The position numbers were made by a program, and so were the translations under genes. A DNA stretch of 64,000 nucleotides from Hansschlegelia beijingensis (lineage in GTDB: Bacteria; Pseudomonadota; Alphaproteobacteria; Rhizobiales; Methylopilaceae), in assembly GCF_014196425.1 (NCBI RefSeq), contig NZ_JACIDR010000004.1:62001-126000 (forward strand). Reading direction: 5' to 3'. Each line of letters begins with the position of its first letter. The first letter of the stretch is position 1. Shown here piece by piece: positions 1 through 64,000 of the stretch. Under the pieces are notes generated by a model. It did not search any database. It was not told the origin of the DNA and saw only the letters and a program-made list of their open reading frames with translations.

Positions 1-776
1 CGCGCGTGAAACGCGCGGCCGAGCGGCACCGCGACGTCGTCCACGCCATGCCAGCTCATCTCCACCACGGTCGCCTCCTCGCCCGCCGCCGCGAGCGCGG
101 TCGCAAGCCCCGCGGCGGTCGCGCTGGCGTGGAAGACGACATCGGCGTCGCGGGGCGCGTCGCCCGGCTCGGCGAATCCGGCGCCAAGGCTCTCCGCCAG
201 AGCCCGCCGCCGCTCATCGACGTCGACCACCGTGACCTCGACGCCCGGCAGCCGGCTGAGCAGCGCCGCCGTCAGAAGCCCGACGGGGCCGCCGCCGACC
301 ACCACGGCGCGGTCGCAGGGGCCCGCGCCGGAATCCCAGACCGCGTTCAGGGCGGTCTCCATGTTGGCGGCGAGGACCGCGCGGCGAGGGGGCAGTCCAG
401 CCGGCAGAGGGTGGAGGGTCGACGCGGGCGCGGAGAACGCGTCCTGGTGCGGGTTCAGGCAGAACACCATCCGGCCGGTCAGGTCCGGCGGGCCCGCCTC
501 GACCCGCCCGACGGCCGCGTAGCCGTATTTGACCGGGCCGGGAAACTCGCCTTCCTGACGGGGCGCGCGCATCCTCCGCCATTCGCTTTCCGGCACCCGG
601 CCGCCGCAGACCAGTCGCTCGGTGCCCCGACTCACGCCGGAGAAAAGCGTGCGGACGAGGGGCTCGCGCGGGTCCGGGCGGGCCAGCAGCTCCTCCCGAA
701 GCTCGACGCCGCCACGGCCGTCATACCAGAGGGCTCTGGCACTTAGTGTCTCTGGGCCGTTGTCGGTGACTGTCAT
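1..776 (-). CDS. MDR-superfamily (zinc-alcohol-dehydrogenase-like) oxidoreductase, C-terminus outside window
   Basis: The frame is open from an ATG at 776 to the window edge, giving about 258 residues of a protein that continues to the left. The N-terminal half resembles the GroES-like part of medium-chain dehydrogenases (SGVSRGTER, KYGYAAVGRVE). It is followed by a Rossmann nucleotide-binding segment (VVVGGGPVGLLTAALL) and an acidic strand end (TVVDVDERR). The classical catalytic-zinc cysteines are not visible in this part, so it may be one of the zinc-free or atypical MDR proteins. An AGGCGG element directly precedes the ATG. It diverges from opgH with about 110 bases between them. The substrate cannot be inferred. 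Confidence 0.8.
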   Translation of the reverse strand, partial: MTVTDNGPETLSARALWYDGRGGVELREELLARPDPREPLVRTLFSGVSRGTERLVCGGRVPESEWRRMRAPRQEGEFPGPVKYGYAAVGRVEAGPPDLTGRMVFCLNPHQDAFSAPASTLHPLPAGLPPRRAVLAANMETALNAVWDSGAGPCDRAVVVGGGPVGLLTAALLSRLPGVEVTVVDVDERRRALAESLGAGFAEPGDAPRDADVVFHASATAAGLATALAAAGEEATVVEMSWHGVDDVAVPLGRAFHA

Positions 777-886
777 CCGCCTAAATTCGGAGCAGGTCGT
801 GCCGGTTTGACGACCGCGGAAGTGATATAGCGGCGCCCCCCGGAGCCGCCAGACCGTCCCTCGTCCGGCCCACCCGAAAGCGTAAG

Positions 887-2812
887 ATGCGTTCAGACAC
901 CGACCTGCTTCAGGCCGCCACTCCCAGCCTCCTCACCGCGAGCGGCCGCCGCGCCGGCACGACTCCGACCGGCTCGCAGTCGATCCTGGCGCTCAGGCTC
1001 AGGCGCGTCGCGATGGGCGCTCTGACGCTCTCGACCTACGCGGCGCTTTCCTACTCCTTCGCCCAGGTCATCGGCGGCGACGGATGGTCGGCGCCGGAGC
1101 TCGCGATGTTCGTCTGCTTCCTGGTGTCGTCGCCCTGGATCGTTCTCGGCTTCTGGAACGCGACGATCGGTTTCGCGCTGCTGCGGTTCGCCAAGGATCC
1201 CGTCGCGTCGGTGGCGCCCTGCGTCCTGACGACGCGTGTGGACGCGCCCGTGGAGGGTCGCCACGCCATCGTCATGTGCATCCGCCACGAGGATTCGGCG
1301 CGCGTCGTGCGCCGCCTCGACGCCATCATGGCGAGCCTCGATGCGACGCCGTTCGGCGACCGCTTCGACCTGTTCGTCCTCAGCGACAGCCAGAAGCCCG
1401 AACTGATCGAAGACGAAGAGGCGGCGATCAGCGCCTGGAGAGCCGGGCTCGAGGACCCGAGCCGCGTCATCTATCGCCGGCGCGACACCAATGAGGGCTT
1501 CAAGGCCGGAAACATACGGGAGTTTCTGGATCGCTGGGCGGACCGTTACGAGGTCATGATCACGCTCGACGCCGACAGCGTCATGTCCGGCGCGACGATC
1601 CTCCGGCTCGTCCGGATCATGCAGGCGAACCCCAAGCTCGGCATCCTTCAGACGCTGGTGGTCGGCCTGCCGGCGCGCACGGTGTTCGGCCGCGCGTTCC
1701 AGTTCGGCATGCGGGCCAGCATGCGCTCCTATTCGATGGGCGCTGCATGGTGGAGCGGCGACTGCGGTCCCTATTGGGGCCACAACGCCGCCATCCGGGC
1801 CAAGGCGTTCCGCGATCACGCGCGCCTGCCGCAGGTGCCGGGCGCGGCGCCGCTGGGAGGGGACGTGCTCAGCCATGACCTCTACGAGGCCGTGCTGATG
1901 CGCAAGGCCGGCTACGAGGTGCGGGTGCTGCCGGAGGAGAGCGGCTCCTGGGAGGACAATCCCGCGACGTTGACCGAGTTCATCCGGCGCAACCTGCGCT
2001 GGTGCCAGGGCAACATGCAGTATCTCAGGCTGATCGGCAGCCCGGGCCTTCCTTTCGTCGGGCGCGTGAACCTGCTGATCGCGATCCTGATGTATCTCGG
2101 GGCGCCGGCCTGGATGGGCTTCATGATCGCCGGCGCGGCGCAGGCCTGGGGCGCGCCGACCCTGATCCCCGTGAGCGGCGGCGGCGAGTTCTCGCTGACG
2201 CTCGGCACGGTGCTGCTCGCCGTGATGATGCTGGTGCTCTTCGCCCCGAAGATCATGGGCTATCTGGACGTCGCGCTGCGGCCCGCCGAGAGCCGCCGCT
2301 ACGGCGGCGTGCCGGTGTTCCTCGGGAGCGTGGCCGCGGAGGTCTCGTTCGGACTGCTGTTCGCGCCGATCGTGAGCTTCACGGTGACGGCCTTCCTGTT
2401 CCGGCTGTTCGTCCTGCGCCGGGGCGTCGGCTGGGCGGCGCAGAACCGCGCGGGCGACCGCGTGGGCTGGCGCGAGAGCGCCGCGCTGCTCTGGCCCGCC
2501 ACCGCCTTCGGGTGCGCGCTCGCGCTGTCTTTCGCCCTGTCGGCGCCCGCCGTGCTGTTCTGGGCGGCGCCGGTGGTGGCGAGCTTCCTGCTTGCGGTTC
2601 CGTTCGCGGTCCTGACGTCGCGCGAGAGCAGCCGTCTGCGGATCGGCGCCATCCCGGAGGAGGCCAACCCGCCGGCCGAGGTGCGGGCCGTCAGCGAGGG
2701 GCTGGCGCTGGCCCGCAAGCCGCCGCGCTGGGCCCAGCCCCTGTCGCCGTTCCGGTTCGATGGATCGGAGAAGCCCGGCGCGGGCTACTCGGCGGCGGCC
2801 CCGGCGGAATAG
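887..2812 (+). CDS. mdoH: Glucans biosynthesis glucosyltransferase H (OpgH/MdoH)
   Basis: The 641-residue inner-membrane family 2 glycosyltransferase polymerises UDP-glucose into the beta-glucan backbone of osmoregulated periplasmic glucans. Hydrophobic segments near residues 40-100 precede a cytoplasmic catalytic domain. That domain carries a first acidic motif (VLSDS), the DAD of ITLDADS and the terminal RNLRW motif, and further membrane helices follow. The length fits the shorter alphaproteobacterial OpgH forms. No opgG partner lies next to it. Its 3' end overlaps the convergent yciB gene by 28 bases. Confidence 0.93.
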
Positions 2813-3363
2813 CGCTGCAGCAGCGGCGCCTGCGCCATCGCGAAGATCATGGTCAGGGGCATGATGCCCCAGACCTTGAAGGCGACCCAGAAATCCGTGG
2901 TCTGGGTCCGCCAGACCACCTCGTTGACCACGGCCAGGAACACGAAGAACCACGCCCAGCGCAGCGACAGCTTCATCCAGCCCTCATGGGTCAGGTTGAA
3001 CGCCTGGTCGAACACGACCTCGAGCAGCGGCTTGCCGAAGCCGATCCCGCCGAACAGCGCGCCTGCGAACAGCAGGTTCACGATGGTGGGCTTGAGCTTG
3101 ATGAACAGCTCGTCCTGCAGCGCCAGCGTCAGCCCGCCGAACACCACCACCACCACGCCCGACACGAGCGGCATGATCGGCAACCGGCGCGTCAGAAACC
3201 AGGACGCCGCCAGCGAGATCACCGTAGCCCCCATGAACAGCGCGGTGGCGGTGAACAGGTTGCTTCGCGCGTTGGCGATGAAGAAGACCACGAGGGGCCC
3301 GAGCTCCATCGCAAGCTTTGTCACCGGATGGACGGAGTGGGGCGCGCGCTGGGCGGAATTCAT
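2785..3363 (-). CDS. yciB: Inner membrane-spanning protein YciB (septation protein A family)
   Basis: The 192-residue integral membrane protein has about five hydrophobic segments and the family hallmarks [13 protein letters not shown] near the start and [14 protein letters not shown] near the end. YciB proteins (older names IspA/IspZ) are linked to envelope and septum synthesis, but their biochemical role is not settled. The length is normal for the family. It runs convergently to opgH with a short 3' overlap and lies just downstream of tyrA on the same strand, a 31-base gap that would allow co-transcription. Confidence 0.92.
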
Positions 3364-3394
3364 GAACTTCCTCTGACTCTACGCAGGCGCGCGA

Positions 3395-4354
3395 TCAAGG
3401 CCCAGGAGGTGAAATCGCGCCATGGTCGCCGGCCGACGGGGCGTTTCTGCGACCGAAATCTGGCGCGGCGGTATCCTGGCCCTGCTCAATGATGCTGCGC
3501 CGGATCTCTCGCGTCCGCGTGAACAGCTCGAACAGCTTGTCGCCCTCGCCCCAGCGGATCGCCCGCTGGAGCGCCGTCAGGTCCTCGACGAAGCGGCCGA
3601 GCATCTGCAGGACCGCATCCCGATTGTTGAGGAAAACGTCGCGCCACATCGTCGGATCGGAAGCCGCAATCCGGGTGAAGTCCCGGAAGCCGGACGCTGA
3701 GTATTTGATCACCTCGGATTGGGTGACCTCCTCGAGGTCAGCGGCCGTCCCGACGATGTTGTAGGCGATCAGATGAGGCACGTGGCTGACGATCGCGAAG
3801 ACGAGGTCGTGATGCTCGACCGTCATCGTGTCGACGCGCGCCCCGGCGCCCTCCCAGAACGCCCGGAGCGCTGCGACGGCGGCGGGGTCGGCCGACTCAA
3901 GCGGCGTCAGGATCGCCCAGCGTCCGTCAAACAGCTCCGCAAAGCCGGCGTCCGGCCCCGAATCCTCGGTTCCGGCGATCGGGTGAGCCGGGACGAAGTG
4001 GGCGTGCGCGGGCACATGCGGGGCCATGTCGCGGACCACGGCGCCCTTCACGGAGCCCACATCGGACAGGATCGCGCCCGGCTTCAGGCGGGGCCCGATC
4101 TCGGCCGCGACGGGGCCGCAGACGCCGACAGGCGTGCAGACGATGACGAGATCCGCCTCCGCGGCGGCCTCTCCTGAGCGCTCGAAGACTTCGTCCGCCA
4201 AGCCAAGCGCCGCGACCCGCTCGCGCACGGAGGCGTCCTGGTCGGCGGCCGCGATCGTTCGCGCCAGGCCAGCCTTGCGGGCGGCCCGCGCGATCGAGGA
4301 GCCGATGAGCCCGACGCCGATGATCGCCACGCGGTCGAACAGAGGCTCAGCCAA
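3395..4354 (-). CDS. tyrA: Prephenate/arogenate dehydrogenase
   Basis: This NAD(P)-dependent oxidative decarboxylase of tyrosine synthesis converts prephenate to 4-hydroxyphenylpyruvate, or arogenate to tyrosine. A Rossmann motif (GVGLIG, residues 13-18) opens the protein, and the active-site segment [10 protein letters not shown] has its His at about 124. The 319-residue length suits a single-function enzyme without an ACT domain. The best start is TTG at 4354, because the next residues (AEPLFDRVA) match the usual N-terminus of the family. This start overlaps the end of hisC by 8 bases, which suggests translational coupling. Confidence 0.93.
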
Positions 4355-5480
4355 GCTGGCGATCCTTCGCGAACTCGCCGAGAGCCGCCAGAACCGCGCG
4401 GTTGGCGTCCTCGGACCCGATGCTCAGGCGAAGCGCATTCGGCAGGCCATAGGCCCCGACCGCGCGCAGGATCAGGCCGCGTTGCGTCAGGAAAGCGTCC
4501 GCGTCCGCGGCGCGGCGCCCCGGCTCGTCCGGAAAATGGATCAGCAGGAAGTTCGCGACGCTCGGCGTGACCGTGAGCCCGAGCGCCTGGATGCCTTCGG
4601 TCAGCTCCGCCAGCCAGCGCGCGTTGTGCGCCACCGCTCGGTCGATGTGCGCGCGATCCGCGATCGCAGCCGCCCCGGCCGCGATCGCCGGACCGGAGAC
4701 ATTGAACGGGCCGCGGATGCGGTTCAGCGCGTCGACGACCCCGGCAGGTCCGTAGAGCCAGCCGATCCTGAGACTCGCAAGGCCGAAGACCTTCGAGAAG
4801 GTGCGGGTCATCACGACGTTCTCGCAGGAGCTGACGAGCTCGATCCCAGCCGCGTAATCGTTCGCCCGCACATACTCCGCATAGGCTGCGTCGAGCACCA
4901 GCAGCGCGTCGCGCGGCAGTCCCGCCTGCAGCCGCTTCACCTCGTCGAAAGGCAGGTAGGTGCCGGTCGGATTGTTGGGATTGGCGAGGTAGACGATGCG
5001 CGTGCGGTCGGTGACGCGGGCCAGGATCGCGTCAACGTCCGCGGTCAGGTTCGTTTCCGGCGCGACGACCGGCGTTCCCCCAGCCGCAAGGATCGCGATC
5101 CGGTAGACCAGGAAGCCATGCTCGGTGAACAGCCCCTCGTCCCCCGGGCCGACATAGGCGTGCGCCAGCAGCGACAGCAGTTCGTCGGAACCGGCGCCGC
5201 AGACGATCCGCGCCGGATCGAGCCCGTGCGCGCGGGCGATCGCCTCCCGCAGCGCGCGGGCGCCGCCGTCGGGATAGATCTCGAGATCCGCCGCCGCCGC
5301 CCGGAACGCCTCGACGGCCTTGGGGCTCGGGCCGAACGGGGTCTCGTTCGACGACAGCTTGCGCAGAGGCACGCCGGCCGGCGCCTTGCTCTTGCCGGGC
5401 ACGTAGATGTCGATCGCGAGCGCGCCTGGCCGGGGAGCGGGCGCATCGGGCCGCGGCGCCGGGCTGAGGGTCGCGCTCAT
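4347..5480 (-). CDS. hisC: Histidinol-phosphate aminotransferase
   Basis: The 377-residue PLP enzyme is of aminotransferase fold type I. The motif NPNNPTGT (167-174), an Asp at about 197 and the Schiff-base lysine in [10 protein letters not shown] (Lys230) are all present. HisC acts in histidine synthesis. Located between chorismate mutase and prephenate dehydrogenase, it may also transaminate aromatic keto acids, as such broad-specificity paralogues do. The start at 5480 is chosen because it gives an ATGA overlap with the chorismate mutase stop. An upstream in-frame extension has no family similarity. Confidence 0.93.
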
Positions 5481-6241
5481 GGGGCGAACGGAGCGGCGTA
5501 GCCGCCCACCGGCCGCGCATCCGGGGCAGGCGGCGCGTCGCCCCGGACGGCGACGAGCCGGTTGCGTTGCCCGTTGCGTGTGACCGTGGCGATGGTCTCG
5601 GCCTCGTTTCCGAGTTCTTCCCCGCCGTCGTCTGTCGTGGACCAGACGGTCACCTCCGCAGCGGCGGCGGGGCCGAGCGGGCGGGCGATCACGAAGGCGT
5701 CGAGCGGCGCGGGCCGCTGCGGCCCCGGGAAGAACGGCAGACGGGCCATCACATGGGGACCGTCGCCCCCAAGGCCTTCCCACCAGGCGGCCGCGGGCGC
5801 GGGATCGATCCGCACAAGCCCCAGATCGCCAGTGGAGCCGCGAACGGCCTCCACCACTCGGGCGGCGGTGCCATGACCCTCCAGAGGCACGTCGAAGCCG
5901 ACGTGGAAACGCGCGAGATCGTGCATCTCGAGCGCCCGCGCGCCCTGTTCGACATGCAATGTGAAGGGCGCCTGCACATGCGTGAAGGTCGCGATGATGG
6001 TGCGCCAGAGATGTTCGGCGGTGGCCAGCGGAAGCCGGCCCTGATGGCGCGCCGCAAGGCGACGCATCATGTCGGCCTCGCGCGCCGGGCGAAACGCCGA
6101 GCCGGTCTCGGAGGTGCGCTTGATCTCGACCAGACGATCGATCACCGCGCCGCGCTCCATCAGGAGCAGGTGCATGGCTTCGTCGATCCGGTCGATTTCA
6201 CGCCGGATATCGGCGAGCGGATCTGAGAACGCGTCGTTCAT
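5477..6241 (-). CDS. Chorismate mutase (AroQ-type N-terminal domain)
   Basis: The 254-residue protein starts with an AroQ-like helical domain (residues about 8-95) holding [20 protein letters not shown] and a second helix with [10 protein letters not shown], as in enzymes that convert chorismate to prephenate. The rest (about 95-254) is less conserved and resembles the C-terminal half seen in Hyphomicrobiales homologues; I cannot assign its function. The ATG at 6241 is preferred over an in-frame extension through a hairpin. It is the first gene of a coupled chorismate mutase-hisC-tyrA operon. Confidence 0.87.
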
Positions 6242-6277
6242 GAGATGTCGGCCGCTGGTGCAGCCGGACGGTGATGG

Positions 6278-6319
6278 CCGCCCGGCTTCGGGGGGCACTT
6301 CATAAACGAAGCCGGGCGG
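6278..6319 (-). terminator. Perfect 13-bp inverted repeat, terminator or leader hairpin
   Basis: The arms CCGCCCGGCTTCG (6278-6290) and CGAAGCCGGGCGG (6307-6319) are exact reverse complements around a 16-base loop. On the minus strand the hairpin lies just after the UPF0114 gene and about 37 bases before the chorismate mutase start. No T-tract follows on either strand. It could end the upstream transcript or act in the leader of the aromatic operon. Confidence 0.55.
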
Positions 6320-6343
6320 TGAGGCCAACAGCGGCGGCCGCGC

Positions 6344-6937
6344 TTAGCGCGGCTTGCCGCCGTGATCGGGGGCGTGGGCGTCGGCGGTGGGCTCGCCCTT
6401 GTCGCCCTTGCCGTGCAGCGCGCTTATCCGCGCCTCGATCAGGTGAGCGTGGTCGCTCAGCCAGTCGGAAAGCGCGAGGAAGACGCCGGAGCCGACGAAG
6501 ACCACATGGATGCCGGCCATCCACCACAGATCCCGGTCCGTCGCCGAATTGAGGTCCATGAACGCCTTGAGCAGCTGAATGGCCGAAATCGCGACGATGG
6601 AGGCGATCAGCTTCAGCTTGAGGCCGGAGAAATCGATCTTGCCCATCCACTCCGGCCGCTCGGAATGGTCGTGAAGGTCCATCCGGGACACGAAGTTCTC
6701 ATAGCCGGAGAAGATCACCAGCAGCACGAGATTGGCGGTCAGCGAGAGATCGATCAGCGACAGGACGCCGAGGATGACCTCGCTCTCCGTCGCGGAGAAC
6801 ACGCCTTCCGCGAAATGCAGCAGCTCCTGCGCGAACTTGATGAGCAGGATGACCAGGCCGCCCACCAGTCCGATGTAGAACGGCGCCATCAGCCACCGGC
6901 TGGCGAAAAGGCCCCGTTCGATAAGTCTTTCGATCAT
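6344..6937 (-). CDS. UPF0114/YqhA family membrane protein (TIGR00645)
   Basis: The 197-residue protein begins MIERLIERGLFASRW and has about four membrane helices. The family signature DLSLTANLVLLVIFSGYENF lies in the middle, and a charged His-rich tail is at the end. The function of the family is unknown. The ATG at 6937 is chosen because GAGGGA lies just upstream; the longer in-frame form adds 18 unconserved residues. It is followed on the minus strand by the hairpin at 6278-6319. Confidence 0.85.
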   Translation of the reverse strand: MIERLIERGLFASRWLMAPFYIGLVGGLVILLIKFAQELLHFAEGVFSATESEVILGVLSLIDLSLTANLVLLVIFSGYENFVSRMDLHDHSERPEWMGKIDFSGLKLKLIASIVAISAIQLLKAFMDLNSATDRDLWWMAGIHVVFVGSGVFLALSDWLSDHAHLIEARISALHGKGDKGEPTADAHAPDHGGKPR

Positions 6938-7028
6938 CGTGCTTCCCTCGCTAGAGGCGCGCGGCATCGCATTTCCCTGGCGCGCGGGCAAGCCGCCCGG
7001 CCGTTCACATCAGAGAGCAGGCCGAGGC

Positions 7029-7337
7029 TCAGGGCGCCACGCCGACGAGCCGCCTCCGCCTGCGGCCGAGGAGCATCAGAAGGATGCCCAGAACGCCCAG
7101 CACGATGAAGGTCGGCTGTGCGGCCACGGCGTCGAGGATCCCGCTTGCGTGCAGCGTCTCGTCGAAGAACTTCCGGGTCTTCTCGATCCCGGGCGGGAAC
7201 GCGGCGCTCCAGGTCGCCTGCAGCGGCGTGAAGCTGATCGCGCCGGCCGCGATCGAACGGGCGCCGTCGATCACCAGCGCGACGAAGGCGCCCGCGAGGA
7301 TGAGGAAGCCGAGCAGACGGAGAAGGAAGCGGATCAT
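7029..7337 (-). CDS. Small membrane protein of unknown function
   Basis: The 102-residue protein has a hydrophobic helix near residues 3-25, a polar stretch containing FPPGIEKTRKFFDETLH and a second hydrophobic helix near the C-terminus followed by RRRRR. The topology implies two membrane passes with both ends cytoplasmic. The start at 7337 is preferred because the upstream in-frame extension is a low-complexity arginine stretch. Similar proteins occur in many Rhizobiales genomes without a known role. Confidence 0.7.
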   Translation of the reverse strand: MIRFLLRLLGFLILAGAFVALVIDGARSIAAGAISFTPLQATWSAAFPPGIEKTRKFFDETLHASGILDAVAAQPTFIVLGVLGILLMLLGRRRRRLVGVAP

Positions 7338-7495
7338 GAACGGCCTTCCGTGGTTGAGGCTGCGCCGGCGTCGCCGCCGACCCGGACGAAGATGGATTTT
7401 TAGCGCGCCGCCGGCAATGCGGACCTGGGCGGAGCGCGCCGCCATGCCTCGCGCCGCTTGTCAGGCGGACGCCGCCTTGCTAACTCCCGCCCCAC

Positions 7496-7585
7496 GGAGG
7501 GGTGGCCGAGTGGTTGAAGGCGCACGCCTGGAAAGTGTGTATACGGGCAACCGTATCGGGGGTTCGAATCCCCCTCCCTCCGCCA
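7496..7585 (+). tRNA. tRNA-Ser (anticodon GGA)
   Basis: The acceptor stem GGAGGGG (7496-7502) pairs with TCCCTCC (7575-7581), with one G-T pair. The discriminator G and an encoded CCA end at 7585. The anticodon loop CTGGAAA carries GGA. A long variable arm (GTGTATACGGGCAACCGTATC) marks a class II serine tRNA. The T arm is GGGGGTTCGAATCCCCC. Confidence 0.97.
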
Positions 7586-8323
7586 GCCTGCGATCGCCGA
7601 CGTTTCTCTCCGCATCCGGCGCGCGACAGAGACCCGAAGAGACGTCGCGCTGCGGCGCAGGCGCTGTGTCCGCTGCTGATTGAGCTTCCGCCGGCTTCGC
7701 AGGACGAAGGTCGCGAAGATTGTCGGCTCCTCGGCCCTCTCGAAAGCTCAGGCTGTCCGGCGTCTGGGCGATCAGCAGCGCGTTCCTGAAAGCTTCATGA
7801 GCGTGAGGACGCCTGCTCGGTCGCCGAGCTGGGCGTCATGGAAGGTGGCGGAGGCGCTCCAAGGCCGTCCGACGGCGCCTGGCGCTCGGCTATCGGCCGC
7901 CCGCGCACCCAAGGTCGCGCTGGGACCGACTGCGAAGCCGGACCCGTTCCGCCGGCCACAGTAACCCTCGGGTCACCGACGCTCATGAAGCGCCATTACG
8001 GCCGGGCCACTCGGTGGCACCCGGCCGCGGGCACGCCGGCGCTCCGTCACGCCGAGCTGGCTCCCGACGCGATCTAAGCAGTCGTGTCAACGGCGGGCTG
8101 ATCAGTTGCGCTGCCGCCGCGTCTCCCGGTGCGGATCGACGCCCCGCCCGCACAAAACTGAACGACGGAAGTGCAGCTATGTCGATTCAAGAAAAAATTC
8201 CGAGCGCCTAAGTTCCCCTCGGACCGCAAAGCCACTTTGACAGGCGCGTTGGCGCCTTTCGATTGAGGCGTGCTGGTCGCCGCGAGCTCTTCTTGAACGC
8301 CAGCATCTGACTGGAAGACGATC
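7586..8323. other. Gene-poor 738-base stretch next to tRNA-Ser
   Basis: No reading frame here shows a recognisable family, a convincing ribosome-binding site and a sensible start. Short open frames on both strands have the arginine- and serine-rich composition of shadow frames. The end of the stretch (about 8140-8220) is visibly richer in A and T than the surroundings. I searched by eye for a copy of the tRNA 3' end and did not find one. The region could be decayed coding sequence or an old integration scar. Confidence 0.5.
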
Positions 8324-9172
8324 ATGATCGGGACCTTGGAGGATTTCACCCAGCAACTGATGTGGGTGAACGGCGTCAGGATCAACGCGGTCACGGGAGG
8401 CTCAGGCCAGCCGATCCTTCTGCTGCACGGCTGGCCGGAAACATGGTGGGAATGGCACGACGTGATGCCGCTGCTGGCCAGGCATTTCAGCGTGGTGGCC
8501 ATCGATCTGCGCGGCGCGGGCTTTTCCGACTGTCCGCTCGACGGCTACGAGAAGGCCGTGATGGCGCGCGACGCGCATGAAGTCATGGTCGCCCTCGGGC
8601 ATGAACGTTACGCGGTGTGCGGACATGACATCGGTGGAATGGTGGCGTTGCCGCAGGCCGCCATCTATCGGGAGGCCGTCACGCATCTGGCCGTCCTGGA
8701 CGTGCCGCTTCCCGGCTGGACCGGTTGGGAGGCGACCATCGCCAAGCTCTGGCACTTCAGCTTCCACATGAATCGGGATCTACCCGAGCGCCTGATCCAC
8801 GGCCGTGAATATGACTATGTCTCGACCTTCATGGCCGAGCGGTTCTACGATCACAACACCTTCGATCAGGCCGACATAGACATCTACGCCAAGGCGATGG
8901 CTCTTCCTGGCCGCACGCGTGGCGGGATGGAATGGTATCGCACCCTCGCCGCCGATCACGCAGCTGCGCTCGAGTACAAGAAGCAGCCGCTCGAGATCCC
9001 GGTGCTCGCTCTGGGCGGGGAACAACGTTTTGGCGCGCACATGGCGCCCATGCTCAAAGAGTTCGCCAGCAACGTTACTGGCGGCTCGATCCCGCGATGC
9101 GGCCACTATGTGGCGGACGAACGGCCGGATGAAGTCGCGGCCGCTCTGATCGATCTTCTCAAAGCCGATTGA
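8324..9172 (+). CDS. Alpha/beta hydrolase, epoxide hydrolase/dehalogenase type
   Basis: The 282-residue alpha/beta hydrolase has the oxyanion motif HGWPE (about 34-38) and the nucleophile elbow GHDIGG, where the nucleophile is Asp instead of Ser. This points to epoxide hydrolases or haloacid/haloalkane dehalogenases, not esterases. RGAGFSD and the late CGHYVADERPDEV with the catalytic His fit the same group. The substrate is unknown. A GGAAGACG element precedes the ATG. Base composition looks lower in GC than the housekeeping genes nearby, and the gene follows the gene-poor stretch beside tRNA-Ser, so transfer is possible. Confidence 0.88.
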   Translation: MIGTLEDFTQQLMWVNGVRINAVTGGSGQPILLLHGWPETWWEWHDVMPLLARHFSVVAIDLRGAGFSDCPLDGYEKAVMARDAHEVMVALGHERYAVCGHDIGGMVALPQAAIYREAVTHLAVLDVPLPGWTGWEATIAKLWHFSFHMNRDLPERLIHGREYDYVSTFMAERFYDHNTFDQADIDIYAKAMALPGRTRGGMEWYRTLAADHAAALEYKKQPLEIPVLALGGEQRFGAHMAPMLKEFASNVTGGSIPRCGHYVADERPDEVAAALIDLLKAD

Positions 9173-9272
9173 AGACTCTGCGCTGGCGTGGCCGGCCCGA
9201 CTAATCGCGATGCTGCGGGCGAACTACGCCGCAGCGACTGCAACGGATCGAGCAGACAAGAAGGAGCCTGTC

Positions 9273-9803
9273 ATGACCGCACCCATCGTTCGCGGCGTCA
9301 ATCATATCGGCATCACGGTGCCTGACGTCGAAGCAGCGAAATCGTTTCTGGTGGAAGCTTTCGACGCCCAGGTGATCTACCAGTCCTTCGGACCGCATGA
9401 TCCGCCGCGGCAGGGTCCCGAATTCGAGCGGGCCGTCAACGCTTTCCCCGGAACAGTCGTGCGCGCGCAGGCGATGGTCAAGATCGGGACGGGGCCTGAC
9501 ATCGAGCTGTTCGAAATGCACGGCCCCGAGCAAGCACAGCCGATCCGCGCCAGCGATTTCGGCATCACGCACTTCGCTCTTTACACGGACGACATCGACG
9601 CATCCGTCGAGCGCTTCGAGAAGGCGGGAGGCACGCCCCTCACCGCGCCGCGCTCTATTCCCTACGAAACCGAGAAGGGCCCTGGAAACAAGGTCTGCTA
9701 CTGCCGGATGCCTTGGGGCACGACCGTTGAATTCATCACCACGCCTGCCCGCATGGACTACCGTGACCAGACGGATCTGCGCCGGTGGCAGGACGAAGAC
9801 TGA
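9273..9803 (+). CDS. VOC (glyoxalase/bleomycin-resistance fold) family protein
   Basis: The 176-residue protein has the VOC repeat pattern. The first beta-alpha-beta unit contains GVNHIGITVPDVEAAKSFL, and the second contains GITHFALYTDDIDASVERFE with a late EFITTP. The metal-ligand His and Glu positions are present (NHIG, ELFEMHG, HFAL, VEFI), so it may be a lyase, isomerase or dioxygenase relative. The ATG at 9273 follows AAGAAGGAG. It lies 100 bases after the hydrolase and could share its transcript, which suggests a small catabolic pair. Confidence 0.85.
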   Translation: MTAPIVRGVNHIGITVPDVEAAKSFLVEAFDAQVIYQSFGPHDPPRQGPEFERAVNAFPGTVVRAQAMVKIGTGPDIELFEMHGPEQAQPIRASDFGITHFALYTDDIDASVERFEKAGGTPLTAPRSIPYETEKGPGNKVCYCRMPWGTTVEFITTPARMDYRDQTDLRRWQDED

Positions 9804-9935
9804 GCCGAGCGCCAAAAGATCCGCATCAGTTCAATCGTAGCGATCGTCTGTGAGGGCGGCCGCCACTCGCTGGAGGAGCTCACCGAGGTGAAATGGGTGA
9901 CGCTGCAGATGGGCAAGCGCCAGTTCCCGTTCTGA
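9804..9935 (+). pseudogene. Start-less 43-codon frame in phase with the VOC gene, possible remnant
   Basis: Immediately after the VOC stop the same frame stays open for 43 codons. It encodes a composed-looking tail (EGGRHSLEELTEVKW, then VTLQMGKRQFPF) that ends in TGA at 9933-9935. There is no ATG, GTG or TTG start with a ribosome-binding site. It could be the 3' end of a lost gene joined to this locus. The family is not recognised. Confidence 0.3.
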
Positions 9936-9974
9936 GGCGCCGGTTTATCGGCGAAGTTCGAGATGCCGGAATGT

Positions 9975-10002
9975 GAGCAGGCGCGTTTTCTGGCGCCTGC
10001 TC
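9975..10002. terminator. Hairpin terminator between VOC gene and clcA
   Basis: The arms GAGCAGGCGC (9975-9984) and GCGCCTGCTC (9993-10002) are perfectly complementary around an 8-base loop containing TTTT. It lies between two convergent genes and could stop both transcripts. It has no long T-tract after the stem. Confidence 0.55.
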
Positions 10003-10056
10003 CGCGCTGGGCTGCGCGGTGAAGCGGGAAGGCAGGTCGCCGCCCTTACGCCGTCA

Positions 10057-11403
10057 TCAGGCCAGCCCGGTCCCGTCGGGGCGCTGCGGCGCCTTGACCC
10101 CCGCCTGCGCCAGGGTGCGCTCCAGGAGTTGCGTGTAGATCGGCCTCCCCCCGCACCATTGCGCGGTGAGGTCCGCGGCGAAGCAGGCGACCATCAGCGG
10201 CACGACAAGCGCGTAGGACCCGGTCAACTCAAGCGTCAGGGCGACGCCGACGATCGGCGCCCGGACCGATGCGGTGAAGAGCGCGCCCATCGCGGCGATC
10301 GCGAAAGCCGTCGGGTCGAAGCCAGCCGCCGGCGCGAGGGCGCGCGCGCCCTCGCCGAACGCGAAGCCGATGCAGGCCGCGAGGGACAATATCGGCGCGA
10401 AGATCCCGCCCGGAACTCCGCTCGAGTAGCTTCCCACCATGGTGACGAAGCGGATGGCTGCGAGCGCGAGAAGCAGGCTCAGCCCCGGATGGGCGCTCGC
10501 GAGTTGCAGGATCACGCTCTCGCCGCCTGTCACCGCCTGCGGCAGCAGGATCAAGAGGGCGCCGACCACCGCCCCGATCACCGCCGGATAGGCGTAGGGC
10601 AGCCGCTGCTGGCAGCGGCTCGCAAACGCCAAGGCTTTGAGGATGGCGGCGTTGAGCACGCGTCCGACCACGCCGAGCACGATCCCAAGCAGCAGGAAGG
10701 CGGGCAGGAACGCGAGCGGCGCGGCGCCGGCCGCCAGCGGCAGGTCAGGGCGGGTCCCGCCCATGATCTCGGTCACGACCGTCGAGGCGATCGCCGCAAG
10801 GATCACGCCCAGATAGGTCCGGAAGGTGTACGGAAACTCCTTGTGGGTCTCCTCGATCACGAAGAGCACCGCTGCGAGCGGCGCGTTGAAGGCGCAGGCG
10901 AGCCCCGCCGCCGCTCCCGAGGCCAGCAACCCGCGCCGTTCGAGCTCCGTCGTCCGGAAGGTCTCGGCGACCGCCGCCGAGGCGGAGGCACCGATATGGA
11001 TCGTCGGTCCCTCGCGCCCCAGCACGAGTCCCGAGCCCATGGCGATCACGCCTGCGAAGAACTTCACCGGCAGGACGCGACGCCAGCGGACCTCGCGCAA
11101 CCCCTCCATGGCGCCCTCGATCTCCTGGACGCCGCTGCCGCCGGCCTCCGGCGCGAAGGCGCGGACGATCGCGACCGCTATGACCGCGCCAGCCATGGCG
11201 ATCGCCGCAGCGGCGCAGACGAGCGCCAAGCCGTCGAGACGGAGGGCGATCCAGTCGGGCCATGCGACCGCGCTGTCGATCGCCTTGTGAAAGAGCGAGC
11301 CGACGAACCCGGTGATCGACCCGGCCAGGAGGGCCAGGGCCATGAACCGCGCTTCTCCCTTGGGATCGCCCGGGCGGCCCTGCGCCAGAAGGTCTTCGTC
11401 CAT
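10057..11403 (-). CDS. clcA: ClC-family chloride/proton antiporter
   Basis: The 448-residue polytopic membrane protein has all ClC signatures: GSGVQE (89-94), GREGPTIHIG with the external gating Glu (131), the internal proton-path Glu in FVIEETH, GVPGGIFAP and the late GGRPIYTQLLER with the ion-coordinating Tyr. These residues support H+/Cl- exchange rather than a channel. There is no C-terminal CBS domain. ClcA helps enterobacteria survive acid shock; the role here is not shown by the context. Confidence 0.93.
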   Translation of the reverse strand: MDEDLLAQGRPGDPKGEARFMALALLAGSITGFVGSLFHKAIDSAVAWPDWIALRLDGLALVCAAAAIAMAGAVIAVAIVRAFAPEAGGSGVQEIEGAMEGLREVRWRRVLPVKFFAGVIAMGSGLVLGREGPTIHIGASASAAVAETFRTTELERRGLLASGAAAGLACAFNAPLAAVLFVIEETHKEFPYTFRTYLGVILAAIASTVVTEIMGGTRPDLPLAAGAAPLAFLPAFLLLGIVLGVVGRVLNAAILKALAFASRCQQRLPYAYPAVIGAVVGALLILLPQAVTGGESVILQLASAHPGLSLLLALAAIRFVTMVGSYSSGVPGGIFAPILSLAACIGFAFGEGARALAPAAGFDPTAFAIAAMGALFTASVRAPIVGVALTLELTGSYALVVPLMVACFAADLTAQWCGGRPIYTQLLERTLAQAGVKAPQRPDGTGLA

Positions 11404-11594
11404 GCGCTCGCTCTGCTGGGAGCCTCATCGGGCGCGCGCCGTGACGCTGCACGCAGGTTGTCTGCACCTGCGTGTCATTCTTGCGCCCGGGAGCCAACCC
11501 GCACGTTGTTCAAGGTCAAACGCAGGCGCGGTTTCCCACAGTCGCGATCATCAGGAGGGAAGAAAATCGCCGGCGCCGGGCGGGAAGGGAGCCG

Positions 11595-12026
11595 TCAGAC
11601 GCTCGCCGCCCACAAGAAGGCGACGGTCGCGAGCGCGCCGAGAGCGCTGCGGACGGCATGCAGGCCGCCCCACTTCACCACCAATCCCCTGATGTCGAGG
11701 TCAGCGGCGTTCGGGTCCGTCGCCATGAGGCGGTTGTTTGTCGGCATGACGCCCAGGAGCGTGTAGGGCCAGTTCGCGAGCAACAGAACGGCGCCCGCGA
11801 GCCAGGACCACTCGTTCGATTGCCACCACGCGATGACGCCGAGGACGAAGCCGGCGACCGCGAGCGGAGCCTGCATGGCAAGGCCGCGCTTGTATGAGGG
11901 CTTCCACTCCCTCAGCAGTGCGTGGTCATCGAGAAGCAGCCTCGCCGGCTGCTCCGCGACGTTGATGTAAACGGCGGCCCCGGTGAACAAGGCCGCGACG
12001 ATCAGAGCGAGATGGCCAGCGAGCAT
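11595..12026 (-). CDS. DUF1772 family membrane protein
   Basis: The 143-residue protein has four hydrophobic segments and the DUF1772 features: an early GAAVYINVAEQPAR motif, PSYKRGLAMQAPLA and a middle PYTLLGVMPTNNRL. Some relatives are anthrone oxygenase-like, but most have no known activity. A short unrelated gap separates it from clcA on the same strand. The function cannot be stated. Confidence 0.8.
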   Translation of the reverse strand: MLAGHLALIVAALFTGAAVYINVAEQPARLLLDDHALLREWKPSYKRGLAMQAPLAVAGFVLGVIAWWQSNEWSWLAGAVLLLANWPYTLLGVMPTNNRLMATDPNAADLDIRGLVVKWGGLHAVRSALGALATVAFLWAASV

Positions 12027-12097
12027 GGCGGAGAGCTAGGCCTCCTTGGCCGAGTTGGATCTCACTAGATCTCCAACAGAGATCCCGGTCCAGCAGC

Positions 12098-12234
12098 CAC
12101 GGGACGCGGGCGCAGATGTTCTGGCTGAAGCCCCGCCTGCCCTCGTCGCTCGCGCCCGGCAAGCGCCCCCGCACGACGCTCTCGGTCACCATGGTCCACC
12201 GGGACGGCGCGCCCTACGCCGCCTTCGGCATGGA
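12098..12234 (+). pseudogene. Relic of gamma-glutamyltransferase (internal fragment)
   Basis: One frame encodes HGTRAQMFWLKPRLPSSL followed by APGKRPRTTLSVTMVHRDG and APYAAFG. This matches the conserved block of gamma-glutamyltransferase proteins before their GGDQQDQW-type segment. The match begins abruptly and is lost after residue 45, with neither the Thr nucleophile region nor the C-terminal subunit nearby. It is therefore a decayed fragment of about 137 bases, stranded between the DUF1772 and DUF2141 genes. The rest of the 304-base gap holds nothing recognisable. Confidence 0.7.
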
Positions 12235-12330
12235 GCCTCGTCTTCATGTACGCCATCGACGATCAGCGCCCGAGCCGAAGCCGCCGAGCGCGCGGCGCCC
12301 CGGAGGGCGTTCCTCTGCTATCCTGCCCGG

Positions 12331-12750
12331 ATGCGAAATCCCCGATCCGTGCTCGTCGCCGCGCTCCTGATGGCGTCCGTCACCGCCGCGGCGGCCGCGG
12401 ACGTGACCGTCTCCGTCGCCGGCGCGGCCGGCCGAGCGCCTGTGTTCGTGAGCCTGTGCTCCAAGTCGTTCGACGCCCGGAACTGCATGGCGGCGCAGCG
12501 CGCGCTGCCGGTCGACGGCGTCGCGGTCATGATGTTCCGCGACCTGCCCGAAGGCGTCTACGCGGCCGCGGCCTTCCAGGACGAGGACGGCGACGGGCGC
12601 CTGGCCAAGACGCCCGTCGGGCTGCCGCGCGAGCGGTTCGGCTTCTCCAACGGCGTCGGCAGGACGGCCCCGCCACGCTTCCACAAGGCCGCGTTCGCCG
12701 TGACGGGCGACATGACGGTCCGCGTCGAGCTCAACCCGCCGCCGAAATGA
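12331..12750 (+). CDS. DUF2141 domain secreted protein
   Basis: The 139-residue protein begins with a signal peptide (MRNPRSVLVAALLMASVTAAAAA). The mature part has the DUF2141 pattern: a beta-strand VFVSLCSKSFD, FRDLPEGVYAAAAFQDEDGDGRL and the ending RFGFSNGVG. The DEDGDGRL segment resembles a calcium-binding loop. The ATG at 12331 is chosen because it starts the signal peptide; the frame is open further upstream through the ggt relic. Periplasmic function is unknown. Confidence 0.82.
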   Translation: MRNPRSVLVAALLMASVTAAAAADVTVSVAGAAGRAPVFVSLCSKSFDARNCMAAQRALPVDGVAVMMFRDLPEGVYAAAAFQDEDGDGRLAKTPVGLPRERFGFSNGVGRTAPPRFHKAAFAVTGDMTVRVELNPPPK

Positions 12751-12762
12751 CCGGGCCGCGCT

Positions 12763-14001
12763 TCATGCGGTCCGCCGCGCGACCGCGAGGGAGATCGCCA
12801 GACAGGCGGCGGCGAAGCCGATCAGAATTACCCAGGCGGCCAACAGCGCGTGTCCGGATCCTGCGCCCGACAAGGTGAGCGCGTAGGCCTCGACCGCCCA
12901 GCCGTTGGGGGTGAGACGGCCGATCTCCTGCAGCCACTCCGGCATCAGGTACCGGGGAACCATGCTGCCGCCGATCGCCGCGAGGATGAGCAGCGCAAAG
13001 GTCGCGACGGTCTGGGCCTGATGTCGGGAGCGGCACCCGACCACGAGCCCGAGGGCGAGCGCCGACAGGGAGGCCGACACGGCCACCGTGGTGACGAACC
13101 AGACCGGCAGGCGCGAAAACACGTCCACATGGTAGGCGAGGGCGGCCGTCAGGAAGACGAGCGCGGCCTGCACGACCCCGAGCGCGGTCAGGAACACGAA
13201 CTTGCCGAGCAGCATCGACGCCAGCGCGTCCGCGGGGGTCGCGGCCATTCGCCCATGCAGCCCGCTCGCGCGCTCGTCGATGAAGCCCAGCGCGCCATGG
13301 GCCGCGGCCAGCATGAGGAACAGCGTCGCGATCGATCCCGCATAGTAGGCGACGGGCCCGGCTGAAGCCGACGCGGGCTCGATCTCGATCAGGTCGGCGA
13401 GGCTCGTCGCCGCTCCACGTTCGGCCTGGGCGCCGAGGCGCGTGGCGAACTCCTCCTTCAGCCACTCGTGCTGCTCGGAGGTGATGCCCCCGCCGCGTTC
13501 GATGCCGGCCAGCGCCTGCCCGATGGCGACGTCCGGCAGGCGTTCCGACAGCGCCCGTTGCACCTGCCCGGCCGCCAGCGCGGCGGCGCCGGCCCGCGCC
13601 TGCGAGCTGAGGATGACGATCGGCGCACGCGCTCCGGACGGACGGCCTTCGCTCTCCGCCGCCTCGGCGAGATCGGCGAGAAGCAGGACGCCCGCGTCGG
13701 CGACCCCCGCGCTCACCATCTCGCGGGCGCGCTCGGCGGCGTCGGCGCCGGCGAGCTGCGTGACCGCGAGCGCGCCGCTCTGCGGCAGCGCGGCCGCAAG
13801 CCGGAGCGTGGTCGGTGTCGCCGCCACGTCGGCGATGACGAGCCGCAGCCGGGCGCCGCCGCCGTCGGGACCGGAGAACACGGCCGCGAAGATGACGAAG
13901 ATCAGCGGCGGCATGGCGAGAGCGGCGGCAAGCGCGCCCCGGTCCCGCCAGAAGCTCAGCGCGGTCGCGACGGCCACGGCGGCTGCGGCGCGCCAGCTCA
14001 C
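12763..14001 (-). CDS. ABC-2 type transporter permease
   Basis: The 412-residue membrane component has one N-terminal helix (about 20-45), a large extracytoplasmic loop and about five C-terminal helices. The motif [18 protein letters not shown] is typical of ABC-2/DrrB-like exporters. The GTG start at 14001 overlaps the stop of the ATPase gene (GTGA), so the two are coupled and form one exporter. The large loop resembles the YhgE/YbhR-type permeases that export drugs or lipids. The substrate is unknown. The gene ends convergently to the DUF2141 gene with a 12-base gap. Confidence 0.85.
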
Positions 14002-14942
14002 GGGACCGATGCTCCCGCGTCGCGCGCCGCGACGGCGAGCAGGGCCGCGAGGCCCGCCCTGCGCATCCGCAGCTCGACCACGCCCTCGATGCGGGACAGC
14101 TGCTCCTCGAGCCGCATCGCGTCGTCGCGGCCCTGCGTGATGGCGCTCCACCGCCGGGCGTCCTCCTGTGCCCGAAGGCCCGCGTTCCGCAGGGCGAGCC
14201 GCAGCGCGTCGGGCGAACGCTCCGCCACGAAGGCGGTCACCTCGATCGCGTCCGCGCCGAAGGCCTGCGCGAGCAGATCGCGCGGGCGTCCCATGCGGAG
14301 GATGCGGCCTTCCGACATCAGCGCCACCCGGTCGGCGAGCGCCTCGGCTTCATCCATGTCATGGGTGGAGACCAGGACTGCGGCGCCGTCCGCGCGCGCC
14401 GAGCGGACGGCGCCATGGATGACGGCGCGCGACTCCGCGTCCACGCCGGCGCTTGGCTCGTCGAGGATCAGCAGGGCGGGGCGGCCCAGAAGCGCCGCCG
14501 CGACGTTCGCCCGTCGCTTCTCGCCGCCCGACAGCGACTCGACGCGCCGGCCCGCGATCGCTTCGGCGTCGGCGCGTCGCAGGGCGTCGTCGACCCCCGC
14601 CGAGCCGGGCCTCGCGTCGCCGGCTCCGAAGGCGGAGAAGGCGACGAGGTTCTCGCGCACCGTCAGCTTCGGATAGAGCGCCACCTCCTGCGGCGCGAAG
14701 CCGACGACGGCGCGCGCCGCCCGCTCACGCGCCGGGTCGCGCCCCCGCACCCGGACGCTGCCCGCCTGCGGACGGAGGCGGCCGCAGGCGAGGCCGATCG
14801 CGGTGCTCTTGCCCGCCCCGTTATGGCCGATCAGCGCGCAGACTTCCCCGGCCTCCACGACGAGCCCGATCCGGTCGACGCCGCGCCGCGAGCCATAGGC
14901 GTAGCTCACGCCGTCGAGGCGCAGCGGAAGTTGCTCGGTCAT
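13998..14942 (-). CDS. ABC transporter ATP-binding protein
   Basis: The 314-residue nucleotide-binding subunit has Walker [10 protein letters not shown] (39-47), the Q-loop in [11 protein letters not shown], the signature LSGGEKRR, Walker [13 protein letters not shown] and the switch His in STHDMDEAE. The C-terminal 80 residues form the helical extension usual in ABC-2 drug/lipid exporters (CcmA/NatA type). It is coupled to the permease that follows. No substrate-binding protein is present, which agrees with export. Confidence 0.9.
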
Positions 14943-15027
14943 CGATCTTGCGCCGCTCGCATATGCCGGACCCTATACGCAGCCCGGTCCAGTTGGGACC
15001 CGCCACCCTGTCTCAGGATGCTTCCAG

Positions 15028-15501
15028 ATGATCTACGCTGCGGTTTTGATCGGGCTTGCGGCGGGGCTGAGGACGATGACGGCGCCGGCGGCGGTGAGCT
15101 GGGCGGCCCATTCGGGCGCCATCGATCTTTCGGCGACGCCGCTGTTCTTTCTCGGACACCTCGCCTCGCCCCTGATCTTCACTGCGCTCGCGGCCGTCGA
15201 GCTCGTCGTCGACAAGCTTCCCTCGACGCCGAGCCGGCTCATTCCCTTCCAGCTTGGGTCGCGGATCGCAAGCGGCGGCTTCTGCGGCTGCGCCTTCGGG
15301 CTGGCGGCGAACGGAGCGGCGTCCGGCGGCCTGCTCGGGGCGGCGCTTGGCGCAGGCGCGGCGGTCGCGGGCGCGTTCGGCGGCGCGATGCTGCGCCGCA
15401 AGCTGGCGCACGCCCTTCGCCGGGACCTGCCGGCGGCGCTCATCGAGGACGTGCTTGCGGTCTCGATCGCGGCGCTCGCCGTGGCGGGGGCCGCGTCATG
15501 A
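15028..15501 (+). CDS. DUF4126 family membrane protein
   Basis: The 157-residue hydrophobic protein begins MIYAAVLIGLAAGLRTMTAPAAVSW and contains VELVVDKLPSTPSRL and glycine/alanine-rich helices (GALLG-like repeats about 90-120). These are features of DUF4126. The function is unknown. It ends 4 bases before the convergent glycosyltransferase gene. Expression with the carotenoid genes is not implied by direction. Confidence 0.8.
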   Translation: MIYAAVLIGLAAGLRTMTAPAAVSWAAHSGAIDLSATPLFFLGHLASPLIFTALAAVELVVDKLPSTPSRLIPFQLGSRIASGGFCGCAFGLAANGAASGGLLGAALGAGAAVAGAFGGAMLRRKLAHALRRDLPAALIEDVLAVSIAALAVAGAAS

Positions 15502-15505
15502 TCGA

Positions 15506-16654
15506 TCAGTTCGACGTCTGGTAGTCACGCCCGCGCCAGGAGGCAGTGGCGCCGCGACGATGGCGGAGAAGCGCGCGCCACTGCAGGACCAGGGTCGCCG
15601 CGATGGACAGCGGGTGCAGGGCTACGTCCCAGAAGGGCTCGCGGCATCGCCACGCCTGCAGAAGGCGAGCGGCGATCGGCAGCGCGCAGGCCGCCGCGGC
15701 GGCCGGCGCGGAGACCCCCGCCTCCAGTGCGAAAGGCAGCAGCAGCCAGGGCATGATGTGCCCCCCGAACAGCAGAACGGTCCAGATCGGCAGACCGACG
15801 GGCGTCGCCATGCCCTCCGTCGCGTTCTTGGTGAAGCCCGCCCAGACCTCGGCTTTCGAACGGTACATCCGGCACGAGGCGAGCGGCGTTCCGTCGACTA
15901 GGTCGGTCATGAAGCCGGCCCGGCGGAAGGCCCGCGGCAGCTTCAGGCCGTCATGCATGGAGGTCCGGATGGACGCATGCCCGCCCGCCCGGAGGTAGGC
16001 GTCGCGCCGCGCCATCATCAGCTGTCCGCATCCGGCGCCGAGCGAGGGGGCCGTGAGCCGGCGCATGACCGAGACCGGCAGGTAACCGAGCAGCAGCGCG
16101 TTGATCATCGGGATCAGCAAGCGCTCCCAGACGGTTTCGACGATCTGGCGCGGCACGCCGCTGACGAGCGCGAAGCCTCCGCTCTCCAGCCTCCCGGCGA
16201 GCCGGGCCGCGGCCTCGGGGGACAGCCGGACGTCGGCGTCCACGAACAGCAGGAAAGGCGCGTCGGCGCGTTCGGCCAGCCGCTGGCAGGCGTGCTGCTT
16301 GCCGTTCCAGCCCGGCGGCAGGGCGGGCGGGGAGAACAGCTCCACCCGGGGGTCGCGCGCGGCGATCGCGCCGACGATCTCGGCCGTGCGGTCGGTCGAC
16401 CCGTCGTCGGCCACGATCACGCGGATTTCGGCCGCGACGCTGCCAAGCGCTGCCTCCACGCAGGGCCCAATCGTCTCCTCCTCGTCGCGCGCCGGGATCA
16501 GGATGGCGACCGAGGGATGCGAGGCCGGCAGCGGCGGGGCCGAGAGAAGCCAGAGGTTCCACGCCGTCATGCCGGCCGGCAGCGCCGCGAGGGCCAGGCC
16601 GACGAAGATCAGGACCTCAAGCAAATCCGGCGGCTCCACCAGTCGAGCCGCCAA
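15506..16654 (-). CDS. Family 2 glycosyltransferase, CrtQ-like (carotenoid locus)
   Basis: The 382-residue membrane-anchored GT2 enzyme has an N-terminal helix, then IPARDEEETIG, ADDGSTD, PPGWNGKQHA, FVDADVRLSP and a downstream QxxxRW-like region, and ends with three membrane helices. It resembles CrtQ, which glucosylates 4,4'-diaponeurosporenoate in staphyloxanthin synthesis, and HpnB-type enzymes. It is divergent from crtN across a 210-base gap, so the most reasonable role is adding a sugar to the C30 carotenoid acid made by the operon. The sugar donor is not determined. Confidence 0.82.
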   Translation of the reverse strand: MAARLVEPPDLLEVLIFVGLALAALPAGMTAWNLWLLSAPPLPASHPSVAILIPARDEEETIGPCVEAALGSVAAEIRVIVADDGSTDRTAEIVGAIAARDPRVELFSPPALPPGWNGKQHACQRLAERADAPFLLFVDADVRLSPEAAARLAGRLESGGFALVSGVPRQIVETVWERLLIPMINALLLGYLPVSVMRRLTAPSLGAGCGQLMMARRDAYLRAGGHASIRTSMHDGLKLPRAFRRAGFMTDLVDGTPLASCRMYRSKAEVWAGFTKNATEGMATPVGLPIWTVLLFGGHIMPWLLLPFALEAGVSAPAAAAACALPIAARLLQAWRCREPFWDVALHPLSIAATLVLQWRALLRHRRGATASWRGRDYQTSN

Positions 16655-16864
16655 CCTTCTTGCAACGCGCCGCCATTCTTCCTCACAATCGTGTCATCGC
16701 ACCGTCCGAACGATCGGCGGCCGCGTTAGTGCCGTTGCCCCGGATCGAAATCCGACGGGCGGCGTTTGGGTGTCGCCTGAGCGCCCCCCGACATCGCTTC
16801 GGATGCTCAACGCGACGTCGGCTGGCGGCCGGCGCCCGGGACCTTCCGCATGGAGAAGCAAGAT

Positions 16865-18427
16865 ATGGTCGGCCGACAGCCTCCGGCGGGACGCCGCGTC
16901 GCGATCGTCGGAGCGGGGCCGGGAGGCCTTGCGGCCGCGATGCTGCTCGCGCGGGCCGGCCTTTCGGTCACCCTGCTGGAGCGGGCGGACGCGGTCGGCG
17001 GCCGCACCCGCGGCTTCACGACCTCGGAGGGCTTCCGGTTCGACTTCGGCCCGACCTTCTTCCTCTATCCGCGGGTGCTCGAGGACATCTTCGCGGCGTG
17101 CGGAGAGCGGCTCTCCGACCATGTCGAACTGAAGCGGCTCGATCCGCTCTACAACCTCGTCTTCGAAGGCGCGGGAGAGCTTCGCGCGAGTTCCGACGTG
17201 GCCCGGCTCAAGGCCGAGGTGGCCAGGTTCTCGCCCCGCGACGCGCAGAACGTCGAGCGCTTCCTGCAGGACAACCGGAACAAGCTGGCGGCCTTCCGGC
17301 CGGTGCTGGAGCAGTCCTTCTGCCGCCCGGCCGACTATGCGTCGCCCGCGATGCTGGCGGCGCTGCCCCATCTGCGGCCGCGGTTCAGCGTCGACCGCGA
17401 CCTGCGCCGCTTCTTCTCGGACGCGCGGGTGCGGCTCGCCTTCTCGTTCCAGACCAAATACCTCGGCATGTCGCCGTTCCAGTGCCCGAGCCTGTTCACC
17501 ATCCTGAGCTTCCTGGAATACGAGCACGGCGTCTTCCACCCGATCGGCGGGTGCGGCGCGATCTCGGAAGCCATGGCGAGTGTGGCGGAGAAGCTCGGCG
17601 TCGAGATCCGGCTGGGCGAGACGGTCGAGCGGGTCGTCTATCGCGACGGCGCCCCGGTCGGCGTGGAGACGAGCGGCGGCCTGCTTCCGGCGGATGCGGT
17701 GGTGATCAACGGCGACTTCGGCCACGCCGCGCGCCGTCTCCTGCCGGAGAGCGCCCGGCCTCGCTGGCCGGACGCCAAGATCGACAAGGCGCGGCTCTCC
17801 TGCTCGACCTTCATGCTCTATCTCGGTCTCGAGGGCGACACGTCGGCGCTCGAGCACCACACCATCCTGCTCGCCCGCGATCACGAGCGGAACGTGCGCG
17901 AGATCATGGGCGGCACGCTGTCCGACGAGCCGTCGATCTACATCCAGAACGCCTGCCGGACCGATCCGGGCCTCGCGCCGCCCGGCCATTCGGCGCTCTA
18001 CGTGCTCGCGCCGGTGCCGAACCTGCGCTCCGGCGTCGACTGGAGCGAGGCGGCGGGCCGGTTCCGCGAGACCGTGCTGAGGCGGCTCGCCATGGTCGGC
18101 CTTCCGGACATCGAGAAGCGCATCCGCTTCGAGAGGATGATCACGCCGGACGAGTGGCGGGACGAGTTCGCCATCAACGAGGCCGCCACCTTCAACCTCT
18201 CGCACGATCTCGGACAGATGCTCTATCTTCGGCCGCACAACCGCCTGTCGAAGGGGCTCTATCTCGTCGGCGGCGGCACGCATCCGGGCAGCGGGCTGCC
18301 GGTGATCTATGAGGGGGCGCGTATCACCACCCGTCTGCTGCTCGAGGATCTGGGTCTCGTCGCCGCGGCCAAGGGGCTTGGATGGTTCCGCCCGCGCCGC
18401 GCGGCGGCTTCGGAGAACGTGGCATGA
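16865..18427 (+). CDS. crtN: CrtN-like C30 carotenoid (dehydrosqualene/squalene) desaturase
   Basis: The 520-residue FAD-dependent desaturase has the dinucleotide motif VGAGPGGLAAA near the N-terminus, a GGRTRGF segment and the C-terminal FAD motif GGGTHPGSGLPVIYEG. Internal segments (FQTKYLGMSPFQCPSL, then GTLSDEPSIYI) match CrtN of staphylococci better than C40 CrtI. It should desaturate the squalene backbone to a coloured C30 polyene. I prefer the ATG at 16865 because GGAG lies 9 bases upstream; the ATG at 16850 is the alternative. The stop overlaps the next gene by ATGA. Confidence 0.88.
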   Translation: MVGRQPPAGRRVAIVGAGPGGLAAAMLLARAGLSVTLLERADAVGGRTRGFTTSEGFRFDFGPTFFLYPRVLEDIFAACGERLSDHVELKRLDPLYNLVFEGAGELRASSDVARLKAEVARFSPRDAQNVERFLQDNRNKLAAFRPVLEQSFCRPADYASPAMLAALPHLRPRFSVDRDLRRFFSDARVRLAFSFQTKYLGMSPFQCPSLFTILSFLEYEHGVFHPIGGCGAISEAMASVAEKLGVEIRLGETVERVVYRDGAPVGVETSGGLLPADAVVINGDFGHAARRLLPESARPRWPDAKIDKARLSCSTFMLYLGLEGDTSALEHHTILLARDHERNVREIMGGTLSDEPSIYIQNACRTDPGLAPPGHSALYVLAPVPNLRSGVDWSEAAGRFRETVLRRLAMVGLPDIEKRIRFERMITPDEWRDEFAINEAATFNLSHDLGQMLYLRPHNRLSKGLYLVGGGTHPGSGLPVIYEGARITTRLLLEDLGLVAAAKGLGWFRPRRAAASENVA

Positions 18428-19947
18428 GCGGCAAATCGGTCGGGGTGATCGGGTCGGGACTGGGCGGCCTCGCTGCGGCCTGCGTGCTCGCGGCGCGGGG
18501 CCATCGGGTGACGGCGTTCGACAAGAACGGCTGGCTCGGCGGCAAGGCGGCGGTGCTGGAGGCCGACGGCTTCCGCTTCGACATGGGGCCGACCATCCTG
18601 ACGGTGCCGCGGGTGCTCGAGCGCATCTTCGCGGAAGCGGGCCGGGACATGGCGGACTATCTCGACCTCCGCCGCCTCGATCCCCAGTGGCGCTGCTTCT
18701 TCGACGGAGGCGAGAGCATCGACCTTCTGGCCGACGTCGACGCGATGGCGGGCGCCATGGACCGCTTCGCGCCCGGGACTGGCGCTGGCGAGGGCTATCG
18801 CCGGTTCCAGAAGGTCGCCGCGGGGCTGCACGGGGTCTCGGAGCGCTTCTTCTTCTGGAAGCCGGTCGAGGACTTGTTCGACACGATCGACCTTCGGGCG
18901 AACTTCAGCCCGGCGACCATGCGGGACGTGCTGTCGCTGCGGATGGGCAGCTCGGTGGCCGGCACCATCCGCCGGCACGTGCGCGAGGATCGTCTGGCGC
19001 AGATGCTCGATCACTTCACGCAATATGTGGGCTCGTCGCCCTATGGGTCGCCGGCGGTGCTGTGCGCCATCGCCCACATGCAGGCGGCGGACGGCGTCTG
19101 GTACCCGATGGGCGGCACGCGGGCGGTGGTCGAGGCGCTCGTCCGGCTCGGGCGGGAGCTCGGCGTCACGTTCCGGCCGGGAACGGACGTCGCCGGCGTC
19201 GAGCTTCGCGACGGCGCAGTCGTCGGCGTCCGGACCGCATCGGGCGACATCCTGGCCTTCGACGCGGTCGTCTCCAACATGGACGCGATCCGCACCTATC
19301 GCGAGCTGGTCGGCGGACCGGCGGCGCGCGCCTATGAGAGCAAGGGCTTCGAGCCGGCCTGCTCGGGCGTGGTGCTCTATCTCGGCCTCAAGCAGCGCTA
19401 CGAACATCTCGCGCATCACTGCTTCGTCTTCTCCCGCGACCCGGAGGAGGAGTTCGACGCGATCTACAAGCACGGCCGGCCCGCGCCCGACCCGACCTGC
19501 TACCTCGCCGCGCCCTCCTTCACGGAGCCGGGCGTCGCGCCGGAGGGCGGCGAGGCGCTCTATGTTCTGGTGCACGCCCCCTATCTCCGGCCCGGCCAGG
19601 ACTGGAGCCGCATGCTGCCCGGCTACCGCCAGGTCATCCTCGACAAGCTGAAGCGCTCGGCAGGGCTGCACGACATCGAGGAGCGGATCACGTTCGAGCG
19701 CGCGCTGACGCCTCAGGACATCCACGACCGCTACAAGGTGCTGGACGGCGCGATCTACGGGCTTGCGAGCCACGGCAAGTTCATGGGCGCGTTCAAGCCC
19801 GGCAACCGCAGCCGCAAGGTGCCGGGCCTCTATCTCGCGGGCGGCGCGGCCCATCCGGGCCCTGGCATGCCGATGGTGATGATGTCCGGCTGGATCGCGG
19901 CCGACGTGCTCGACCGCGACGCCTCGGCGGCCGCTGGAGCGGCCTGA
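18424..19947 (+). CDS. crtP: CrtP-like C30 carotenoid end-group oxidase
   Basis: The 507-residue flavoprotein is a CrtI/CrtN paralogue with GSGLGGLAAAC at the start and GGAAHPGPGMPMVMMSG at the end. The segments QWRCFFDGG, YVGSSPYGSPAVL, HMQAADGVWYPMGG and EPACSGVVLYLGL match CrtP (CrtNb), which oxidises the terminal methyl of diaponeurosporene to an aldehyde or acid. It shares ATGA with crtN and one base with the acyltransferase. The aldehyde it would produce is a plausible substrate for the aldehyde dehydrogenase at the end of the operon. Confidence 0.88.
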   Translation: MSGKSVGVIGSGLGGLAAACVLAARGHRVTAFDKNGWLGGKAAVLEADGFRFDMGPTILTVPRVLERIFAEAGRDMADYLDLRRLDPQWRCFFDGGESIDLLADVDAMAGAMDRFAPGTGAGEGYRRFQKVAAGLHGVSERFFFWKPVEDLFDTIDLRANFSPATMRDVLSLRMGSSVAGTIRRHVREDRLAQMLDHFTQYVGSSPYGSPAVLCAIAHMQAADGVWYPMGGTRAVVEALVRLGRELGVTFRPGTDVAGVELRDGAVVGVRTASGDILAFDAVVSNMDAIRTYRELVGGPAARAYESKGFEPACSGVVLYLGLKQRYEHLAHHCFVFSRDPEEEFDAIYKHGRPAPDPTCYLAAPSFTEPGVAPEGGEALYVLVHAPYLRPGQDWSRMLPGYRQVILDKLKRSAGLHDIEERITFERALTPQDIHDRYKVLDGAIYGLASHGKFMGAFKPGNRSRKVPGLYLAGGAAHPGPGMPMVMMSGWIAADVLDRDASAAAGAA

Positions 19948-20783
19948 TGACCCCGCGGCGCGCCCCGGCTCCGCGCTCCGCGAACGTCGTGGAGCGGTAC
20001 TCGCCGTTTCAGGCGCGCTTCTTCGCGCTCTATTTCGAGCGCTACTTCCGCCGCCATATGAACGCGCTGCGGCTCACGGGCGCGACCCGCGTCCGAAATG
20101 GCGGAGCCGGCCCGCTGATCCTCTACGCCAACCACCCGGGCTGGTGGGACGCGGCCCTCTACCTGATCCTGGCGCGCCGGCTGTTTCCGGACCGGCGCCC
20201 TTTCGCTCCGATGGATCGCGAGATGCTGGAGAAGTACGCCTTCTTCGGCCGCATCGGGGCCTATGGGGTCGATCTCGAAAAGATGTCGGGCGCGGCCGAT
20301 TTCTTCCGGCAAAGCGCCCTGATCCTCTCGCGTGACGACAGCCTGTTGTGGATCGCCGCGCAGGGTCGCTTCTCCGATCCGCGCGAGCGCCCGCTCGGGC
20401 TGAAGCCCGGCCTCGCCTGGCTGTGCGAGGCGGCGCCGGGTGCCGTCCTCGCGCCGGTCGCGTTCGAATACGCGTTCTGGACGGAGCGGAGCGCCGAAGC
20501 CTTCGCGGCGTTCGGCGAGCCTGTTCCGGCGGCGGAGCTGCTCGCGCTGGACCGTGAGGTGCGTCAGGAGGACCTGAGCCGCAGGCTCGCCGAGACCATG
20601 GACCAGCTCGCCCGCGACGTCGTCTCCCGTGATCCCGAGCGCTTCGAGACGGTGCTGACGGGCCGCGCCGGGGTTGGCGGCGTCTACGACGCCTGGAAGA
20701 GCGTCGCGGCCGTCGCGCGCGGGGGGCGCTGGGATCCCGCGCACCGCAAGGGCGCCCGGCCAGGCTTCGAGGGCGACCGTTGA
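19947..20783 (+). CDS. Lysophospholipid-acyltransferase-like protein of the carotenoid operon
   Basis: The 278-residue protein of the PlsC/LPLAT fold has the catalytic NHPGWWD (NHx4D, residues 62-68) and a later QGRFSDPRERPLGLKPG where PlsC proteins have their EGTRS-type block. It starts one base into the crtP stop (TGATG). In C30 carotenoid clusters an acyltransferase (CrtO-like in staphylococci, PlsC-like elsewhere) esterifies the glycosylated carotenoid. That is the most likely role, although membrane phospholipid acylation cannot be excluded. Confidence 0.8.
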   Translation: MTPRRAPAPRSANVVERYSPFQARFFALYFERYFRRHMNALRLTGATRVRNGGAGPLILYANHPGWWDAALYLILARRLFPDRRPFAPMDREMLEKYAFFGRIGAYGVDLEKMSGAADFFRQSALILSRDDSLLWIAAQGRFSDPRERPLGLKPGLAWLCEAAPGAVLAPVAFEYAFWTERSAEAFAAFGEPVPAAELLALDREVRQEDLSRRLAETMDQLARDVVSRDPERFETVLTGRAGVGGVYDAWKSVAAVARGGRWDPAHRKGARPGFEGDR

Positions 20784-22408
20784 GCGCCGCTTTGTCGAAA
20801 ACGCCGGCGGACGAGAATTTTCCGGTGGCGTCCTTCCTGCTGCGGCCGCAGATGCGCGCGCCGACGCTCGCCTTCTACCGCTTCGTCCGGCGGGCGGACG
20901 ATGTCGCGGACGATCCTGTCCTCGCGCCGCAGGAGAAGCTCTCTCGTCTCGCGGCTTTCGAGGGGGCGTTGCTGGCGGGCGATTCGGGGGATCCGGTCGC
21001 GAAGGCTCTCGCCGACGTGGACGGCCGGTTCGGCGTCGGCCGGGCGGAAGCGCTCGCCATGATCGAGGCGTTTCGGCAGGACGCAAGCCCTCGGCGCTAC
21101 GAGACGCTCGACGACCTCAGGGCGTATTGCGCGAAAAGCGCGGCGCCGGCCGGTCGCTTCCTGCTCCGGCTGCACGGCGAGACCGAGTCCGCCTTCCCGG
21201 CCTCGGACGCGCTCTGCGCCGCGCTTCAGATCCTGAACCACATCCAGGACGCGGCCGACGACCGGCGGTCCCTCGACCGGGTGTACCTGCCGCAGAGCTG
21301 GCTCGCGGAAGCCGGCGGCGAGGCGGCGTTCTTCGACGCGGAGCGCGGCGCGGCCCGGCGCCCGGTGCTCGACGCTCTGCTCGACCGGGTCGACGAGATG
21401 ATCTGCGACGCTGCGGCCCTTCCGGAGGCGATCCGCGACCGCCGGCTCGCCTTGCAGGCCTGCGCCACCATCGAGATGGCGTGGCGGCTGCGCTTCAAGC
21501 TCTCGCGCGAGGATCCGGTGCTTGGCCGTGTGGCTGTCGGCCGGCGCGACTTCATCGCTGCGTTGCCGGCGACTTTCGCGCGGGCGCGGCGCGCCGGCGC
21601 GGACGCCCGCGCGGTGCGCCGGGTCGTCAGCCGGTCCCGCTCGTCCTTCAGGCTCGGCATGTCGGTGCTCGAAGCCGACCGCAGGCGGGCGATCAACGCC
21701 GTCTACGCCTTCTGCCGCAGGGTCGACGACGTGGCGGACTGCTCCGCGCCGCGCGAGGAGAAGTCGCGCCTGCTGGCGGGCTGGCGATCCGAGCTCGACC
21801 GGCCGACCGGCGCCGTCGGCCGCGAGCTCGCCTGGGCGCGGGAGCGGTTCGACCTGCCGCCAGAGGAGCTTCTCGCGGTCCTCGACGGCATGGAGCAGGA
21901 CGCAAGGGGCCGCGTCCGGATCGCGGACACGGAGGCGCTCGATCTCTACTGCCGCCGGGTGGCCGGCGCCGTCGGGGTGCTGGCCGTCTCGATCTTCGGC
22001 GCGACGTCGGCGCGCGACTTCGCGCTGACGCTCGGCCGCACGCTGCAGATCGTGAATGTCATGCGCGATGTCGGCGAGGACGCCCGCGCCGACCGCGTCT
22101 ATGTCCCGCTCTCGTGGATCGAGGCCGATCCGGGCCTGCCGGCCCTCCAGCTCATCCGGTCGCCACGCTTCGAGGCGGCGTGGATCCGGCTCGCGGCCGA
22201 AGCCGAGCAGGGCTTTGCGGCCTCCGGCGAGATGCTCCGCCATCTCGACCGCCGCAGGCTGAAGCCGGCCATCCTGATGATGGAAGGCTATCGCTGCCTG
22301 TTCCGGCGCATGGCGCGCGAGGGCGGACCGAAGCTCGACGCCCCGCGGTCCGGACTGCGGTTCGGCGAGCGGCTGCGTCTGCTGTCGCGCGCCGCGACCC
22401 CGGCATGA
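20780..22408 (+). CDS. hpnCD: Fused HpnC-HpnD: hydroxysqualene synthase + presqualene diphosphate synthase
   Basis: The 542-residue protein contains two complete trans-isoprenyl synthase domains. Residues 1-265 match HpnC: ENFPVAS (12-18), first Asp motif DDVADD (40-45), second NHIQDAADD (153-161), DRVYLPQSW. Residues about 283-542 match HpnD: RRVDDVAD (313-320), second RDVGED (429-434), DRVYVPLSW. HpnD makes presqualene diphosphate from two farnesyl diphosphates, and HpnC turns it into hydroxysqualene. They are normally separate adjacent genes of about 280 codons. No stop interrupts the junction (about 265-283). The TTG start overlaps the upstream stop (TTGA). Confidence 0.9.
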   Translation: MSAALSKTPADENFPVASFLLRPQMRAPTLAFYRFVRRADDVADDPVLAPQEKLSRLAAFEGALLAGDSGDPVAKALADVDGRFGVGRAEALAMIEAFRQDASPRRYETLDDLRAYCAKSAAPAGRFLLRLHGETESAFPASDALCAALQILNHIQDAADDRRSLDRVYLPQSWLAEAGGEAAFFDAERGAARRPVLDALLDRVDEMICDAAALPEAIRDRRLALQACATIEMAWRLRFKLSREDPVLGRVAVGRRDFIAALPATFARARRAGADARAVRRVVSRSRSSFRLGMSVLEADRRRAINAVYAFCRRVDDVADCSAPREEKSRLLAGWRSELDRPTGAVGRELAWARERFDLPPEELLAVLDGMEQDARGRVRIADTEALDLYCRRVAGAVGVLAVSIFGATSARDFALTLGRTLQIVNVMRDVGEDARADRVYVPLSWIEADPGLPALQLIRSPRFEAAWIRLAAEAEQGFAASGEMLRHLDRRRLKPAILMMEGYRCLFRRMAREGGPKLDAPRSGLRFGERLRLLSRAATPA

Positions 22409-23664
22409 GCGGCGCGGCGCACATTGTGGGCGGTGGCGTCGCGGGGCTGGCGGCGGCGTATGAGACCGCGGTCGCGGGCCGGCGGACGGTGGTCTACGAA
22501 GCTGCGCCGCAGCTCGGCGGCCGCTGTCGCACGGTGGTCGGCCCGGACGGCTTCAGCCACGACAACGGCACCCACGCTCTTCTCTCCTGTAACACGGCCG
22601 CGACCGGCTTTCTGAAGGCGATCGGCGCGCTCGGCGACTGGGTGGAGCCGGAGCCGGACGGCCTGCCGATGGTGGATGCGCGGACCGGGACGGCGCGCTG
22701 CGTCGGTCTCTCCCCGTTCAGCTGGCTCGACCCGAATCGGCGGCCGGCCGGCTTCGCGGCGGCGGATCTCGTCCGTCTGGCGGCCGCGGCGCTCCCCTTG
22801 CGCGATCGACCGGTCGCGGCGCGCTTCGCCGCAAGCGGTCTCGCCGGGACCTTCGTGGACCCGCTCGCTGTCGCGGTGCTGAACACGCGCTCCGAGATGG
22901 CCTCGTCGCGTCGCCTCGGTCATGTGCTGCGCCGGCTGGCGCGACCCGGCGCGGCGCGCCTCATGATTCCGCGCCGCGGCCTCGGCCCGGACATGATCGA
23001 GCCGGCGGAGCGCGCGCTCGGGCGTCATGGCGCGACGATCGCCTTCAACGCCCGGCTGCGGGCGCTCGCGGTCGCTGACGAGCGCGTCGTTCGGCTCGAT
23101 TTCGGCTTCGGCTCCGTGGCGGTGGCGCCGGAGGACATGGTCATTCTTGCGCTCCCGCCGCACGAGGTCTCGCGGCTGATGCCGGAGCTTGCGACGCCCG
23201 CAGCCTTCGAAAGCATCGCCGGCGTCCACTTCGCCCTGCGGGGTCCCGCGGCCCCGCGGCTTGTCGGGATCACGGGCGGGCTCTCGCAATGGGTCGCCCT
23301 GCGGGAGGCCTGCGCCAGCGTGACGATCTCGGCGGCCTCCGACCTCGATCGCGCCGACCTCGCGGACCGCGTCTGGCCCGAGGTGCGCGCGGCGCGGCTG
23401 TGCGTCGGCCTCGACGCGTCGGAGGCGGCGCCTGACGCCCGCGTCCTGATCGAGCGGCGGGCGACGATCCGCCATGCGGTCGGTGACCCGATCGGGTTCC
23501 CGCGCACGCGCGTCGAAAATCTCGTCTTCGCCGGCGACTGGGGCGGCCCGCTGCCGGCGACCATCGAGGCGGCGGTGGCGTCGGGGCGCGCGGCCGGGCG
23601 ACGTCGCATCCACGCCTCCCGGCGCTCGAAGCGGCCGTCCGCCCTGCGTGAGGCCGCGATTTGA
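22405..23664 (+). CDS. hpnE: Hydroxysqualene dehydroxylase HpnE
   Basis: The 419-residue FAD enzyme has IVGGGVAGLAAAYE (about 7-20), the GGRCR motif and a C-terminal FVFAGDWGGPLPATIEAAVASGR FAD-binding block split across the last 50 residues. HpnE reduces hydroxysqualene to squalene and belongs to the amine-oxidase/desaturase superfamily, so it can be mistaken for a phytoene desaturase. Direct coupling (ATGA) to the HpnC-HpnD fusion supports the HpnE assignment. The squalene would go to the C30 carotenoid and possibly to hopanoids, although no squalene-hopene cyclase is in the window. Confidence 0.88.
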   Translation: MSGAAHIVGGGVAGLAAAYETAVAGRRTVVYEAAPQLGGRCRTVVGPDGFSHDNGTHALLSCNTAATGFLKAIGALGDWVEPEPDGLPMVDARTGTARCVGLSPFSWLDPNRRPAGFAAADLVRLAAAALPLRDRPVAARFAASGLAGTFVDPLAVAVLNTRSEMASSRRLGHVLRRLARPGAARLMIPRRGLGPDMIEPAERALGRHGATIAFNARLRALAVADERVVRLDFGFGSVAVAPEDMVILALPPHEVSRLMPELATPAAFESIAGVHFALRGPAAPRLVGITGGLSQWVALREACASVTISAASDLDRADLADRVWPEVRAARLCVGLDASEAAPDARVLIERRATIRHAVGDPIGFPRTRVENLVFAGDWGGPLPATIEAAVASGRAAGRRRIHASRRSKRPSALREAAI

Positions 23665-24596
23665 GGCCGCTCACCGTCCTGCTCGCCGCGCCGCGCGGCT
23701 TCTGCGCCGGCGTGCGCCGCGCCGTCCAGGCCGTCGAGGACGCGCGCGCCGCCACCGATCGCCCGATTTATGTCCGGCACCAGATCATCCACAACCGCCG
23801 GGTGACCGACCGTCTCGAAACCGCTGGCGTGAGGTTCGTGGACGAGCTGGAGCAGATTCCGCCGGACGCGGTGACGGTGCTGAGCGCGCACGGCGTCGGC
23901 CGCGAGGTGGCCGGGCAGGCGGCCCGCCGCGCCGCGCCCGTGCTGGACGCGACCTGTCCGCTCGTGCGCCGCGTCCACCTCGAGGCGGCCCGCAGCGCGC
24001 AGGCCGGGCGCAAGATCGTCGTCATCGGCCATGAGGGGCATCCGGAGGTGACGGGCATTCTCGGCCATATCGACGGCGAGGCCGCCGTGGCGGCGAGCCC
24101 GGCGGAGGTCGAGGCGCTCGGCTTCGCGCCGGAGGACCCGGTCGCCTATGTGGTGCAGACGACTTTGTCCGTGGACGATGCGCGCGCCGTGATCGCGGCG
24201 CTTCACGCGCGCTACGCGGACGTCGCCGGGCCGGACGTGCGCACCATCTGCTACGCCACGCAGAACCGGCAGACGGCGCTGCGGCGGATCGCCGGGCGGG
24301 CGGACCGGCTGGTGGTGTGCGGGGCCCGCAACAGCTCCAACGCCAACCGGCTGCGCGAGGTCGGCGAGGCGGAAGGCCGACCGACGCTGCTGATCGAGGA
24401 GGCCGGCGAGCTTCCGCGCGCCTTCGTGGAGGAGGCCGAGGTTCTCGGCGTCACGGCGGCCGCCTCGACCCCGGAGGAACTGGTGCAGGAGCTTCTGGAC
24501 CGTCTCGCTTCATGGAGAGCGATTTCGGTGTCGGAGGTCGGCGACCCCGAAGAGAACGTGCGCTTCGCGCCGGTCGATCTCGGCGCGCTGGCGTGA
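23661..24596 (+). CDS. ispH: 4-hydroxy-3-methylbut-2-enyl diphosphate reductase (IspH/LytB)
   Basis: This [4Fe-4S] enzyme is the last step of the MEP pathway and makes IPP and DMAPP. The three cluster cysteines are at 15 (PRGFCAGV), 99 (LDATCPLV) and 197 (TICYATQNRQ). Substrate-binding segments HQIIHN, SAHGVG, GHEGHPEVTG and NSSNANRL are all present. The length of 311 residues is standard. The TTG start is inside the hpnE stop (TTGA). Placement in the carotenoid operon suggests that it raises precursor supply; whether a second ispH exists elsewhere cannot be seen. Confidence 0.94.
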   Translation: MRPLTVLLAAPRGFCAGVRRAVQAVEDARAATDRPIYVRHQIIHNRRVTDRLETAGVRFVDELEQIPPDAVTVLSAHGVGREVAGQAARRAAPVLDATCPLVRRVHLEAARSAQAGRKIVVIGHEGHPEVTGILGHIDGEAAVAASPAEVEALGFAPEDPVAYVVQTTLSVDDARAVIAALHARYADVAGPDVRTICYATQNRQTALRRIAGRADRLVVCGARNSSNANRLREVGEAEGRPTLLIEEAGELPRAFVEEAEVLGVTAAASTPEELVQELLDRLASWRAISVSEVGDPEENVRFAPVDLGALA

Positions 24597-25954
24597 CGGA
24601 GGAGGTCGCGACCGCCTATGCGGCGCTGCGCGCCGCCGACCGGCGCGAGGGCGGGCTGCCGCTTTCGATCCGCAAGCAGCGGCTCGCCGCCCTGCAGGAC
24701 GCGCTTGTCGCGCGCCGGGACGAGATCGCCGAGGCCGTCGACCGCGATTTCGGCCGCCGGTCGCGCGAGGAGACGCTGATCGCCGAGGTGATCGTGACGC
24801 TTAACGCGATCCGGCACGCGCGGCGCCGGCTTCGCGGCTGGGCGCGGCCGCGACGGGTCGCGGTCGACGCGCCGTTCTGGCCGAGCCGCGCCTGGGTCAC
24901 GCCGCAGCCGCTCGGCGTGGTGGGCGTGATCGCGCCGTGGAACTACCCCGTGCAGCTGTGCCTGCTGCCCCTCGTGGGCGCGCTTTCCGCCGGCAACCGC
25001 ATCCTGCTCAAGCCTTCCGAGCGGACGCCGCGGACCTCGGCGCTGCTGGCGGCGCTGATCGCAGAGGCGCTCGGCGACGAGGTCGCGCGCGTCGTGCAGG
25101 GCGACGCGCGGGTCGCGGAGGCGATCGCGCGCCTGCCGCTCGACCATCTCCTGTTCACCGGCTCGACGGCTGCGGGCCGCGCCGTGATGGCCGCCGCCGC
25201 CGAAAACCTCACGCCGGTGACGCTGGAGCTAGGCGGCAAATGCCCCGTGCTGATCACGCCGGACTCCGACCTCGACGAGGCGGCGCGCCTGATCGTGACC
25301 GGGAAGGGGCTGAACGCCGGCCAGACCTGCCTTGCGCCCGACACGGTGCTGCTGGCGGGCGTCGCCCCCGAGCCCTTCAAGGCGGCGCTGCGCGACGCGG
25401 CCCGCCTGATCTTCCCGGAGGGGCTCCCGACCGCCATCATCTCGGCGGATCACCGCGCGCGGCTCGAACGTCTGGGCGAGGGGGAGCGGGTCGAGGAGCT
25501 CGGGCCCCAGGCCGCTCCCGAAGGGCTTGCGGTCATCGAGCCGGCCGCCGGCTCGCCCGCCGCGACCGAGGAGCTGTTCGGGCCGCTGCTCGCGATCGAA
25601 GCCCATCCGGACCTCGATGCGGCGCTCGCTGCGCTGCGCGCCCGGCCGGCCCCGCTCGCGGTCTACGCCATGACCCGGGACCGCGGCGTCGAACAGAAAA
25701 TCCTCGAGGGCACGCGCTCCGGCGCGGTGGTGGTCAACGGCGCGGTCGCCCACGCGGCGATCGAGTCGCTGCCGTTCGGCGGCGTCGGCCAGTCCGGGAT
25801 GGGCCGCTACCACGGGCGGGCCGGCTTCGAGACGTTCTCGAACATGCGCGGGCATGTCCGGCACGCACGCTGGACGGTGGCGCGGCTGCTCGATCCGCCA
25901 TACGACGCCCGACACGCCCGGATGCTGCGGGCGATGTTCCGCTGGATGCGCTGA
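24593..25954 (+). CDS. Aldehyde dehydrogenase of the C30 carotenoid operon
   Basis: The 453-residue NAD(P)-dependent aldehyde dehydrogenase has VIAPWNYP, GSTAAGR, the catalytic Glu in LELGGKCP (212) and nucleophile Cys in NAGQTCLAP (246), with GVGQSGMGRYHGRAGFETFS near the end. The short class-3-like form with a C-terminal membrane-type tail resembles coniferyl/fatty aldehyde dehydrogenases and the 4,4'-diaponeurosporenal dehydrogenase of staphyloxanthin synthesis. The GTG start overlaps the ispH stop (GTGA). It probably oxidises the CrtP aldehyde to the carotenoid acid. Confidence 0.88.
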   Translation: MTEEVATAYAALRAADRREGGLPLSIRKQRLAALQDALVARRDEIAEAVDRDFGRRSREETLIAEVIVTLNAIRHARRRLRGWARPRRVAVDAPFWPSRAWVTPQPLGVVGVIAPWNYPVQLCLLPLVGALSAGNRILLKPSERTPRTSALLAALIAEALGDEVARVVQGDARVAEAIARLPLDHLLFTGSTAAGRAVMAAAAENLTPVTLELGGKCPVLITPDSDLDEAARLIVTGKGLNAGQTCLAPDTVLLAGVAPEPFKAALRDAARLIFPEGLPTAIISADHRARLERLGEGERVEELGPQAAPEGLAVIEPAAGSPAATEELFGPLLAIEAHPDLDAALAALRARPAPLAVYAMTRDRGVEQKILEGTRSGAVVVNGAVAHAAIESLPFGGVGQSGMGRYHGRAGFETFSNMRGHVRHARWTVARLLDPPYDARHARMLRAMFRWMR

Positions 25955-25963
25955 CCCGGCCGC

Positions 25964-27349
25964 TCACGCGCAGCAGCGGATGTCGGGCGCCTCCGGATCC
26001 CGGCGTGCGGCGGCCAGCATCTCCGCGATCGAGGTCAGCTTCTCGCGGGGCTTGCCGGCCGCCGAGCCGGCGCGGCGCTCGGCGTCGTCGATCAGCTTCC
26101 AGGCTCCGAAATCGACAGGGCGCGCGCCGCGTCTCTCCAGCAGGCCGCGCAGCCCGGCGCGGCCGCGTTTGCCCGGCGCCGCGCCGTGAAGGTCGGAAAG
26201 AAGCGTCTCGACGGTCTCCAGGCTGCAGGCCCGGTTCACGCCGATCACCCCGGACGGCCCCCGCTTGATCCAGCCGACGACATAGAGACCGGGCGCGGGG
26301 CCCCCCTGATCCATCACGCGCCCGCGGAGGTGGGGTATCGTGCCGGACCTCGCGTCGAACGGGACGCCCTCGATCGCAACGCCGGTGTAGCCCACGCTCC
26401 GGAACACCAGGCCCGCCTCGATCGCGGCTGTTTCGCCACAGGGCGTCGCGACCTGGGCGAAGGGCTCTCCGGAAAGCCGGCAACGGTCGAACAGCACCCG
26501 CTCCACGCGTCCCGCGCCCTCGATGGCCTTCGGGCTGAGGTTGAACCGCAGGTGGATCGCCTTGCGCCGCTCGCGCGGCCGGCCTTCCAGCGTCCTGAGG
26601 ATCTTCAGGCTCTGCGCGGCCGTGACGCCCCGGGCGTCGGCGATCTCGGCCGCGCAGGCCGGCCCGATCGCGAGGTCCGCTGGGTCGAGAACCACGTCGG
26701 CCTCGGAAAGCGTTCCGAGTTCACGGATCTCCTTCGCGGTCCACTTCGCCTGGGCGGGCCCGCGCCTGCCGACGAGGTGCACGTCCCGCACCCGGCTCTC
26801 GGCGAGCGCTTCGAGCGCGTGGGAGCAGATGTCGGTCTGGCGGAGCTCGTCCACGGACTTGGAGAGGATCCGGCAGACGTCGATCGCCACATTGCCGTGG
26901 CCGAGCACGACCGCGGTCTCGCAGGACAGATCGAACGATCGGTCGCGATAGTCCGGATGGCCGTTGTACCAGGCCACGAACTCGGTCGCCGAACAGCTTC
27001 CGGGCAGATCCTCGCCGGGCGCGCCGAGCTTGCGGTCGGCGGACGATCCGCTGGCGACCACGACGGCGTCGTAGAGCTCGCGCAGCTCGTCGACCGACAC
27101 GTCCCGGCCGAGTGCCACATTGCCGAAGAAGGCGAAGCGCTCGTGGCCCGCGATCTCGGTGAAGTTCTGGCAGACCTGCTTCAGTTTCGGGTGGTCGGGG
27201 GCGACCCCGAACCTCACCAGCCCGAACGGCGTCGGCAGGCGCTCGACGACGTCGACTTCCGCGCCCGCCGCGAGCAGCGCCTCGGCGGCGTAGAAGCCGC
27301 TCGGCCCGCTGCCGACGACGACGACCTTGAGCGGCCCCGGCGGGTTCAC
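25964..27349 (-). CDS. FAD-dependent ferredoxin-NADP(+) reductase, adrenodoxin-reductase/FprA type
   Basis: The 461-residue two-dinucleotide-domain flavoprotein has VVVGSGPSGFYAAEALL at the start, TPFGLVRFGVAPDHPKLK, an NADP-binding VLGHGNVAIDVCRIL, and the late GWIKRGPSGVIGVNR. These are hallmarks of FprA/adrenodoxin reductases, which move electrons between NADPH and ferredoxin. The GTG at 27349 is chosen because it gives the canonical N-terminus; the open frame upstream is a shadow of the ferredoxin gene. The gene lies 11 bases after fdxA, so the ferredoxin encoded there is the likely partner. Confidence 0.9.
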   Translation of the reverse strand: MNPPGPLKVVVVGSGPSGFYAAEALLAAGAEVDVVERLPTPFGLVRFGVAPDHPKLKQVCQNFTEIAGHERFAFFGNVALGRDVSVDELRELYDAVVVASGSSADRKLGAPGEDLPGSCSATEFVAWYNGHPDYRDRSFDLSCETAVVLGHGNVAIDVCRILSKSVDELRQTDICSHALEALAESRVRDVHLVGRRGPAQAKWTAKEIRELGTLSEADVVLDPADLAIGPACAAEIADARGVTAAQSLKILRTLEGRPRERRKAIHLRFNLSPKAIEGAGRVERVLFDRCRLSGEPFAQVATPCGETAAIEAGLVFRSVGYTGVAIEGVPFDARSGTIPHLRGRVMDQGGPAPGLYVVGWIKRGPSGVIGVNRACSLETVETLLSDLHGAAPGKRGRAGLRGLLERRGARPVDFGAWKLIDDAERRAGSAAGKPREKLTSIAEMLAAARRDPEAPDIRCCA

Positions 27350-27360
27350 CTGCCGCGTCC

Positions 27361-27669
27361 TCAGTTCAGGCCGAGCTCGCTTCGCCGGGCTTCCGCCGAA
27401 GGAAGCGGCGGCTGCTTCGAACGGATGACCGGGAGCGCGCTCGCCCGCGTCGCGTTGATCTCGATCCACTCCTCCTCGTCGCCGGAGAGGTCGAACTCCT
27501 CCTTGATCGCGCCGACGGGGCAGGCGGGGATGCACGCGCTGCAATCCACGCAGACCTCCGGATCGATGTAGAGCCGCTCTTCGTCGCCGTGGAAGCAGGC
27601 GACCGGGCAGACGGTGACGCAGTCGGTGAAGCGGCAGGCCTGGCAGTTGGCGGTGACGACGTGGGTCAT
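27361..27669 (-). CDS. fdxA: 7Fe (3Fe-4S/4Fe-4S) ferredoxin FdxA
   Basis: The 102-residue ferredoxin has cysteines at 9, 12, 17, 21, 25, 40, 43, 46 and 50. This is the pattern of Azotobacter FdI-type seven-iron ferredoxins, with a C-terminal extension of about 50 residues. It lies between a molybdopterin oxidoreductase and an FprA-type reductase, so it probably carries electrons between them. A perfect hairpin separates it from the molybdoenzyme gene upstream on the minus strand. Confidence 0.92.
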   Translation of the reverse strand: MTHVVTANCQACRFTDCVTVCPVACFHGDEERLYIDPEVCVDCSACIPACPVGAIKEEFDLSGDEEEWIEINATRASALPVIRSKQPPLPSAEARRSELGLN

Positions 27670-27699
27670 GCTGGCGTCCTGGGCATTTCCATCAAGGTC

Positions 27700-27729
27700 G
27701 GCCGCGGCGCGTCGTGGCGCGCCGCGGCC
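27700..27729 (-). terminator. Perfect 12-bp hairpin between molybdoenzyme gene and fdxA
   Basis: GGCCGCGGCGCG (27700-27711) and CGCGCCGCGGCC (27718-27729) pair perfectly around a 6-base loop. The hairpin lies 6 bases after the molybdoenzyme stop and about 30 bases before the fdxA start, on a shared minus-strand transcript. It may be a partial terminator or an mRNA-stabilising stem that sets different levels of enzyme and electron carriers. No T-run follows. Confidence 0.6.
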
Positions 27730-27735
27730 TCCGGC

Positions 27736-29871
27736 TCACGCGGCGACGTGTTCGACCTCGACGAGGTTGTCCGAGTAGCTCCCGGCCATGCCCATGCCGC
27801 AGTGGGCGTCGGAGCTGATCGAGTTCACGGCCGTGCCCGACTTGGTGAAGCTCGGCCAATGGCCGAGGTTCGCCATCACAAGGCCCGGCATCAGCGCGTC
27901 GACGATCTCGGCGCGGCCGTCGAAATGCCCGCGCTCGTTGAACACGCGGACCGTCGATCCGGTGACGATCTGGCGGGCCGCAGCGTCGGCGGGATGCATG
28001 AACACGGTCTGCTCCCCCTGGCGCTTCTGCTTGGGCGCCTCGTTCGCGTATTGCGAATTGAGGAAGGCGTGCGCCTTCGGCGAGACGATCGAGAGCGGGA
28101 AGCGCCTGGCGAGCTCGGGGTTGGTCTCGCGCGACTCGTAGGGCGGCACGTAATCCGGCAGCGGGTCGATCGGGTCGCCGGGCTGCATGCCCTCGTACAT
28201 CGACCGCCAGACGGGCACGACGAAGTTCTCGGTGACGCTCGACTTGAACTCGCACTTGCCGGACGGAGTCTTGAAGTTGCCTTCGGCGTGCGGCTTGCGC
28301 TCATGCGGCAGCCCGACATTGATGCGCGCCCAGCCCGTCTCCTTCAGCGTCTCGAGCGTGATGCCCGCAAGCGCAGGCGAATCCCAGTCGTAGAAGTCCT
28401 GGAGCATCTCCCAGTCGGAGCGGTCCCAGTAATCGTCGTTGAAGCCCATGGTCTTGGCCAGGCGGCGGAACATCTCGACGTTCGGCACGCAGTCCGGCGG
28501 CGGCGCGATCGCCGGCTGGTTGAGGCTGATGTAGAGGTGGCCCCAGGTCACCATGATGTCGAGCTGCTCGGCCTGCATGGCGGCCGGAAGGATGATGTCG
28601 GCGTATTTCGCCGTATCTGTGATGAAGAGCTCGCTGACGACCGTGAACAGGTCCTCGCGCTCGAGACCTTTCGCGATCTTGGCCTGCGCGGGCGCCTGGC
28701 TCATCGGGTTGGAGTTGTAGACGAACAGCGACTTGATCGGCGGGTCGAGCTGCAGTTCGCCCGTCAATGCGGCCCCGAGGTCGAGCTCGTTGACCACGCG
28801 GGTGCCCGGGCGGATCCAGTCCGGCCGGCAGATCAAGTCGAAGTTCGTCGGGAACTCCCAGATCGGCATCTCCATGGCGCCGCCGCCGACATGCCGCCAC
28901 GCGCCGATCAGCGCCGGCAGGCAGGTGATGGCGCGGATCGCCTGTCCGCCGCCGCGGCTGCGCTCGATCGCGACGCCCTCGCGGATCGCGGCCGGCGGCG
29001 TGGTCGCGTATTCGCGCGCGAGCCTGACGATGTCCTCGGCCGGGATGCCCGTGATCCGGGAGACGCGCTCCGGCGGGAACAGCGCCGCGCGCTCCTTCAG
29101 CTCCTCGTAGCCGAGCGTGTATTTCTCGACATAGTCGTGGTCGACGAGGTCCTCGGCGATGATGACGTTCATCATGCCGAGCGCGAGCGCGCCGTCGGTG
29201 CCCGGATTTATCTGGATGTGCCAGTCGGCGGCCTTCGCGGTGCGGGTCCGGACGGGGTCGATGACGACGACCTTCGCCCCGGCTTCCTGCGCCTTCACGA
29301 TGAACGGCCAGCCGTGGATGTTCGTGCTGGTCATGTTCATGCCCCACACGATGATGTACTTCGCGTGGACGAAGCTTTCGATGTCCAGTCCGCCGGACGG
29401 CCCGACAGTCATGACCCAGGCGGTGGACGAACCGCTCTCGCAGTAGGTCTTCTCCGCGACAGTCGATCCGAGGCGGTTGAAGAACGCGTCGCCCGCGGTG
29501 AGCCCGTTCAGCGTTCCCTGATGGCCGAGATAGGCGTGAGGCATGATCGCCTGCGCGCCGTATTCGGCGATGATCCCGTTCCACTTGTCCCGGATCGTGG
29601 TCAGCGCCTCGTCCCAGGTGATCGGCGCGAACTGGCGCGATCCCTTCGGTCCGACGCGCTTCAGCGGCGTCAGGATCCGCTCGGGATTGTAATGATGGCC
29701 GGCGAAGTCCTTGAGCTTCACGCAGAGGCGCCCCTGCGTCATCGGATGGTTCTTGTCGCCGGTCACCTCGACCAGCTTGCCGCCCTTCACGTGGTACTCG
29801 AACGCGCAAGTGTCCGGGCAGTCGTGCGGGCAGGCGCCGCGCACGATCATGGTGTCGATCTCAGCGTTCAT
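27736..29871 (-). CDS. Molybdopterin oxidoreductase, formate-dehydrogenase/DMSO-reductase superfamily
   Basis: The 711-residue molybdoenzyme has an N-terminal [4Fe-4S] set at Cys14, 18, 22 and 50 (CPHDCPDTC...RLC) and the superfamily segments YGAQAIMPHAYLGHQGTLNG, GMNMTSTN, VIDPVRT and NPGTDGALALGMM. No twin-arginine signal is visible, so it appears cytoplasmic. With a 7Fe ferredoxin and an FprA-like reductase downstream it could form an NAD(P)-linked enzyme. The arrangement recalls the Fdh4 formate dehydrogenase of Methylorubrum, from memory and not verified. Alternative substrates include other small oxo-compounds. Confidence 0.87.
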   Translation of the reverse strand: MNAEIDTMIVRGACPHDCPDTCAFEYHVKGGKLVEVTGDKNHPMTQGRLCVKLKDFAGHHYNPERILTPLKRVGPKGSRQFAPITWDEALTTIRDKWNGIIAEYGAQAIMPHAYLGHQGTLNGLTAGDAFFNRLGSTVAEKTYCESGSSTAWVMTVGPSGGLDIESFVHAKYIIVWGMNMTSTNIHGWPFIVKAQEAGAKVVVIDPVRTRTAKAADWHIQINPGTDGALALGMMNVIIAEDLVDHDYVEKYTLGYEELKERAALFPPERVSRITGIPAEDIVRLAREYATTPPAAIREGVAIERSRGGGQAIRAITCLPALIGAWRHVGGGAMEMPIWEFPTNFDLICRPDWIRPGTRVVNELDLGAALTGELQLDPPIKSLFVYNSNPMSQAPAQAKIAKGLEREDLFTVVSELFITDTAKYADIILPAAMQAEQLDIMVTWGHLYISLNQPAIAPPPDCVPNVEMFRRLAKTMGFNDDYWDRSDWEMLQDFYDWDSPALAGITLETLKETGWARINVGLPHERKPHAEGNFKTPSGKCEFKSSVTENFVVPVWRSMYEGMQPGDPIDPLPDYVPPYESRETNPELARRFPLSIVSPKAHAFLNSQYANEAPKQKRQGEQTVFMHPADAAARQIVTGSTVRVFNERGHFDGRAEIVDALMPGLVMANLGHWPSFTKSGTAVNSISSDAHCGMGMAGSYSDNLVEVEHVAA

Positions 29872-30177
29872 GGCTGGCTCCGTCCTTCCAAGACGTTGCG
29901 ACTGTCTGGAACGATACCAAGGAGCCGGTCCCGGTAAATCGTACGGGCGTCCTAGAGCGCTCGAATGGTGTGCAGATTAGTACGCTGCCTAGCAAAAATG
30001 CTGGGCGCCCAACTGGCCCCCTGCGCTGCAGCGCGTTTGCGCGCGCACGATCGGATTTTCCTTGGCCCCCATAGGGTTCGATGAAGCGGCGGCGCACCCT
30101 CTGGTCAAAGTTCTTGTACGGTCGTACTGGGAATGGCGCGGCGCTTCCGAAAGCCGCGCCAGCGACGGGGAGCCCGC
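29872..30177. promoter_or_regulatory. Divergent promoter region with GTACG-N2-CGTAC palindrome
   Basis: The 306-base gap separates the molybdoenzyme gene from a divergent TetR gene. At 30116-30127 GTACGGTCGTAC is an exact inverted repeat (GTACG/CGTAC, 2-base spacer), a typical size for a TetR-family half-site pair. Two further CGTACG/GTACG-like words lie near 29940 and 29980. The region is richer in A and T than its surroundings. The likely function is autoregulation plus control of the molybdoenzyme operon. Confidence 0.5.
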
Positions 30178-30798
30178 ATGGTCAATCTGCCGTCGCCGGC
30201 CGCGAAGGGTTCGACCCGGAAGGGCGCCGGCAGGTCCGCCATGATCCTGGAGGCAGCCAAGGACATCGTGGTGTCCGAAGGCTTCGCGAACCTGTCCTAT
30301 CGCAATATCGCCAAGCGCGTCGGCATCGCGGTCGGCAACGTCAACTACTACTACCCCTCGAAGGACGACCTGATGGTCGACCTCGCGGAGTTCATCTTCG
30401 ATCGCTGGGACGAACGCCTGAAGAAGCGGGTGCCGTCGCGGCTCAAGGGCGACCGCGAGATCTTCCAGTTCTCGATCAAGTTCATGATCGAGGAGAACAA
30501 GCGCGAGCGGACCGTGACGCTCCTCATGGAGATGTGGGCGATGGCCAACCACTCTCCCCCCGTGTCCAAGATGCTGGGCGCGTTCTACGCGCGGATGCGG
30601 TCCTGGCTCTCGGACATGATCGAGCGCGTGCGCCCCGACATCGGCCGGGAAAGCCGCGATCTCCGGGCCGCGCTGATCACCGCGCAGATAGAGGGCCTGA
30701 TGATCCTGATCGGCCCGAAGCGGGTCAGGCACGCGGAGCTCGCGGGCATCGAGCAGGCTGCGGCCGAGCACATCGAGAACCTGGCCTTCGGCGACTGA
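30178..30798 (+). CDS. TetR family transcriptional regulator
   Basis: The 206-residue regulator has an N-terminal TetR helix-turn-helix: ILEAAKDIVVSEGFANLSYRNIAKRVGIAVGNVNYYYPSKDDL, split here between residues about 22 and 65. The C-terminal helical ligand domain contains ENKRERTVTLLMEMWAMA. The ATG at 30178 follows GGGGAG and is preferred over one 45 bases upstream. Its divergent position next to the molybdoenzyme gene suggests that it controls that operon. The ligand is unknown. Confidence 0.88.
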   Translation: MVNLPSPAAKGSTRKGAGRSAMILEAAKDIVVSEGFANLSYRNIAKRVGIAVGNVNYYYPSKDDLMVDLAEFIFDRWDERLKKRVPSRLKGDREIFQFSIKFMIEENKRERTVTLLMEMWAMANHSPPVSKMLGAFYARMRSWLSDMIERVRPDIGRESRDLRAALITAQIEGLMILIGPKRVRHAELAGIEQAAAEHIENLAFGD

Positions 30799-30961
30799 TC
30801 GGAGGCTCGCGATCGACGCCTGTCCGCGCGCACCTGGGGGCCGACGGAGGCCGCCGTCGAGGCTCGACGCCCTGTGACCGCCCCGCGATGATGGGGCAGG
30901 GCCCGATATACAGGAATCGAGCGTCGCTTTTCCGGCGGGCCGACAGGAATGGACACGGCTG

Positions 30962-32821
30962 ATGGAACTGAGCCGATCGGGCGGCGGCGGCGTCGACCGC
31001 TTCAAGACGGCGCTGCTGCTGCTCGCGCTGTCGGGTCTCCTGACCGGGCTCGCCTTCTCCTTCGCGTGGAACGCCGAGGCCGCCCGGATCGCATGGTTCG
31101 CCGGGGCGGCGCCGGTCCTGCTCGCCCTCCTGGTCGACATCGCGCGCAGCCTGCGCCGGGGCGACGTCGGACTCGACGTCGTGGCCGCCCTGTCGATGTC
31201 CGCCGCCCTCATCTTCGGCGAGACGCTCGCGGCGTCCGTCGTCGCCCTCATGTATTCGGGCGGCGCCTTCCTCGAGAGCTTCGCCGAAGGCCGCGCGCGG
31301 CGCGAGATGCAGGATTTGCTCTCGCGCGTTCCCCGAACCGCGATACGGCACCGCGACGGCGGGCTGGAGCAGGTCTCCCTCGACGCAATCGAGCCTGGCG
31401 ACCGCCTGCTGATCCGGCAGGGCGACGTGGCGCCGGTCGACGGCGTGATCATGTCCGACACGGCGCTCCTCGACACGTCGGCGCTCACGGGCGAGTCGTT
31501 TCCGGTGCGTCTGACGCGCGGCGCCGAGGCCATGAGCGGCGCCACCAATGCGGGCGAAGCCTTCGACCTCGTGGCGACGCGTCCCGCCGCCGAGAGCACC
31601 TATGCCGGCATCGTCCGGCTGGTCGAGGAGGCGCAGCGCTCCAAGGCCCCGATGGCGCGCCTCGCCGACCGCTGGTCCGTCGGCTTCCTCGCCGTCACGG
31701 TCGCGCTGGCGTTCGCGGCCTGGTGGTTCACCGATGATCCGATCCGGGCCGTCGCGGTGCTGGTTGTGGCGACGCCCTGTCCGCTGATCCTCGCGGTGCC
31801 GGTCGCGCTGGTGGCCGGCATGTCGCGCGCCGCGCGCTCCGGCGTCCTGGTGAAGGGCGCCGGGCCGCTCGAGACGATGTCCCGAATCCGCACGCTGGTC
31901 CTGGACAAGACCGGCACCCTGACCGACGGGCGCCCGCAGATCGTCGCGATCGAGAACCATGGCGTCATGGCCGATCAGGAGATGCTTCGCCTGGCGGCGT
32001 CGCTCGAGCAGGCGTCCGGCCATCCGGTCGCGCACGCCGTCATGGCGGCGGCGCTCGCCCGCGGCCTCGTTCTCTCCGCGCCCGGGGAGGTCGACGAGAG
32101 CCCCGGCGAAGGGCTGACCGGCCTCGTCGACGGCCGCAGGGTCGCCGTCGGCGGCCCGGGCTTCGTCGCGGAGGCGGTTGGGAGGGCGCCGGAGAGCCAC
32201 CGCAAGCTCCCGGCCGGCTCGGTGCTGGTGACGATCGCGGTCGACGGCGCGATCGCCGGGCATCTCGTCATGGCGGACGCCCTCAGGGACGACGCGGGCC
32301 CCATGCTCCTCAAGCTCCGGGGCGAAGGGATCGAGCGGATCCTGCTGGCCACCGGCGATCGCGCCGAGGTCGCGGAGCAGGTGACGCAGGGGCTCGGGCT
32401 GGACGCGCTGCGGGCCGGCCTTCGTCCGGACCAGAAGGTGCTGCTCGTCCTGAGCGAGCGGAAGCACGGGCCGGTCATGATGGTCGGCGACGGCGTCAAC
32501 GACGCGCCTGCGCTCGCGGCCGCGGATGTCGGCGTGGCGATGGGCGCCCGCGGCGCCGCCGCATCGGCCGAGGCGGCCGATGTCGTGCTCCTCGTCGACA
32601 GGATAGACCGGCTGGGAACCGGCATCGAGATCGCCCGGCGCGCGCGGCGCATCGCGCTCGAAAGCGTGGTGGCGGGCATCGGCCTGTCGGTGGTCGGCAT
32701 GATCGCCGCCGCTTTCGGCCATCTCACGCCGGTGCAGGGCGCGCTTCTTCAGGAGGCGATCGACATCGCCGTCATCCTGAACGCCCTGCGCGCGCTGCGC
32801 ATCGAACCGCGGGCCGGGTGA
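30962..32821 (+). CDS. P1B-type heavy-metal ATPase with TPC motif, no N-terminal metal domain
   Basis: The 619-residue P-type ATPase has the actuator TGES (176-179), phosphorylation site DKTGT (315-319), a nucleotide-domain HP dipeptide (SGHPVA) and hinge GDGVNDAP. The ion-site motif is TPCP (271-274), not the CPC of copper or zinc pumps, and the last helices contain LLQEAIDIAVILNALRAL. No N-terminal CxxC domain or C-terminal hemerythrin domain is present. TPC motifs are reported for P1B-5 pumps linked to nickel and iron, so export of one of these metals is a guess. It could be monocistronic. Confidence 0.88.
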   Translation: MELSRSGGGGVDRFKTALLLLALSGLLTGLAFSFAWNAEAARIAWFAGAAPVLLALLVDIARSLRRGDVGLDVVAALSMSAALIFGETLAASVVALMYSGGAFLESFAEGRARREMQDLLSRVPRTAIRHRDGGLEQVSLDAIEPGDRLLIRQGDVAPVDGVIMSDTALLDTSALTGESFPVRLTRGAEAMSGATNAGEAFDLVATRPAAESTYAGIVRLVEEAQRSKAPMARLADRWSVGFLAVTVALAFAAWWFTDDPIRAVAVLVVATPCPLILAVPVALVAGMSRAARSGVLVKGAGPLETMSRIRTLVLDKTGTLTDGRPQIVAIENHGVMADQEMLRLAASLEQASGHPVAHAVMAAALARGLVLSAPGEVDESPGEGLTGLVDGRRVAVGGPGFVAEAVGRAPESHRKLPAGSVLVTIAVDGAIAGHLVMADALRDDAGPMLLKLRGEGIERILLATGDRAEVAEQVTQGLGLDALRAGLRPDQKVLLVLSERKHGPVMMVGDGVNDAPALAAADVGVAMGARGAAASAEAADVVLLVDRIDRLGTGIEIARRARRIALESVVAGIGLSVVGMIAAAFGHLTPVQGALLQEAIDIAVILNALRALRIEPRAG

Positions 32822-32957
32822 TCCTCTTCTCTTCGTTCGTTTTGCTGACCCGGATTCCGGCCCTGCGCCGCCGCCTCATGAACAAAGCGCCATCCTGATT
32901 GTTTCGCCCACTCAACGGGCGACCCGTCGCGTTGATGAAGACAATCGAGGTGACGAC

Positions 32958-33839
32958 ATGGCGGTCTATTCCACCACCGAAGAAGTCGTAGAAGTCGCCA
33001 TTCCGGGCGCACTGAACAGGATTTCCTGGGGCGCCGTCTTCGCGGGCGTGGCGCTGGCGCTGGTCGCTCATCTGCTGCTCAGCATGCTTGGCGTCGGGAT
33101 CGGCCTTGCGACCGTCGACCCGGCAGGGGACGGCTCCCCGGACGTCCAGACGATCTCGATCTCGGCCGCGGTCTGGTGGGTCGTCTCGGGCGTCATCGCC
33201 GGCGCGATCGGCGGCTACGTCGCCGGCCGGGCGAGCGGCGTGACGCGGCCCACGCTCGGCGCGCTGCACGGATTGACGGCCTGGGCCGCGACCACGCTCG
33301 TGATCGTCTATCTGTTGACGAGCGCGATGGGCGCGCTCGTGGGCGGCGCGTACACGACGGCGACCAGCGCCCTGAGCGGCGCAGGCCAGGCCGTCACCTC
33401 GGCCGCGCAGGGCGCGGCGCCGGCGCTGCAGAACGCGCCCGATCCGTTCGGCTCGATCGAGGGCGCCATCCGCAGCGCGTCCGGCGGCGACGACCCGGCG
33501 GCCCTGCGCGACCGCGCCATCTCGGCGGTGCGCGGCGCCATGAGCGCCGATCCGGCGCAGCAGGAGCAGGCCAAGACCCAGGCCGCGGAGGCGCTCGCCA
33601 AGGCGCAGAACATCCCCGTCGAGCAGGCCCGCGGCCAGATCGACCAGTACCAGGCGCAGTACAGGCAGGCGGTCGATCAGGCGAAGCAGAAGGCCGCGGA
33701 GGCGGCGGACGCGACCGCCGAGGCGACCTCCATGGGCGCCCTGATCGGGTTCTTCGCGCTCCTTCTCGGCGGCGCTGCGGCGTTGCTCGCCGGCCGGGCA
33801 GGGGCCTTGACCGTGCGGAGCCCCAACCGGCGCGCATGA
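32958..33839 (+). CDS. Membrane protein with C-terminal coiled-coil segment (PhnA-like annotation)
   Basis: The 293-residue protein has two hydrophobic segments near residues 25-50 and 72-90 and a third near 103-130. A long Ala/Gln-rich stretch follows (about 180-245, QQEQAKTQAAEALAKAQN) that looks helical or coiled-coil. A final membrane helix precedes a basic tail. AGGTGACGAC precedes the ATG. Homologues in Rhizobiales are often labelled PhnA-like, but I see no phosphonate-related motif. The function is unknown; an envelope-stress or tethering role is possible. Confidence 0.75.
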   Translation: MAVYSTTEEVVEVAIPGALNRISWGAVFAGVALALVAHLLLSMLGVGIGLATVDPAGDGSPDVQTISISAAVWWVVSGVIAGAIGGYVAGRASGVTRPTLGALHGLTAWAATTLVIVYLLTSAMGALVGGAYTTATSALSGAGQAVTSAAQGAAPALQNAPDPFGSIEGAIRSASGGDDPAALRDRAISAVRGAMSADPAQQEQAKTQAAEALAKAQNIPVEQARGQIDQYQAQYRQAVDQAKQKAAEAADATAEATSMGALIGFFALLLGGAAALLAGRAGALTVRSPNRRA

Positions 33840-33840
33840 G

Positions 33841-33920
33841 GTTCAGGCCGGCGACCGGAGCCGGCTGAACTGTGCTTGTGAAGACGCCCGCTGCGCCCTC
33901 CGGCGCCGCGGGCGTCTTCA
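33841..33920 (+). terminator. Two consecutive hairpins after the membrane protein gene
   Basis: GTTCAGGCCGG...CCGGCTGAAC (33841-33870) forms an imperfect stem directly at the stop codon. A perfect 13-bp stem (TGAAGACGCCCGC, 33879-33891, with GCGGGCGTCTTCA, 33908-33920) follows. Together they look like a double terminator. There is no long T-run. The remaining sequence to 34190 has no supported gene, only a 14-base palindrome GATCGACGTCGATC at 34021-34034. Confidence 0.6.
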
Positions 33921-34190
33921 TCCAAGAAGAGGCGCCGCGCGGCGTCGCCGTGATCCCGGCCCTCTCCAAGGGACGCCTCAAACTGGTCGTCGGTCGTCCG
34001 CGCGCCGCTCCGGCTGGGATGATCGACGTCGATCCCAAGTCGCGTCGGCTCAGGTCGCCGTGGACATGGCGAAGGCTCGGCGCGCATCGCCTTGCGTGAA
34101 CGTCGCACGAAAAGATCTGCTTCGATGTCGGCGGACGCGGCTCTCATCCGTCTTAGGGTTGTTGCTATCGCTCACCTAGGAGAGACGGTC

Positions 34191-34634
34191 GTGCCGAGCA
34201 CCATCACTTTGCACCGGGTCCTGGCCACCAAACCCGAGAAGGTTTACCGCGCGTTTGTCGAGCCCGACGCTGTCGCGGGCTGGCTGCCCCCGAACGGGTT
34301 CACCTGCACGGTGCACAAGCTCGACGCGACGGTCGGCGGCGAGCACCGCATGTCGTTCCGCAACTTCACCACCGGCGCCGTCCATTCCTTCGGCGGCCAA
34401 TACAGGGAGCTGATCCCGGGCGAGCGGCTCGTCTACACGGACAAGTTTGACGATGTGAACCTGCCCGGAGAGATGACCGTCACGGTGAGCCTGAAGCCCG
34501 TCTCGGTCGGAACCGAGGTCAGCATCGAACAGACCGGCGTTCCCGACATCATACCCCCGGAGGCCTGTTACCTCGGATGGCAGGAGTCCCTGAGGAAGCT
34601 CGCCAAGCTGGTCGAACCCGAGATCAGCGACTAG
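34191..34634 (+). CDS. SRPBCC/AHSA1 (START-like) domain protein
   Basis: The 147-residue single-domain protein has the AHSA1 pattern: ITLHRVLATKPEKVYRAF at the start, GWLPPNGFTCTVHKLDATVGG, YRELIPGERLVYTDKFDD and the final CYLGWQESLRKLAKLVEPE. Such proteins bind hydrophobic ligands or act as Hsp90 co-factors; the role here is unknown. The GTG at 34191 is chosen because it follows AGGAGAGACGG and gives the usual N-terminus (PSTITLHR). The longer in-frame ORF adds 33 unconserved residues. Confidence 0.85.
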   Translation: MPSTITLHRVLATKPEKVYRAFVEPDAVAGWLPPNGFTCTVHKLDATVGGEHRMSFRNFTTGAVHSFGGQYRELIPGERLVYTDKFDDVNLPGEMTVTVSLKPVSVGTEVSIEQTGVPDIIPPEACYLGWQESLRKLAKLVEPEISD

Positions 34635-34685
34635 AGCGCCTGCGCGGGCTCGCCGCCGGCGGCGGCGAGCGGCGCCCGAGCGCCC

Positions 34686-34931
34686 TCAGGCGCGCTGGTA
34701 GATGCCAGGGACGAGCCCCAGCCGCGCCGCCTGGGCGCGGATGTCACGGCCGCTGTCGGCCACGGAGTGCTCCGCGCCCGGATAGTCGCGCTTCAGGAGC
34801 GACAGCGCTTCATCGGCTGAGGCCGCGAGCACGATCCAGCGGATGACGCGCTCGCCTCGATCCGCTCCTTCGCCCGAGTCGTCGGTCATGCGGCTCTCGA
34901 TGAAGAAGCCGTCGTCGGTGTTGAGTCCCAT
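34686..34931 (-). CDS. Small acidic protein of unknown function
   Basis: The 81-residue protein begins MGLNTDDGFFIESRMTDD and contains WIVLAASADEALSLLKRDYPG, a short alpha/beta-like segment that is the only part with a folded look. A GGAGAG element lies 12 bases upstream of the ATG. A longer in-frame extension on the same strand overlaps the His-rich secreted protein gene and is rejected. No family is recognised. Confidence 0.55.
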   Translation of the reverse strand: MGLNTDDGFFIESRMTDDSGEGADRGERVIRWIVLAASADEALSLLKRDYPGAEHSVADSGRDIRAQAARLGLVPGIYQRA

Positions 34932-35007
34932 GCTTTTTTCTCTGCTCTCCGCGGCCGATCTCCGGAGCTTCCGGCCCGGCCGCGGAGAACCTGAAGCTGT
35001 TGGCAGA

Positions 35008-35415
35008 TCAGCAGGGACGATAATAGGCCCGTCCGTTCCGGACATAGCGACAGCGGTCGCCCCGGCTGCTGTTCGCGATCGCCGCGCCTGCGGCGAGGCC
35101 CAGCACGCCGGCCGCGATGTAGCGTCCCGTGTGGTTGCGATGATGTCGGCGGTAGCCATGGCCGTAATAGCCTCGATGGCCGCGGTCCCAGCCGCCGTGG
35201 CGCCAGCCGCCGCGGTGGCCCCAGCCACGGTGACCATGTCTGCCGCCGCCGTAATGGCCTCCCCTGTGGCTCCGATGGCCGACGGTCTGGATCTGATCCA
35301 TGGGGACGCCCGCCACGGTGGGGACGGAGACGGAGGACGCCTGGGCCGGCGCCACGCCGAGGGTCATCCCGAGCGAACACACGCCCGAGACGATCAGAGT
35401 CGAAATCTTGTTCAT
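35008..35415 (-). CDS. Secreted His/Gly/Arg-rich protein
   Basis: The 135-residue protein has a signal peptide (MNKISTLIVSGVCSLGMTLGVAPAQA, about 26 residues). The mature part begins VSVPTVAG and then has a dense HRG/HGG/GYYGHGY-type repeat from about residue 47 to 97, a glycine-zipper helix (AAGVLGLAAGAAIA) and a Cys-containing end (RCRYVRNGRAYYRPC). The His-rich section could bind metals. It resembles the protein at 55,031-55,342 in plan. The function is unknown. Confidence 0.7.
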   Translation of the reverse strand: MNKISTLIVSGVCSLGMTLGVAPAQASSVSVPTVAGVPMDQIQTVGHRSHRGGHYGGGRHGHRGWGHRGGWRHGGWDRGHRGYYGHGYRRHHRNHTGRYIAAGVLGLAAGAAIANSSRGDRCRYVRNGRAYYRPC

Positions 35416-35632
35416 GCGTTACCCGTGGCTGTCGCGCGTGCTGCTGACGCGCGTCTCGTGTCGGTCAGCCGCCTTGCGGCCGGCTGTTCGTGAAGGCGCA
35501 TATTGCGCGCTCCCCGCCCGAGGGAAGAGGCGCGGCTCACGGCCGCGAGAGCTGGCGCCTGACGCCGGGGCCTGAAGCGAGTCTGAACCTGGCGGCGGTG
35601 CGCCGCCTGCGGTCGCGCCGAGCCAGCATCCG

Positions 35633-36349
35633 CTAGCGCGTGATGATCTCGGATCGACCGCGGCCGAACTCATGCGTGGCGAGGAGGCGGGCGATGGCGT
35701 CGGCGATCTTTCCGCCTCCCTGAACGGAAGGTTCGATCGGGTTCGCGAAGTCTGCGTCATCCGCGCAGACCGACCGCAGCTCGATGATCGGGAGCCCCCG
35801 GTCGATGAGCAGGCGGATGATGCAGTCGTCGATCAGCGCGAGAGCCGTGGCGGCCGCGCGTCGGGAGGCCGCGTCCGGATAGCGCGGCTCGTAGATGGTG
35901 CAGAAGGCCGCCGGCAGGCCGACTCTCGTCACCTCGTGCAACATGGCCGCGTAGTCACGCCTGAAGCCGTCTCTCACCTCGGCCAGGCGAAGAAGGCTTC
36001 CGGAGACGGAACTCGAAGAGGCGCGCAGGACAGCCGAGAGCGCAATGGCGTCGTTGCCTCCGACGCTCACGACCAGATGGGTCGCGTCGTCCGGAAGATG
36101 CGCCAGCTGGCGAGGCATGCTGGACATCACGCTCCCGTCGACCGCGCGAAGGCTCGCCCGCCACGAAGGGGGCAGACGCTCACGAAGCTGCGATACGACG
36201 TCGGGACCGCCGGCCACATAGGCGGCGTTGTCGAACACCGAGTCCCCGAGGAGAACGACGTGGTTCAAGGACGCTTCTCCCGCGCTTCGGGCCCCGCCCG
36301 GGGCGAGCGCGCCGAGCAGGATCATCGCGGTCCGTCGGCTCAGGGCCAT
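35633..36349 (-). CDS. SGNH/GDSL hydrolase family protein
   Basis: The 238-residue protein has a short hydrophobic N-terminus (possible signal or anchor, residues about 8-23). The block I motif LLGDSVFDN carries the nucleophile Ser, and the SGNH block III is VSVGGNDAI. The conserved end reads NPIEPSVQGGGKIADAI. The DxxH dyad normally found in block V is not evident, although this EPSxxGGxKIA form recurs in a subgroup, as far as I recall. The activity could be an esterase or acyl hydrolase in the periplasm. The substrate is unknown. Confidence 0.8.
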   Translation of the reverse strand: MALSRRTAMILLGALAPGGARSAGEASLNHVVLLGDSVFDNAAYVAGGPDVVSQLRERLPPSWRASLRAVDGSVMSSMPRQLAHLPDDATHLVVSVGGNDAIALSAVLRASSSSVSGSLLRLAEVRDGFRRDYAAMLHEVTRVGLPAAFCTIYEPRYPDAASRRAAATALALIDDCIIRLLIDRGLPIIELRSVCADDADFANPIEPSVQGGGKIADAIARLLATHEFGRGRSEIITR

Positions 36350-36550
36350 GGCGCGCTCGCTCGTCAGGCCTCCGCTGTCGAATGAAGGTCATTGCGATGC
36401 GTCTGGTTCAGCTCTTCCTCCCACTTTTCGACAATCATGGCCGGACCTTCCGCACGCACTGTTCTCGGAGTTCGGGAGGAACTGGGCGCCTGGATGCCCT
36501 TTAGGGCGGAGGGGGCGCGGGCGAGCCGGAGTTCAGCGGGCCCTCAGCGA

Positions 36551-36901
36551 TCAGAGGGCCGCGGGCGCCTTCGTCGCGGCCGAGCGAGGGGCTGGTTCAG
36601 ACCAGCCGAGCAGGCCGTTCTTCATCACGGGGAGATCGCCCGTCGCGACGACCTGGGCGACGGCTCCGTCCGGCATGGTCTTGGTGTCCGCCAGCGCCAG
36701 GCTCAGCGCGTGACCGTCCGCCGTGACGAACGCGACCTTGGCGCCCCCGTGAAACAGCGCCAGCGCCGAGTCGCAGGCCTCGATTTCACCCGACGCCGTG
36801 ATGTGCCCGCCCTTCTGTTCGTAGCACTCGATCTCGAGAAGGCTCGCTATGGAGTCGCCGCCCAGAACACCCCGTCGATTAATGCGCCCTAAATATTTCA
36901 T
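36551..36901 (-). CDS. Hypothetical protein, 116 residues
   Basis: The protein begins MKYLGRINRRGVLGGDSIASLLEIECYEQ and continues with alternating short strands (HITASGEIEACDSALALFHGG split over two segments, FVTADGHALSLALAD), suggesting a small beta-rich fold. GAAGGAGGACACGAG directly precedes the ATG, a strong ribosome-binding site that decides this start over a longer ORF. No family is recognised. It lies in a group of small genes of unknown role (36,551-38,370). Confidence 0.65.
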   Translation of the reverse strand: MKYLGRINRRGVLGGDSIASLLEIECYEQKGGHITASGEIEACDSALALFHGGAKVAFVTADGHALSLALADTKTMPDGAVAQVVATGDLPVMKNGLLGWSEPAPRSAATKAPAAL

Positions 36902-37047
36902 CTCGTGTCCTCCTTCAAAATCCGGCTGGTATCTAGAAAGAATTTCGTATTTATCCAGATGTCGCGGCAAAGTTGTGTGAATGATCGAAGTTCTTCATCG
37001 AACGAGTGATCGTTCCGGGCCTGGGCTCATTCAAGTCGCGGCGCGGC

Positions 37048-37185
37048 ATGACAGCGGAAGGCTGCTCCTTGGCGAAGTTGATTGAAGTGAAGAGCCCCGG
37101 CGGGGTGAATTTCGTCCGTCCGGATCGGGTGATCGCGATCCAAACTTCGGCGACCGACGCGCGTTCCCGACGCCTTCTCACCTGA
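37048..37185 (+). CDS. Short 45-residue protein, possible small regulator
   Basis: The 45-codon frame encodes MTAEGCSLAKLIEVKSPGG followed by VNFVRPDRVIAIQTSATD and a short basic end. The segment LIEVKSPGGxxFVxPDRVIAIQ recalls small Rhizobiales proteins with a single beta-hairpin motif, but I cannot name a family. There is no strong ribosome-binding site, so confidence is modest. It is too short for many gene finders. The opposite strand also has an open frame, which I regard as the shadow. Confidence 0.4.
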   Translation: MTAEGCSLAKLIEVKSPGGVNFVRPDRVIAIQTSATDARSRRLLT

Positions 37186-37226
37186 CGGGGCGTTGGCACG
37201 GCCCCGCCCCGCGAACTGCGGCGGAG

Positions 37227-37463
37227 CTACTGGTCCGGGGCGGCCTCGCGGCGGCATATGCCCCGCGTGTGCGTCTCGATCGCGGATAGCGCGTCATCGA
37301 GCGAATGGAACGGGCCGCAGCGCATTCCGGTCATCGTCAGCTTCGCGTTGCCGCCTGGCTCGACCAGGAAAGTCCCGCCGTCGCTCCGTCGAACCACGCC
37401 CATGGAGCGGCCCAGAAGATCGGTCAGCAGCCACTCATTCGCGTCTGCCGCGGGTTTGACCAT
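37227..37463 (-). CDS. Small conserved-looking hypothetical protein
   Basis: The 78-residue protein starts MVKPAADANEWLLTDLLGR and contains SMGVVRRSDGGTFLVEPGG, MTGMRCGPFHSLDDALSAIE and a short tail ending in a Cys. The pattern (strand-strand-LDDALxAIExH) looks like a compact alpha/beta domain. GAGGTCTTGGACGTC precedes the ATG. The upstream in-frame extension is rejected as arginine-rich and unconserved. The function is unknown. Confidence 0.6.
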   Translation of the reverse strand: MVKPAADANEWLLTDLLGRSMGVVRRSDGGTFLVEPGGNAKLTMTGMRCGPFHSLDDALSAIETHTRGICRREAAPDQ

Positions 37464-37649
37464 GACGTCCAAGACCTCACCCCGCCTGCCCCGGTCGGCC
37501 GGGCTGCGAGCGAGCCAGCGGCGGTCCGAGATTTCGCGCTTCCGGCACGCGCCCCGTCTTTTGTCACGGAAATCGACCGACAAACAAACCCTTGTAAATC
37601 CCGCGTGCAGGGCGCATGCTGAAAATGTTGGTTCAGCGACATACGATTT

Positions 37650-37677
37650 GGCGCCGACGAGATGAAAATCTCGCGCC
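37650..37677 (+). promoter_or_regulatory. Leader hairpin in the 5' untranslated region of the cold-shock gene
   Basis: CGAGAT (37658-37663) and ATCTCG (37668-37673) flank a GAAA tetraloop, and GGCG/CGCC extend the stem around a 4-base internal loop. It lies about 85 bases upstream of the csp start in an unusually AT-rich stretch. Cold-shock leaders often contain stems that change with temperature. An AAGGAG site follows at 37751-37756. Confidence 0.4.
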
Positions 37678-37762
37678 GGATTTTATTTCCATGAAGTGGC
37701 ATGTCTGGTGCGCTGGGCTTTCGAGGTCCGGCGGATGTTTTGTGATCTAAAAAGGAGTTCCC

Positions 37763-37975
37763 ATGTCTTCGGGAACGGTGAAATGGTTTAATGCCCAGAA
37801 GGGCTTCGGCTTCATTGCGCCGGATGACGGCGGCGCCGACGCCTTCGTGCATATCAGCGCCCTCGAGCGCTCCGGAATCCACGATCTCCAGGAGGGCCAG
37901 AAGGTCACCTACGAGCTCGTCGCCGATCGCAAGAGCGGCAAGATGACGGCCGACCGGCTGCAGATTCAGTCGTGA
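37763..37975 (+). CDS. cspA: Cold shock protein, CspA family
   Basis: The 70-residue OB-fold nucleic-acid-binding protein has RNP1 KGFGFIAP (about 13-20) and RNP2 AFVHISAL (about 30-37), with start MSSGTVKWFNAQKGFGF. CspA-type proteins melt RNA structure in cold or stationary-phase conditions. The length and sequence are typical. It has a strong AAGGAG ribosome-binding site and a following intrinsic terminator, so it is a monocistronic unit. Several paralogues usually exist in such genomes. Confidence 0.96.
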   Translation: MSSGTVKWFNAQKGFGFIAPDDGGADAFVHISALERSGIHDLQEGQKVTYELVADRKSGKMTADRLQIQS

Positions 37976-38111
37976 TCGCGCCGACCGCTGCGGTTTTCCG
38001 CGGCAGACCGGCGTAGGCGCCGACCGGCGAGGTCGACCACGGATGTACTGGCGAACCTCGCTCGTCGCAGCGCCGCAGCCTCAGGCCCGAAAGCGCTTCT
38101 GAGCGTCATGG

Positions 38112-38142
38112 ACCCCGTCGCCCTCAGGGCGGCGGGGTTTTT
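38112..38142 (+). terminator. Intrinsic terminator downstream of the cold-shock gene
   Basis: The stem CCCCGTCGCCC/GGGCGGCGGGG (38113-38123 with 38127-38137, one G-T pair, loop TCA) is followed by TTTTTC. This is the clearest rho-independent terminator in the window. Confidence 0.85.
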
Positions 38143-38172
38143 CGTATCGGCAAGCGGCCGGAGCCGCTTCAC

Positions 38173-38370
38173 TCACACCGAGGGAGCGATCTCGTCTTCC
38201 TTGACCATCCGCTCATGGTTCTCGGTCAGAGCCTTGATGCGATAGGCCGGCGGAAGATCCTCTCGATCTCCAGGCACCAGGCGCACGATCCTGAACTGGG
38301 TGGTCGCGGCCGACCCATGCGAAATTGTCAGGCGAACGGGGTCGCCGACTGCGAATTGATGTTTAGCCAT
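38173..38370 (-). CDS. Small 65-residue hypothetical protein
   Basis: The protein starts MAKHQFAVGDPVRLTISHG and ends YRIKALTENHERMVKEDEIAP. The pattern FxVGDxVRLT...YRIxALTExxERxVxExEI is a compact beta-barrel-like layout seen in small Rhizobiales proteins of unknown function. The ATG is close to GATGAGGG. It ends convergently to the csp gene beyond the terminator. I infer a real gene from its composition, which is unlike the shadow frames. Confidence 0.65.
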   Translation of the reverse strand: MAKHQFAVGDPVRLTISHGSAATTQFRIVRLVPGDREDLPPAYRIKALTENHERMVKEDEIAPSV

Positions 38371-38451
38371 CCCTCATCATAGCACGTCCGCTTCGTCCTG
38401 GGGCGGTTTCCTTTCCGAGACGCTGCGCCGCCCGGGCCGCATGGCTCGGCT

Positions 38452-39213
38452 CTACTTCCCGCCGGTGACGTCGAGGAACGTGTTGGTGATGAAGGACGCC
38501 TCGTCGCTCGCCAGCCACAGGATCGCGCGCGCCACCTCCTCGGGCCGGCCGCCTCTTCCCATGGGGATTGTGTCCTTGATGCGATCCACGCGCCCGGGCT
38601 CGCCGCCGTCGGCGTGCATCTCGGTATAGATGTGGCCCGGGCGGACGCACGCGACCCGGACGCCCTCCCGCGCGACCTCCTTGGCGAAGCCGATCGAGAA
38701 GGTCTCGAGCGCGCCCTTGGAGGCGGCGTAGTCGACATATTCGTCCGGGCTTCCGAGGCGGGCCGCCGCCGACGAGATGTTGATCACCACTCCGCCTCGC
38801 CCGCCGTGACGGCGGGACATGCGCTTCGCGGCCTGCTGCGCGCAGAGCATCGGACCGATCGCGTTGACGGCGAAGATGCGCTGCATGCGCTCGTACCCGA
38901 TGTCCTCGAGCCGGCTCTGCTTCGCGATGATCGCCGCGTTGTTGACGAGCACGTCGAGGCGGCCGAACTCCTGGTCGATCGTGGAGAACAGCCGGACGAC
39001 CTGCCCGGGGTCGGCGCTGTCCGCCTGCACGGCCAGCGCCTTGCGACCGGCGGCCCTGACGTCGTCAGCCACCGCGCGGGCGGCGGCCTCGTTGGAGGCG
39101 AAGCTGATCGCGACGTCGTAGCCGCGCTCGGCTGCGAGCCGTGCGGTCGCCGCGCCGACGCCGCGACCGCCGCCCGTTATCAGGATGACGGGAGCCTGAC
39201 TGCCCTCACTCAT
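38452..39213 (-). CDS. SDR family NAD(P)-dependent oxidoreductase
   Basis: The 253-residue classical short-chain dehydrogenase has TGGGRGVGAA (cofactor glycine motif, about 12-21), NNAA in VLVNNAAII, the catalytic Ser in NISSAAARLG and YxxxK in YAASKGALE, with VRPGHIYTEM after. GGAGGCGCGTTTG precedes the ATG at 39213, which decides the start over one 24 bases upstream. The substrate is unknown, although the FabG-like group often reduces 3-oxo compounds or sugars. It lies alone between a small gene and an MFS transporter. Confidence 0.88.
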   Translation of the reverse strand: MSEGSQAPVILITGGGRGVGAATARLAAERGYDVAISFASNEAAARAVADDVRAAGRKALAVQADSADPGQVVRLFSTIDQEFGRLDVLVNNAAIIAKQSRLEDIGYERMQRIFAVNAIGPMLCAQQAAKRMSRRHGGRGGVVINISSAAARLGSPDEYVDYAASKGALETFSIGFAKEVAREGVRVACVRPGHIYTEMHADGGEPGRVDRIKDTIPMGRGGRPEEVARAILWLASDEASFITNTFLDVTGGK

Positions 39214-39315
39214 CAAACGCGCCTCCGTGGAAAGCAAAACTCTGCGCTGCGCCAGACATGCTTCTCCGTATCGCGAGATCTGGCGCGTCTCTGGACAAGT
39301 TCTGTTTCCGCATAT

Positions 39316-40518
39316 TCACGCGCCAGCCCGCCCATGACTGGGGACAAGACGGCGCCCCAGCAGAATGACGACAGGCAGCGTCAGCAGGGACGCGGCGGCG
39401 GCGCAGGACACGCCCCAAGAGCGCCCGGCTGCGTCGCCCACGACGCCGAACAGGATCGGCGCCAGGGCGCCCGACCCGGTGACCCCCGTGTAGAAGACCG
39501 CGAACGCATGCTCCACCCGCCCCGCCGGCGCGAGTTCGGGAACGGTGCCGTAAAGCACCGACGAGGTGCCGTTCAGCGCGAGCCCGACGACCGGCAGCAG
39601 AAGCAGGGTCGGCGCCAGGGGCAGCGCCACGGTGGCCAGTATGAGCGCGACCGTGGCGCTTTCGGTGATCAGCACCGTGCGCAGAACGCCGAGCCTCGCC
39701 CCCAGCCAGCCGCAGACGAACTTGCCCAACGCGCCGCCGACGAAGACGGTCGCCAACGCCGTCCCGATCGCCGGAAGGGCCGCGCCCTTCGCCTGCAGCA
39801 CGAAGGGAAGGAAGGTGAGGAAGCCCATCCGGGCCGCCGTATCAAGGCCTCCGATGCAGCAGAGCAGGGCGAAACCGCGTCGGTCTCCGAGCGACCGCCT
39901 TGCGGGACCGGCGAGGTCGTGGTGCGGGATGCGGATCCTCGGCATCAACGCCACCGCGGCGGCGGCGATCAGACCGAGCGCCGCCACCAGCCAGAGCGCG
40001 TGCCGCCACGGCATCAGGGTTACCAGCAGCGACGTCAAGGCGGGCAGGCAGGCCTTCCCGACGTCGCCGGCGAAGTTGTAGGTCCCGATCGGACCCCTGG
40101 ACGCGTCGCCGAACGCCCGCGACACGGCGGCGGACGCGATCGGGTGCTGCGTGCTCGATCCCGCTCCCGACAACGCCAGGGCGACGCAAAGACCGATGGC
40201 GCCGCCCGAAAATCCGGCGAGCACATAGCCCAGCGCCGAGAGGAGCGTTCCGACGGCGAGGATCACGCGTCCGTCGAATTTCTCCGCGAGGCGGCCCGCC
40301 GGCACCTGCAACGCGGCCATTGATCCCGCGTAAACGCCGCGCAGCACGGCGAGAAGGCTGTAGCTGAGCCCGAATTCCGCCTGCCAGATCGGCAGAAGCA
40401 CGTAGATGAGATCGGTGTAGCCGTCATGGACAGCATGGACGACGCCAGCCACGGCGAGCGTGCGATTTGGAGCAGCGGGGCGCCCGGCGGACTCAAGTGA
40501 CGACATCTGGCTCAACAT
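39316..40518 (-). CDS. MFS transporter, fosmidomycin-resistance-like
   Basis: The transporter of about 400 residues and 12 helices has HAVHDGYTDLIYVLLPIWQ at the first helix and VYAGSMAALQVPAGRLAEKF between helices 2 and 3. The HDxxTDxxxxLLP-type start is typical of the fosmidomycin resistance (Fsr) group. It may export a drug or metabolite. A start at 40518 or 40506 is likely; the longest frame begins with TTG and lacks support. It diverges from a LysR gene, a common regulator-target pair. Confidence 0.83.
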   Translation of the reverse strand: MLSQMSSLESAGRPAAPNRTLAVAGVVHAVHDGYTDLIYVLLPIWQAEFGLSYSLLAVLRGVYAGSMAALQVPAGRLAEKFDGRVILAVGTLLSALGYVLAGFSGGAIGLCVALALSGAGSSTQHPIASAAVSRAFGDASRGPIGTYNFAGDVGKACLPALTSLLVTLMPWRHALWLVAALGLIAAAAVALMPRIRIPHHDLAGPARRSLGDRRGFALLCCIGGLDTAARMGFLTFLPFVLQAKGAALPAIGTALATVFVGGALGKFVCGWLGARLGVLRTVLITESATVALILATVALPLAPTLLLLPVVGLALNGTSSVLYGTVPELAPAGRVEHAFAVFYTGVTGSGALAPILFGVVGDAAGRSWGVSCAAAASLLTLPVVILLGRRLVPSHGRAGA

Positions 40519-40604
40519 CTTGGAAGAGCCGCGAAAGTTGCGCTTGGCCTCGTGATGCGACAAACGATTTTTTGGACCACGTCGCGTGAGAAAATCTGAC
40601 GCAG

Positions 40605-41489
40605 ATGAGCCGCCGTCTCCCCTCCATGAACGCCCTGAGGGCGTTTGAAGCGGTCGGCCGCCACCTGAGCTTCACGCGCGCGGCGCAGGAGCTGAACGTC
40701 ACGCACGGCGCCCTCAGCCGGCAGGTCAGGCTGTTGGAGGAGTGGCTCGGGCAGCCGCTTTTCGAACGCGGCAACCGTCGCATCGCGCTGACGGAACGCG
40801 GAGCCGACTATCTCTCGGATGTCGGGGCCGCGTTCGACCGGATCGCCGCCGCCACCGCGCGGCAGCTCGAGCGCGACGAGCGTCGATTGCTGCAGGTGAA
40901 CGCCATGGCGACGTTCACGCTGCGCTGGCTGATACCGCGGCTATCCTCCTTTCAGCTCGGCCACCCGGGAATCGAGGTCCGTCTCACGACCTCGAACACG
41001 CCGCTTCAGGACCTTCGGGAGCCTTACGACGTGGCGATCCGCGGCGGTCCGGAGCGGATCCCCGCTCATGTGGCGCAGAAATTCCTGTCCGAGACGCGCA
41101 TTCCGGTGTGCAGTCCGAAGCTCATCGAACAGCGGCCGATGACGCATCCGCGCGATCTCGCGCGCCACACGATCCTGCATTCCGCGACCCTGCCGGATGT
41201 GTGGTCGCAATGGCTCGTGGCCGCGAGGATTCCGGACCTGAAGCCGGCCGGCTCGATCACGCTCGAGCATTTCTACCTGACGCTTCAGGCGGCTCTGGAT
41301 GGCGTCGGGGTCGCGATGGGGCCGACGGCGCTCGTCGCCGACGACGTCCGGGCCGGACGGCTGGTCATGCCGTTCAGAGAGCCGGCTCTGCCGGCCAGGA
41401 GCTATTTCACCTATGTGCCGGACGGCTGCGCCGACGATCCGGCCGTTCGCTCGTTCTGCGCATGGCTCCGGCGCATCGCTGAGGCCTAG
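40605..41489 (+). CDS. LysR family transcriptional regulator, GcvA-like
   Basis: The 294-residue regulator has an N-terminal winged helix (SMNALRAFEAVGRHLSFTRAA and LNVTHGALSRQVRLLEEWL, about 7-52). The effector domain carries LTTSNTPLQDLREPYDVAIRGG, as in GcvA/AmpR-type proteins. It is divergent from the MFS gene with about 86 bases between the starts. By the usual rule it controls the transporter and itself. The inducer is unknown. Confidence 0.9.
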   Translation: MSRRLPSMNALRAFEAVGRHLSFTRAAQELNVTHGALSRQVRLLEEWLGQPLFERGNRRIALTERGADYLSDVGAAFDRIAAATARQLERDERRLLQVNAMATFTLRWLIPRLSSFQLGHPGIEVRLTTSNTPLQDLREPYDVAIRGGPERIPAHVAQKFLSETRIPVCSPKLIEQRPMTHPRDLARHTILHSATLPDVWSQWLVAARIPDLKPAGSITLEHFYLTLQAALDGVGVAMGPTALVADDVRAGRLVMPFREPALPARSYFTYVPDGCADDPAVRSFCAWLRRIAEA

Positions 41490-41602
41490 GGGACGGCGCC
41501 CCGCCGGACCGGTCGTGATCGACTGGAACGGCGCCCGCGGCGCGTTAGCTTGCTGAGCCGCTGTTCCGCGCGCCCGCGGGCCGGCGCGAACGCTCCCTGG
41601 AG

Positions 41603-42820
41603 ATGCCGGAACGCATCATGCCCGACCGCTCGATTCCGCTGTCTCTCAAGGCGGCGCGCGGCGCCTGGCTGAGCGCGCAGAAGCTCGACCAGGACGCTCC
41701 GTTCGGTGAAGGGCCGGAGGCGGCGCGCCGCGCCGTCGAGCATCTCGGCTACGTGCAGATCGACACGATCAACGTGATCGAGCGCAGCCACCACCACATC
41801 CTGCACACCCGCATCCCGAGCTATCGAAGGAGCGATCTCGACACGGCCCAGGCCGATGACAAGTCTGTCTTCGAGTACTGGACGCATGCGCTGGCCTATG
41901 TGCCGACCGCGGATTACCGGTTCTTCGCGCCGGCGATGGACAGGTTCAGGGAGGCGCCTGCCGGAATGTTCGCCGCGATCCCGGGCGACAATTACGCAGC
42001 GCTGCTGCGGCGCATCGCCAAGGAGGGGCCGCTGTCGATCCGGGACGTCGACGACGACGCGCTCGTCGAAAAGACGCATCCCTGGGGGAGCCGAAAGCCG
42101 TCCCGGGCGACGCTGCGGTTCGGGTTCTTCGCAGGCGACCTGGTGGTCAGCCGCCGAACCGGAATGCTCAAGACCTATGATCTGACGAAGCGCCACTTCG
42201 GATGGCGCAGGCGGCCTGCCCCGGCTTCCGAGAAACAGTGCGCGTCCTACCTTCTGGCTCGCGCCCTTCGCGCCCAGGGCGTGGTGAGCCTGGACTCCGT
42301 CTGTTTCGGCGACCTCCGGGCGAAGCGGCTCGTCGCGGAGGCGATCGCGACCGAGGTGAAGCGAAAGCGCCTGACGCCGGTCAGCATCGAGGGCCTCGAG
42401 AAGACGCAGCACTGGGCCGCGCCCTCCGTCCTCGAAAGCGCCCGCCGGCCGGCCGCCCCGCGTGACCGCATCCGCATCCTCTCGCCGTTCGATCCGCTGG
42501 TGATCCAGCGCAGGCGGCTCAAGGCGCTGTTCGGCTATGAGCACCGGTTCGAGGCCTATGTGCCGGTCGCGAAACGGGAGTTCGGCTATTTCGCGCTCCC
42601 GCTTCTGGCGGGCGACGAATTCGTGGCGGCCATCGACCTCAAGATGGACCGGCGGGCCGGACGTCTTCTCATCCAGAAATGGACGTGGCTTGCCGAGGCG
42701 GACGCAGGTCTCCGGGAGGCGATCGACGAAGCGCTCGCGCGTTTCGAGCGGTTCCAGAAGCACGCCGCGGCGTCGGGCGCGGCGCCTTCGTCCGATCATC
42801 AGCCGGCGTCGTCCGGCTGA
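41603..42820 (+). CDS. ycaQ: YcaQ/AlkX-type DNA glycosylase (HTH_42 family)
   Basis: The 405-residue winged-helix protein of the HTH_42 superfamily has GYVQIDTINVIERSHHHILHTR near residues 50-70, which holds the QxD catalytic motif (Q-I-D). YcaQ of Escherichia coli uses such a motif to excise alkylated bases and unhook interstrand crosslinks, while AlkZ-type antibiotic self-resistance enzymes have QxQ. The late segment RIRILSPFDPLVIQRRR is also typical. Full length is present. No antibiotic cluster surrounds it, so a general repair role is likely. Confidence 0.88.
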   Translation: MPERIMPDRSIPLSLKAARGAWLSAQKLDQDAPFGEGPEAARRAVEHLGYVQIDTINVIERSHHHILHTRIPSYRRSDLDTAQADDKSVFEYWTHALAYVPTADYRFFAPAMDRFREAPAGMFAAIPGDNYAALLRRIAKEGPLSIRDVDDDALVEKTHPWGSRKPSRATLRFGFFAGDLVVSRRTGMLKTYDLTKRHFGWRRRPAPASEKQCASYLLARALRAQGVVSLDSVCFGDLRAKRLVAEAIATEVKRKRLTPVSIEGLEKTQHWAAPSVLESARRPAAPRDRIRILSPFDPLVIQRRRLKALFGYEHRFEAYVPVAKREFGYFALPLLAGDEFVAAIDLKMDRRAGRLLIQKWTWLAEADAGLREAIDEALARFERFQKHAAASGAAPSSDHQPASSG

Positions 42821-42833
42821 GCTTTCGCCGGCG

Positions 42834-43631
42834 TCAGCTCGCGAAGGCGAGGGGCATGCCGCTGATCGGGTGTCGCAGCACCTCCATGCCGAGGCCGTAG
42901 ATGGCCTCGAGGCGGTCCTTCGCCATGATCGAGGCGGGGCAGCCGCGCGCGATCAGGCGGCCCGTGTGGAGCGCCGCCACCTCGTCACAGAACCGGGCCG
43001 CCATGTTGACGTCGTGCAGCACCACCATGACGCCGCGCCCTTGCGTCTCGGCGAGCTTGCGGACGAGCGCCAGGACCTCGATCTGATGGGCGACGTCGAG
43101 CGCCGAGGTCGGCTCGTCGAGCAGCAGCCAGCGCGCCTGCTGGGCGACCAGCATCGCGAGCCAGACGCGCTGTCGTTCGCCGCCCGAAAGCTCCTCGACC
43201 ATGCGGTCGGCGAAGACCGCAACGTCGGCGAGCTCCATCGCCTCCGTGACCGCTTCGGCGTCCTCCGGGCCGAACCGGCCGAGCGCCCCGTGCCACGGAT
43301 ACCGCCCGAGCGCGACGAGCTCGCGTACGGTGAGCCCCGACGCCAGAGGCGGGTTTTGCGGGAGGTAGGCGACCTCGCGCGCGAAGTCCCGGGAGCGCCA
43401 GTCGCCGATCGGCCGGCCGCCATAGCGGATGGCGCCGTTGGTGACGGTCTGCTGCCGCGCCAGGAGCTTCAGCAGCGTCGACTTGCCCGAGCCGTTATGG
43501 CCCACAAGGCCGATCACGGCGCCGGGCGCGAAACGCGCCGAGAGCGGCGCGAGCAGCGCGCGCTCGCCGACCGAGAAGGAGGCTTGCGAAAGCTCGAAGG
43601 CGGCCGTCGCCGAGGGGTCGCCCTGGGTCAT
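42834..43631 (-). CDS. fhuC: Ferric hydroxamate/siderophore ABC transporter ATP-binding protein FhuC
   Basis: The 265-residue nucleotide-binding subunit has Walker A GHNGSGKST, Q-loop YLPQNPPL, LALGRYPWHGALGRF-type Fec/Fhu segment, signature LSGGERQR and Walker B LLLDEPTSALD. The H-loop is in VLHDVNMA. The ATG at 43631 is preferred; another lies 21 bases upstream. It is the ATPase for the FhuD-FhuB system encoded divergently beyond the AraC gene, so the iron uptake system is split across the two strands. Confidence 0.9.
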   Translation of the reverse strand: MTQGDPSATAAFELSQASFSVGERALLAPLSARFAPGAVIGLVGHNGSGKSTLLKLLARQQTVTNGAIRYGGRPIGDWRSRDFAREVAYLPQNPPLASGLTVRELVALGRYPWHGALGRFGPEDAEAVTEAMELADVAVFADRMVEELSGGERQRVWLAMLVAQQARWLLLDEPTSALDVAHQIEVLALVRKLAETQGRGVMVVLHDVNMAARFCDEVAALHTGRLIARGCPASIMAKDRLEAIYGLGMEVLRHPISGMPLAFAS

Positions 43632-43665
43632 CGCGGAACCGTCCTCGTGCACGCGCTACGCCGCA

Positions 43666-44532
43666 TCATCGACATGTCGCACGCCACTCCATGGGCGTGC
43701 AGCCGGAAAGCTTCCGGAACACACGGGTGAAATGCGCCTGGTCGGCGAAGCCGAGCTCGGTCGCGATCTCGCTGAGCGAGGCCTCGGCGCGGGCGATCAG
43801 GCGCTTCGCCTTGCGGACCCGCGCCTGGAGCTGCCAGCGATGCGGCGGCATCCCGGTCGCGGCCTTGAAGGCGTGGCTGAAATAGCTCTCGGAGAGGCCG
43901 GCGAGGCGGGCGAGCTCGCTCAGCCGGATCGTCTCGCCGCAGCGCTCGTCGATGTAGTCCACCGCGAGCCGCAGCTGGCGGTCCGAAAGCGCGCTGCGGC
44001 CGGGGCGGCGCGAAGGCGGCGCGAACGCCGCCGACACCAGCGCCGTCAGCAGGCCGTCCCCCAGAAGCCCGAGCGGCGCGGGACCGCGGGCGCAGGCCTG
44101 CTCGAGGAGCCGCGCAAGGCGCTCGAGCCGACCGTCGCTGAACATCAGCCGCGGCGTCGTGGCGGCGGCGTGGTCGAGCCCGTCGACCGGCCCCAGCCGC
44201 TCCAGGTCGAAATGCACGTCGAGGTGGCGGACCTCGGTCGCGCCGTCGATCGTCATGGTGAGCGGCGCCTCCGCCGGCACATAGGTCGCGCTCAGCCTGC
44301 GCGAGGATGCGCGGCCGGCGCGCTGGCCGAGATCGAGCGCAATCTCCGAGGCGGGCTCCTCGATGACCACGAAAAGGCGCGGATCGCGGGAGACGTAATC
44401 GCCGCGCGCTCCGGCCGCGCAGCGCGCCCGCCAGATCTCGGCCAGGCCGATGTCGGACGCGTGGGCGAGGGGCGCTCCGGTGACGGCGACGCCGCGCCTC
44501 TCGGAGACCATGCGCGGCTGGAACGTGTTCAT
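43666..44532 (-). CDS. AraC family transcriptional regulator
   Basis: The 288-residue regulator has a variable N-terminal sensor half and a C-terminal AraC DNA-binding domain of two helix-turn-helix units (SELARLAGLSESYFSHAFK and IATELGFADQAHFTRVFRK). The position between fhuC and a TonB receptor suggests that it activates the siderophore uptake genes when the ferric siderophore is present, as known for PchR/AlcR-type regulators. The ATG at 44532 is chosen over a longer ORF. It could be co-transcribed with fhuC, 34 bases downstream. Confidence 0.88.
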   Translation of the reverse strand: MNTFQPRMVSERRGVAVTGAPLAHASDIGLAEIWRARCAAGARGDYVSRDPRLFVVIEEPASEIALDLGQRAGRASSRRLSATYVPAEAPLTMTIDGATEVRHLDVHFDLERLGPVDGLDHAAATTPRLMFSDGRLERLARLLEQACARGPAPLGLLGDGLLTALVSAAFAPPSRRPGRSALSDRQLRLAVDYIDERCGETIRLSELARLAGLSESYFSHAFKAATGMPPHRWQLQARVRKAKRLIARAEASLSEIATELGFADQAHFTRVFRKLSGCTPMEWRATCR

Positions 44533-44688
44533 CGCCGTCCCGCCATGCGCGCGGCAATCCCTTTCGGCCTGGTGCGCGCGGGGCACACCAGTGATTCAGA
44601 GTATCTGAGGCCAGAAACGTACAATACGGAAGCACCGGGCCGAACTCTTAGTCTCGCCCCGAGGGCAGTCAAGACTCCGGCTCATAGA

Positions 44689-44708
44689 TTAGAATATATA
44701 TATTCTAA
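44689..44708. promoter_or_regulatory. Perfect 20-bp AT-rich palindrome upstream of the TonB receptor gene
   Basis: TTAGAATATATATATTCTAA is an exact palindrome in an otherwise GC-rich region. It is 47 bases upstream of the receptor ATG and between two divergent iron-uptake units. The TTAGAA/TTCTAA half-sites resemble those of the Irr iron-control (ICE) element, but here the spacer is 8 bases, not 3. It may bind an iron regulator or the AraC protein, or include the promoter -10 element. Confidence 0.6.
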
Positions 44709-44755
44709 AGAGCCGGGGTGGTTGTAGCTCGCGAGTTTCGACAACGCCGGGGACC

Positions 44756-46978
44756 ATGGTGATCTACGTAAGGGGAATGCGGGCCGGGCTGCTTGCGGGC
44801 GTGGCGCTGGCGGCGATTGCACATCCTGGAGTTGCTGTCGCGCAGCAGGCCGGGCAAGCGACGCAACTCGACGCGATCGAGGTGCAGGGAGAGGGCCGCG
44901 GCGACTCGATCGGGCGGAACGGCTCGGGCGTGGCGCCCGTGCAGGGCTACGCGCCGGTCGCCACCACCACGGGCTCCAAGACCGACACGCCGATCAAGCT
45001 CATCCCGCAGTCGATCGGCGTGGTCGGCAGCGAGCAGATGGACGACCTCGGCGCGATGAAGACCGACGAGGCGTTGCGCTACTCCGCGGGCGTGTTCGCG
45101 CAGCCCTTCGGCGACGATACGGACACCAACTGGTTCTACATTCGCGGCTTCGACGCCACGCAGACCGGCGTCTATCGCGACGGCATGCAGCTCTACAACT
45201 ACGCCTTCGGCAACTTCTTCACCGACCCGTGGCTGCTCGAGCGCGTTGAGGTGCTCCGCGGCGCCTCCGCGGCGCTTTATGGCGGCGGCAATGTCGGCGG
45301 CATCATCAACTATGTCAGCAAGCGGCCGCTGGACTACGATTTCGGCGAGGTCGAGGTCGGCATCAACAACTACCCCACCGCGTTCGCGGCGTTCGACATC
45401 AACAAGGTCGTGCCGAACGGCGTCGTCACGAAGGGCGACGCGCTGCCGCCGGTCTGGAAGTACCGCTTCACCGGCAAGTTCGAGGGCGGCGACGGCTACT
45501 CCAAGCGCGAAGACGGCATCCGCGGCGTGTTCCAGGGCGCGGCGACCTATTCGCCTGACGCCGGCACGGATTTCACCGTCTACGCCAACTACCAGCACGT
45601 CGACCAGAAGCACGGCGGCGGCGACTTCCTGCCGTATTACGGCACCGTGAAGCGCGCGACCTCGGTGGACGGCACGATCGACCTCGGCCGCATCAGCCGG
45701 CGCGCCAACTTCTCCGACTCCGATTTCGACCGCTACGACCGGCGGCAGGCGATGGCCGGCTACGAGTTCAACCACGACATCAACGACGTGTGGACGGTGA
45801 ACTCGAGGGCGCGGTTCGCCTACGCCGATCTCAAGGAAGCGCAGATCTACCCGTTCGGCTACGGCTTCCAGCCGCGGCCGAGCGCGGGCAACACGGCGCT
45901 CTCGCTCATCCCGTTCAACCACCACACCAAGTCGTACAGCTTCACCGCCGACAACAATGTCGTCGGCAAGTTCGCGACCGGCGGGCTGGATCACACCCTC
46001 CTCATCGGCCTCGATTACAAGTTCTACGAGATCGACGAGGTCCAGTCGTCGTTCGGCTCGCCCTACATCGACGAGAAGAGCAAGCTCCACCAGGCGGGGC
46101 TCTACGTTCAGGACCAGATCCGCTTCGGCGGCGGCTGGATCGCCACCCTGAACGGCCGCTATGACCGCATGTGGCTGAACGGCGATTACAAGCCGCTTCC
46201 GACCGACACGGGCGCCGACGTCAAGCTCGACAAGGGCCGCTTCAGCGGACGCGCGGGCCTCGGCTACGAGTTCGCGAACGGCGTCGTGCCGTATGTGAGC
46301 ATCGCGAGCGTGTTCAACCCGCTCGTGCAGGCCAACAACATCCAGAACGCGGCGTTCCAGACCATCGGCCGCACGCCGTTCAAGCCCGAGACCGGCATCC
46401 AGTACGAAGCGGGCGTGAAGTGGGCGCCGACCTGGTTCTCCGGTCTGTTCACCGCGTCGGTCTTCGACCTGAAGAAGAAGAACGTCGTTTCGGGCACGAC
46501 CTCCCCGACGTCGGTCCAGACGCAGCTCGGCGAGGTGCGCTCGCGCGGCTTCGAATTCGAGGCGCAGGCGAACCTGAACGAGAACTGGAAGTTCATCGGC
46601 GCGTTCACGGCCTATCAGCTGAAGATCCTCAAGGACGAGAACCCGCTTATGGTGGGGGAGCAGCCCTTCCTCGTCCCGGAGGTGATCGCCTCGGCCTTCC
46701 TCGACTACGCCTTCACGACCGGGGCCATGAAGGGCCTCAGCCTCGGCGGCGGCGTGCGCTATCTCGGCAAGTCCGAGGCGACGCAGCCGAACACCGTCAA
46801 GGTCCCGTCCGCGACCCTGTTCGACGTCGCGGCGCGCTACGAGTGGGACGCCTACAAGGTCAGCCTCAACGTGACGAACCTGTTCGACAAGCGCTACGTC
46901 TCCGGCTGCCAGGGCATCAATGTGTGCTCCTATGGCGAGGCGCGCAAAGCGCTGGTGAGGGCGAGCTACACGTGGTGA
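44756..46978 (+). CDS. TonB-dependent siderophore receptor (ferrichrome/hydroxamate type)
   Basis: The 740-residue outer-membrane receptor has a signal peptide (about 1-29), a TonB-box-like segment (LDAIEVQG) and a plug domain with IPQSIGVVG and FYIRGFDATQ. The 22-strand barrel ends in YTW with the terminal aromatic. The FhuA/FoxA-like plug and the following fhuD and fhuB genes suggest hydroxamate siderophores. An alternative ATG lies 21 bases downstream. The stop overlaps the fhuD start (GTGA). Confidence 0.9.
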   Translation: MVIYVRGMRAGLLAGVALAAIAHPGVAVAQQAGQATQLDAIEVQGEGRGDSIGRNGSGVAPVQGYAPVATTTGSKTDTPIKLIPQSIGVVGSEQMDDLGAMKTDEALRYSAGVFAQPFGDDTDTNWFYIRGFDATQTGVYRDGMQLYNYAFGNFFTDPWLLERVEVLRGASAALYGGGNVGGIINYVSKRPLDYDFGEVEVGINNYPTAFAAFDINKVVPNGVVTKGDALPPVWKYRFTGKFEGGDGYSKREDGIRGVFQGAATYSPDAGTDFTVYANYQHVDQKHGGGDFLPYYGTVKRATSVDGTIDLGRISRRANFSDSDFDRYDRRQAMAGYEFNHDINDVWTVNSRARFAYADLKEAQIYPFGYGFQPRPSAGNTALSLIPFNHHTKSYSFTADNNVVGKFATGGLDHTLLIGLDYKFYEIDEVQSSFGSPYIDEKSKLHQAGLYVQDQIRFGGGWIATLNGRYDRMWLNGDYKPLPTDTGADVKLDKGRFSGRAGLGYEFANGVVPYVSIASVFNPLVQANNIQNAAFQTIGRTPFKPETGIQYEAGVKWAPTWFSGLFTASVFDLKKKNVVSGTTSPTSVQTQLGEVRSRGFEFEAQANLNENWKFIGAFTAYQLKILKDENPLMVGEQPFLVPEVIASAFLDYAFTTGAMKGLSLGGGVRYLGKSEATQPNTVKVPSATLFDVAARYEWDAYKVSLNVTNLFDKRYVSGCQGINVCSYGEARKALVRASYTW

Positions 46979-47877
46979 ACGACGACAGGCCGGTTCGCCG
47001 GCCTGGTTTTCTCTCCCGCCGCGGCGTCCTCACCGGCGCCGCGGCTTTCGCTTGTCTGGGCGCCGCCCGCGCGGACCCCGCCATGCGGCTCGCGGCGATC
47101 GACTGGGCGATGCTGGAGACGACGCTCGCCCTCGGGGTCGCGCCGGTCGCCGCGGCCGAGCTCGTGCTGTTCCGCACCGCCGCGGTGGAGCCGGTCGTGC
47201 CCCGCTCGACCGCCGACCTCGGCCTGCGAGGTTCGATCAGCTACGAGCAGCTCCTCGATACGCGCCCCGACCTCATCCTGATCTCGCCCTGGTACGAGAA
47301 CCGCGCCCGCCTCCTGTCGCGGATCGCGCCGGTCGCGAACTATTCGATCTATGAGCCGGGCCGTCGTCCCTACGAGGCGGCGATCGCGGCGACGCGCGAC
47401 CTCGGCCGGCGCATCGACCGCAGCGCCGAGGCCGAGCGGGCGGTCGCCCAAGCCGACGCGGAGCTCGCTTCCGCCCGGACGCGGCTCGCGCGATCGGCCG
47501 GCCGCCCTGTGCTCATCATGAACCTCGCGGATTCCCGTCACTTCCGGGTGTTCGGCGCCGACAGCATGTTCGGCGACGTGGCCGAGCGGCTGGGGCTCAC
47601 GATCGCCTGGAGCGCTCCGACGCGGTTCGGCGCCTTTCCGGCCGTCGGCGTCGAGGCCCTCGCGGCGATGACGGAGGCGATCGTGGTCAACGTCGGCCCG
47701 AGCCCGCCCTCGGCGCTCGCGGCCGTGCGGGAGAGCCCGCTCTGGCGCGCCATGCCGCCGGTCGCCTCCGGCCGCTTCGTCGGGCTCCCGGCCGTGAACC
47801 CCTATGGCGCCCTGCCGGCCGCGCAGCGCTTCGCGCGGCTCCTCGCCGATGGGCTTGAAGCGCTTGCGGTCGGCTGA
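46975..47877 (+). CDS. fhuD: Siderophore ABC transporter substrate-binding protein FhuD
   Basis: The 300-residue periplasmic binding protein of the FhuD/BtuF type has a twin-arginine-like signal (SRRGVLTGAAAFACLGAARA, about residues 14-34). The segments DLGLRGSISYEQLLDTRPDLILISPWYE and VPRSTADLG fit the iron-hydroxamate binding group. The GTG start lies in the receptor stop (GTGA), so the two are coupled. It hands the ferric siderophore to the FhuB permease encoded next. Confidence 0.9.
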   Translation: MNDDRPVRRPGFLSRRGVLTGAAAFACLGAARADPAMRLAAIDWAMLETTLALGVAPVAAAELVLFRTAAVEPVVPRSTADLGLRGSISYEQLLDTRPDLILISPWYENRARLLSRIAPVANYSIYEPGRRPYEAAIAATRDLGRRIDRSAEAERAVAQADAELASARTRLARSAGRPVLIMNLADSRHFRVFGADSMFGDVAERLGLTIAWSAPTRFGAFPAVGVEALAAMTEAIVVNVGPSPPSALAAVRESPLWRAMPPVASGRFVGLPAVNPYGALPAAQRFARLLADGLEALAVG

Positions 47878-47881
47878 ACGC

Positions 47882-49810
47882 ATGCCGCGAGCGCTTGTCG
47901 GGCCCTGGCTCCTGTGGGGCGTTCTGGCGGCGGTCGCCGCAGCCCTCTCGCTCCAGGACGTTCTGTCGAGCCTCAGCGCGGCATCGGCCGAGGTCGATCG
48001 CGCCCTGGTCCTCTACAGCCTTGCGCCACGGATCGCGGTCGCTCTGCTGGCCGGCGCGGCGCTCGGTCTGTCGGGGGCGCTGTCCCAGGCCGCGCTCGAC
48101 AATCCGCTCGCCGAACCGGCGACGCTCGGCGTCTTCGCCGGCGCGCAGCTCGCGCTCGGCGTCGCGGCGATCCTCGCCCCTGCGATGGGCGCGCTCGGCC
48201 GCGAGGCCGCAGCTTTCGCCGGGGGAGCCGGCGCGGCGACGCTGGTGCTGGCGCTCGCCTGGCGGCGACAGCTCGACCCCGTGACCGTGGCGCTCTGCGG
48301 CATGGTGGTGGCCATGGTCGCGAGCTCCCTGTCCGCGGCGCTCATCCTGTCACGGGGCGACTATCTCTTCGCGCTGCTGATCTGGGGCGGGGGCTCGCTG
48401 ACGCAGGAGGGCTGGCGCGCCTCCGCCGCGATCGCCGCGGTGCTGGGCTTCGGCATCGTCTGGGCGCTGCTTCTGGCGCGGCCGCTCGGCGCGCTCGCGG
48501 CCGGCGAGATCGGCGCGCGAAGTCTCGGCGTGCCGACGCCCGTCATCCGGATCGCGGCGCTCGCGATCGGCGTGCTGCTGGCCGCGACGGTCGCGGCCGA
48601 GGTCGGGCTGATCGCCTTCGTGGGACTCGCCGCGCCGGCTTTCGCGCGGCTTTCGGGGGCGCGATCGGGGCGGATCCTGGCGGTCTCGCCTGTCATCGGC
48701 GCCATCCTGCTCTGGCTCGCGGACTCGATCGTGCGCCGTCTCGGCGAGGGTGACGCGATCCCGACCGGCGCCGCCACCGCGATCCTGGGCGCGCCCCTGC
48801 TGCTGTGGCTGCTGCCTCGCCTCGTCCTTGCCGACCGTCCGACCGCGCCCGAACGACGGCCGCGGCGCGATCCCGCGCGGATGCTCGCGGTCCTTGCCGC
48901 GCTCGCCGCGGGTTCGATCGCCGCGGCGCTGTGGGTCGGGGCCGACGCGCATGGCTGGAGGATTTCCTCCGTGGCGGAGTTCGCCGAGCTTCTGCCTTTC
49001 CGGGGCCCGCGCGTGGCGGCCGCGGCTGCGGCGGGGGCGATGTTCGCGGCGGCCGGCGTGATCCTGCAGCGACTGACCGCGAACCCGCTGGCGAGCCCGG
49101 AAGTGCTCGGCGTCGGGGCGGGGGCGGGCGTCGGCCTCGCGGCCGTTCTGCTGGGCTTCGGCGCCGTGTCCTGGCCGTTGCAGATGGCGGGCGCGGGAGC
49201 GGGCGCGCTGGCGGCGCTCGCCGTGATGCTGGCCGTCGCCGGACGCGGCAGGCTCGGTCCGGAGCGAATGCTGCTTGCGGGCGCAGGGATCGCGGCGCTC
49301 TGCCTGGCGGGTCTCAACGCCGTGGTGGCGACCGGCTCGCCAAGCGCCTTCGCGCTGCTCGCCTGGATCACGGGCGCGACCGACGCGCTGGGGCCGGATC
49401 AGGCGATCGCCGCGGTCGTCACGGCGGCGGCGCTCGCCGCGCCGGCCGCAGCGACGCTCCGCTGGCTCCACGTCCTGCCGCTCGGGACCGCGACCGCCCG
49501 CGCGGTCGGCGTCAGGATCGGCGCGGCCCGCCTCGCGCTGACGACGATCGCGGCGCTGCTGACCGGCGCGGCGGCGATGATCGCCGGCCCCCTGAGCTTC
49601 GTCGGCCTTGTCGCGCCCCACGCGGTGCGGGCGGCCGGGCTCGCGGGCGCCGGCCCGCATCTTCTCGGTTCGGCGCTCGCCGGCGCGGCCCTGATGACCA
49701 TCGCCGACCTGCTCGCGCGCACCGTGATCTTCCCCTACCAGCTCCCGCTCGGCCTGTTCGCCTCCCTGATCGGCGGCGGCTATCTCCTTCTGGCGCTCCG
49801 CCGGCGGTAG
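47882..49810 (+). CDS. fhuB: Siderophore ABC transporter permease FhuB (duplicated FecCD fusion)
   Basis: The 642-residue permease consists of two FecCD domains in one chain, each of about 310 residues and 10 helices. Each half has the NPLAxPxxLGV motif (DNPLAEPATLGVFAG and ANPLASPEVLGVGAG) and the GxVGLxAPHAxR type block (VGLIAFVGLAAPAFARL and GPLSFVGLVAPHAVR). This fused form is standard for FhuB. The ATG at 47882 is preferred, 4 bases after the fhuD stop. It should pair with FhuC and FhuD. Confidence 0.92.
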   Translation: MPRALVGPWLLWGVLAAVAAALSLQDVLSSLSAASAEVDRALVLYSLAPRIAVALLAGAALGLSGALSQAALDNPLAEPATLGVFAGAQLALGVAAILAPAMGALGREAAAFAGGAGAATLVLALAWRRQLDPVTVALCGMVVAMVASSLSAALILSRGDYLFALLIWGGGSLTQEGWRASAAIAAVLGFGIVWALLLARPLGALAAGEIGARSLGVPTPVIRIAALAIGVLLAATVAAEVGLIAFVGLAAPAFARLSGARSGRILAVSPVIGAILLWLADSIVRRLGEGDAIPTGAATAILGAPLLLWLLPRLVLADRPTAPERRPRRDPARMLAVLAALAAGSIAAALWVGADAHGWRISSVAEFAELLPFRGPRVAAAAAAGAMFAAAGVILQRLTANPLASPEVLGVGAGAGVGLAAVLLGFGAVSWPLQMAGAGAGALAALAVMLAVAGRGRLGPERMLLAGAGIAALCLAGLNAVVATGSPSAFALLAWITGATDALGPDQAIAAVVTAAALAAPAAATLRWLHVLPLGTATARAVGVRIGAARLALTTIAALLTGAAAMIAGPLSFVGLVAPHAVRAAGLAGAGPHLLGSALAGAALMTIADLLARTVIFPYQLPLGLFASLIGGGYLLLALRRR

Positions 49811-49887
49811 CGTCTCGGCTCTTGAAAGCCGCCCTGGTCGCCCTCTTTCGCGGAAAGCCCCCCGGCGGGCGAGAAGCGAGGACCTCA

Positions 49888-50412
49888 GTGGCGCACGGAC
49901 CCGACCGCATCCTGTTCATCAGACATGCCGAACACCACAGCCAGCTTGGCATCACCGAAGACGGCATGCCCGACGATCAGAGCCTCAACGCGCGCGGGTG
50001 GCAGAGAGCGGGGGCGCTGATCGCGCGCCTCGCGCAGCCGGCGAACGGCGACGCGCCGCCTGACGCGATCTACGCCTCAGCGATCACGGAGGACGGCCAG
50101 AGCCGGCGGCCGCAACAGACGGTCGCGCCCCTGCTGGCGTTCCTCCGCGCGCGCGGCCACGTCACCTATTGCGACGCATACGCGAAGACCGCCGTCGACG
50201 AACTGGCCGAGGACCTGATGACCCGCAAGGGCGTGGTCCTCGTCGCATGGGAGCATTCGATGATCCCCAAGATCGCCCGGCGGCTTGGGGCGAAGTCCGT
50301 TCCCTCGGACTGGCCGACCGACCGCTACGACATGATCTGGCGCCTCGACCGCAGCGACGACGGCTGGAGCTTCGAGGAGATCGACCAGGGGCTGCTGGTC
50401 GGCGACCGCTGA
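49888..50412 (+). CDS. Histidine phosphatase family protein
   Basis: The 174-residue protein has the phosphohistidine motif FIRHAE (about residues 9-14), a downstream LNARGWQRAGALI helix and a second active-site His in VAWEHSMIP. It is shorter than phosphoglycerate mutase. Substrates of this branch range from sugar phosphates to phosphoproteins and cannot be chosen from sequence. GAGGAC precedes the GTG. It lies 77 bases after fhuB and could be read with it, but no iron role is evident. Confidence 0.82.
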   Translation: MAHGPDRILFIRHAEHHSQLGITEDGMPDDQSLNARGWQRAGALIARLAQPANGDAPPDAIYASAITEDGQSRRPQQTVAPLLAFLRARGHVTYCDAYAKTAVDELAEDLMTRKGVVLVAWEHSMIPKIARRLGAKSVPSDWPTDRYDMIWRLDRSDDGWSFEEIDQGLLVGDR

Positions 50413-50525
50413 CCTCTGGCGCAGCGGCGGCGCCATGCGCGTCCCTGGCGGAAGGCAGGGCGCTGCCGCGCGCGGCCTGAGCTTAGAGGGAATGCCGCCA
50501 CAACATGGAAGAATTCAAATTCCAG

Positions 50526-50543
50526 TTTAGACTCTGTCTGAAA
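50526..50543. promoter_or_regulatory. ICE-like inverted repeat upstream of the second TonB receptor
   Basis: TTTAGAC-TCT-GTCTGAAA has 7-base half-sites with a 3-base spacer, the same geometry as the Irr element TTTAGAA-N3-TTCTAAA, with matching changes in both halves. A second inverted repeat (TGGAA...TTCCA) lies at 50506-50524, and a TTCTAA word lies near 50575. The region from 50490 to 50600 is strikingly AT-rich. Binding by Irr or Fur is a guess. Confidence 0.4.
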
Positions 50544-50671
50544 GTTAACGCCTCAAAAGGTCGAAGTGGAATAGTTCTAAGATAATGATTGAAAAGGGCT
50601 TTTCCTTCTTTTGAGCTTGTCACGCCCGAGTTTCGCCGCCAAAAGGCCCGAAACAAGCTTGGGGTCCCGAC

Positions 50672-53023
50672 ATGATCGTGCGCAGTTCCATCTCCCTTCG
50701 GCCGAAGATGTCGAATGTGGCGTTGACGGCGAGCGCGACGCTCGCCGCGGCGGCGGTTCAACCGATGGCGGCGTTCGCTCAGTCGACCGAACAGGAGTCG
50801 ACCTCCCTCGACCCGATTCAGGTCGAGGGCGCGGCTGCGTCCTATGGCAACGCCAACGACGCATCGACGGGGATCAGCCGCCTGCCGGCGACGGTTCGGG
50901 AGATTCCGCGGGCGGTCACGGTCATTTCCCAGGAGCAGCTCGAGCAGCAGGGCGTCACGACCGTCGAGCAGGCGCTCAGGAACGTGCCGGGCATCACGCT
51001 CTCCACCGGCGAGGGCAATGGCGGCACCAATGGCGACCAGTTCCGCATCCGGGGCTTCCAGTCGAAGGGCGACATCTACATCGACGGCCTGCGGGACTTC
51101 GGCGCCTATGTGCGTGACAGCTTCGACATCGAAAGCATCGAGGTCATCAAGGGCCCGAACGGCGAGAATTTCGGCGTCGGCACCACCGGCGGCCTGATCA
51201 ACCAGACCTCCAAGAAGGCGCATCTCGGCGATGCGCTCTCGATCGAGGGTCAGATCGGCAGCGGCCCGCTCAAGCGCGGCACGGTCGACTACAACAAGCA
51301 GATCAACGAAACGACGGCCATCCGCCTCAACGGCATGGTCCATGATCAGGACGTCGCCGACCGCGACCATGTGAAGTCGGATCGGCAGGGTTTCGCGGCG
51401 GCGCTCGGCTTCGGCCTCGGCACGGACACGACCTGGTCGCTCAACTACATGTACCAGCACAACAACCGGAAGCCGGACTACGGCGTGCCGTTCATCGCCG
51501 ACGCCAACGGCCGGTGGCGCCCGGCGACGGAGCTCGGCCTGAGCCGCTCGACCTCCTATGTGCGCGCCACCGACAAGGACGTCACCAACGCCCATGTGGT
51601 CACGTCGCTGTTCTCGAAGGAGGTCAATGACTGGCTGACGATCTCGAGCGAATCGCGCGTCGGCTTCTACGATCGCGACTATTCCTCGACCGCGCCCGGC
51701 TGCTCCAACGACGCCAGCAGCTCCACGCCCGGCGTTCAGTACGACGGCAGCTGCTCGCAGCAGTTCTTGGCGGGCGGCAATCCGCTCATCACCTACGGCG
51801 CGGGCGGCGGTCTGAGCTACAAGCAGAGGACCTGGGGTCTCGAGAACACCACGACCGCGAAGGCCGAGTTCGAGACCGGCGGTCTGAAGCACAAGGCCCT
51901 GGTCGGCGTGAACGTCTACTATCAGGACGACCACCGCGAGCCCGCGAGCTACGGCCAGACCCGCGGCAACCAGACGATCCGCGATCCGTTCTACAACACC
52001 CCGAACGCGGTGAGGACGCGCGTGGTCGGCAATGACCGCGACGCGACGGCCTCGGACGTCGCGCTGTTCGCCAACGACCGGGTCTGGTTCACCGACCAGA
52101 TCTCCGTCATGGGCGCCCTCCGCTGGGACAACTTCAAGAGCAAGTTCTACAGCTTCACCCCGGCCGCCGCGGACACCACCGCGCCGTTCGAAGACGTCGA
52201 GATCAACAGCAAGCAGTCGGACAGCAAGCTCAGCCGCTCGGTGGCGCTGATGTTCGAGCCGCAGTCGAACCAGACCTATTATGTGAGCTACGCCCGCTCC
52301 TACACGCCGATCGGCACCAACGTCGCGACGCAGGCCGGCAACGCCACCAGCGAGGTGCCGGGCGGCGCGAGCGGAAACCTGAAGCTCGATCCCGAAAAGG
52401 CCGACCTCTACGAGTTCGGCGGCAAGATCGACCTCATGGACGGTCGTCTCGGCCTGTCCGGCTCGGTCTTCCAGATCGACAAGAGCAACGCCTACGACGT
52501 CGACCCCACCACCGGCGACGTCATCGGCGGCTTCTCCGACGCCAGCCAGAAGCGGCGCGTGCGCGGCTTCGAACTCGGCGCCACCGGCGAACTTGCGCCG
52601 GGGCTGAACATCCAGTTCGGCTACGCCTATCTGGACAGCAAGATCCGCGGCGAGACTCCCGGCACGGCGGCCGCGTCATCCGTGAAGGGCAATGACGTTC
52701 CCTATGTGTCGAAGCACAACGCCGCCCTGTGGGCGACCTACGAGCTGTCGCGTCACTTCGCCGACAAGATGCCGGGCAAGCTGGTCGTCGGCGGCGGCAT
52801 CCAGTACGCCAGCGCATACTGGGCGGATCCCGCGAACACCGCGCGGGTTCCCAAGTCCTTTTCGCTCGATGGCCTGATCTCCTACGAGTATGAAGGGGTG
52901 CGGGTCGCCCTCAACGGCTACAACCTGACCAACGAGCTGAACTACACCTCCGCGCAGGGCACAGGCCGCGTCGTGCCGGGCTCCGGCCGGACGGTGCTGC
53001 TCTCCCTCGGCTACAAGATGTGA
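50672..53023 (+). CDS. fiu: TonB-dependent siderophore receptor, Fiu/PiuA-like (catecholate)
   Basis: The 783-residue outer-membrane receptor has a signal peptide (cleavage near residue 37, AFAQ), TonB box LDPIQVEG, plug segments IPRAVTVISQEQLEQQGV, FRIRGFQSKGDIYIDGLRDFG (split in two) and VIKGPNGENFGVGTTGG, and a C-terminal barrel ending YKM. The length and plug match Fiu/PiuA catecholate receptors. Coupling with a PiuC/YbiX dioxygenase, a Sel1 protein and a DUF4405 protein matches the Pseudomonas piu locus order, which supports this assignment. Confidence 0.88.
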   Translation: MIVRSSISLRPKMSNVALTASATLAAAAVQPMAAFAQSTEQESTSLDPIQVEGAAASYGNANDASTGISRLPATVREIPRAVTVISQEQLEQQGVTTVEQALRNVPGITLSTGEGNGGTNGDQFRIRGFQSKGDIYIDGLRDFGAYVRDSFDIESIEVIKGPNGENFGVGTTGGLINQTSKKAHLGDALSIEGQIGSGPLKRGTVDYNKQINETTAIRLNGMVHDQDVADRDHVKSDRQGFAAALGFGLGTDTTWSLNYMYQHNNRKPDYGVPFIADANGRWRPATELGLSRSTSYVRATDKDVTNAHVVTSLFSKEVNDWLTISSESRVGFYDRDYSSTAPGCSNDASSSTPGVQYDGSCSQQFLAGGNPLITYGAGGGLSYKQRTWGLENTTTAKAEFETGGLKHKALVGVNVYYQDDHREPASYGQTRGNQTIRDPFYNTPNAVRTRVVGNDRDATASDVALFANDRVWFTDQISVMGALRWDNFKSKFYSFTPAAADTTAPFEDVEINSKQSDSKLSRSVALMFEPQSNQTYYVSYARSYTPIGTNVATQAGNATSEVPGGASGNLKLDPEKADLYEFGGKIDLMDGRLGLSGSVFQIDKSNAYDVDPTTGDVIGGFSDASQKRRVRGFELGATGELAPGLNIQFGYAYLDSKIRGETPGTAAASSVKGNDVPYVSKHNAALWATYELSRHFADKMPGKLVVGGGIQYASAYWADPANTARVPKSFSLDGLISYEYEGVRVALNGYNLTNELNYTSAQGTGRVVPGSGRTVLLSLGYKM

Positions 53024-53042
53024 CGCGCGGGCGTATCTAGCC

Positions 53043-53729
53043 GTGCTGGTGCACATCAACGGCGTCCTGACGCCTGACGAGGTCGCGTTCTGCCGCTCGA
53101 TCCTGGAGAGCTCCTCCTGGATCGACGGCAAGGCGACGGCCGGCGATCAGGCCGCCAAAGCCAAACACAACATGCAGGTTCCGGAGGACTCCGCCGAGGC
53201 GCGCCGGCTCGGCGAGCTGATCCTGACGGCGCTCGCCCGCAATCCGGTCTTCAACTCCGCCGCGCTGCCGCTGCGCGTGCTGCCGCCGATGTTCAACCGG
53301 TATGACGAGGGCATGAGCTTCGGCGCGCATGTCGACGGCGCCATCCGGGCCATCCCCGGCGCGGGCGGCATGCGGATGCGGGCGGACGTCTCGAGCACGC
53401 TGTTCCTCACCGACCCGGAGGATTACGACGGCGGCGAGCTCGTGATCGAGGACAGCTATGGCGCGCACGCCGTCAAGCTGCCAGCGGGCGACATGGTGGT
53501 CTATCCGGCCACCAGCCTGCACCGCGTCGAACCCATCACCCGGGGGAGCCGCTGGTCGTCGTTCTTCTGGACGCAGTCGATGGTCAAGGACGACGGCGAG
53601 CGGACGCTGCTCTACGACCTCGACCTCGCGATCATCGAGACGCGGGCGCAGCTCGGCGACCGAAGCCGCGCCACGCTCGGCCTCGTCAACCACTACCACA
53701 ACCTGCTGCGGCGCTGGGCCGAGCTGTGA
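53043..53729 (+). CDS. ybiX: Fe(II)/2-oxoglutarate-dependent dioxygenase PiuC/YbiX
   Basis: The 228-residue PKHD-type hydroxylase has a double-stranded beta-helix core with the iron facial triad His96-x-Asp98 (GAHVDGAIR) and His160 (SLHRVEP), and the 2-oxoglutarate Arg170. The VLPPMFNRYDEGM segment is a family marker. YbiX/PiuC is encoded beside Fiu/PiuA receptors and regulated by iron; its substrate is not established. A GTG start is used, 20 bases after the receptor stop. Confidence 0.9.
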   Translation: MLVHINGVLTPDEVAFCRSILESSSWIDGKATAGDQAAKAKHNMQVPEDSAEARRLGELILTALARNPVFNSAALPLRVLPPMFNRYDEGMSFGAHVDGAIRAIPGAGGMRMRADVSSTLFLTDPEDYDGGELVIEDSYGAHAVKLPAGDMVVYPATSLHRVEPITRGSRWSSFFWTQSMVKDDGERTLLYDLDLAIIETRAQLGDRSRATLGLVNHYHNLLRRWAEL

Positions 53730-54412
53730 CGGCGGCCGGTCCGGCGATACCCCGCGCGATCGCGCGGGCGCAGCTTGAATGGGCGCAGCTGCACCTCGAC
53801 GGCAGGGAGGCCAAGCCGCAGGACCCCGCGGCCGCCTTCGCCTGGTATCGCAGCGCGGCCCGGCTGGGCGACGAGCGGGCGATCAACATGCTCGGGCGCG
53901 CCTATGAGCGCGGCTGGGGCGTCCGGGTCGATCTGAAGGCGGCCATCCGCTGCTATGAGCGCGCCGCGGCGCTCGGCGACGCATGGGCGACGTTCAACCT
54001 CGCCGACCTCGCGCTGAGCGGCAGGGGGCGCCCGGCGGACGCCGCCGAGGCCTATGGGCTTTACGAACGAGCGGCGGCGGCGGGAATCGCGAAGGCTTTC
54101 AACATGATGGGCGTGCTGCGCGAAAGCGGCGAGGGCGCGCCGCGCGACGCCGCGCTCGCGAAGACCCTGTTCCGTCATGCGGCGGAAGGCGGCGATTGCT
54201 GGGGCTGCTTCAACCACGCCCGACGGCTGGTCGACGACGATGGCGACGTCGAAGGCGCCGAGACCTGGCTCCGGCGCGGAATCGAACTCGGCTTTCCGGA
54301 CTTCTGGCGGGTCGTCGGCGAGGCGCTGGCGGCCCATCCGGCGCCCCGCCTGGCGGAGCTCGGCCGCGCGGCCCTGAACCGCTGCTCAGACTCTCATCAT
54401 CCTGTCCGTTGA
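53726..54412 (+). CDS. Sel1-like repeat protein of the piu locus
   Basis: The 228-residue all-helical protein contains repeats of the Sel1 type, for example AFAWYRSAARLGDERAINMLG, AIRCYERAAALGDAWATFNLA and AYGLYERAAAAGIAKAFNMMG, each of about 36 residues. Sel1 proteins act as scaffolds for protein contacts. The GTG start overlaps the ybiX stop (GTGA). Pseudomonas piu loci contain a similar gene in the same place. Cellular location is probably cytoplasmic, with no signal peptide. Confidence 0.85.
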   Translation: MTAAGPAIPRAIARAQLEWAQLHLDGREAKPQDPAAAFAWYRSAARLGDERAINMLGRAYERGWGVRVDLKAAIRCYERAAALGDAWATFNLADLALSGRGRPADAAEAYGLYERAAAAGIAKAFNMMGVLRESGEGAPRDAALAKTLFRHAAEGGDCWGCFNHARRLVDDDGDVEGAETWLRRGIELGFPDFWRVVGEALAAHPAPRLAELGRAALNRCSDSHHPVR

Positions 54413-54423
54413 AGGGCCCGGCC

Positions 54424-54933
54424 TTGAAGACCCTGATCCACCGCTACGGCACGCCGCTGACGACCGGCCTGTTTCTCGTCTCCGCCGTCTCGGGCGTCGC
54501 GCTGTTCTTCCGCTGGCAGCCGGCGGCGTTCCACCTGATGCATGAGTGGCTGAGCCTCGCCCTGCTCGTGCCGTTCGGGCTGCATCTGTGGAAGAACTGG
54601 AAGCCGATGGTCGGCTACCTGAAGCGCAAGACGCTGATCATTCCGCTGCTCGCCTCCATCCTCGTGGCTGTTCCATTCGCGGTGAACGGCATGATGAAGT
54701 CGCGCGGCGGCAGCCCGGGCTTCCGGGCGATGTCGGTGTTGACGAAGGCGCAGCTCTCGGACCTCGCGCCCATCCTCAAGGCCTCGCCCGAAGACCTCGT
54801 CGCCCGGCTGCGCGCGGATGGCCACAAGGTCGATACGGCGGAAGCCACTCTGGAGGGCGTCGCGGCGTCCTCGGGCGTGCGCGCCTCCGAACTGCTCTTC
54901 AAGCTGATGCCCCAGCGCCCGGCCACCCCCTGA
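54424..54933 (+). CDS. DUF4405 membrane protein of the piu locus
   Basis: The 169-residue protein has a TTG start after AAGGGCCCGGCC. Three hydrophobic helices follow: residues 12-28, 38-58 with HEWLSLALLVPFGLHLWKNW, and about 70-88. The paired His residues in the second helix are typical of DUF4405 and could bind heme. The C-terminal region (about 105-169) carries two DxxAR/LEGVAASSGV helices. With a Fiu-type receptor upstream it may help ferric-siderophore reduction in the membrane. It ends in a clear terminator. Confidence 0.75.
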   Translation: MKTLIHRYGTPLTTGLFLVSAVSGVALFFRWQPAAFHLMHEWLSLALLVPFGLHLWKNWKPMVGYLKRKTLIIPLLASILVAVPFAVNGMMKSRGGSPGFRAMSVLTKAQLSDLAPILKASPEDLVARLRADGHKVDTAEATLEGVAASSGVRASELLFKLMPQRPATP

Positions 54934-54940
54934 GAAAACA

Positions 54941-54974
54941 CGACGGGCGGTAGGCCGAAGCCCTCCGCCCGTCG
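54941..54974. terminator. Terminator between the piu locus and a convergent secreted-protein gene
   Basis: CGACGGGCGG (54941-54950) pairs exactly with CCGCCCGTCG (54965-54974). The 14-base loop contains a small GGC/GCC stem. It lies 8 bases after the DUF4405 stop and serves both directions. Confidence 0.7.
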
Positions 54975-55030
54975 AACGCTCCGTCAGAGCCATCGTCGCG
55001 TCGAACCCGCTTCGGCGCGACGCGGCGGGG

Positions 55031-55342
55031 TCAGGGGCAGAACCACGCCGGTCCGACCACGATGCAGCCGCGGGTCCGCCAGTCGCGCGGCCGCGCCCGG
55101 TAGCTGCGCCAGCCATGCGGCGCCGAACGGTAGCGGCCGCCCGGCGTGAAATGCGGCTTGCCGCGACGGTGCTTGTTACTGTGCCGCGGGCCGCGATGGT
55201 CGTGGCGGCGCATGTCGACCAGCTGGATGGGCGCGATCACGGGGGTCGAGATGGCCGCTGTCGATGCCGACGCCGGCGACGCGAACGCCCCGGATGAGGG
55301 CAGCACGGCCAGGAGGGCGATCGGCAGGAGGCGTTTCAGCAT
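55031..55342 (-). CDS. Secreted basic His/Arg-rich protein
   Basis: The 103-residue protein has a signal peptide MLKRLLPIALLAVLPSSGAFA. A spacer STAAISTPVIAPIQLVDMR leads to a His/Arg-rich section (RRHDHRGPRHSNKHRRG) and a Cys-containing end (RTRGCIVVGPAWFCP), probably one disulfide. The design repeats that of the protein at 35,008-35,415: a signal, a Ser/Val/Pro linker ending IQxV, a His-rich part and a Cys-containing tail. The ATG at 55342 begins the signal. The function is unknown. Confidence 0.68.
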   Translation of the reverse strand: MLKRLLPIALLAVLPSSGAFASPASASTAAISTPVIAPIQLVDMRRHDHRGPRHSNKHRRGKPHFTPGGRYRSAPHGWRSYRARPRDWRTRGCIVVGPAWFCP

Positions 55343-55570
55343 GGTTCTGTCTCGCTTTCTCGTTCCGGTGAAAATTATCACGCACGCGGATCAAAGTCCC
55401 TGCGCGGGGAGGCCGGTCGTGAGCTGGCCGGCGAGGTTCTGGGCCTCGGCCCGCCCCCGTCACGCCATGCTCGCCAGATCGTGACTGCAATTCCGAGATA
55501 TTTAGTAAACTGATTATCCCTGATCGTTAGTCAGGCCTCTCCCGCCTCGATGGGCGAAAGGAGGTCGCAG

Positions 55571-56077
55571 ATGAAGAAGCTGTTCCTTGCCACGATCATT
55601 GCATCAGCTGTGTTGGCCATATCGCCGGTAAGAGCGGCCGAGAAGAACATCGGGTTCTTCGAAAGCTGGAGCGTCTGGCAATACAGCGACGCGGGAGGCA
55701 AGGGATGCTTTATCTACGCTAATCCGTCCAAGGCGGAGCCCGCCAAGCTTAATCACGGACTGGTTTCCTTTTTCGTCCGGAGCACGGGCAAGTCGCCGCC
55801 CGGCACGGAGGCCAGCCTCCAGTTCGGCTACGACCTCGACGAGAACGCTGCGTCGTCGGTGGACGTGGACGGCAAGAAGTTCCCCCTGCAGGCGCACAAG
55901 AACGGCGCCTGGCTCGTGGGCGGCGAGCCCCGCGAGCAGGAGCTCCTGAACGCGATGCAGCGCGGCCGCTCCATGACCGTCTCGACCGCCTCGAAGCGGG
56001 GCAACGAAACGAGCTATGTCTTTTCGCTGAGGGGCGTCACCCAGGCGATGGGCCTGTTGCACCGCCGCTGCTCGTGA
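55571..56077 (+). CDS. IalB-like secreted protein (invasion-associated locus B family)
   Basis: The 168-residue protein has a signal peptide (MKKLFLATIIASAVLAISPVRA) and the IalB-type fold markers: FFESWSVWQYSDAGGKGCFI near the start and a second Cys in the last three residues (HRRCS). IalB-like proteins are periplasmic, common in Rhizobiales and mostly of unknown role in free-living species. The ATG at 55571 follows AAGGAGGTCGCAG, a strong site that decides the start. It is flanked by two hairpins and is probably its own transcript. Confidence 0.78.
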   Translation: MKKLFLATIIASAVLAISPVRAAEKNIGFFESWSVWQYSDAGGKGCFIYANPSKAEPAKLNHGLVSFFVRSTGKSPPGTEASLQFGYDLDENAASSVDVDGKKFPLQAHKNGAWLVGGEPREQELLNAMQRGRSMTVSTASKRGNETSYVFSLRGVTQAMGLLHRRCS

Positions 56078-56096
56078 AGCCTTCGCTCGGCCGGGA

Positions 56097-56121
56097 GGAG
56101 GCGGCGCTCAGCGCCGCCTCC
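56097..56121 (+). terminator. Terminator hairpin after the IalB-like gene
   Basis: GGAGGCGGCGCTCAGCGCCGCCTCC forms a stem of at least 9 pairs with a CTCAG loop, 20 bases after the stop codon. No T-run follows. Confidence 0.6.
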
Positions 56122-56250
56122 GCCGGCCGGCCGCCCAACGATCAGAGCGGGCGGGTGAGCCGCTGAAAGAACCTCCGGTCGCGCGTGCGACGCCGAGGCT
56201 CCCCAAGGCCCCGGCGGACGGCGATGTTCCTCTGGCGCTTCTGATACGCC

Positions 56251-56264
56251 ACTGATATATTAGT
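56251..56264. promoter_or_regulatory. Putative GntR operator, site A (ACTGATATATTAGT)
   Basis: The 14-base near-palindrome ACTGATATATTAGT, embedded in a longer CCACT...AGTGG inverted repeat, lies 38 bases upstream of the hydroxylase ATG. An identical 14-mer on the opposite strand lies at 59990-60003, between gntR and the MFS gene. In DNA this GC-rich an exact AT-rich repeat is very unlikely by chance. Confidence 0.72.
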
Positions 56265-56302
56265 GGCTGAAGCGATCACCAGCATCGCCATGGGAGGACT
56301 TC

Positions 56303-57097
56303 ATGGAACTCGCGCAATCGCCCATGTCCGAGCGCCAGCGGGCTTACCGCGCCAATTACCGGCAGCGCGTCGCCGGCTGGTACAATGGCATTCTGCACAT
56401 CGCGATCATTTACGTGATCGGGTTCACGGCGCTCTACGTCTATCTGTCGAACGTGGACGCCCCGAGCTGGCTCGAGCTGGCCACCGTCCCGGTCACCTTC
56501 CTGTTCTGCAACTTCTTCGAGTGGTGGATCCACCGCTACGTCATGCACCGGCCGTCGAAGAACCCGGTCGCGCGCGCGGTCTACAATCGCCACACGCTGC
56601 AGCATCACCAGTTCTTCACCGAGCACGAGATGCGGTTCGCGGATCACCGCGATTATCGCGTGACGTTCTTCCCGCCCTACGCGCTCGCCGCGTTCACGCT
56701 GATGTCGATCCCCGGCGCGATCGCCCTCGGCTTCCTGTTCTCGCCGAACGTCGGCTGGCTGTTCATCACGACCACCACGTCGATCTACATGATCTACGAG
56801 TTCATGCATTTCTGCTGCCATGTAGAGGACAACTGGTTCGTGCGGAACATGCCGTTCATCAACACCAACCGGCGCCACCACACGGCCCATCATGACCAGT
56901 CGATCATGATGGAGCGGAACATGAACCTGACCTTCCCGATCATGGACTGGCTGTTCGGCACGTCCGACCTGAACCGCGGGCTGATCGGCACGCTCCTCAA
57001 CGGCTACGACACGCGCTTCGTGAAGACGGACATGCGGAAGACCTCCCGCACGCCGGGCGCTTCGGCGCCGTCCGGGACCATGCAGCCGGCGGAGTGA
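56303..57097 (+). CDS. Fatty acid hydroxylase/sterol desaturase family di-iron membrane protein
   Basis: The 264-residue integral membrane oxygenase has three histidine clusters for a di-iron centre: HRYVMH (77-82), HTLQHH (97-102) and HHTAHH (192-197). Four or five membrane helices surround them. The family hydroxylates or desaturates lipids, sterols, carotenoids and small aldehydes (through alkane or decarbonylase chemistry). Its operon with a PanB-like enzyme and its GntR-type control suggest a catabolic or special metabolic role, not membrane-lipid housekeeping. It is the first gene after operator site A. Confidence 0.88.
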   Translation: MELAQSPMSERQRAYRANYRQRVAGWYNGILHIAIIYVIGFTALYVYLSNVDAPSWLELATVPVTFLFCNFFEWWIHRYVMHRPSKNPVARAVYNRHTLQHHQFFTEHEMRFADHRDYRVTFFPPYALAAFTLMSIPGAIALGFLFSPNVGWLFITTTTSIYMIYEFMHFCCHVEDNWFVRNMPFINTNRRHHTAHHDQSIMMERNMNLTFPIMDWLFGTSDLNRGLIGTLLNGYDTRFVKTDMRKTSRTPGASAPSGTMQPAE

Positions 57098-57102
57098 CGG
57101 CG

Positions 57103-57492
57103 ATGGCCGCGATCGAGCCGAACGTCGCAGCGCTCTGCTGGTTCGCGCTGTTCGCGGCCGTCGCGGGCGTCGGGTTCTACGTGCTGGCGGGCGCCTTTCC
57201 GCTTGCGACCCGCGACGACCTCACCGGCAAGGCCGCCGGTGTCGCGCTGGTCGCGCTGAACGCGATCGCCTTCCTGGCGCTCGCCTACGGGGCGCTCGCC
57301 TTCGGGCTGGCGGAGCTGCGCTGGACCAGCGTGGTGATCGTGAGCGGCCTCGCCGCGCTGTTCACGCCCGGCGTGTTCCACCTCTGGCCCGAACGCTGGA
57401 GGGACGGCGCGGCCGGGCTCGGGATACTGCTTGCGATCACGGTGGCGGCGCTCGGCGCGCTCCAGGCGGTCGGCGGCGTCTTCGTCGCCTGA
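57103..57492 (+). CDS. Small membrane protein in the hydroxylase-panB-like operon
   Basis: The 129-residue protein has four hydrophobic segments (near 8-28, 40-62, 72-90 and 103-125) with few charged residues. FALAYGALAFGLAELRW-like repeats give no family clue. The ATG at 57103 follows GGAG at normal distance; a GTG at 57094 overlapping the hydroxylase stop (GTGA) is the alternative. It may be an accessory membrane subunit of the hydroxylase. The function is unknown. Confidence 0.7.
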   Translation: MAAIEPNVAALCWFALFAAVAGVGFYVLAGAFPLATRDDLTGKAAGVALVALNAIAFLALAYGALAFGLAELRWTSVVIVSGLAALFTPGVFHLWPERWRDGAAGLGILLAITVAALGALQAVGGVFVA

Positions 57493-57524
57493 GCCGTCAT
57501 CAACGAGAAGAGAAGGGGAGGAAC

Positions 57525-57749
57525 ATGCCGTTCAAGATCAAGATGGGGCTCACCATCATCGTCGGCCTCGCCGCGCTGGCGGGCTTCTTCTTCATGGGGC
57601 ACCTCGGCAAGACCGGGCCGCAGATCGCGCTGCTGTTCCTGGGCCCGTTCACGATGGGCAGCCTCTGGATCTTCCCCGAGGTCATGAAGACCGCGGCCGA
57701 CAACAAGCCCGCCACCCGCCGCCGGGCGCTTGAGGGACAGACGCAATGA
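57525..57749 (+). CDS. Small membrane protein, 74 residues
   Basis: The protein has a hydrophobic N-terminal helix (KMGLTIIVGLAALAGFFFMG) and a second one (IALLFLGPFTMGSLWIF), then a charged C-terminal tail. AGAAGGGGAGGAAC is a strong ribosome-binding site before the ATG. It is coupled to the next gene by ATGA. No family is recognised; two-helix proteins of this kind often assist a membrane enzyme. Confidence 0.7.
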   Translation: MPFKIKMGLTIIVGLAALAGFFFMGHLGKTGPQIALLFLGPFTMGSLWIFPEVMKTAADNKPATRRRALEGQTQ

Positions 57750-58051
57750 CCGTCTATGTCGGGGACCGCACCATCGACGGCATCTCGGTGATGGCCGACG
57801 GCCAGCCGCTCGACACCTATGAGGACGTCAAGACGTTCTCGCCGAACGGCTTCGAGTGGAGCTACGAGGGCCCGGAGCCGACGCAGCTCGCGTTCGCGCT
57901 GCTGGTCGACCACCTCGGCGACGGCCGCCGCGCGGCGGCGCTCGCCGAGCGCTTCATGCGCGACGTGGTGGCGAACTTCCAGAACGAGTGGGAGATGTCG
58001 ACCGCCGACATCGACCGGGTGCTCGCAAGCTACGGCGCAGCCGCCGCCTGA
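57746..58051 (+). CDS. DUF6166-like small soluble protein
   Basis: The 101-residue protein has a beta-rich start (MTVYVGDRTIDGISVMADG) and an alpha-helical second half (LAFALLVDHLGDGRRAAALAERFMRDVVANF). The layout recalls DUF6166-type proteins from memory. It starts within the stop of the previous gene (ATGA), so the three small proteins and the hydroxylase appear to be made together. The function is unknown. Confidence 0.7.
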   Translation: MTVYVGDRTIDGISVMADGQPLDTYEDVKTFSPNGFEWSYEGPEPTQLAFALLVDHLGDGRRAAALAERFMRDVVANFQNEWEMSTADIDRVLASYGAAAA

Positions 58052-58182
58052 CCAGCCCCGCGGTCCGCCCGGGACTCTCTCCGAGAAGCCATCCGATCGC
58101 CGCAGGCGCGGCGCGCGGCCGACCGATCGCGGTCGGCCCGAGACATCATGCGGCGCGGCGCGCGCCAAATGGGGGACTGCCA

Positions 58183-59067
58183 GTGAACGACGCTCCTGCG
58201 CCCGCTCAGAAGCGCGAAAAGCGCTCCATCACCGAGATCCGCGACTCCAAGCGGACCGGCGAGAAGATGGTCTACATGTCGGTGCCGGACTACACCTCGG
58301 CCAAATGGGCCGAGATGGCCGGCGTCGACGTCGCGGTGGTGGGCGACAGCCTCGCGATGATCGCGCATGGCCACGCCAACACCATCCCGGCCACGATGGA
58401 TATGATGGTCATGCACGCGCAGGCGATCCGCCGCGGCGCGCCGAACACCTTCGTGCTCGGCTGCATGCCCTATCAGAGCTACCACACCGTCGACCGCGCG
58501 CTCGTCAACGCCACCCGCTTCATGCAGGACGCGCTGACCGACGCGGTGAAGCCGCAGGGCGGCAGGTCGCAGGCGCACATCCTCAAGGCGCTGGTCGACG
58601 CCGGCATTCCGACCGCCTCGCATATCGGGCTGACGCCGCACACGATCGCAAACTTCGGCGGCTTCAAGATCCAGGGCAAGACGGCTGACGCCGCCTTCAA
58701 GATCCTCCAGGACGCGCTCGCGATCGAGGACGCCGGCTGCTTCATGCTGGAGTTCGAGGCGGTGCCGGCGCGGATCGCGACGCTGATCTCGCAGCAGCTG
58801 ACCATTCCGACGATCGGGATCGGCGCAGGCGTCGGGACCGACGGGCAGATTCTGCTCTGCCATGACCTTCTGGGCGTCTTCACCGACTTCAAGCCGAAGT
58901 TCACCAAGCGCTACGCCAAGCTCACCGAGGTCGCGGTCGCGGGCATCCGGGAGTATGTGCGTGAGGTCAAGGAGGGCGCGTTCCCGGACGACGACCACTC
59001 CTACTCGGTGAAGGACGAGGAATACGAGAAGTTCGCCGCGATGGTGGAGAGGCGCCGGCAGATCTGA
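58183..59067 (+). CDS. PanB-like (ketopantoate hydroxymethyltransferase family) protein, divergent
   Basis: The 294-residue protein of the PEP mutase/isocitrate lyase barrel fold matches PanB in VVGDSLAM (Asp55), HIGLTPHTIANFGGFKIQGK and IPTIGIGAG. The second metal-binding Asp of PanB (E. coli Asp84) is replaced by Cys94 (VLGCMPYQSY), and the VKLEGG motif reads VKPQGG (Gln125), while Lys123 and Glu192 are kept. PanB joins a one-carbon unit to 2-oxoisovalerate. These changes and the lack of panC nearby suggest a different substrate. The GTG follows GGGGGA. Confidence 0.85.
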   Translation: MNDAPAPAQKREKRSITEIRDSKRTGEKMVYMSVPDYTSAKWAEMAGVDVAVVGDSLAMIAHGHANTIPATMDMMVMHAQAIRRGAPNTFVLGCMPYQSYHTVDRALVNATRFMQDALTDAVKPQGGRSQAHILKALVDAGIPTASHIGLTPHTIANFGGFKIQGKTADAAFKILQDALAIEDAGCFMLEFEAVPARIATLISQQLTIPTIGIGAGVGTDGQILLCHDLLGVFTDFKPKFTKRYAKLTEVAVAGIREYVREVKEGAFPDDDHSYSVKDEEYEKFAAMVERRRQI

Positions 59068-59136
59068 CCCGCCGGTTCGGTCCTGCCTGGTTTCGCGGGC
59101 AGCCACGACATCCTTAGCCGACGAGCGCTTGGGCGC

Positions 59137-59153
59137 CCCGGCCTTTGGCCGGG
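59137..59153. terminator. Short hairpin between the PanB-like gene and gntR
   Basis: CCCGGCC (59137-59143) and GGCCGGG (59147-59153) pair around TTT. It lies between two convergent genes. The stem is only 7 pairs with no T-run, so the call is weak. Confidence 0.4.
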
Positions 59154-59172
59154 CCTGCCCACGGAGTGACCC

Positions 59173-59883
59173 TCAGACGTCGAGCGTCTTGCGGGCGAAG
59201 CTCTCGATATAGTCCATCAGCCGGTCGGAAGCCGCCGCGGCGGCCGCGCCGTCGCGCGCGGCGATCGCTTCCGCGACCTCCGCGTGCAGCCGCGCGGACT
59301 GCGCAAGGTCGCCGACCTCGCGATAGTGCTGGTACCAGAAGCGGCGCGACAGGGCGGTCATGTTCGCCATCGCGCGGCTGGCGAACTCGTTGCGCGCGGC
59401 CGCCGCCACGAGCTGGTTGAAGTCGCGGTCGAGCCGCATGAAGGTCAGGTCGTCGGACGCGTCGGCGGCGGCCCGCATGTCCCGGGCGAGTTCCGCGAAC
59501 CGCTCGCGCTCGGCGGGGTCGGCCCGCTCGGCCGCGAGCCGGGCGAGCAGCGCCTCGAGCACCCGGCGGGTCTCCAGCAGCCGAAGCTGGGCCTTGAGGT
59601 TGATCTCCGACACCAGGATGCCGCGGCGCGGCGCGACGATCACCAGACCGTCGCGGGCGAGCCGCTGCAGCGCCTCCCGGATCGGGGTGCGGCCGAAGCC
59701 GAGCCGCTGGGCGAGCGCCATCTCGCTGAGGAACGCGCCCGGCGGGAGCTGAAGCGTGCAGATCAATTCCTCGAGCGCCACATAGGCCCGCTCGGTCAGC
59801 GTGCGCTCCTCCGCCGGCTGGGCGCCGGGGGCGGGCTCCCCGGAGGCCGGGCGCGAGCGCGAACGGACGGTGGACGCGCTCAT
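59173..59883 (-). CDS. GntR family regulator with FCD ligand domain
   Basis: The 236-residue regulator has an N-terminal winged helix (about 28-90; LSEMALAQRLGFGRTPIREALQRL split in two) and an all-helical FCD domain with RLDRDFNQLVAAAARN and HAEVAEAIAARDGAAA. The metal-ligand His/Asp residues usual in FCD domains are present in part. It diverges from the MFS gene with operator site B between them and is convergent to the PanB-like operon. It probably represses both units until its ligand, likely the transported compound, is present. Confidence 0.9.
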   Translation of the reverse strand: MSASTVRSRSRPASGEPAPGAQPAEERTLTERAYVALEELICTLQLPPGAFLSEMALAQRLGFGRTPIREALQRLARDGLVIVAPRRGILVSEINLKAQLRLLETRRVLEALLARLAAERADPAERERFAELARDMRAAADASDDLTFMRLDRDFNQLVAAAARNEFASRAMANMTALSRRFWYQHYREVGDLAQSARLHAEVAEAIAARDGAAAAAASDRLMDYIESFARKTLDV

Positions 59884-59989
59884 GGACGCCTCGACTCGAA
59901 GGCAGGCTCGGACCGGAGTATCCGCATCCTCCGTGGCTTAGCACGCGCGGATCGTCCGGCAAAAGCCGGTCGGCGAAGCTTGGAAGACT

Positions 59990-60003
59990 ACTAATATATC
60001 AGT
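59990..60003. promoter_or_regulatory. Putative GntR operator, site B (ACTAATATATCAGT)
   Basis: ACTAATATATCAGT is the exact reverse complement of site A at 56251-56264. It lies 106 bases upstream of gntR and 83 bases upstream of the MFS gene start in their shared 203-base gap. The 6-base core ATATAT is symmetrical. Confidence 0.72.
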
Positions 60004-60086
60004 TGCATCTCTGATGGGCCGCGACTAGCCTCCCGGCTAAGAAGGCCTAAAGGCCGAAATTTAGGCGCATCCCCGGGGGAGGAAAT

Positions 60087-61496
60087 ATGACCGATGTAAC
60101 GCTGCCTTCCGGCGGCGGCGCCGTCGCAGGGGCGTCGTCCGCGACGACCGCCAGCGACGTGATGATCGCGGCCCGCCTCGATCGCCTGCCGATGACCGGC
60201 TACCAGAAGCTCATCTTCGGCATCATCGCCACCGCCTGGTTCTTCGATTCGATCGACCTCGGCTCGTTGACCTTCCTCCTCGGCTCGATCCGCACCGAGT
60301 TCGGCCTCACTCCCGCGCAGGCCGGCTTCCTGTCGTCGATGAGCTTCCTCGGGATGTTCCTCGGGGCGGCGATCTCCGGCATGGCGGCGGACCGGATCGG
60401 CCGCAAGCTGGTCTTCCAGATCTCGATGATCTTCTGGGGCCTCGGCAGCGTGTGGTGCTACTACGCGCCGGACGCCACGACGCTCGGCTACGCCCGCCTG
60501 CTGCTGGGCTTCGGCATGGGCATGGAGTTCCCGGTCGCGCTCGCGATCGTCTCGGAGTTCGTGCCGACCAAGAAGCGCGGCCGCTACCTCGCGATCCTCG
60601 AAGGCTTCTGGCCGCTCGGCTTCATCGCCGCGGGCCTGCTCAGCTGGTACTTCCTGACGCACTTCAGCTGGCGCGAGATGTTCCTGGCGCAGGCGGTCCC
60701 CGCCCTGTTCCTGTTCGTCGTCCGCTTCTTCGTGCCGGAGAGCCCGCGCTGGCTCGCCGACCAGGGCCGCTCGGCGGAAGCCGAGAAGGTCATGACCGAG
60801 ATCGAGGTCCAGGTGCGAAAGCGCCTGCCCGCAGGCGCGAAGCTCGACGAGCCGAAGCCCCTGCCGGCGGTCGCCCGTGGCGAGCGGCGCTTCTCGTTCA
60901 TGGAGCTCTGGCAGGGCGAGTACGCCAAGCGAACCGTGATGATCTGGCTGGTCTGGTTCTTCGCGCTGCTCGGCTTCTACGGCCTGACCACCTGGCTCGG
61001 CGCGCTCCTGCAGGCGCAGGGCTACACCAACACGAAGTCGACCGAATATGTCGTGCTGATCGCGCTCGCCGGCATTCCGGGCTTCATCACGGCGGCCTGG
61101 CTGGTCGACGCCTGGGGCCGCAAGGGCACCTGCGCGCTGATGCTGATCGGCTCCGCGGTCGCCGCCTACGCCTATGGCAACGCGCCGAGCTTCACGATGC
61201 TGATCGTGTTCGGCCTGATCATGCAGTTCTTCCTGTTCGGCATGTGGTCGACGCTCTACGCCTACACGCCGGAGCTCTACCCGACCCGGTCGCGCGCGAC
61301 CGGCGCGGGCTGCGCCTCCGCGGTCGGCCGCATCGGGTCGCTGATCGGCCCGGCGCTGATCGGCGTGGTGCTGCCGAACCTCGGCAATGGCGGCGTCTTC
61401 GCCCTCGGCGCCGGCTCCTTCGTCATCGCGGCCGTCGCCGTGCTGACGCTCGGTGTGGAGACGAAGGGACGATCCCTGGAGGAAATCTCCTCCTGA
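60087..61496 (+). CDS. MFS transporter, sugar/metabolite:H+ symporter type
   Basis: The 469-residue transporter has 12 helices. Family markers are AADRIGRK between helices 2 and 3, PVALAIVSEFVPTKKRGR, the PESPRWL motif after helix 6 and ELYPTRSRATGAG near helix 11. These place it in the sugar/aromatic-acid/niacin (NiaP-like) branch. Divergence from gntR and the shared operator suggest that it imports the substrate of the hydroxylase-PanB-like pathway. GGGGGAGGAAAT precedes the ATG. The imported compound is unknown. Confidence 0.88.
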   Translation: MTDVTLPSGGGAVAGASSATTASDVMIAARLDRLPMTGYQKLIFGIIATAWFFDSIDLGSLTFLLGSIRTEFGLTPAQAGFLSSMSFLGMFLGAAISGMAADRIGRKLVFQISMIFWGLGSVWCYYAPDATTLGYARLLLGFGMGMEFPVALAIVSEFVPTKKRGRYLAILEGFWPLGFIAAGLLSWYFLTHFSWREMFLAQAVPALFLFVVRFFVPESPRWLADQGRSAEAEKVMTEIEVQVRKRLPAGAKLDEPKPLPAVARGERRFSFMELWQGEYAKRTVMIWLVWFFALLGFYGLTTWLGALLQAQGYTNTKSTEYVVLIALAGIPGFITAAWLVDAWGRKGTCALMLIGSAVAAYAYGNAPSFTMLIVFGLIMQFFLFGMWSTLYAYTPELYPTRSRATGAGCASAVGRIGSLIGPALIGVVLPNLGNGGVFALGAGSFVIAAVAVLTLGVETKGRSLEEISS

Positions 61497-61526
61497 ACGA
61501 CGCCTTCGGGCAGGTCTGAAAGGTTC

Positions 61527-61555
61527 TCGCGCGCGGCGTCTCTCGCCGCGCGCGA
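61527..61555. terminator. Strong hairpin terminator between MFS and a small convergent gene
   Basis: TCGCGCGCGGCG (61527-61538) and CGCCGCGCGCGA (61544-61555) pair perfectly around a TCTCT loop. It lies 30 bases after the MFS stop and 2 bases before the end of the opposite gene, so it can serve both. Confidence 0.7.
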
Positions 61556-61557
61556 TG

Positions 61558-61773
61558 CTATTGGCCCGGACCGGCCTGATCGTCCGGCTCGCCGCGCCAG
61601 TTCTCCGCCTTGGGCTTGTCGCCAGCCCCGGCGGGCTTCTCCACGGGCCGCCCGTCGCTTTCCGGAGTGGCGCCCCGGTCGGCGGCCCCTGCGCCGGGCT
61701 TGCGGCGGTCCCCCTCGGCGGGGTCTCTCTCTCGGTTCTCCGATCCGCTTCTTGCGGTGAAATCGTCGCTCAT
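61558..61773 (-). CDS. Small disordered hydrophilic protein
   Basis: The 71-residue protein is highly charged and rich in Gly, Asp, Glu, Pro and Lys (MSDDFTARSGSENRERDPAEG at the start), with no hydrophobic core, so it is probably disordered. GGGAGGCGATCG is a good ribosome-binding site. Such proteins are common in Hyphomicrobiales and may be stress-related. The function is unknown. Confidence 0.55.
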   Translation of the reverse strand: MSDDFTARSGSENRERDPAEGDRRKPGAGAADRGATPESDGRPVEKPAGAGDKPKAENWRGEPDDQAGPGQ

Positions 61774-62031
61774 CGATCGCCTCCCTGCAGCGGAGCGCCG
61801 GTCCTCCAGCGTCTGGGCGAGGCCTCCGCTGCTCTCTCGTCAAAGGGCGAGCGGCGCTTAAGTTCCCATCCTGCGACTCTTGTCGGACCCGCTCCGGGAC
61901 GGCGCTGCGCGTCGTCGCGAGACGAGCGCGGTCGCTCACGGGAGCTTTTTTCGCCTTTCGTCCAAACCATACGGAACAAGGACGAGGTCCGGAGTCTTTC
62001 CGCGCTCAAAGAAGAAGCTGGGAGACGGCCG

Positions 62032-62277
62032 ATGCCCTACAACGTGATCATGGACCTCGAGGGCCGGTCCGAAATCGTGTTCTGCGAAAGCGCCAGGGAA
62101 GCGAGCTTTCGCTTGAGGCTGTTGGCTTCGAAGGGTGTCTGTCAGGTGCGGGCGATGTCCACGGAGGGCATCGTCGTGCCGCTCGACCGGCTCGAGAGGA
62201 TCGCCCGCAGCGAGAGCGCCGAGTCCGTCGAGGGCAAGCCCGGGCCGGGCGCCAAGCCCTCCGCCTCCGCCGCCTGA
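62032..62277 (+). CDS. Small hypothetical protein, 81 residues
   Basis: The protein begins MPYNVIMDLEGRSEIVFCESA and contains ASFRLRLLASKGVCQVRAMS and VPLDRLERIARSE, a beta-alpha-beta layout with a disordered Pro/Ala/Ser-rich end. The ATG follows GGGAGACGGCC. The frame is open far upstream, but that sequence looks non-coding. The 258 bases between it and the previous gene hold no feature I can support. The function is unknown. Confidence 0.6.
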   Translation: MPYNVIMDLEGRSEIVFCESAREASFRLRLLASKGVCQVRAMSTEGIVVPLDRLERIARSESAESVEGKPGPGAKPSASAA

Positions 62278-62322
62278 CGGGCCACCAACCCGCAAGCCGG
62301 CCGGACGCCGCGGCGCTGAACG

Positions 62323-62952
62323 TCACACGCCGACGCGGCGCATGACGGCGATGCGCACGAGGTCCTGCAACGTGCCCGCCCTGAGCTTGTCCTTCAGGTT
62401 CGAGCAGGTGTTGGCGACCGTCTTGTAGCTGACGCCGAGTTCGTCCGCGATCTGGCCATAGGCCTTGCCCTGGCCCAGCAGGGCGAGCGTCTGGAGCTCG
62501 CGCCCGGTGAGGTTTGCGGGATCGCGCTGGGCGCGGCTGCCGAGCAGCGCCACCTGCATCGCCATGTCATGGCCGATATAGGGCTTGCGCTGACGGACCT
62601 TGTCGACCGCTTCCAAGAAGGTGGCGGGCGGGATGTCCTTGGGCACGAAGCCCGTGGCGCCCGCCTTGAGGGCGCGGCTGGCGATCACCGGGTCGCTGTG
62701 CATGCTGAAGACCAGCAGCGGCGTCTCCTCGTCATGCAGCCTGAGGCGGCGGATGAAGGACAGTCCGGCGAGCCCCCTGCCGCCGATCGACAAGTCGACC
62801 ACGATCAGCTCGGGGCTGCAGCGGCGGTATGTCCGGAAGCCCTCGAGCGGGGTGGTCGCCTCCAGCACCTCCCCGAATCCGGCCTCCAGCAACATGCGCC
62901 GGCACCCTTCCAGCACGATCGGGTGGTCGTCGATGATCAGGGCGCGCTTCAA
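62323..62952 (-). CDS. LuxR/NarL-type response regulator, MoxX-like
   Basis: The 209-residue response regulator has an N-terminal receiver domain with acidic pair DD (8-9), phosphorylation Asp53 in LIVVDLSIGG and Lys in GFVPKDI. The C-terminal LuxR helix-turn-helix has LTGRELQTLALLGQGKAYGQIADELGVSYKTVANTCSNL, here cited in two parts of one motif. The TTG start is inside the kinase stop (TTGA), so the pair is translationally coupled. Partnering with a LapD/MoxY-type kinase suggests MoxX-like regulation, in methylotrophs of methanol oxidation genes. The target is not visible. Confidence 0.86.
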   Translation of the reverse strand: MKRALIIDDHPIVLEGCRRMLLEAGFGEVLEATTPLEGFRTYRRCSPELIVVDLSIGGRGLAGLSFIRRLRLHDEETPLLVFSMHSDPVIASRALKAGATGFVPKDIPPATFLEAVDKVRQRKPYIGHDMAMQVALLGSRAQRDPANLTGRELQTLALLGQGKAYGQIADELGVSYKTVANTCSNLKDKLRAGTLQDLVRIAVMRRVGV

Positions 62953-64000
62953 CGGCGCTTCTCCTCCGCGTCGGAAAGCGGAATGAAGATCTCCAGGGCG
63001 GCGCCGGCCGGAACGGAGCGCAGCCGGAAGCGGCCGCGAAGCGCCTGGATGCGCTCCGCCAGCCCGAGCAGGCCGAACCCGGATGTGGTCTCGGCGGGCA
63101 CCCCCACGCCGTCGTCGATGACCTGAATGGCGAGCTCCGCGCGACCATTGACGACCTGCTCCTCGACCCGGACCTCGATCGTCGTGCACACGGCGTGCTT
63201 CAGCGCGTTGGTGATCCCCTCCTGCACGGCGCGATAGACGGTGAGGTCCATGACCGGGCCGTAGCCGGTCCTGAGCTCCGCCGTCAGCAGCGCGAACTGA
63301 TGGTCCGGATGGCGCCTTTCGAATTCGGCCACGAGCCCGCTCAGCACCTCGCCCAGCGGCGCTTCGCCCAGCGCGATCGGCTTCAGGCGGCGCAGCAGAT
63401 GGCGGTTGAGGGTCTGCAGGCGGTTGGAGATGTCGATCGCGGTCGCGAGACGCTCCTGCGCGGGAGCGGCGAGGCCTCCGCTCTCGGAAAGGCCGCTCTT
63501 GAGCAGCCCCAGATTGGCCTGCAGCCCGAACAGGCAGGGCCCCAGCTCGTCATGGAGCTCGGCCGCGATCTGCCGGCGTTCGTCGTCCTGCAGGAAGACC
63601 ATCCTGTGTGAAAGCCGCGCGTTGCGGTCGCGTTCCTCGCCGAGGGCGACCGCCAGCGCGTTGAACCGCTCGGCCAGCACCGCGAGTTCCTGGACGTGCG
63701 GGACCGGCAGCGGCTGGTCGGATCCGCCGCGCTCCAGCGCCGCGAGGCCCCGCCCGAGCGCCCCGAGGGGGGAGAGGATGCGGCGAAGGAGCAGGGCGAA
63801 GGCGGCGAGCCCCAGAACGTTGAAGGCCGCCAGCAGCGCCGCGAGGCTCGTCATGTCCTCCCAGACTTCCGCGATCTCGTCGGCCGGCTCGCCCTGGATC
63901 GCCACCATGCCCCGGAGTTCGCCGTCGGCCACGACCGGGATCTCCTGACGTTCCAGCGGGCTCTCGATCAGGCGGGCGAACCAGGCCGGCGCGGGCGAGA
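62949..64000 (-). CDS. Sensor histidine kinase, MoxY-like (N-terminus outside window)
   Basis: The visible 350 residues contain the end of a periplasmic sensor (FARLIESPLERQEIPV), a membrane helix (TSLAALLAAFNVLGLAAFAL), a HAMP-like linker, the HisKA_3 helix with the phospho-acceptor His in QIAAELHDELGPCLFGL, and an ATPase domain with N-box EGITNALKHA and G-boxes DDGVGVP and GFGLLGLAERI. The sensor part resembles the LapD/MoxY N-terminal domain. The gene continues past 64000. It is coupled to the response regulator. Confidence 0.87.
   Translation of the reverse strand, partial: SPAPAWFARLIESPLERQEIPVVADGELRGMVAIQGEPADEIAEVWEDMTSLAALLAAFNVLGLAAFALLLRRILSPLGALGRGLAALERGGSDQPLPVPHVQELAVLAERFNALAVALGEERDRNARLSHRMVFLQDDERRQIAAELHDELGPCLFGLQANLGLLKSGLSESGGLAAPAQERLATAIDISNRLQTLNRHLLRRLKPIALGEAPLGEVLSGLVAEFERRHPDHQFALLTAELRTGYGPVMDLTVYRAVQEGITNALKHAVCTTIEVRVEEQVVNGRAELAIQVIDDGVGVPAETTSGFGLLGLAERIQALRGRFRLRSVPAGAALEIFIPLSDAEEKRR

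Follow-up and report, generated by a model that had tools for sequence, protein, structure and literature searches.

A conserved palindromic operator linking gntR and transporter genes to a membrane hydroxylase operon in Hansschlegelia beijingensis: a predicted GntR regulon with exchangeable second enzymes

In the 64,000-nucleotide stretch of Hansschlegelia beijingensis DNA analysed here (the window), the genes for a GntR-family regulator and an MFS transporter and a neighbouring hydroxylase operon very probably form one local regulon, as judged by comparison of sequences. The module, which recurs together with its operator in many other Alphaproteobacteria, comprises a hydroxylase of the membrane di-iron type, a pair of small membrane proteins, a DUF6166 protein, a regulator with GntR and FCD domains and a transporter that is exchanged among loci; the gene order is that given by a preliminary description of this DNA. 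That description had proposed a single regulon, and the proposal is sustained by three independent lines of evidence: exactly two exact operator sites in the genome, conservation of the operator at orthologous loci, and co-occurrence of gntR with the other genes. As a whole, the explanation in which regulon, mechanism and chemistry add up to GntR-controlled catabolism of an organic acid is, in our judgement, evenly balanced between right and wrong. The features concerned are as follows.

56242-56251, plus strand: weak second copy of the operator core, TGATACGCCA (3/10 mismatches by eye), 11 bp 5' of the main core
56251-56264, plus strand: candidate operator 1, ACTGATATATTAGT, exact match, 5' of the hydroxylase gene; position kept in relatives
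56303-57097, plus strand: membrane di-iron-type hydroxylase (fatty acid hydroxylase/sterol desaturase superfamily), 264 aa; PF04116, 39.6 bits (cut-off 31)
57103-57492, plus strand: P2, small hydrophobic protein, 129 aa; matched in 69 of the best 80 of 147 related loci
57525-57749, plus strand: P3, small hydrophobic protein, 74 aa; matched in 73 of the best 80
57746-58051, plus strand: DUF6166 protein, 101 aa; PF19663, 107.4 bits; matched in 75 of the best 80
58183-59067, plus strand: PanB-like protein, 294 aa, with Cys and Gln at two presumed canonical metal-ligand positions by alignment; PF02548, 312.3 bits
59173-59883, minus strand: GntR-family regulator, FCD subfamily, 236 aa, candidate operator binder; PF00392, 63.6 bits, and PF07729, 85.7 bits
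59990-60003, minus strand: candidate operator 2, ACTGATATATTAGT inverted, exact match, in the gntR/MFS intergenic region; kept in close relatives
60087-61496, plus strand: MFS transporter, 469 aa; PF07690 and PF00083; TIGR00895, 279.7 bits (cut-off 418.55)

Operator copies in the window and genome

Two copies of ACTGATATATTAGT were found where the preliminary description had placed them, one before the hydroxylase gene and one in the opposite orientation between gntR and the MFS gene, and the 14-mer is nearly palindromic as had been claimed, differing from its own reverse complement at 2 positions. A search of the whole genome (3,662,979 bases, 3.66 Mb, in 12 contigs), set as a test beforehand, returned only these two sites as exact matches. 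In 100 shuffles of the 64 kb window the mean was 0.10 strand-matches and the maximum 2, so that the observed 4 were never reached; no further place in the window lies within 3 mismatches of the 14-mer, and local G+C around the operon is 63-71% per kb. With up to 3 mismatches allowed, the genome holds 8 forward and 7 reverse matches, most of the weaker of which are taken as noise because a backwards control gave 4 and 5. One near-match at C3:375760, ACTGATATATCAGA, with 2 mismatches to the 14-mer and 1 to the palindromic consensus, was set aside as a third regulon site and is probably due to chance, because it lies within a 508-codon open reading frame.

The gap between operator 1 and the hydroxylase ATG (56303) is 38 bp; from operator 2 it is 106 bp to the gntR start (59883, minus strand) and 83 bp to the start of the MFS gene (60087). 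The operator core contains TATATT, which is near a -10 box; since no promoter of sigma-70 type was detected around either site in a consensus scan, an overlap of operator and -10 element is not proposed. No family was found in an Rfam search near the operon. The operator probably extends beyond 14 bp, since the weak copy of its core stands 11 bp upstream and this spacing is enriched across relatives, a second copy occurring at offset -11 in 46 of 72 loci and at +11 in 32 (next best offset, 12).

Conservation of the operator and its candidate regulator

Relatives were compared using the best 80 of 147 related loci, near-duplicates included (L054 with L055, and two M. dankookense loci). In the 150 bp 5' of the hydroxylase gene, the palindrome ACTRATATATYAGT is present with at most 3 mismatches in 69 of these best 80 loci and with at most 2 in 50, where 0.40 and 0.14, respectively, were expected per 80 windows from other windows of the same loci and 1.08 and 0.08 from shuffles; upstream of the hydroxylase in the same 80, 200 scrambled patterns matched a mean of 0.27 loci and a maximum of 12. 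Both halves of the palindrome, the outer C/G included, are kept across these loci. Comparison of related intergenic regions, which the preliminary description had suggested, thus found the operator kept before the hydroxylase and, in the window and 7 close relatives, a site with at most 3 mismatches in both intergenic regions (8/8 each). Eleven of the best 80 loci have at least 5 mismatches at best within 150 bp of the hydroxylase, and 9 of these hold a site with at most 2 mismatches elsewhere in the locus; no such site was found anywhere in L044 or L087.

Extra sites were sought in the genomes of 12 relatives with CTRATATATYAG at no more than 1 mismatch, a search in which control matches were often as numerous. 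Among the matches listed there were 18 loci (L135-L152), 7 of them the known module; the other 11 were without module genes, except for a 39% GntR match in L142. An exact CTRATATATYAG site in Afipia (L145) had no evident link and was rejected as a regulon member. An unlinked PanB-like gene in a Roseovarius is preceded, about 60 bp ahead of its probable start, by a sequence resembling the operator (3 mismatches).

The regulator has an N-terminal GntR winged helix-turn-helix and a C-terminal FCD domain, both above their Pfam cut-offs. Its gene is found at 50% identity or more in 72 of the best 80 loci, with the recognition-helix segment GRTP[IV]REA invariant in every row covering it, and the palindromic operator near gntR itself is conserved in orthologous loci. 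Like FCD-subfamily repressors of the FadR/VanR type, it combines GntR and FCD domains and has palindromic, AT-rich operator-like sites beside its own gene and neighbours; unlike them, its system has operator copies phased at 11 bp, and the protein falls far below the cut-offs of all NCBIfam equivalogs. No characterised orthologue was found among the solved structures searched (best 60 bits).

The hydroxylase and its small partners

Eleven histidines of the hydroxylase are invariant (H32, H77, H82, H97, H101, H102, H169, H173, H193, H196 and H197). The protein resembles the PF04116 superfamily in matching Pfam above cut-off and in the HX4H, HX3HH, HX3H and HX2HH arrangement of its histidines, and departs from it in forming its own subfamily, with 71-90% identity in 43 aligned relatives, and in having P2, P3 and the DUF6166 protein as constant partners. 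P2 and P3 matched no family in Pfam or NCBIfam, and a search of solved structures by sequence found no relevant relative of the hydroxylase; a structural model of it (pLDDT 64.8) has yeast Scs7p as its top fold match, a weak one (E 0.8). Of 385 alphaproteobacterial genomes sampled, 16 carry the hydroxylase (15 matches besides the genome itself, with loci examined for 13), and the carriers of the module extend from methylotrophs to an organism whose genome has 1.3 Mb and 30% G+C.

The PanB-like protein and the alternating second enzyme

Encoded after a gap of 131 bp, the PanB-like protein passes the cut-offs of TIGR00222 (281.5 bits, cut-off 207.55) and NF001452, has roughly 40% identity to PanB proteins of solved structure (judged by eye from alignments), and shares with PanB the first presumed metal-ligand aspartate and the IGIGAG region. 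The magnesium ligands of canonical PanB we take to be Asp45, Asp84 and Glu114 (E. coli numbering); the second and third of these are replaced by Cys and Gln in 26 of 26 PanB-like members (26 of 27 rows of the motif table, a spurious GDSLG match in L079 having been dropped). In contrast to these members, Asp and Glu are kept at both positions in a canonical panB elsewhere in the genome (C6) and in a plasmid panB accompanied by panC and panD, for which 6 of 24 records were examined, L171 being without annotation in the stretch. Because of the second, canonical copy at C6, a pantothenate role is unnecessary for the PanB-like protein, whose gene sits, unlike panB, in a catabolic-looking module rather than beside panC/panD. 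The name given in the preliminary description needs correction in that it conceals the loss of two presumed ligand residues and the presence of another panB in the genome; the altered metal site could carry out quite a different reaction.

The preliminary description had also counted the PanB-like enzyme as a fixed part of the regulon. It is instead one of two alternative partners: among the best 80 of 147 loci, 51 have a Zn-alcohol dehydrogenase nearby, 18 the PanB-like enzyme, 0 both and 11 neither, and among 13 more distant loci the corresponding counts are 2, 6, 0 and 5. Neither enzyme is indispensable, because five Methylobacterium genomes (L034, L046, L048, L051 and L053) have the hydroxylase without either. 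The starred branches of the tree, for which the L086 sequence was truncated at its first stop (alignment A2 omits L086), require at least 4 changes of the PanB label. In L164 and L165 the PanB-like protein is 83-86% identical while the hydroxylase drops to 49-52%. The dehydrogenase is nearest to models of NDMA-dependent and formaldehyde-type alcohol dehydrogenases, below their cut-offs, and in 14 of the 51 dehydrogenase loci among the best 80 an alpha/beta hydrolase (at least 43% identity) lies beside it.

Transporters and a proposed pathway

The importer beside the hydroxylase varies among loci, being of MFS, branched-chain-type ABC or TRAP type; this exchange, with gene content kept across the best 80 loci, supports the earlier idea that uptake and metabolism form a coherent system. 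The MFS protein is nearest to the aromatic-acid/H+ symport family, below its cut-off, and the several transporter types may give weak hints of the substrate. TRAP receptors are present only in relatives, not in the window. TakP is a TRAP receptor for 2-oxo acids (PDB 2hzk; PMC1839085); compared with the ligand residues given there, the relatives' receptors keep Tyr100, Arg177, Glu214 and Trp215 (4/6, in 13/14 loci) and differ in having Q156E and E240Q (13/14 loci). From the TRAP transporter of some relatives comes the idea that the substrate is perhaps a 2-oxo or 2-hydroxy acid. Pivalate, trimethylpyruvate and pantoate fit on paper only and were not adopted; in the open-licence PMC literature, seen in excerpt, no paper was found tying a pathway of that type to these genes.

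Comparison of genomes supports the joint occurrence of the palindrome and the divergently transcribed gene of the FCD-type GntR, with the palindrome lying ahead of the hydroxylase operon and between gntR and MFS. In the proposed mechanism, GntR would bind the palindromes, in many cases with two dimers occupying sites spaced by 11 bp, and repress both transcription units, and would be released when a substrate or product binds its FCD domain. The MFS protein would import an organic acid, the hydroxylase, aided by P2, P3 and the DUF6166 protein, would convert a methyl group to CH2OH, and a retro-aldol cleavage by the PanB-like enzyme would release the CH2OH carbon, probably in the form of formaldehyde or methylene-folate. 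The Zn-alcohol dehydrogenase of most relatives, in some joined by the alpha/beta hydrolase, would take the place of the PanB-like enzyme and oxidise the same alcohol. Tentatively, and with more doubt than confidence, this may be specified as a new oxidative C-demethylation of a branched 2-oxo or 2-hydroxy acid, in which a di-iron hydroxylase complex forms a hydroxymethyl group and either a PanB-derived retro-aldolase or an alcohol dehydrogenase with a C-C hydrolase follows, as exchangeable cassettes under one GntR operator. On the C-demethylation reading, the retro-aldolase with its rebuilt metal site would shed the group in one step, and the dehydrogenase with the hydrolase in two.

Alternative explanations

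Against the organic-acid reading stand the 131 bp gap before the PanB-like gene and the usual preference of membrane hydroxylases for hydrophobic compounds. Lipids, sterols and alkanes are substrates within this family, and the present hydroxylase with its small proteins might act on a membrane lipid or another hydrophobic compound, with the transporters and the PanB-like enzyme or dehydrogenase handling a by-product such as formaldehyde. The weak fold match to Scs7p points the same way, and a dehydrogenase nearest to NDMA-dependent and formaldehyde-type models, albeit below their cut-offs, could, like the PanB relative, dispose of C1 units. We consider this unlikely: the three kinds of importer beside the hydroxylase argue for an imported substrate, and the alpha/beta hydrolases beside the dehydrogenase also speak against it. 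Quite unlikely, too, is a real regulon in which the PanB-like protein is a second ketopantoate hydroxymethyltransferase, making pantothenate under carbon-source control, and the hydroxylase is unrelated. The curated Pfam, NF001452 and TIGR00222 cut-offs and the identity to solved PanB proteins would suit such a role, but the genome has a canonical panB elsewhere, the Cys/Gln pair contrasts with the Asp/Glu of that gene and the plasmid panB, and pantothenate synthesis does not explain why the PanB-like enzyme replaces an alcohol dehydrogenase, the two never occurring together in the best 80 loci.

That the 14-mers are AT-rich promoter elements, or the site of another regulator, with GntR not the binder, is highly improbable. 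The likeness of TATATT to a -10 box favours it, and binding by GntR is itself a prediction; against it stand the retention of both palindrome halves with their outer C/G, the spacing of extra copies at exactly 11 bp, the recurrence of gntR in 72 of the best 80 loci with an invariant recognition segment, and a consensus scan that returned no promoter-like site there.

Significance

Catabolic regulons under GntR control are already known as a class. The novelty lies in the constant five-part core of hydroxylase, P2, P3, DUF6166 protein and GntR with its operator, and in the replacement of one another, beside that core, by two enzymes of unrelated folds. Organic-acid breakdown probably proceeds by a route without a description in the literature searched: in open-licence PMC, nothing was found on DUF6166, combinations of module terms gave no paper on this cluster by title, and among the matches listed for the string tgatatatca none was evidently on this regulon by title. 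Automatic panB annotation may wrongly assign pantothenate synthesis to such genes, and one examined plasmid record is so annotated. The exchange of one enzyme for the other says much about the likely chemistry and opens the function of DUF6166, P2, P3 and the PanB clade with the altered metal site to direct testing.

Operator and gene organization

The preliminary description had reported two identical copies of a near-palindromic, AT-rich 14-mer, and both prove exact (56251-56264, forward strand; 59990-60003, reverse strand), with no further exact copy in the 3.66 Mb genome. At up to 3 mismatches the whole genome gives 8 forward and 7 reverse matches, versus 4 and 5 for the pattern read backwards, and the weaker matches are thus little above this control. 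One of them, the near-perfect palindrome ACTGATATATCAGA, lies at C3:375760 (L003:1501-1514), 1 mismatch from the palindromic consensus and within a 508-codon ORF that presumably encodes a caspase-fold-like peptidase, adjoined by an ORF that we take to be aquaporin-like. The two exact sites, one before the hydroxylase gene and the other between gntR and the MFS gene, belong to the following locus.

Genes of the window locus
56303-57097, forward: fatty acid hydroxylase superfamily (family search)
57103-57492, forward: P2, hydrophobic, without family
57525-57749, forward: P3, hydrophobic, without family
57746-58051, forward: DUF6166 (family search)
58183-59067, forward: PanB family, PanB-like (family search)
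59173-59883, reverse: GntR/FCD (family search)
60087-61496, forward: MFS (family search)

The 131 bp gap 5' of the PanB-like gene contains no terminator-like site; elsewhere 4 such patterns were observed versus 1.6 expected, all within coding sequence. Outside this set, a TonB-dependent-receptor-like ORF at 50672-53023 precedes the gene for a YbiX-group Fe2+ dioxygenase of PKHD type (53043-53729; NCBIfam NF003975), a pair that looks like ordinary iron uptake. Past the MFS gene, 62323-63932 (reverse strand) holds ORFs outside the conserved module, which we take to be response-regulator-like and histidine-kinase-like.

Conservation of the operator

A hydroxylase scan of genome contigs yielded 147 relatives, the best 80 of which were compared. 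In the 150 bp that precede the hydroxylase start, 6, 16, 28 and 19 of these 80 loci match ACTRATATATYAGT with at best 0, 1, 2 and 3 mismatches, respectively, and the other 11 with at least 5. Random windows taken elsewhere in the same loci gave, per 80 windows, 0.14 matches at up to 2 and 0.40 at up to 3 mismatches, and shuffles 0.08 and 1.08; 200 scrambled patterns matched a mean of 0.27 loci at up to 2 mismatches, 12 being reached once. Nine of the 11 exceptions carry a site with up to 2 mismatches elsewhere in the locus, including six Methylobacterium loci in which it lies about 300 bp upstream, in the spacer that separates the MFS gene from the hydroxylase; no such site occurs anywhere in the L044 and L087 loci.

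Both intergenic regions retain the site at up to 3 mismatches in the window as well as in 7 close relatives, and the aligned hydroxylase upstream regions are clearly conserved in two parts, one at the operator block and one at the ribosome-binding region. Among 13 genomes of the window's group (Methylopila, Hansschlegelia and Chenggangzhangella), 8 contain the module, as judged by DUF6166, and 4 have exact consensus sites.

In 72 loci, the best core TRATATATYA at up to 2 mismatches could serve as an anchor, and a second core (up to 4 mismatches in 10) occurs at offset -11 in 46 and +11 in 32 of them; at each remaining offset from -40 to +40 it occurs in 12 loci at most. In the window, an upstream second copy is visible by eye at the hydroxylase site only (56242-56251). 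This 11-bp phasing suggests that two dimers may bind one helix face.

Constant and exchangeable parts of the module

In tblastn searches of the same 80 loci, DUF6166 was found in 75, P3 in 73, GntR (at least 50% identity) in 72 and P2 in 69. The MFS transporter (at least 50%) occurs in 31; among loci without it, branched-chain-type ABC or TRAP importers are present, and six loci have a gene resembling a tripartite tricarboxylate transporter. Together with the conserved operator, this linked gene set supports, by comparison, the earlier proposal of a single putative regulon.

The second enzyme is either PanB-like or a Zn-alcohol dehydrogenase (ADH), called at 50% or greater identity to the protein of locus L065, for which the nearest NCBIfam models, NDMA-dependent and formaldehyde-type ADH, all score below cut-off. 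Among the best 80 loci, 51 have a local ADH, 18 PanB-like, none both and 11 neither; 13 more distant loci give 2, 6, 0 and 5. Among 27 genomes lacking a local PanB-like gene, Roseovarius MMSF_3350 alone has a PanB-like match of at least 50% identity (76%), located apart from the hydroxylase and preceded, about 60 bp 5' of its likely start, by an operator-like sequence with 3 mismatches; no module ADH was found in that genome. Outside the window's group, none of 11 PanB-like genomes tested has a module ADH at E <= 1e-70, and the best match in the group's 13 genomes reaches E 6.4e-38 (32% identity). A simple alternation rule is nevertheless contradicted by five Methylobacterium genomes with neither enzyme and by the L082 genome, whose ADH (87%) lies away from the locus. 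Overall, comparison shows PanB-like and ADH to alternate in the module.

An alpha/beta hydrolase (at least 43%) accompanies 14 of the 51 ADH loci, 1 of the 11 with neither enzyme and none of the 18 PanB-like loci in this set. On large plasmids of the betaproteobacteria Cupriavidus and Hydrogenophaga (L168, L169), an SDR oxidoreductase and an alpha/beta hydrolase replace ADH, which fits a dehydrogenase-plus-hydrolase alternative. These plasmid modules lie close to Tn3 or IS66/IS91 elements, which suggests recent mobility. In a quick tree of 81 hydroxylases the PanB label changes 7 times, at least 4 by starred branches; since stars mark no more than 18 of the 77 inner branches, this count is a lower-quality estimate.

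The PanB-like clade

A second panB of the window's genome, on contig C6, keeps the canonical Asp and Glu. All 26 PanB-like members examined, namely those of the window, of 18 loci and of 6 distant loci plus the Roseovarius copy, have GCMPY and KPQGG, whereas canonical PanB (among others the C6 copy and solved structures 3ez4 and 3vav) has (V)(A/V)DLPF and K(L/F)EGG; the Asp and Glu replaced are, we assume, magnesium-binding. PanB-like is more constrained than the hydroxylase, since in L164 and L165 it is 86 and 83% identical to that of the window, versus 52 and 49% for the hydroxylase. The next best relative after Roseovarius, in Filomicrobium (L114; 49%), has Ser and Gln at the two altered positions and possibly represents an intermediate clade.

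Substrate and proposed pathway

All transporter classes beside the hydroxylase are kinds that commonly carry organic anions. The TRAP receptors are nearest, among solved structures, to a keto-acid-binding protein (7ug8) and TakP (2hzk). In TakP, six residues hold sodium-pyruvate (PMC1839085). Placed by hand along a HMMER alignment, these positions read Tyr, Glu, Arg, Glu, Trp and Gln in 13 of the 14 loci that encode a TRAP receptor; relative to TakP, four are identical and TakP Gln156 and Glu240 are exchanged. The fourteenth receptor (L097; 34% identity) retains the TakP residues and probably belongs to another transporter.

The PanB-like operons of L155 and L163 also include a PhyH-family dioxygenase gene (Pfam), as does that of L158, judged by likeness of the protein start. 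In a single case, L161, a ketopantoate reductase (PanE/ApbA) family gene (6694-7614) directly adjoins the hydroxylase, and the region has no PanB-like gene. L163, from a 1.3 Mb genome of 30% GC (G434), carries PanB-like, a TRAP importer, the PhyH dioxygenase, the hydroxylase and P3 as a single run of genes; a divergent GntR accompanies them, and the operator differs from consensus by 1 mismatch.

GntR would bind the operators and repress the module; an organic acid would be imported and a methyl group hydroxylated by the hydroxylase, after which the hydroxymethyl group may be lost by retro-aldol removal or oxidized. The main argument is the alternation of PanB-like with ADH, from which the hydroxylase product would be a primary alcohol cleavable by the PanB fold. 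The system would be of a known kind, a local GntR catabolic regulon, built around an enzyme set that is apparently undescribed.
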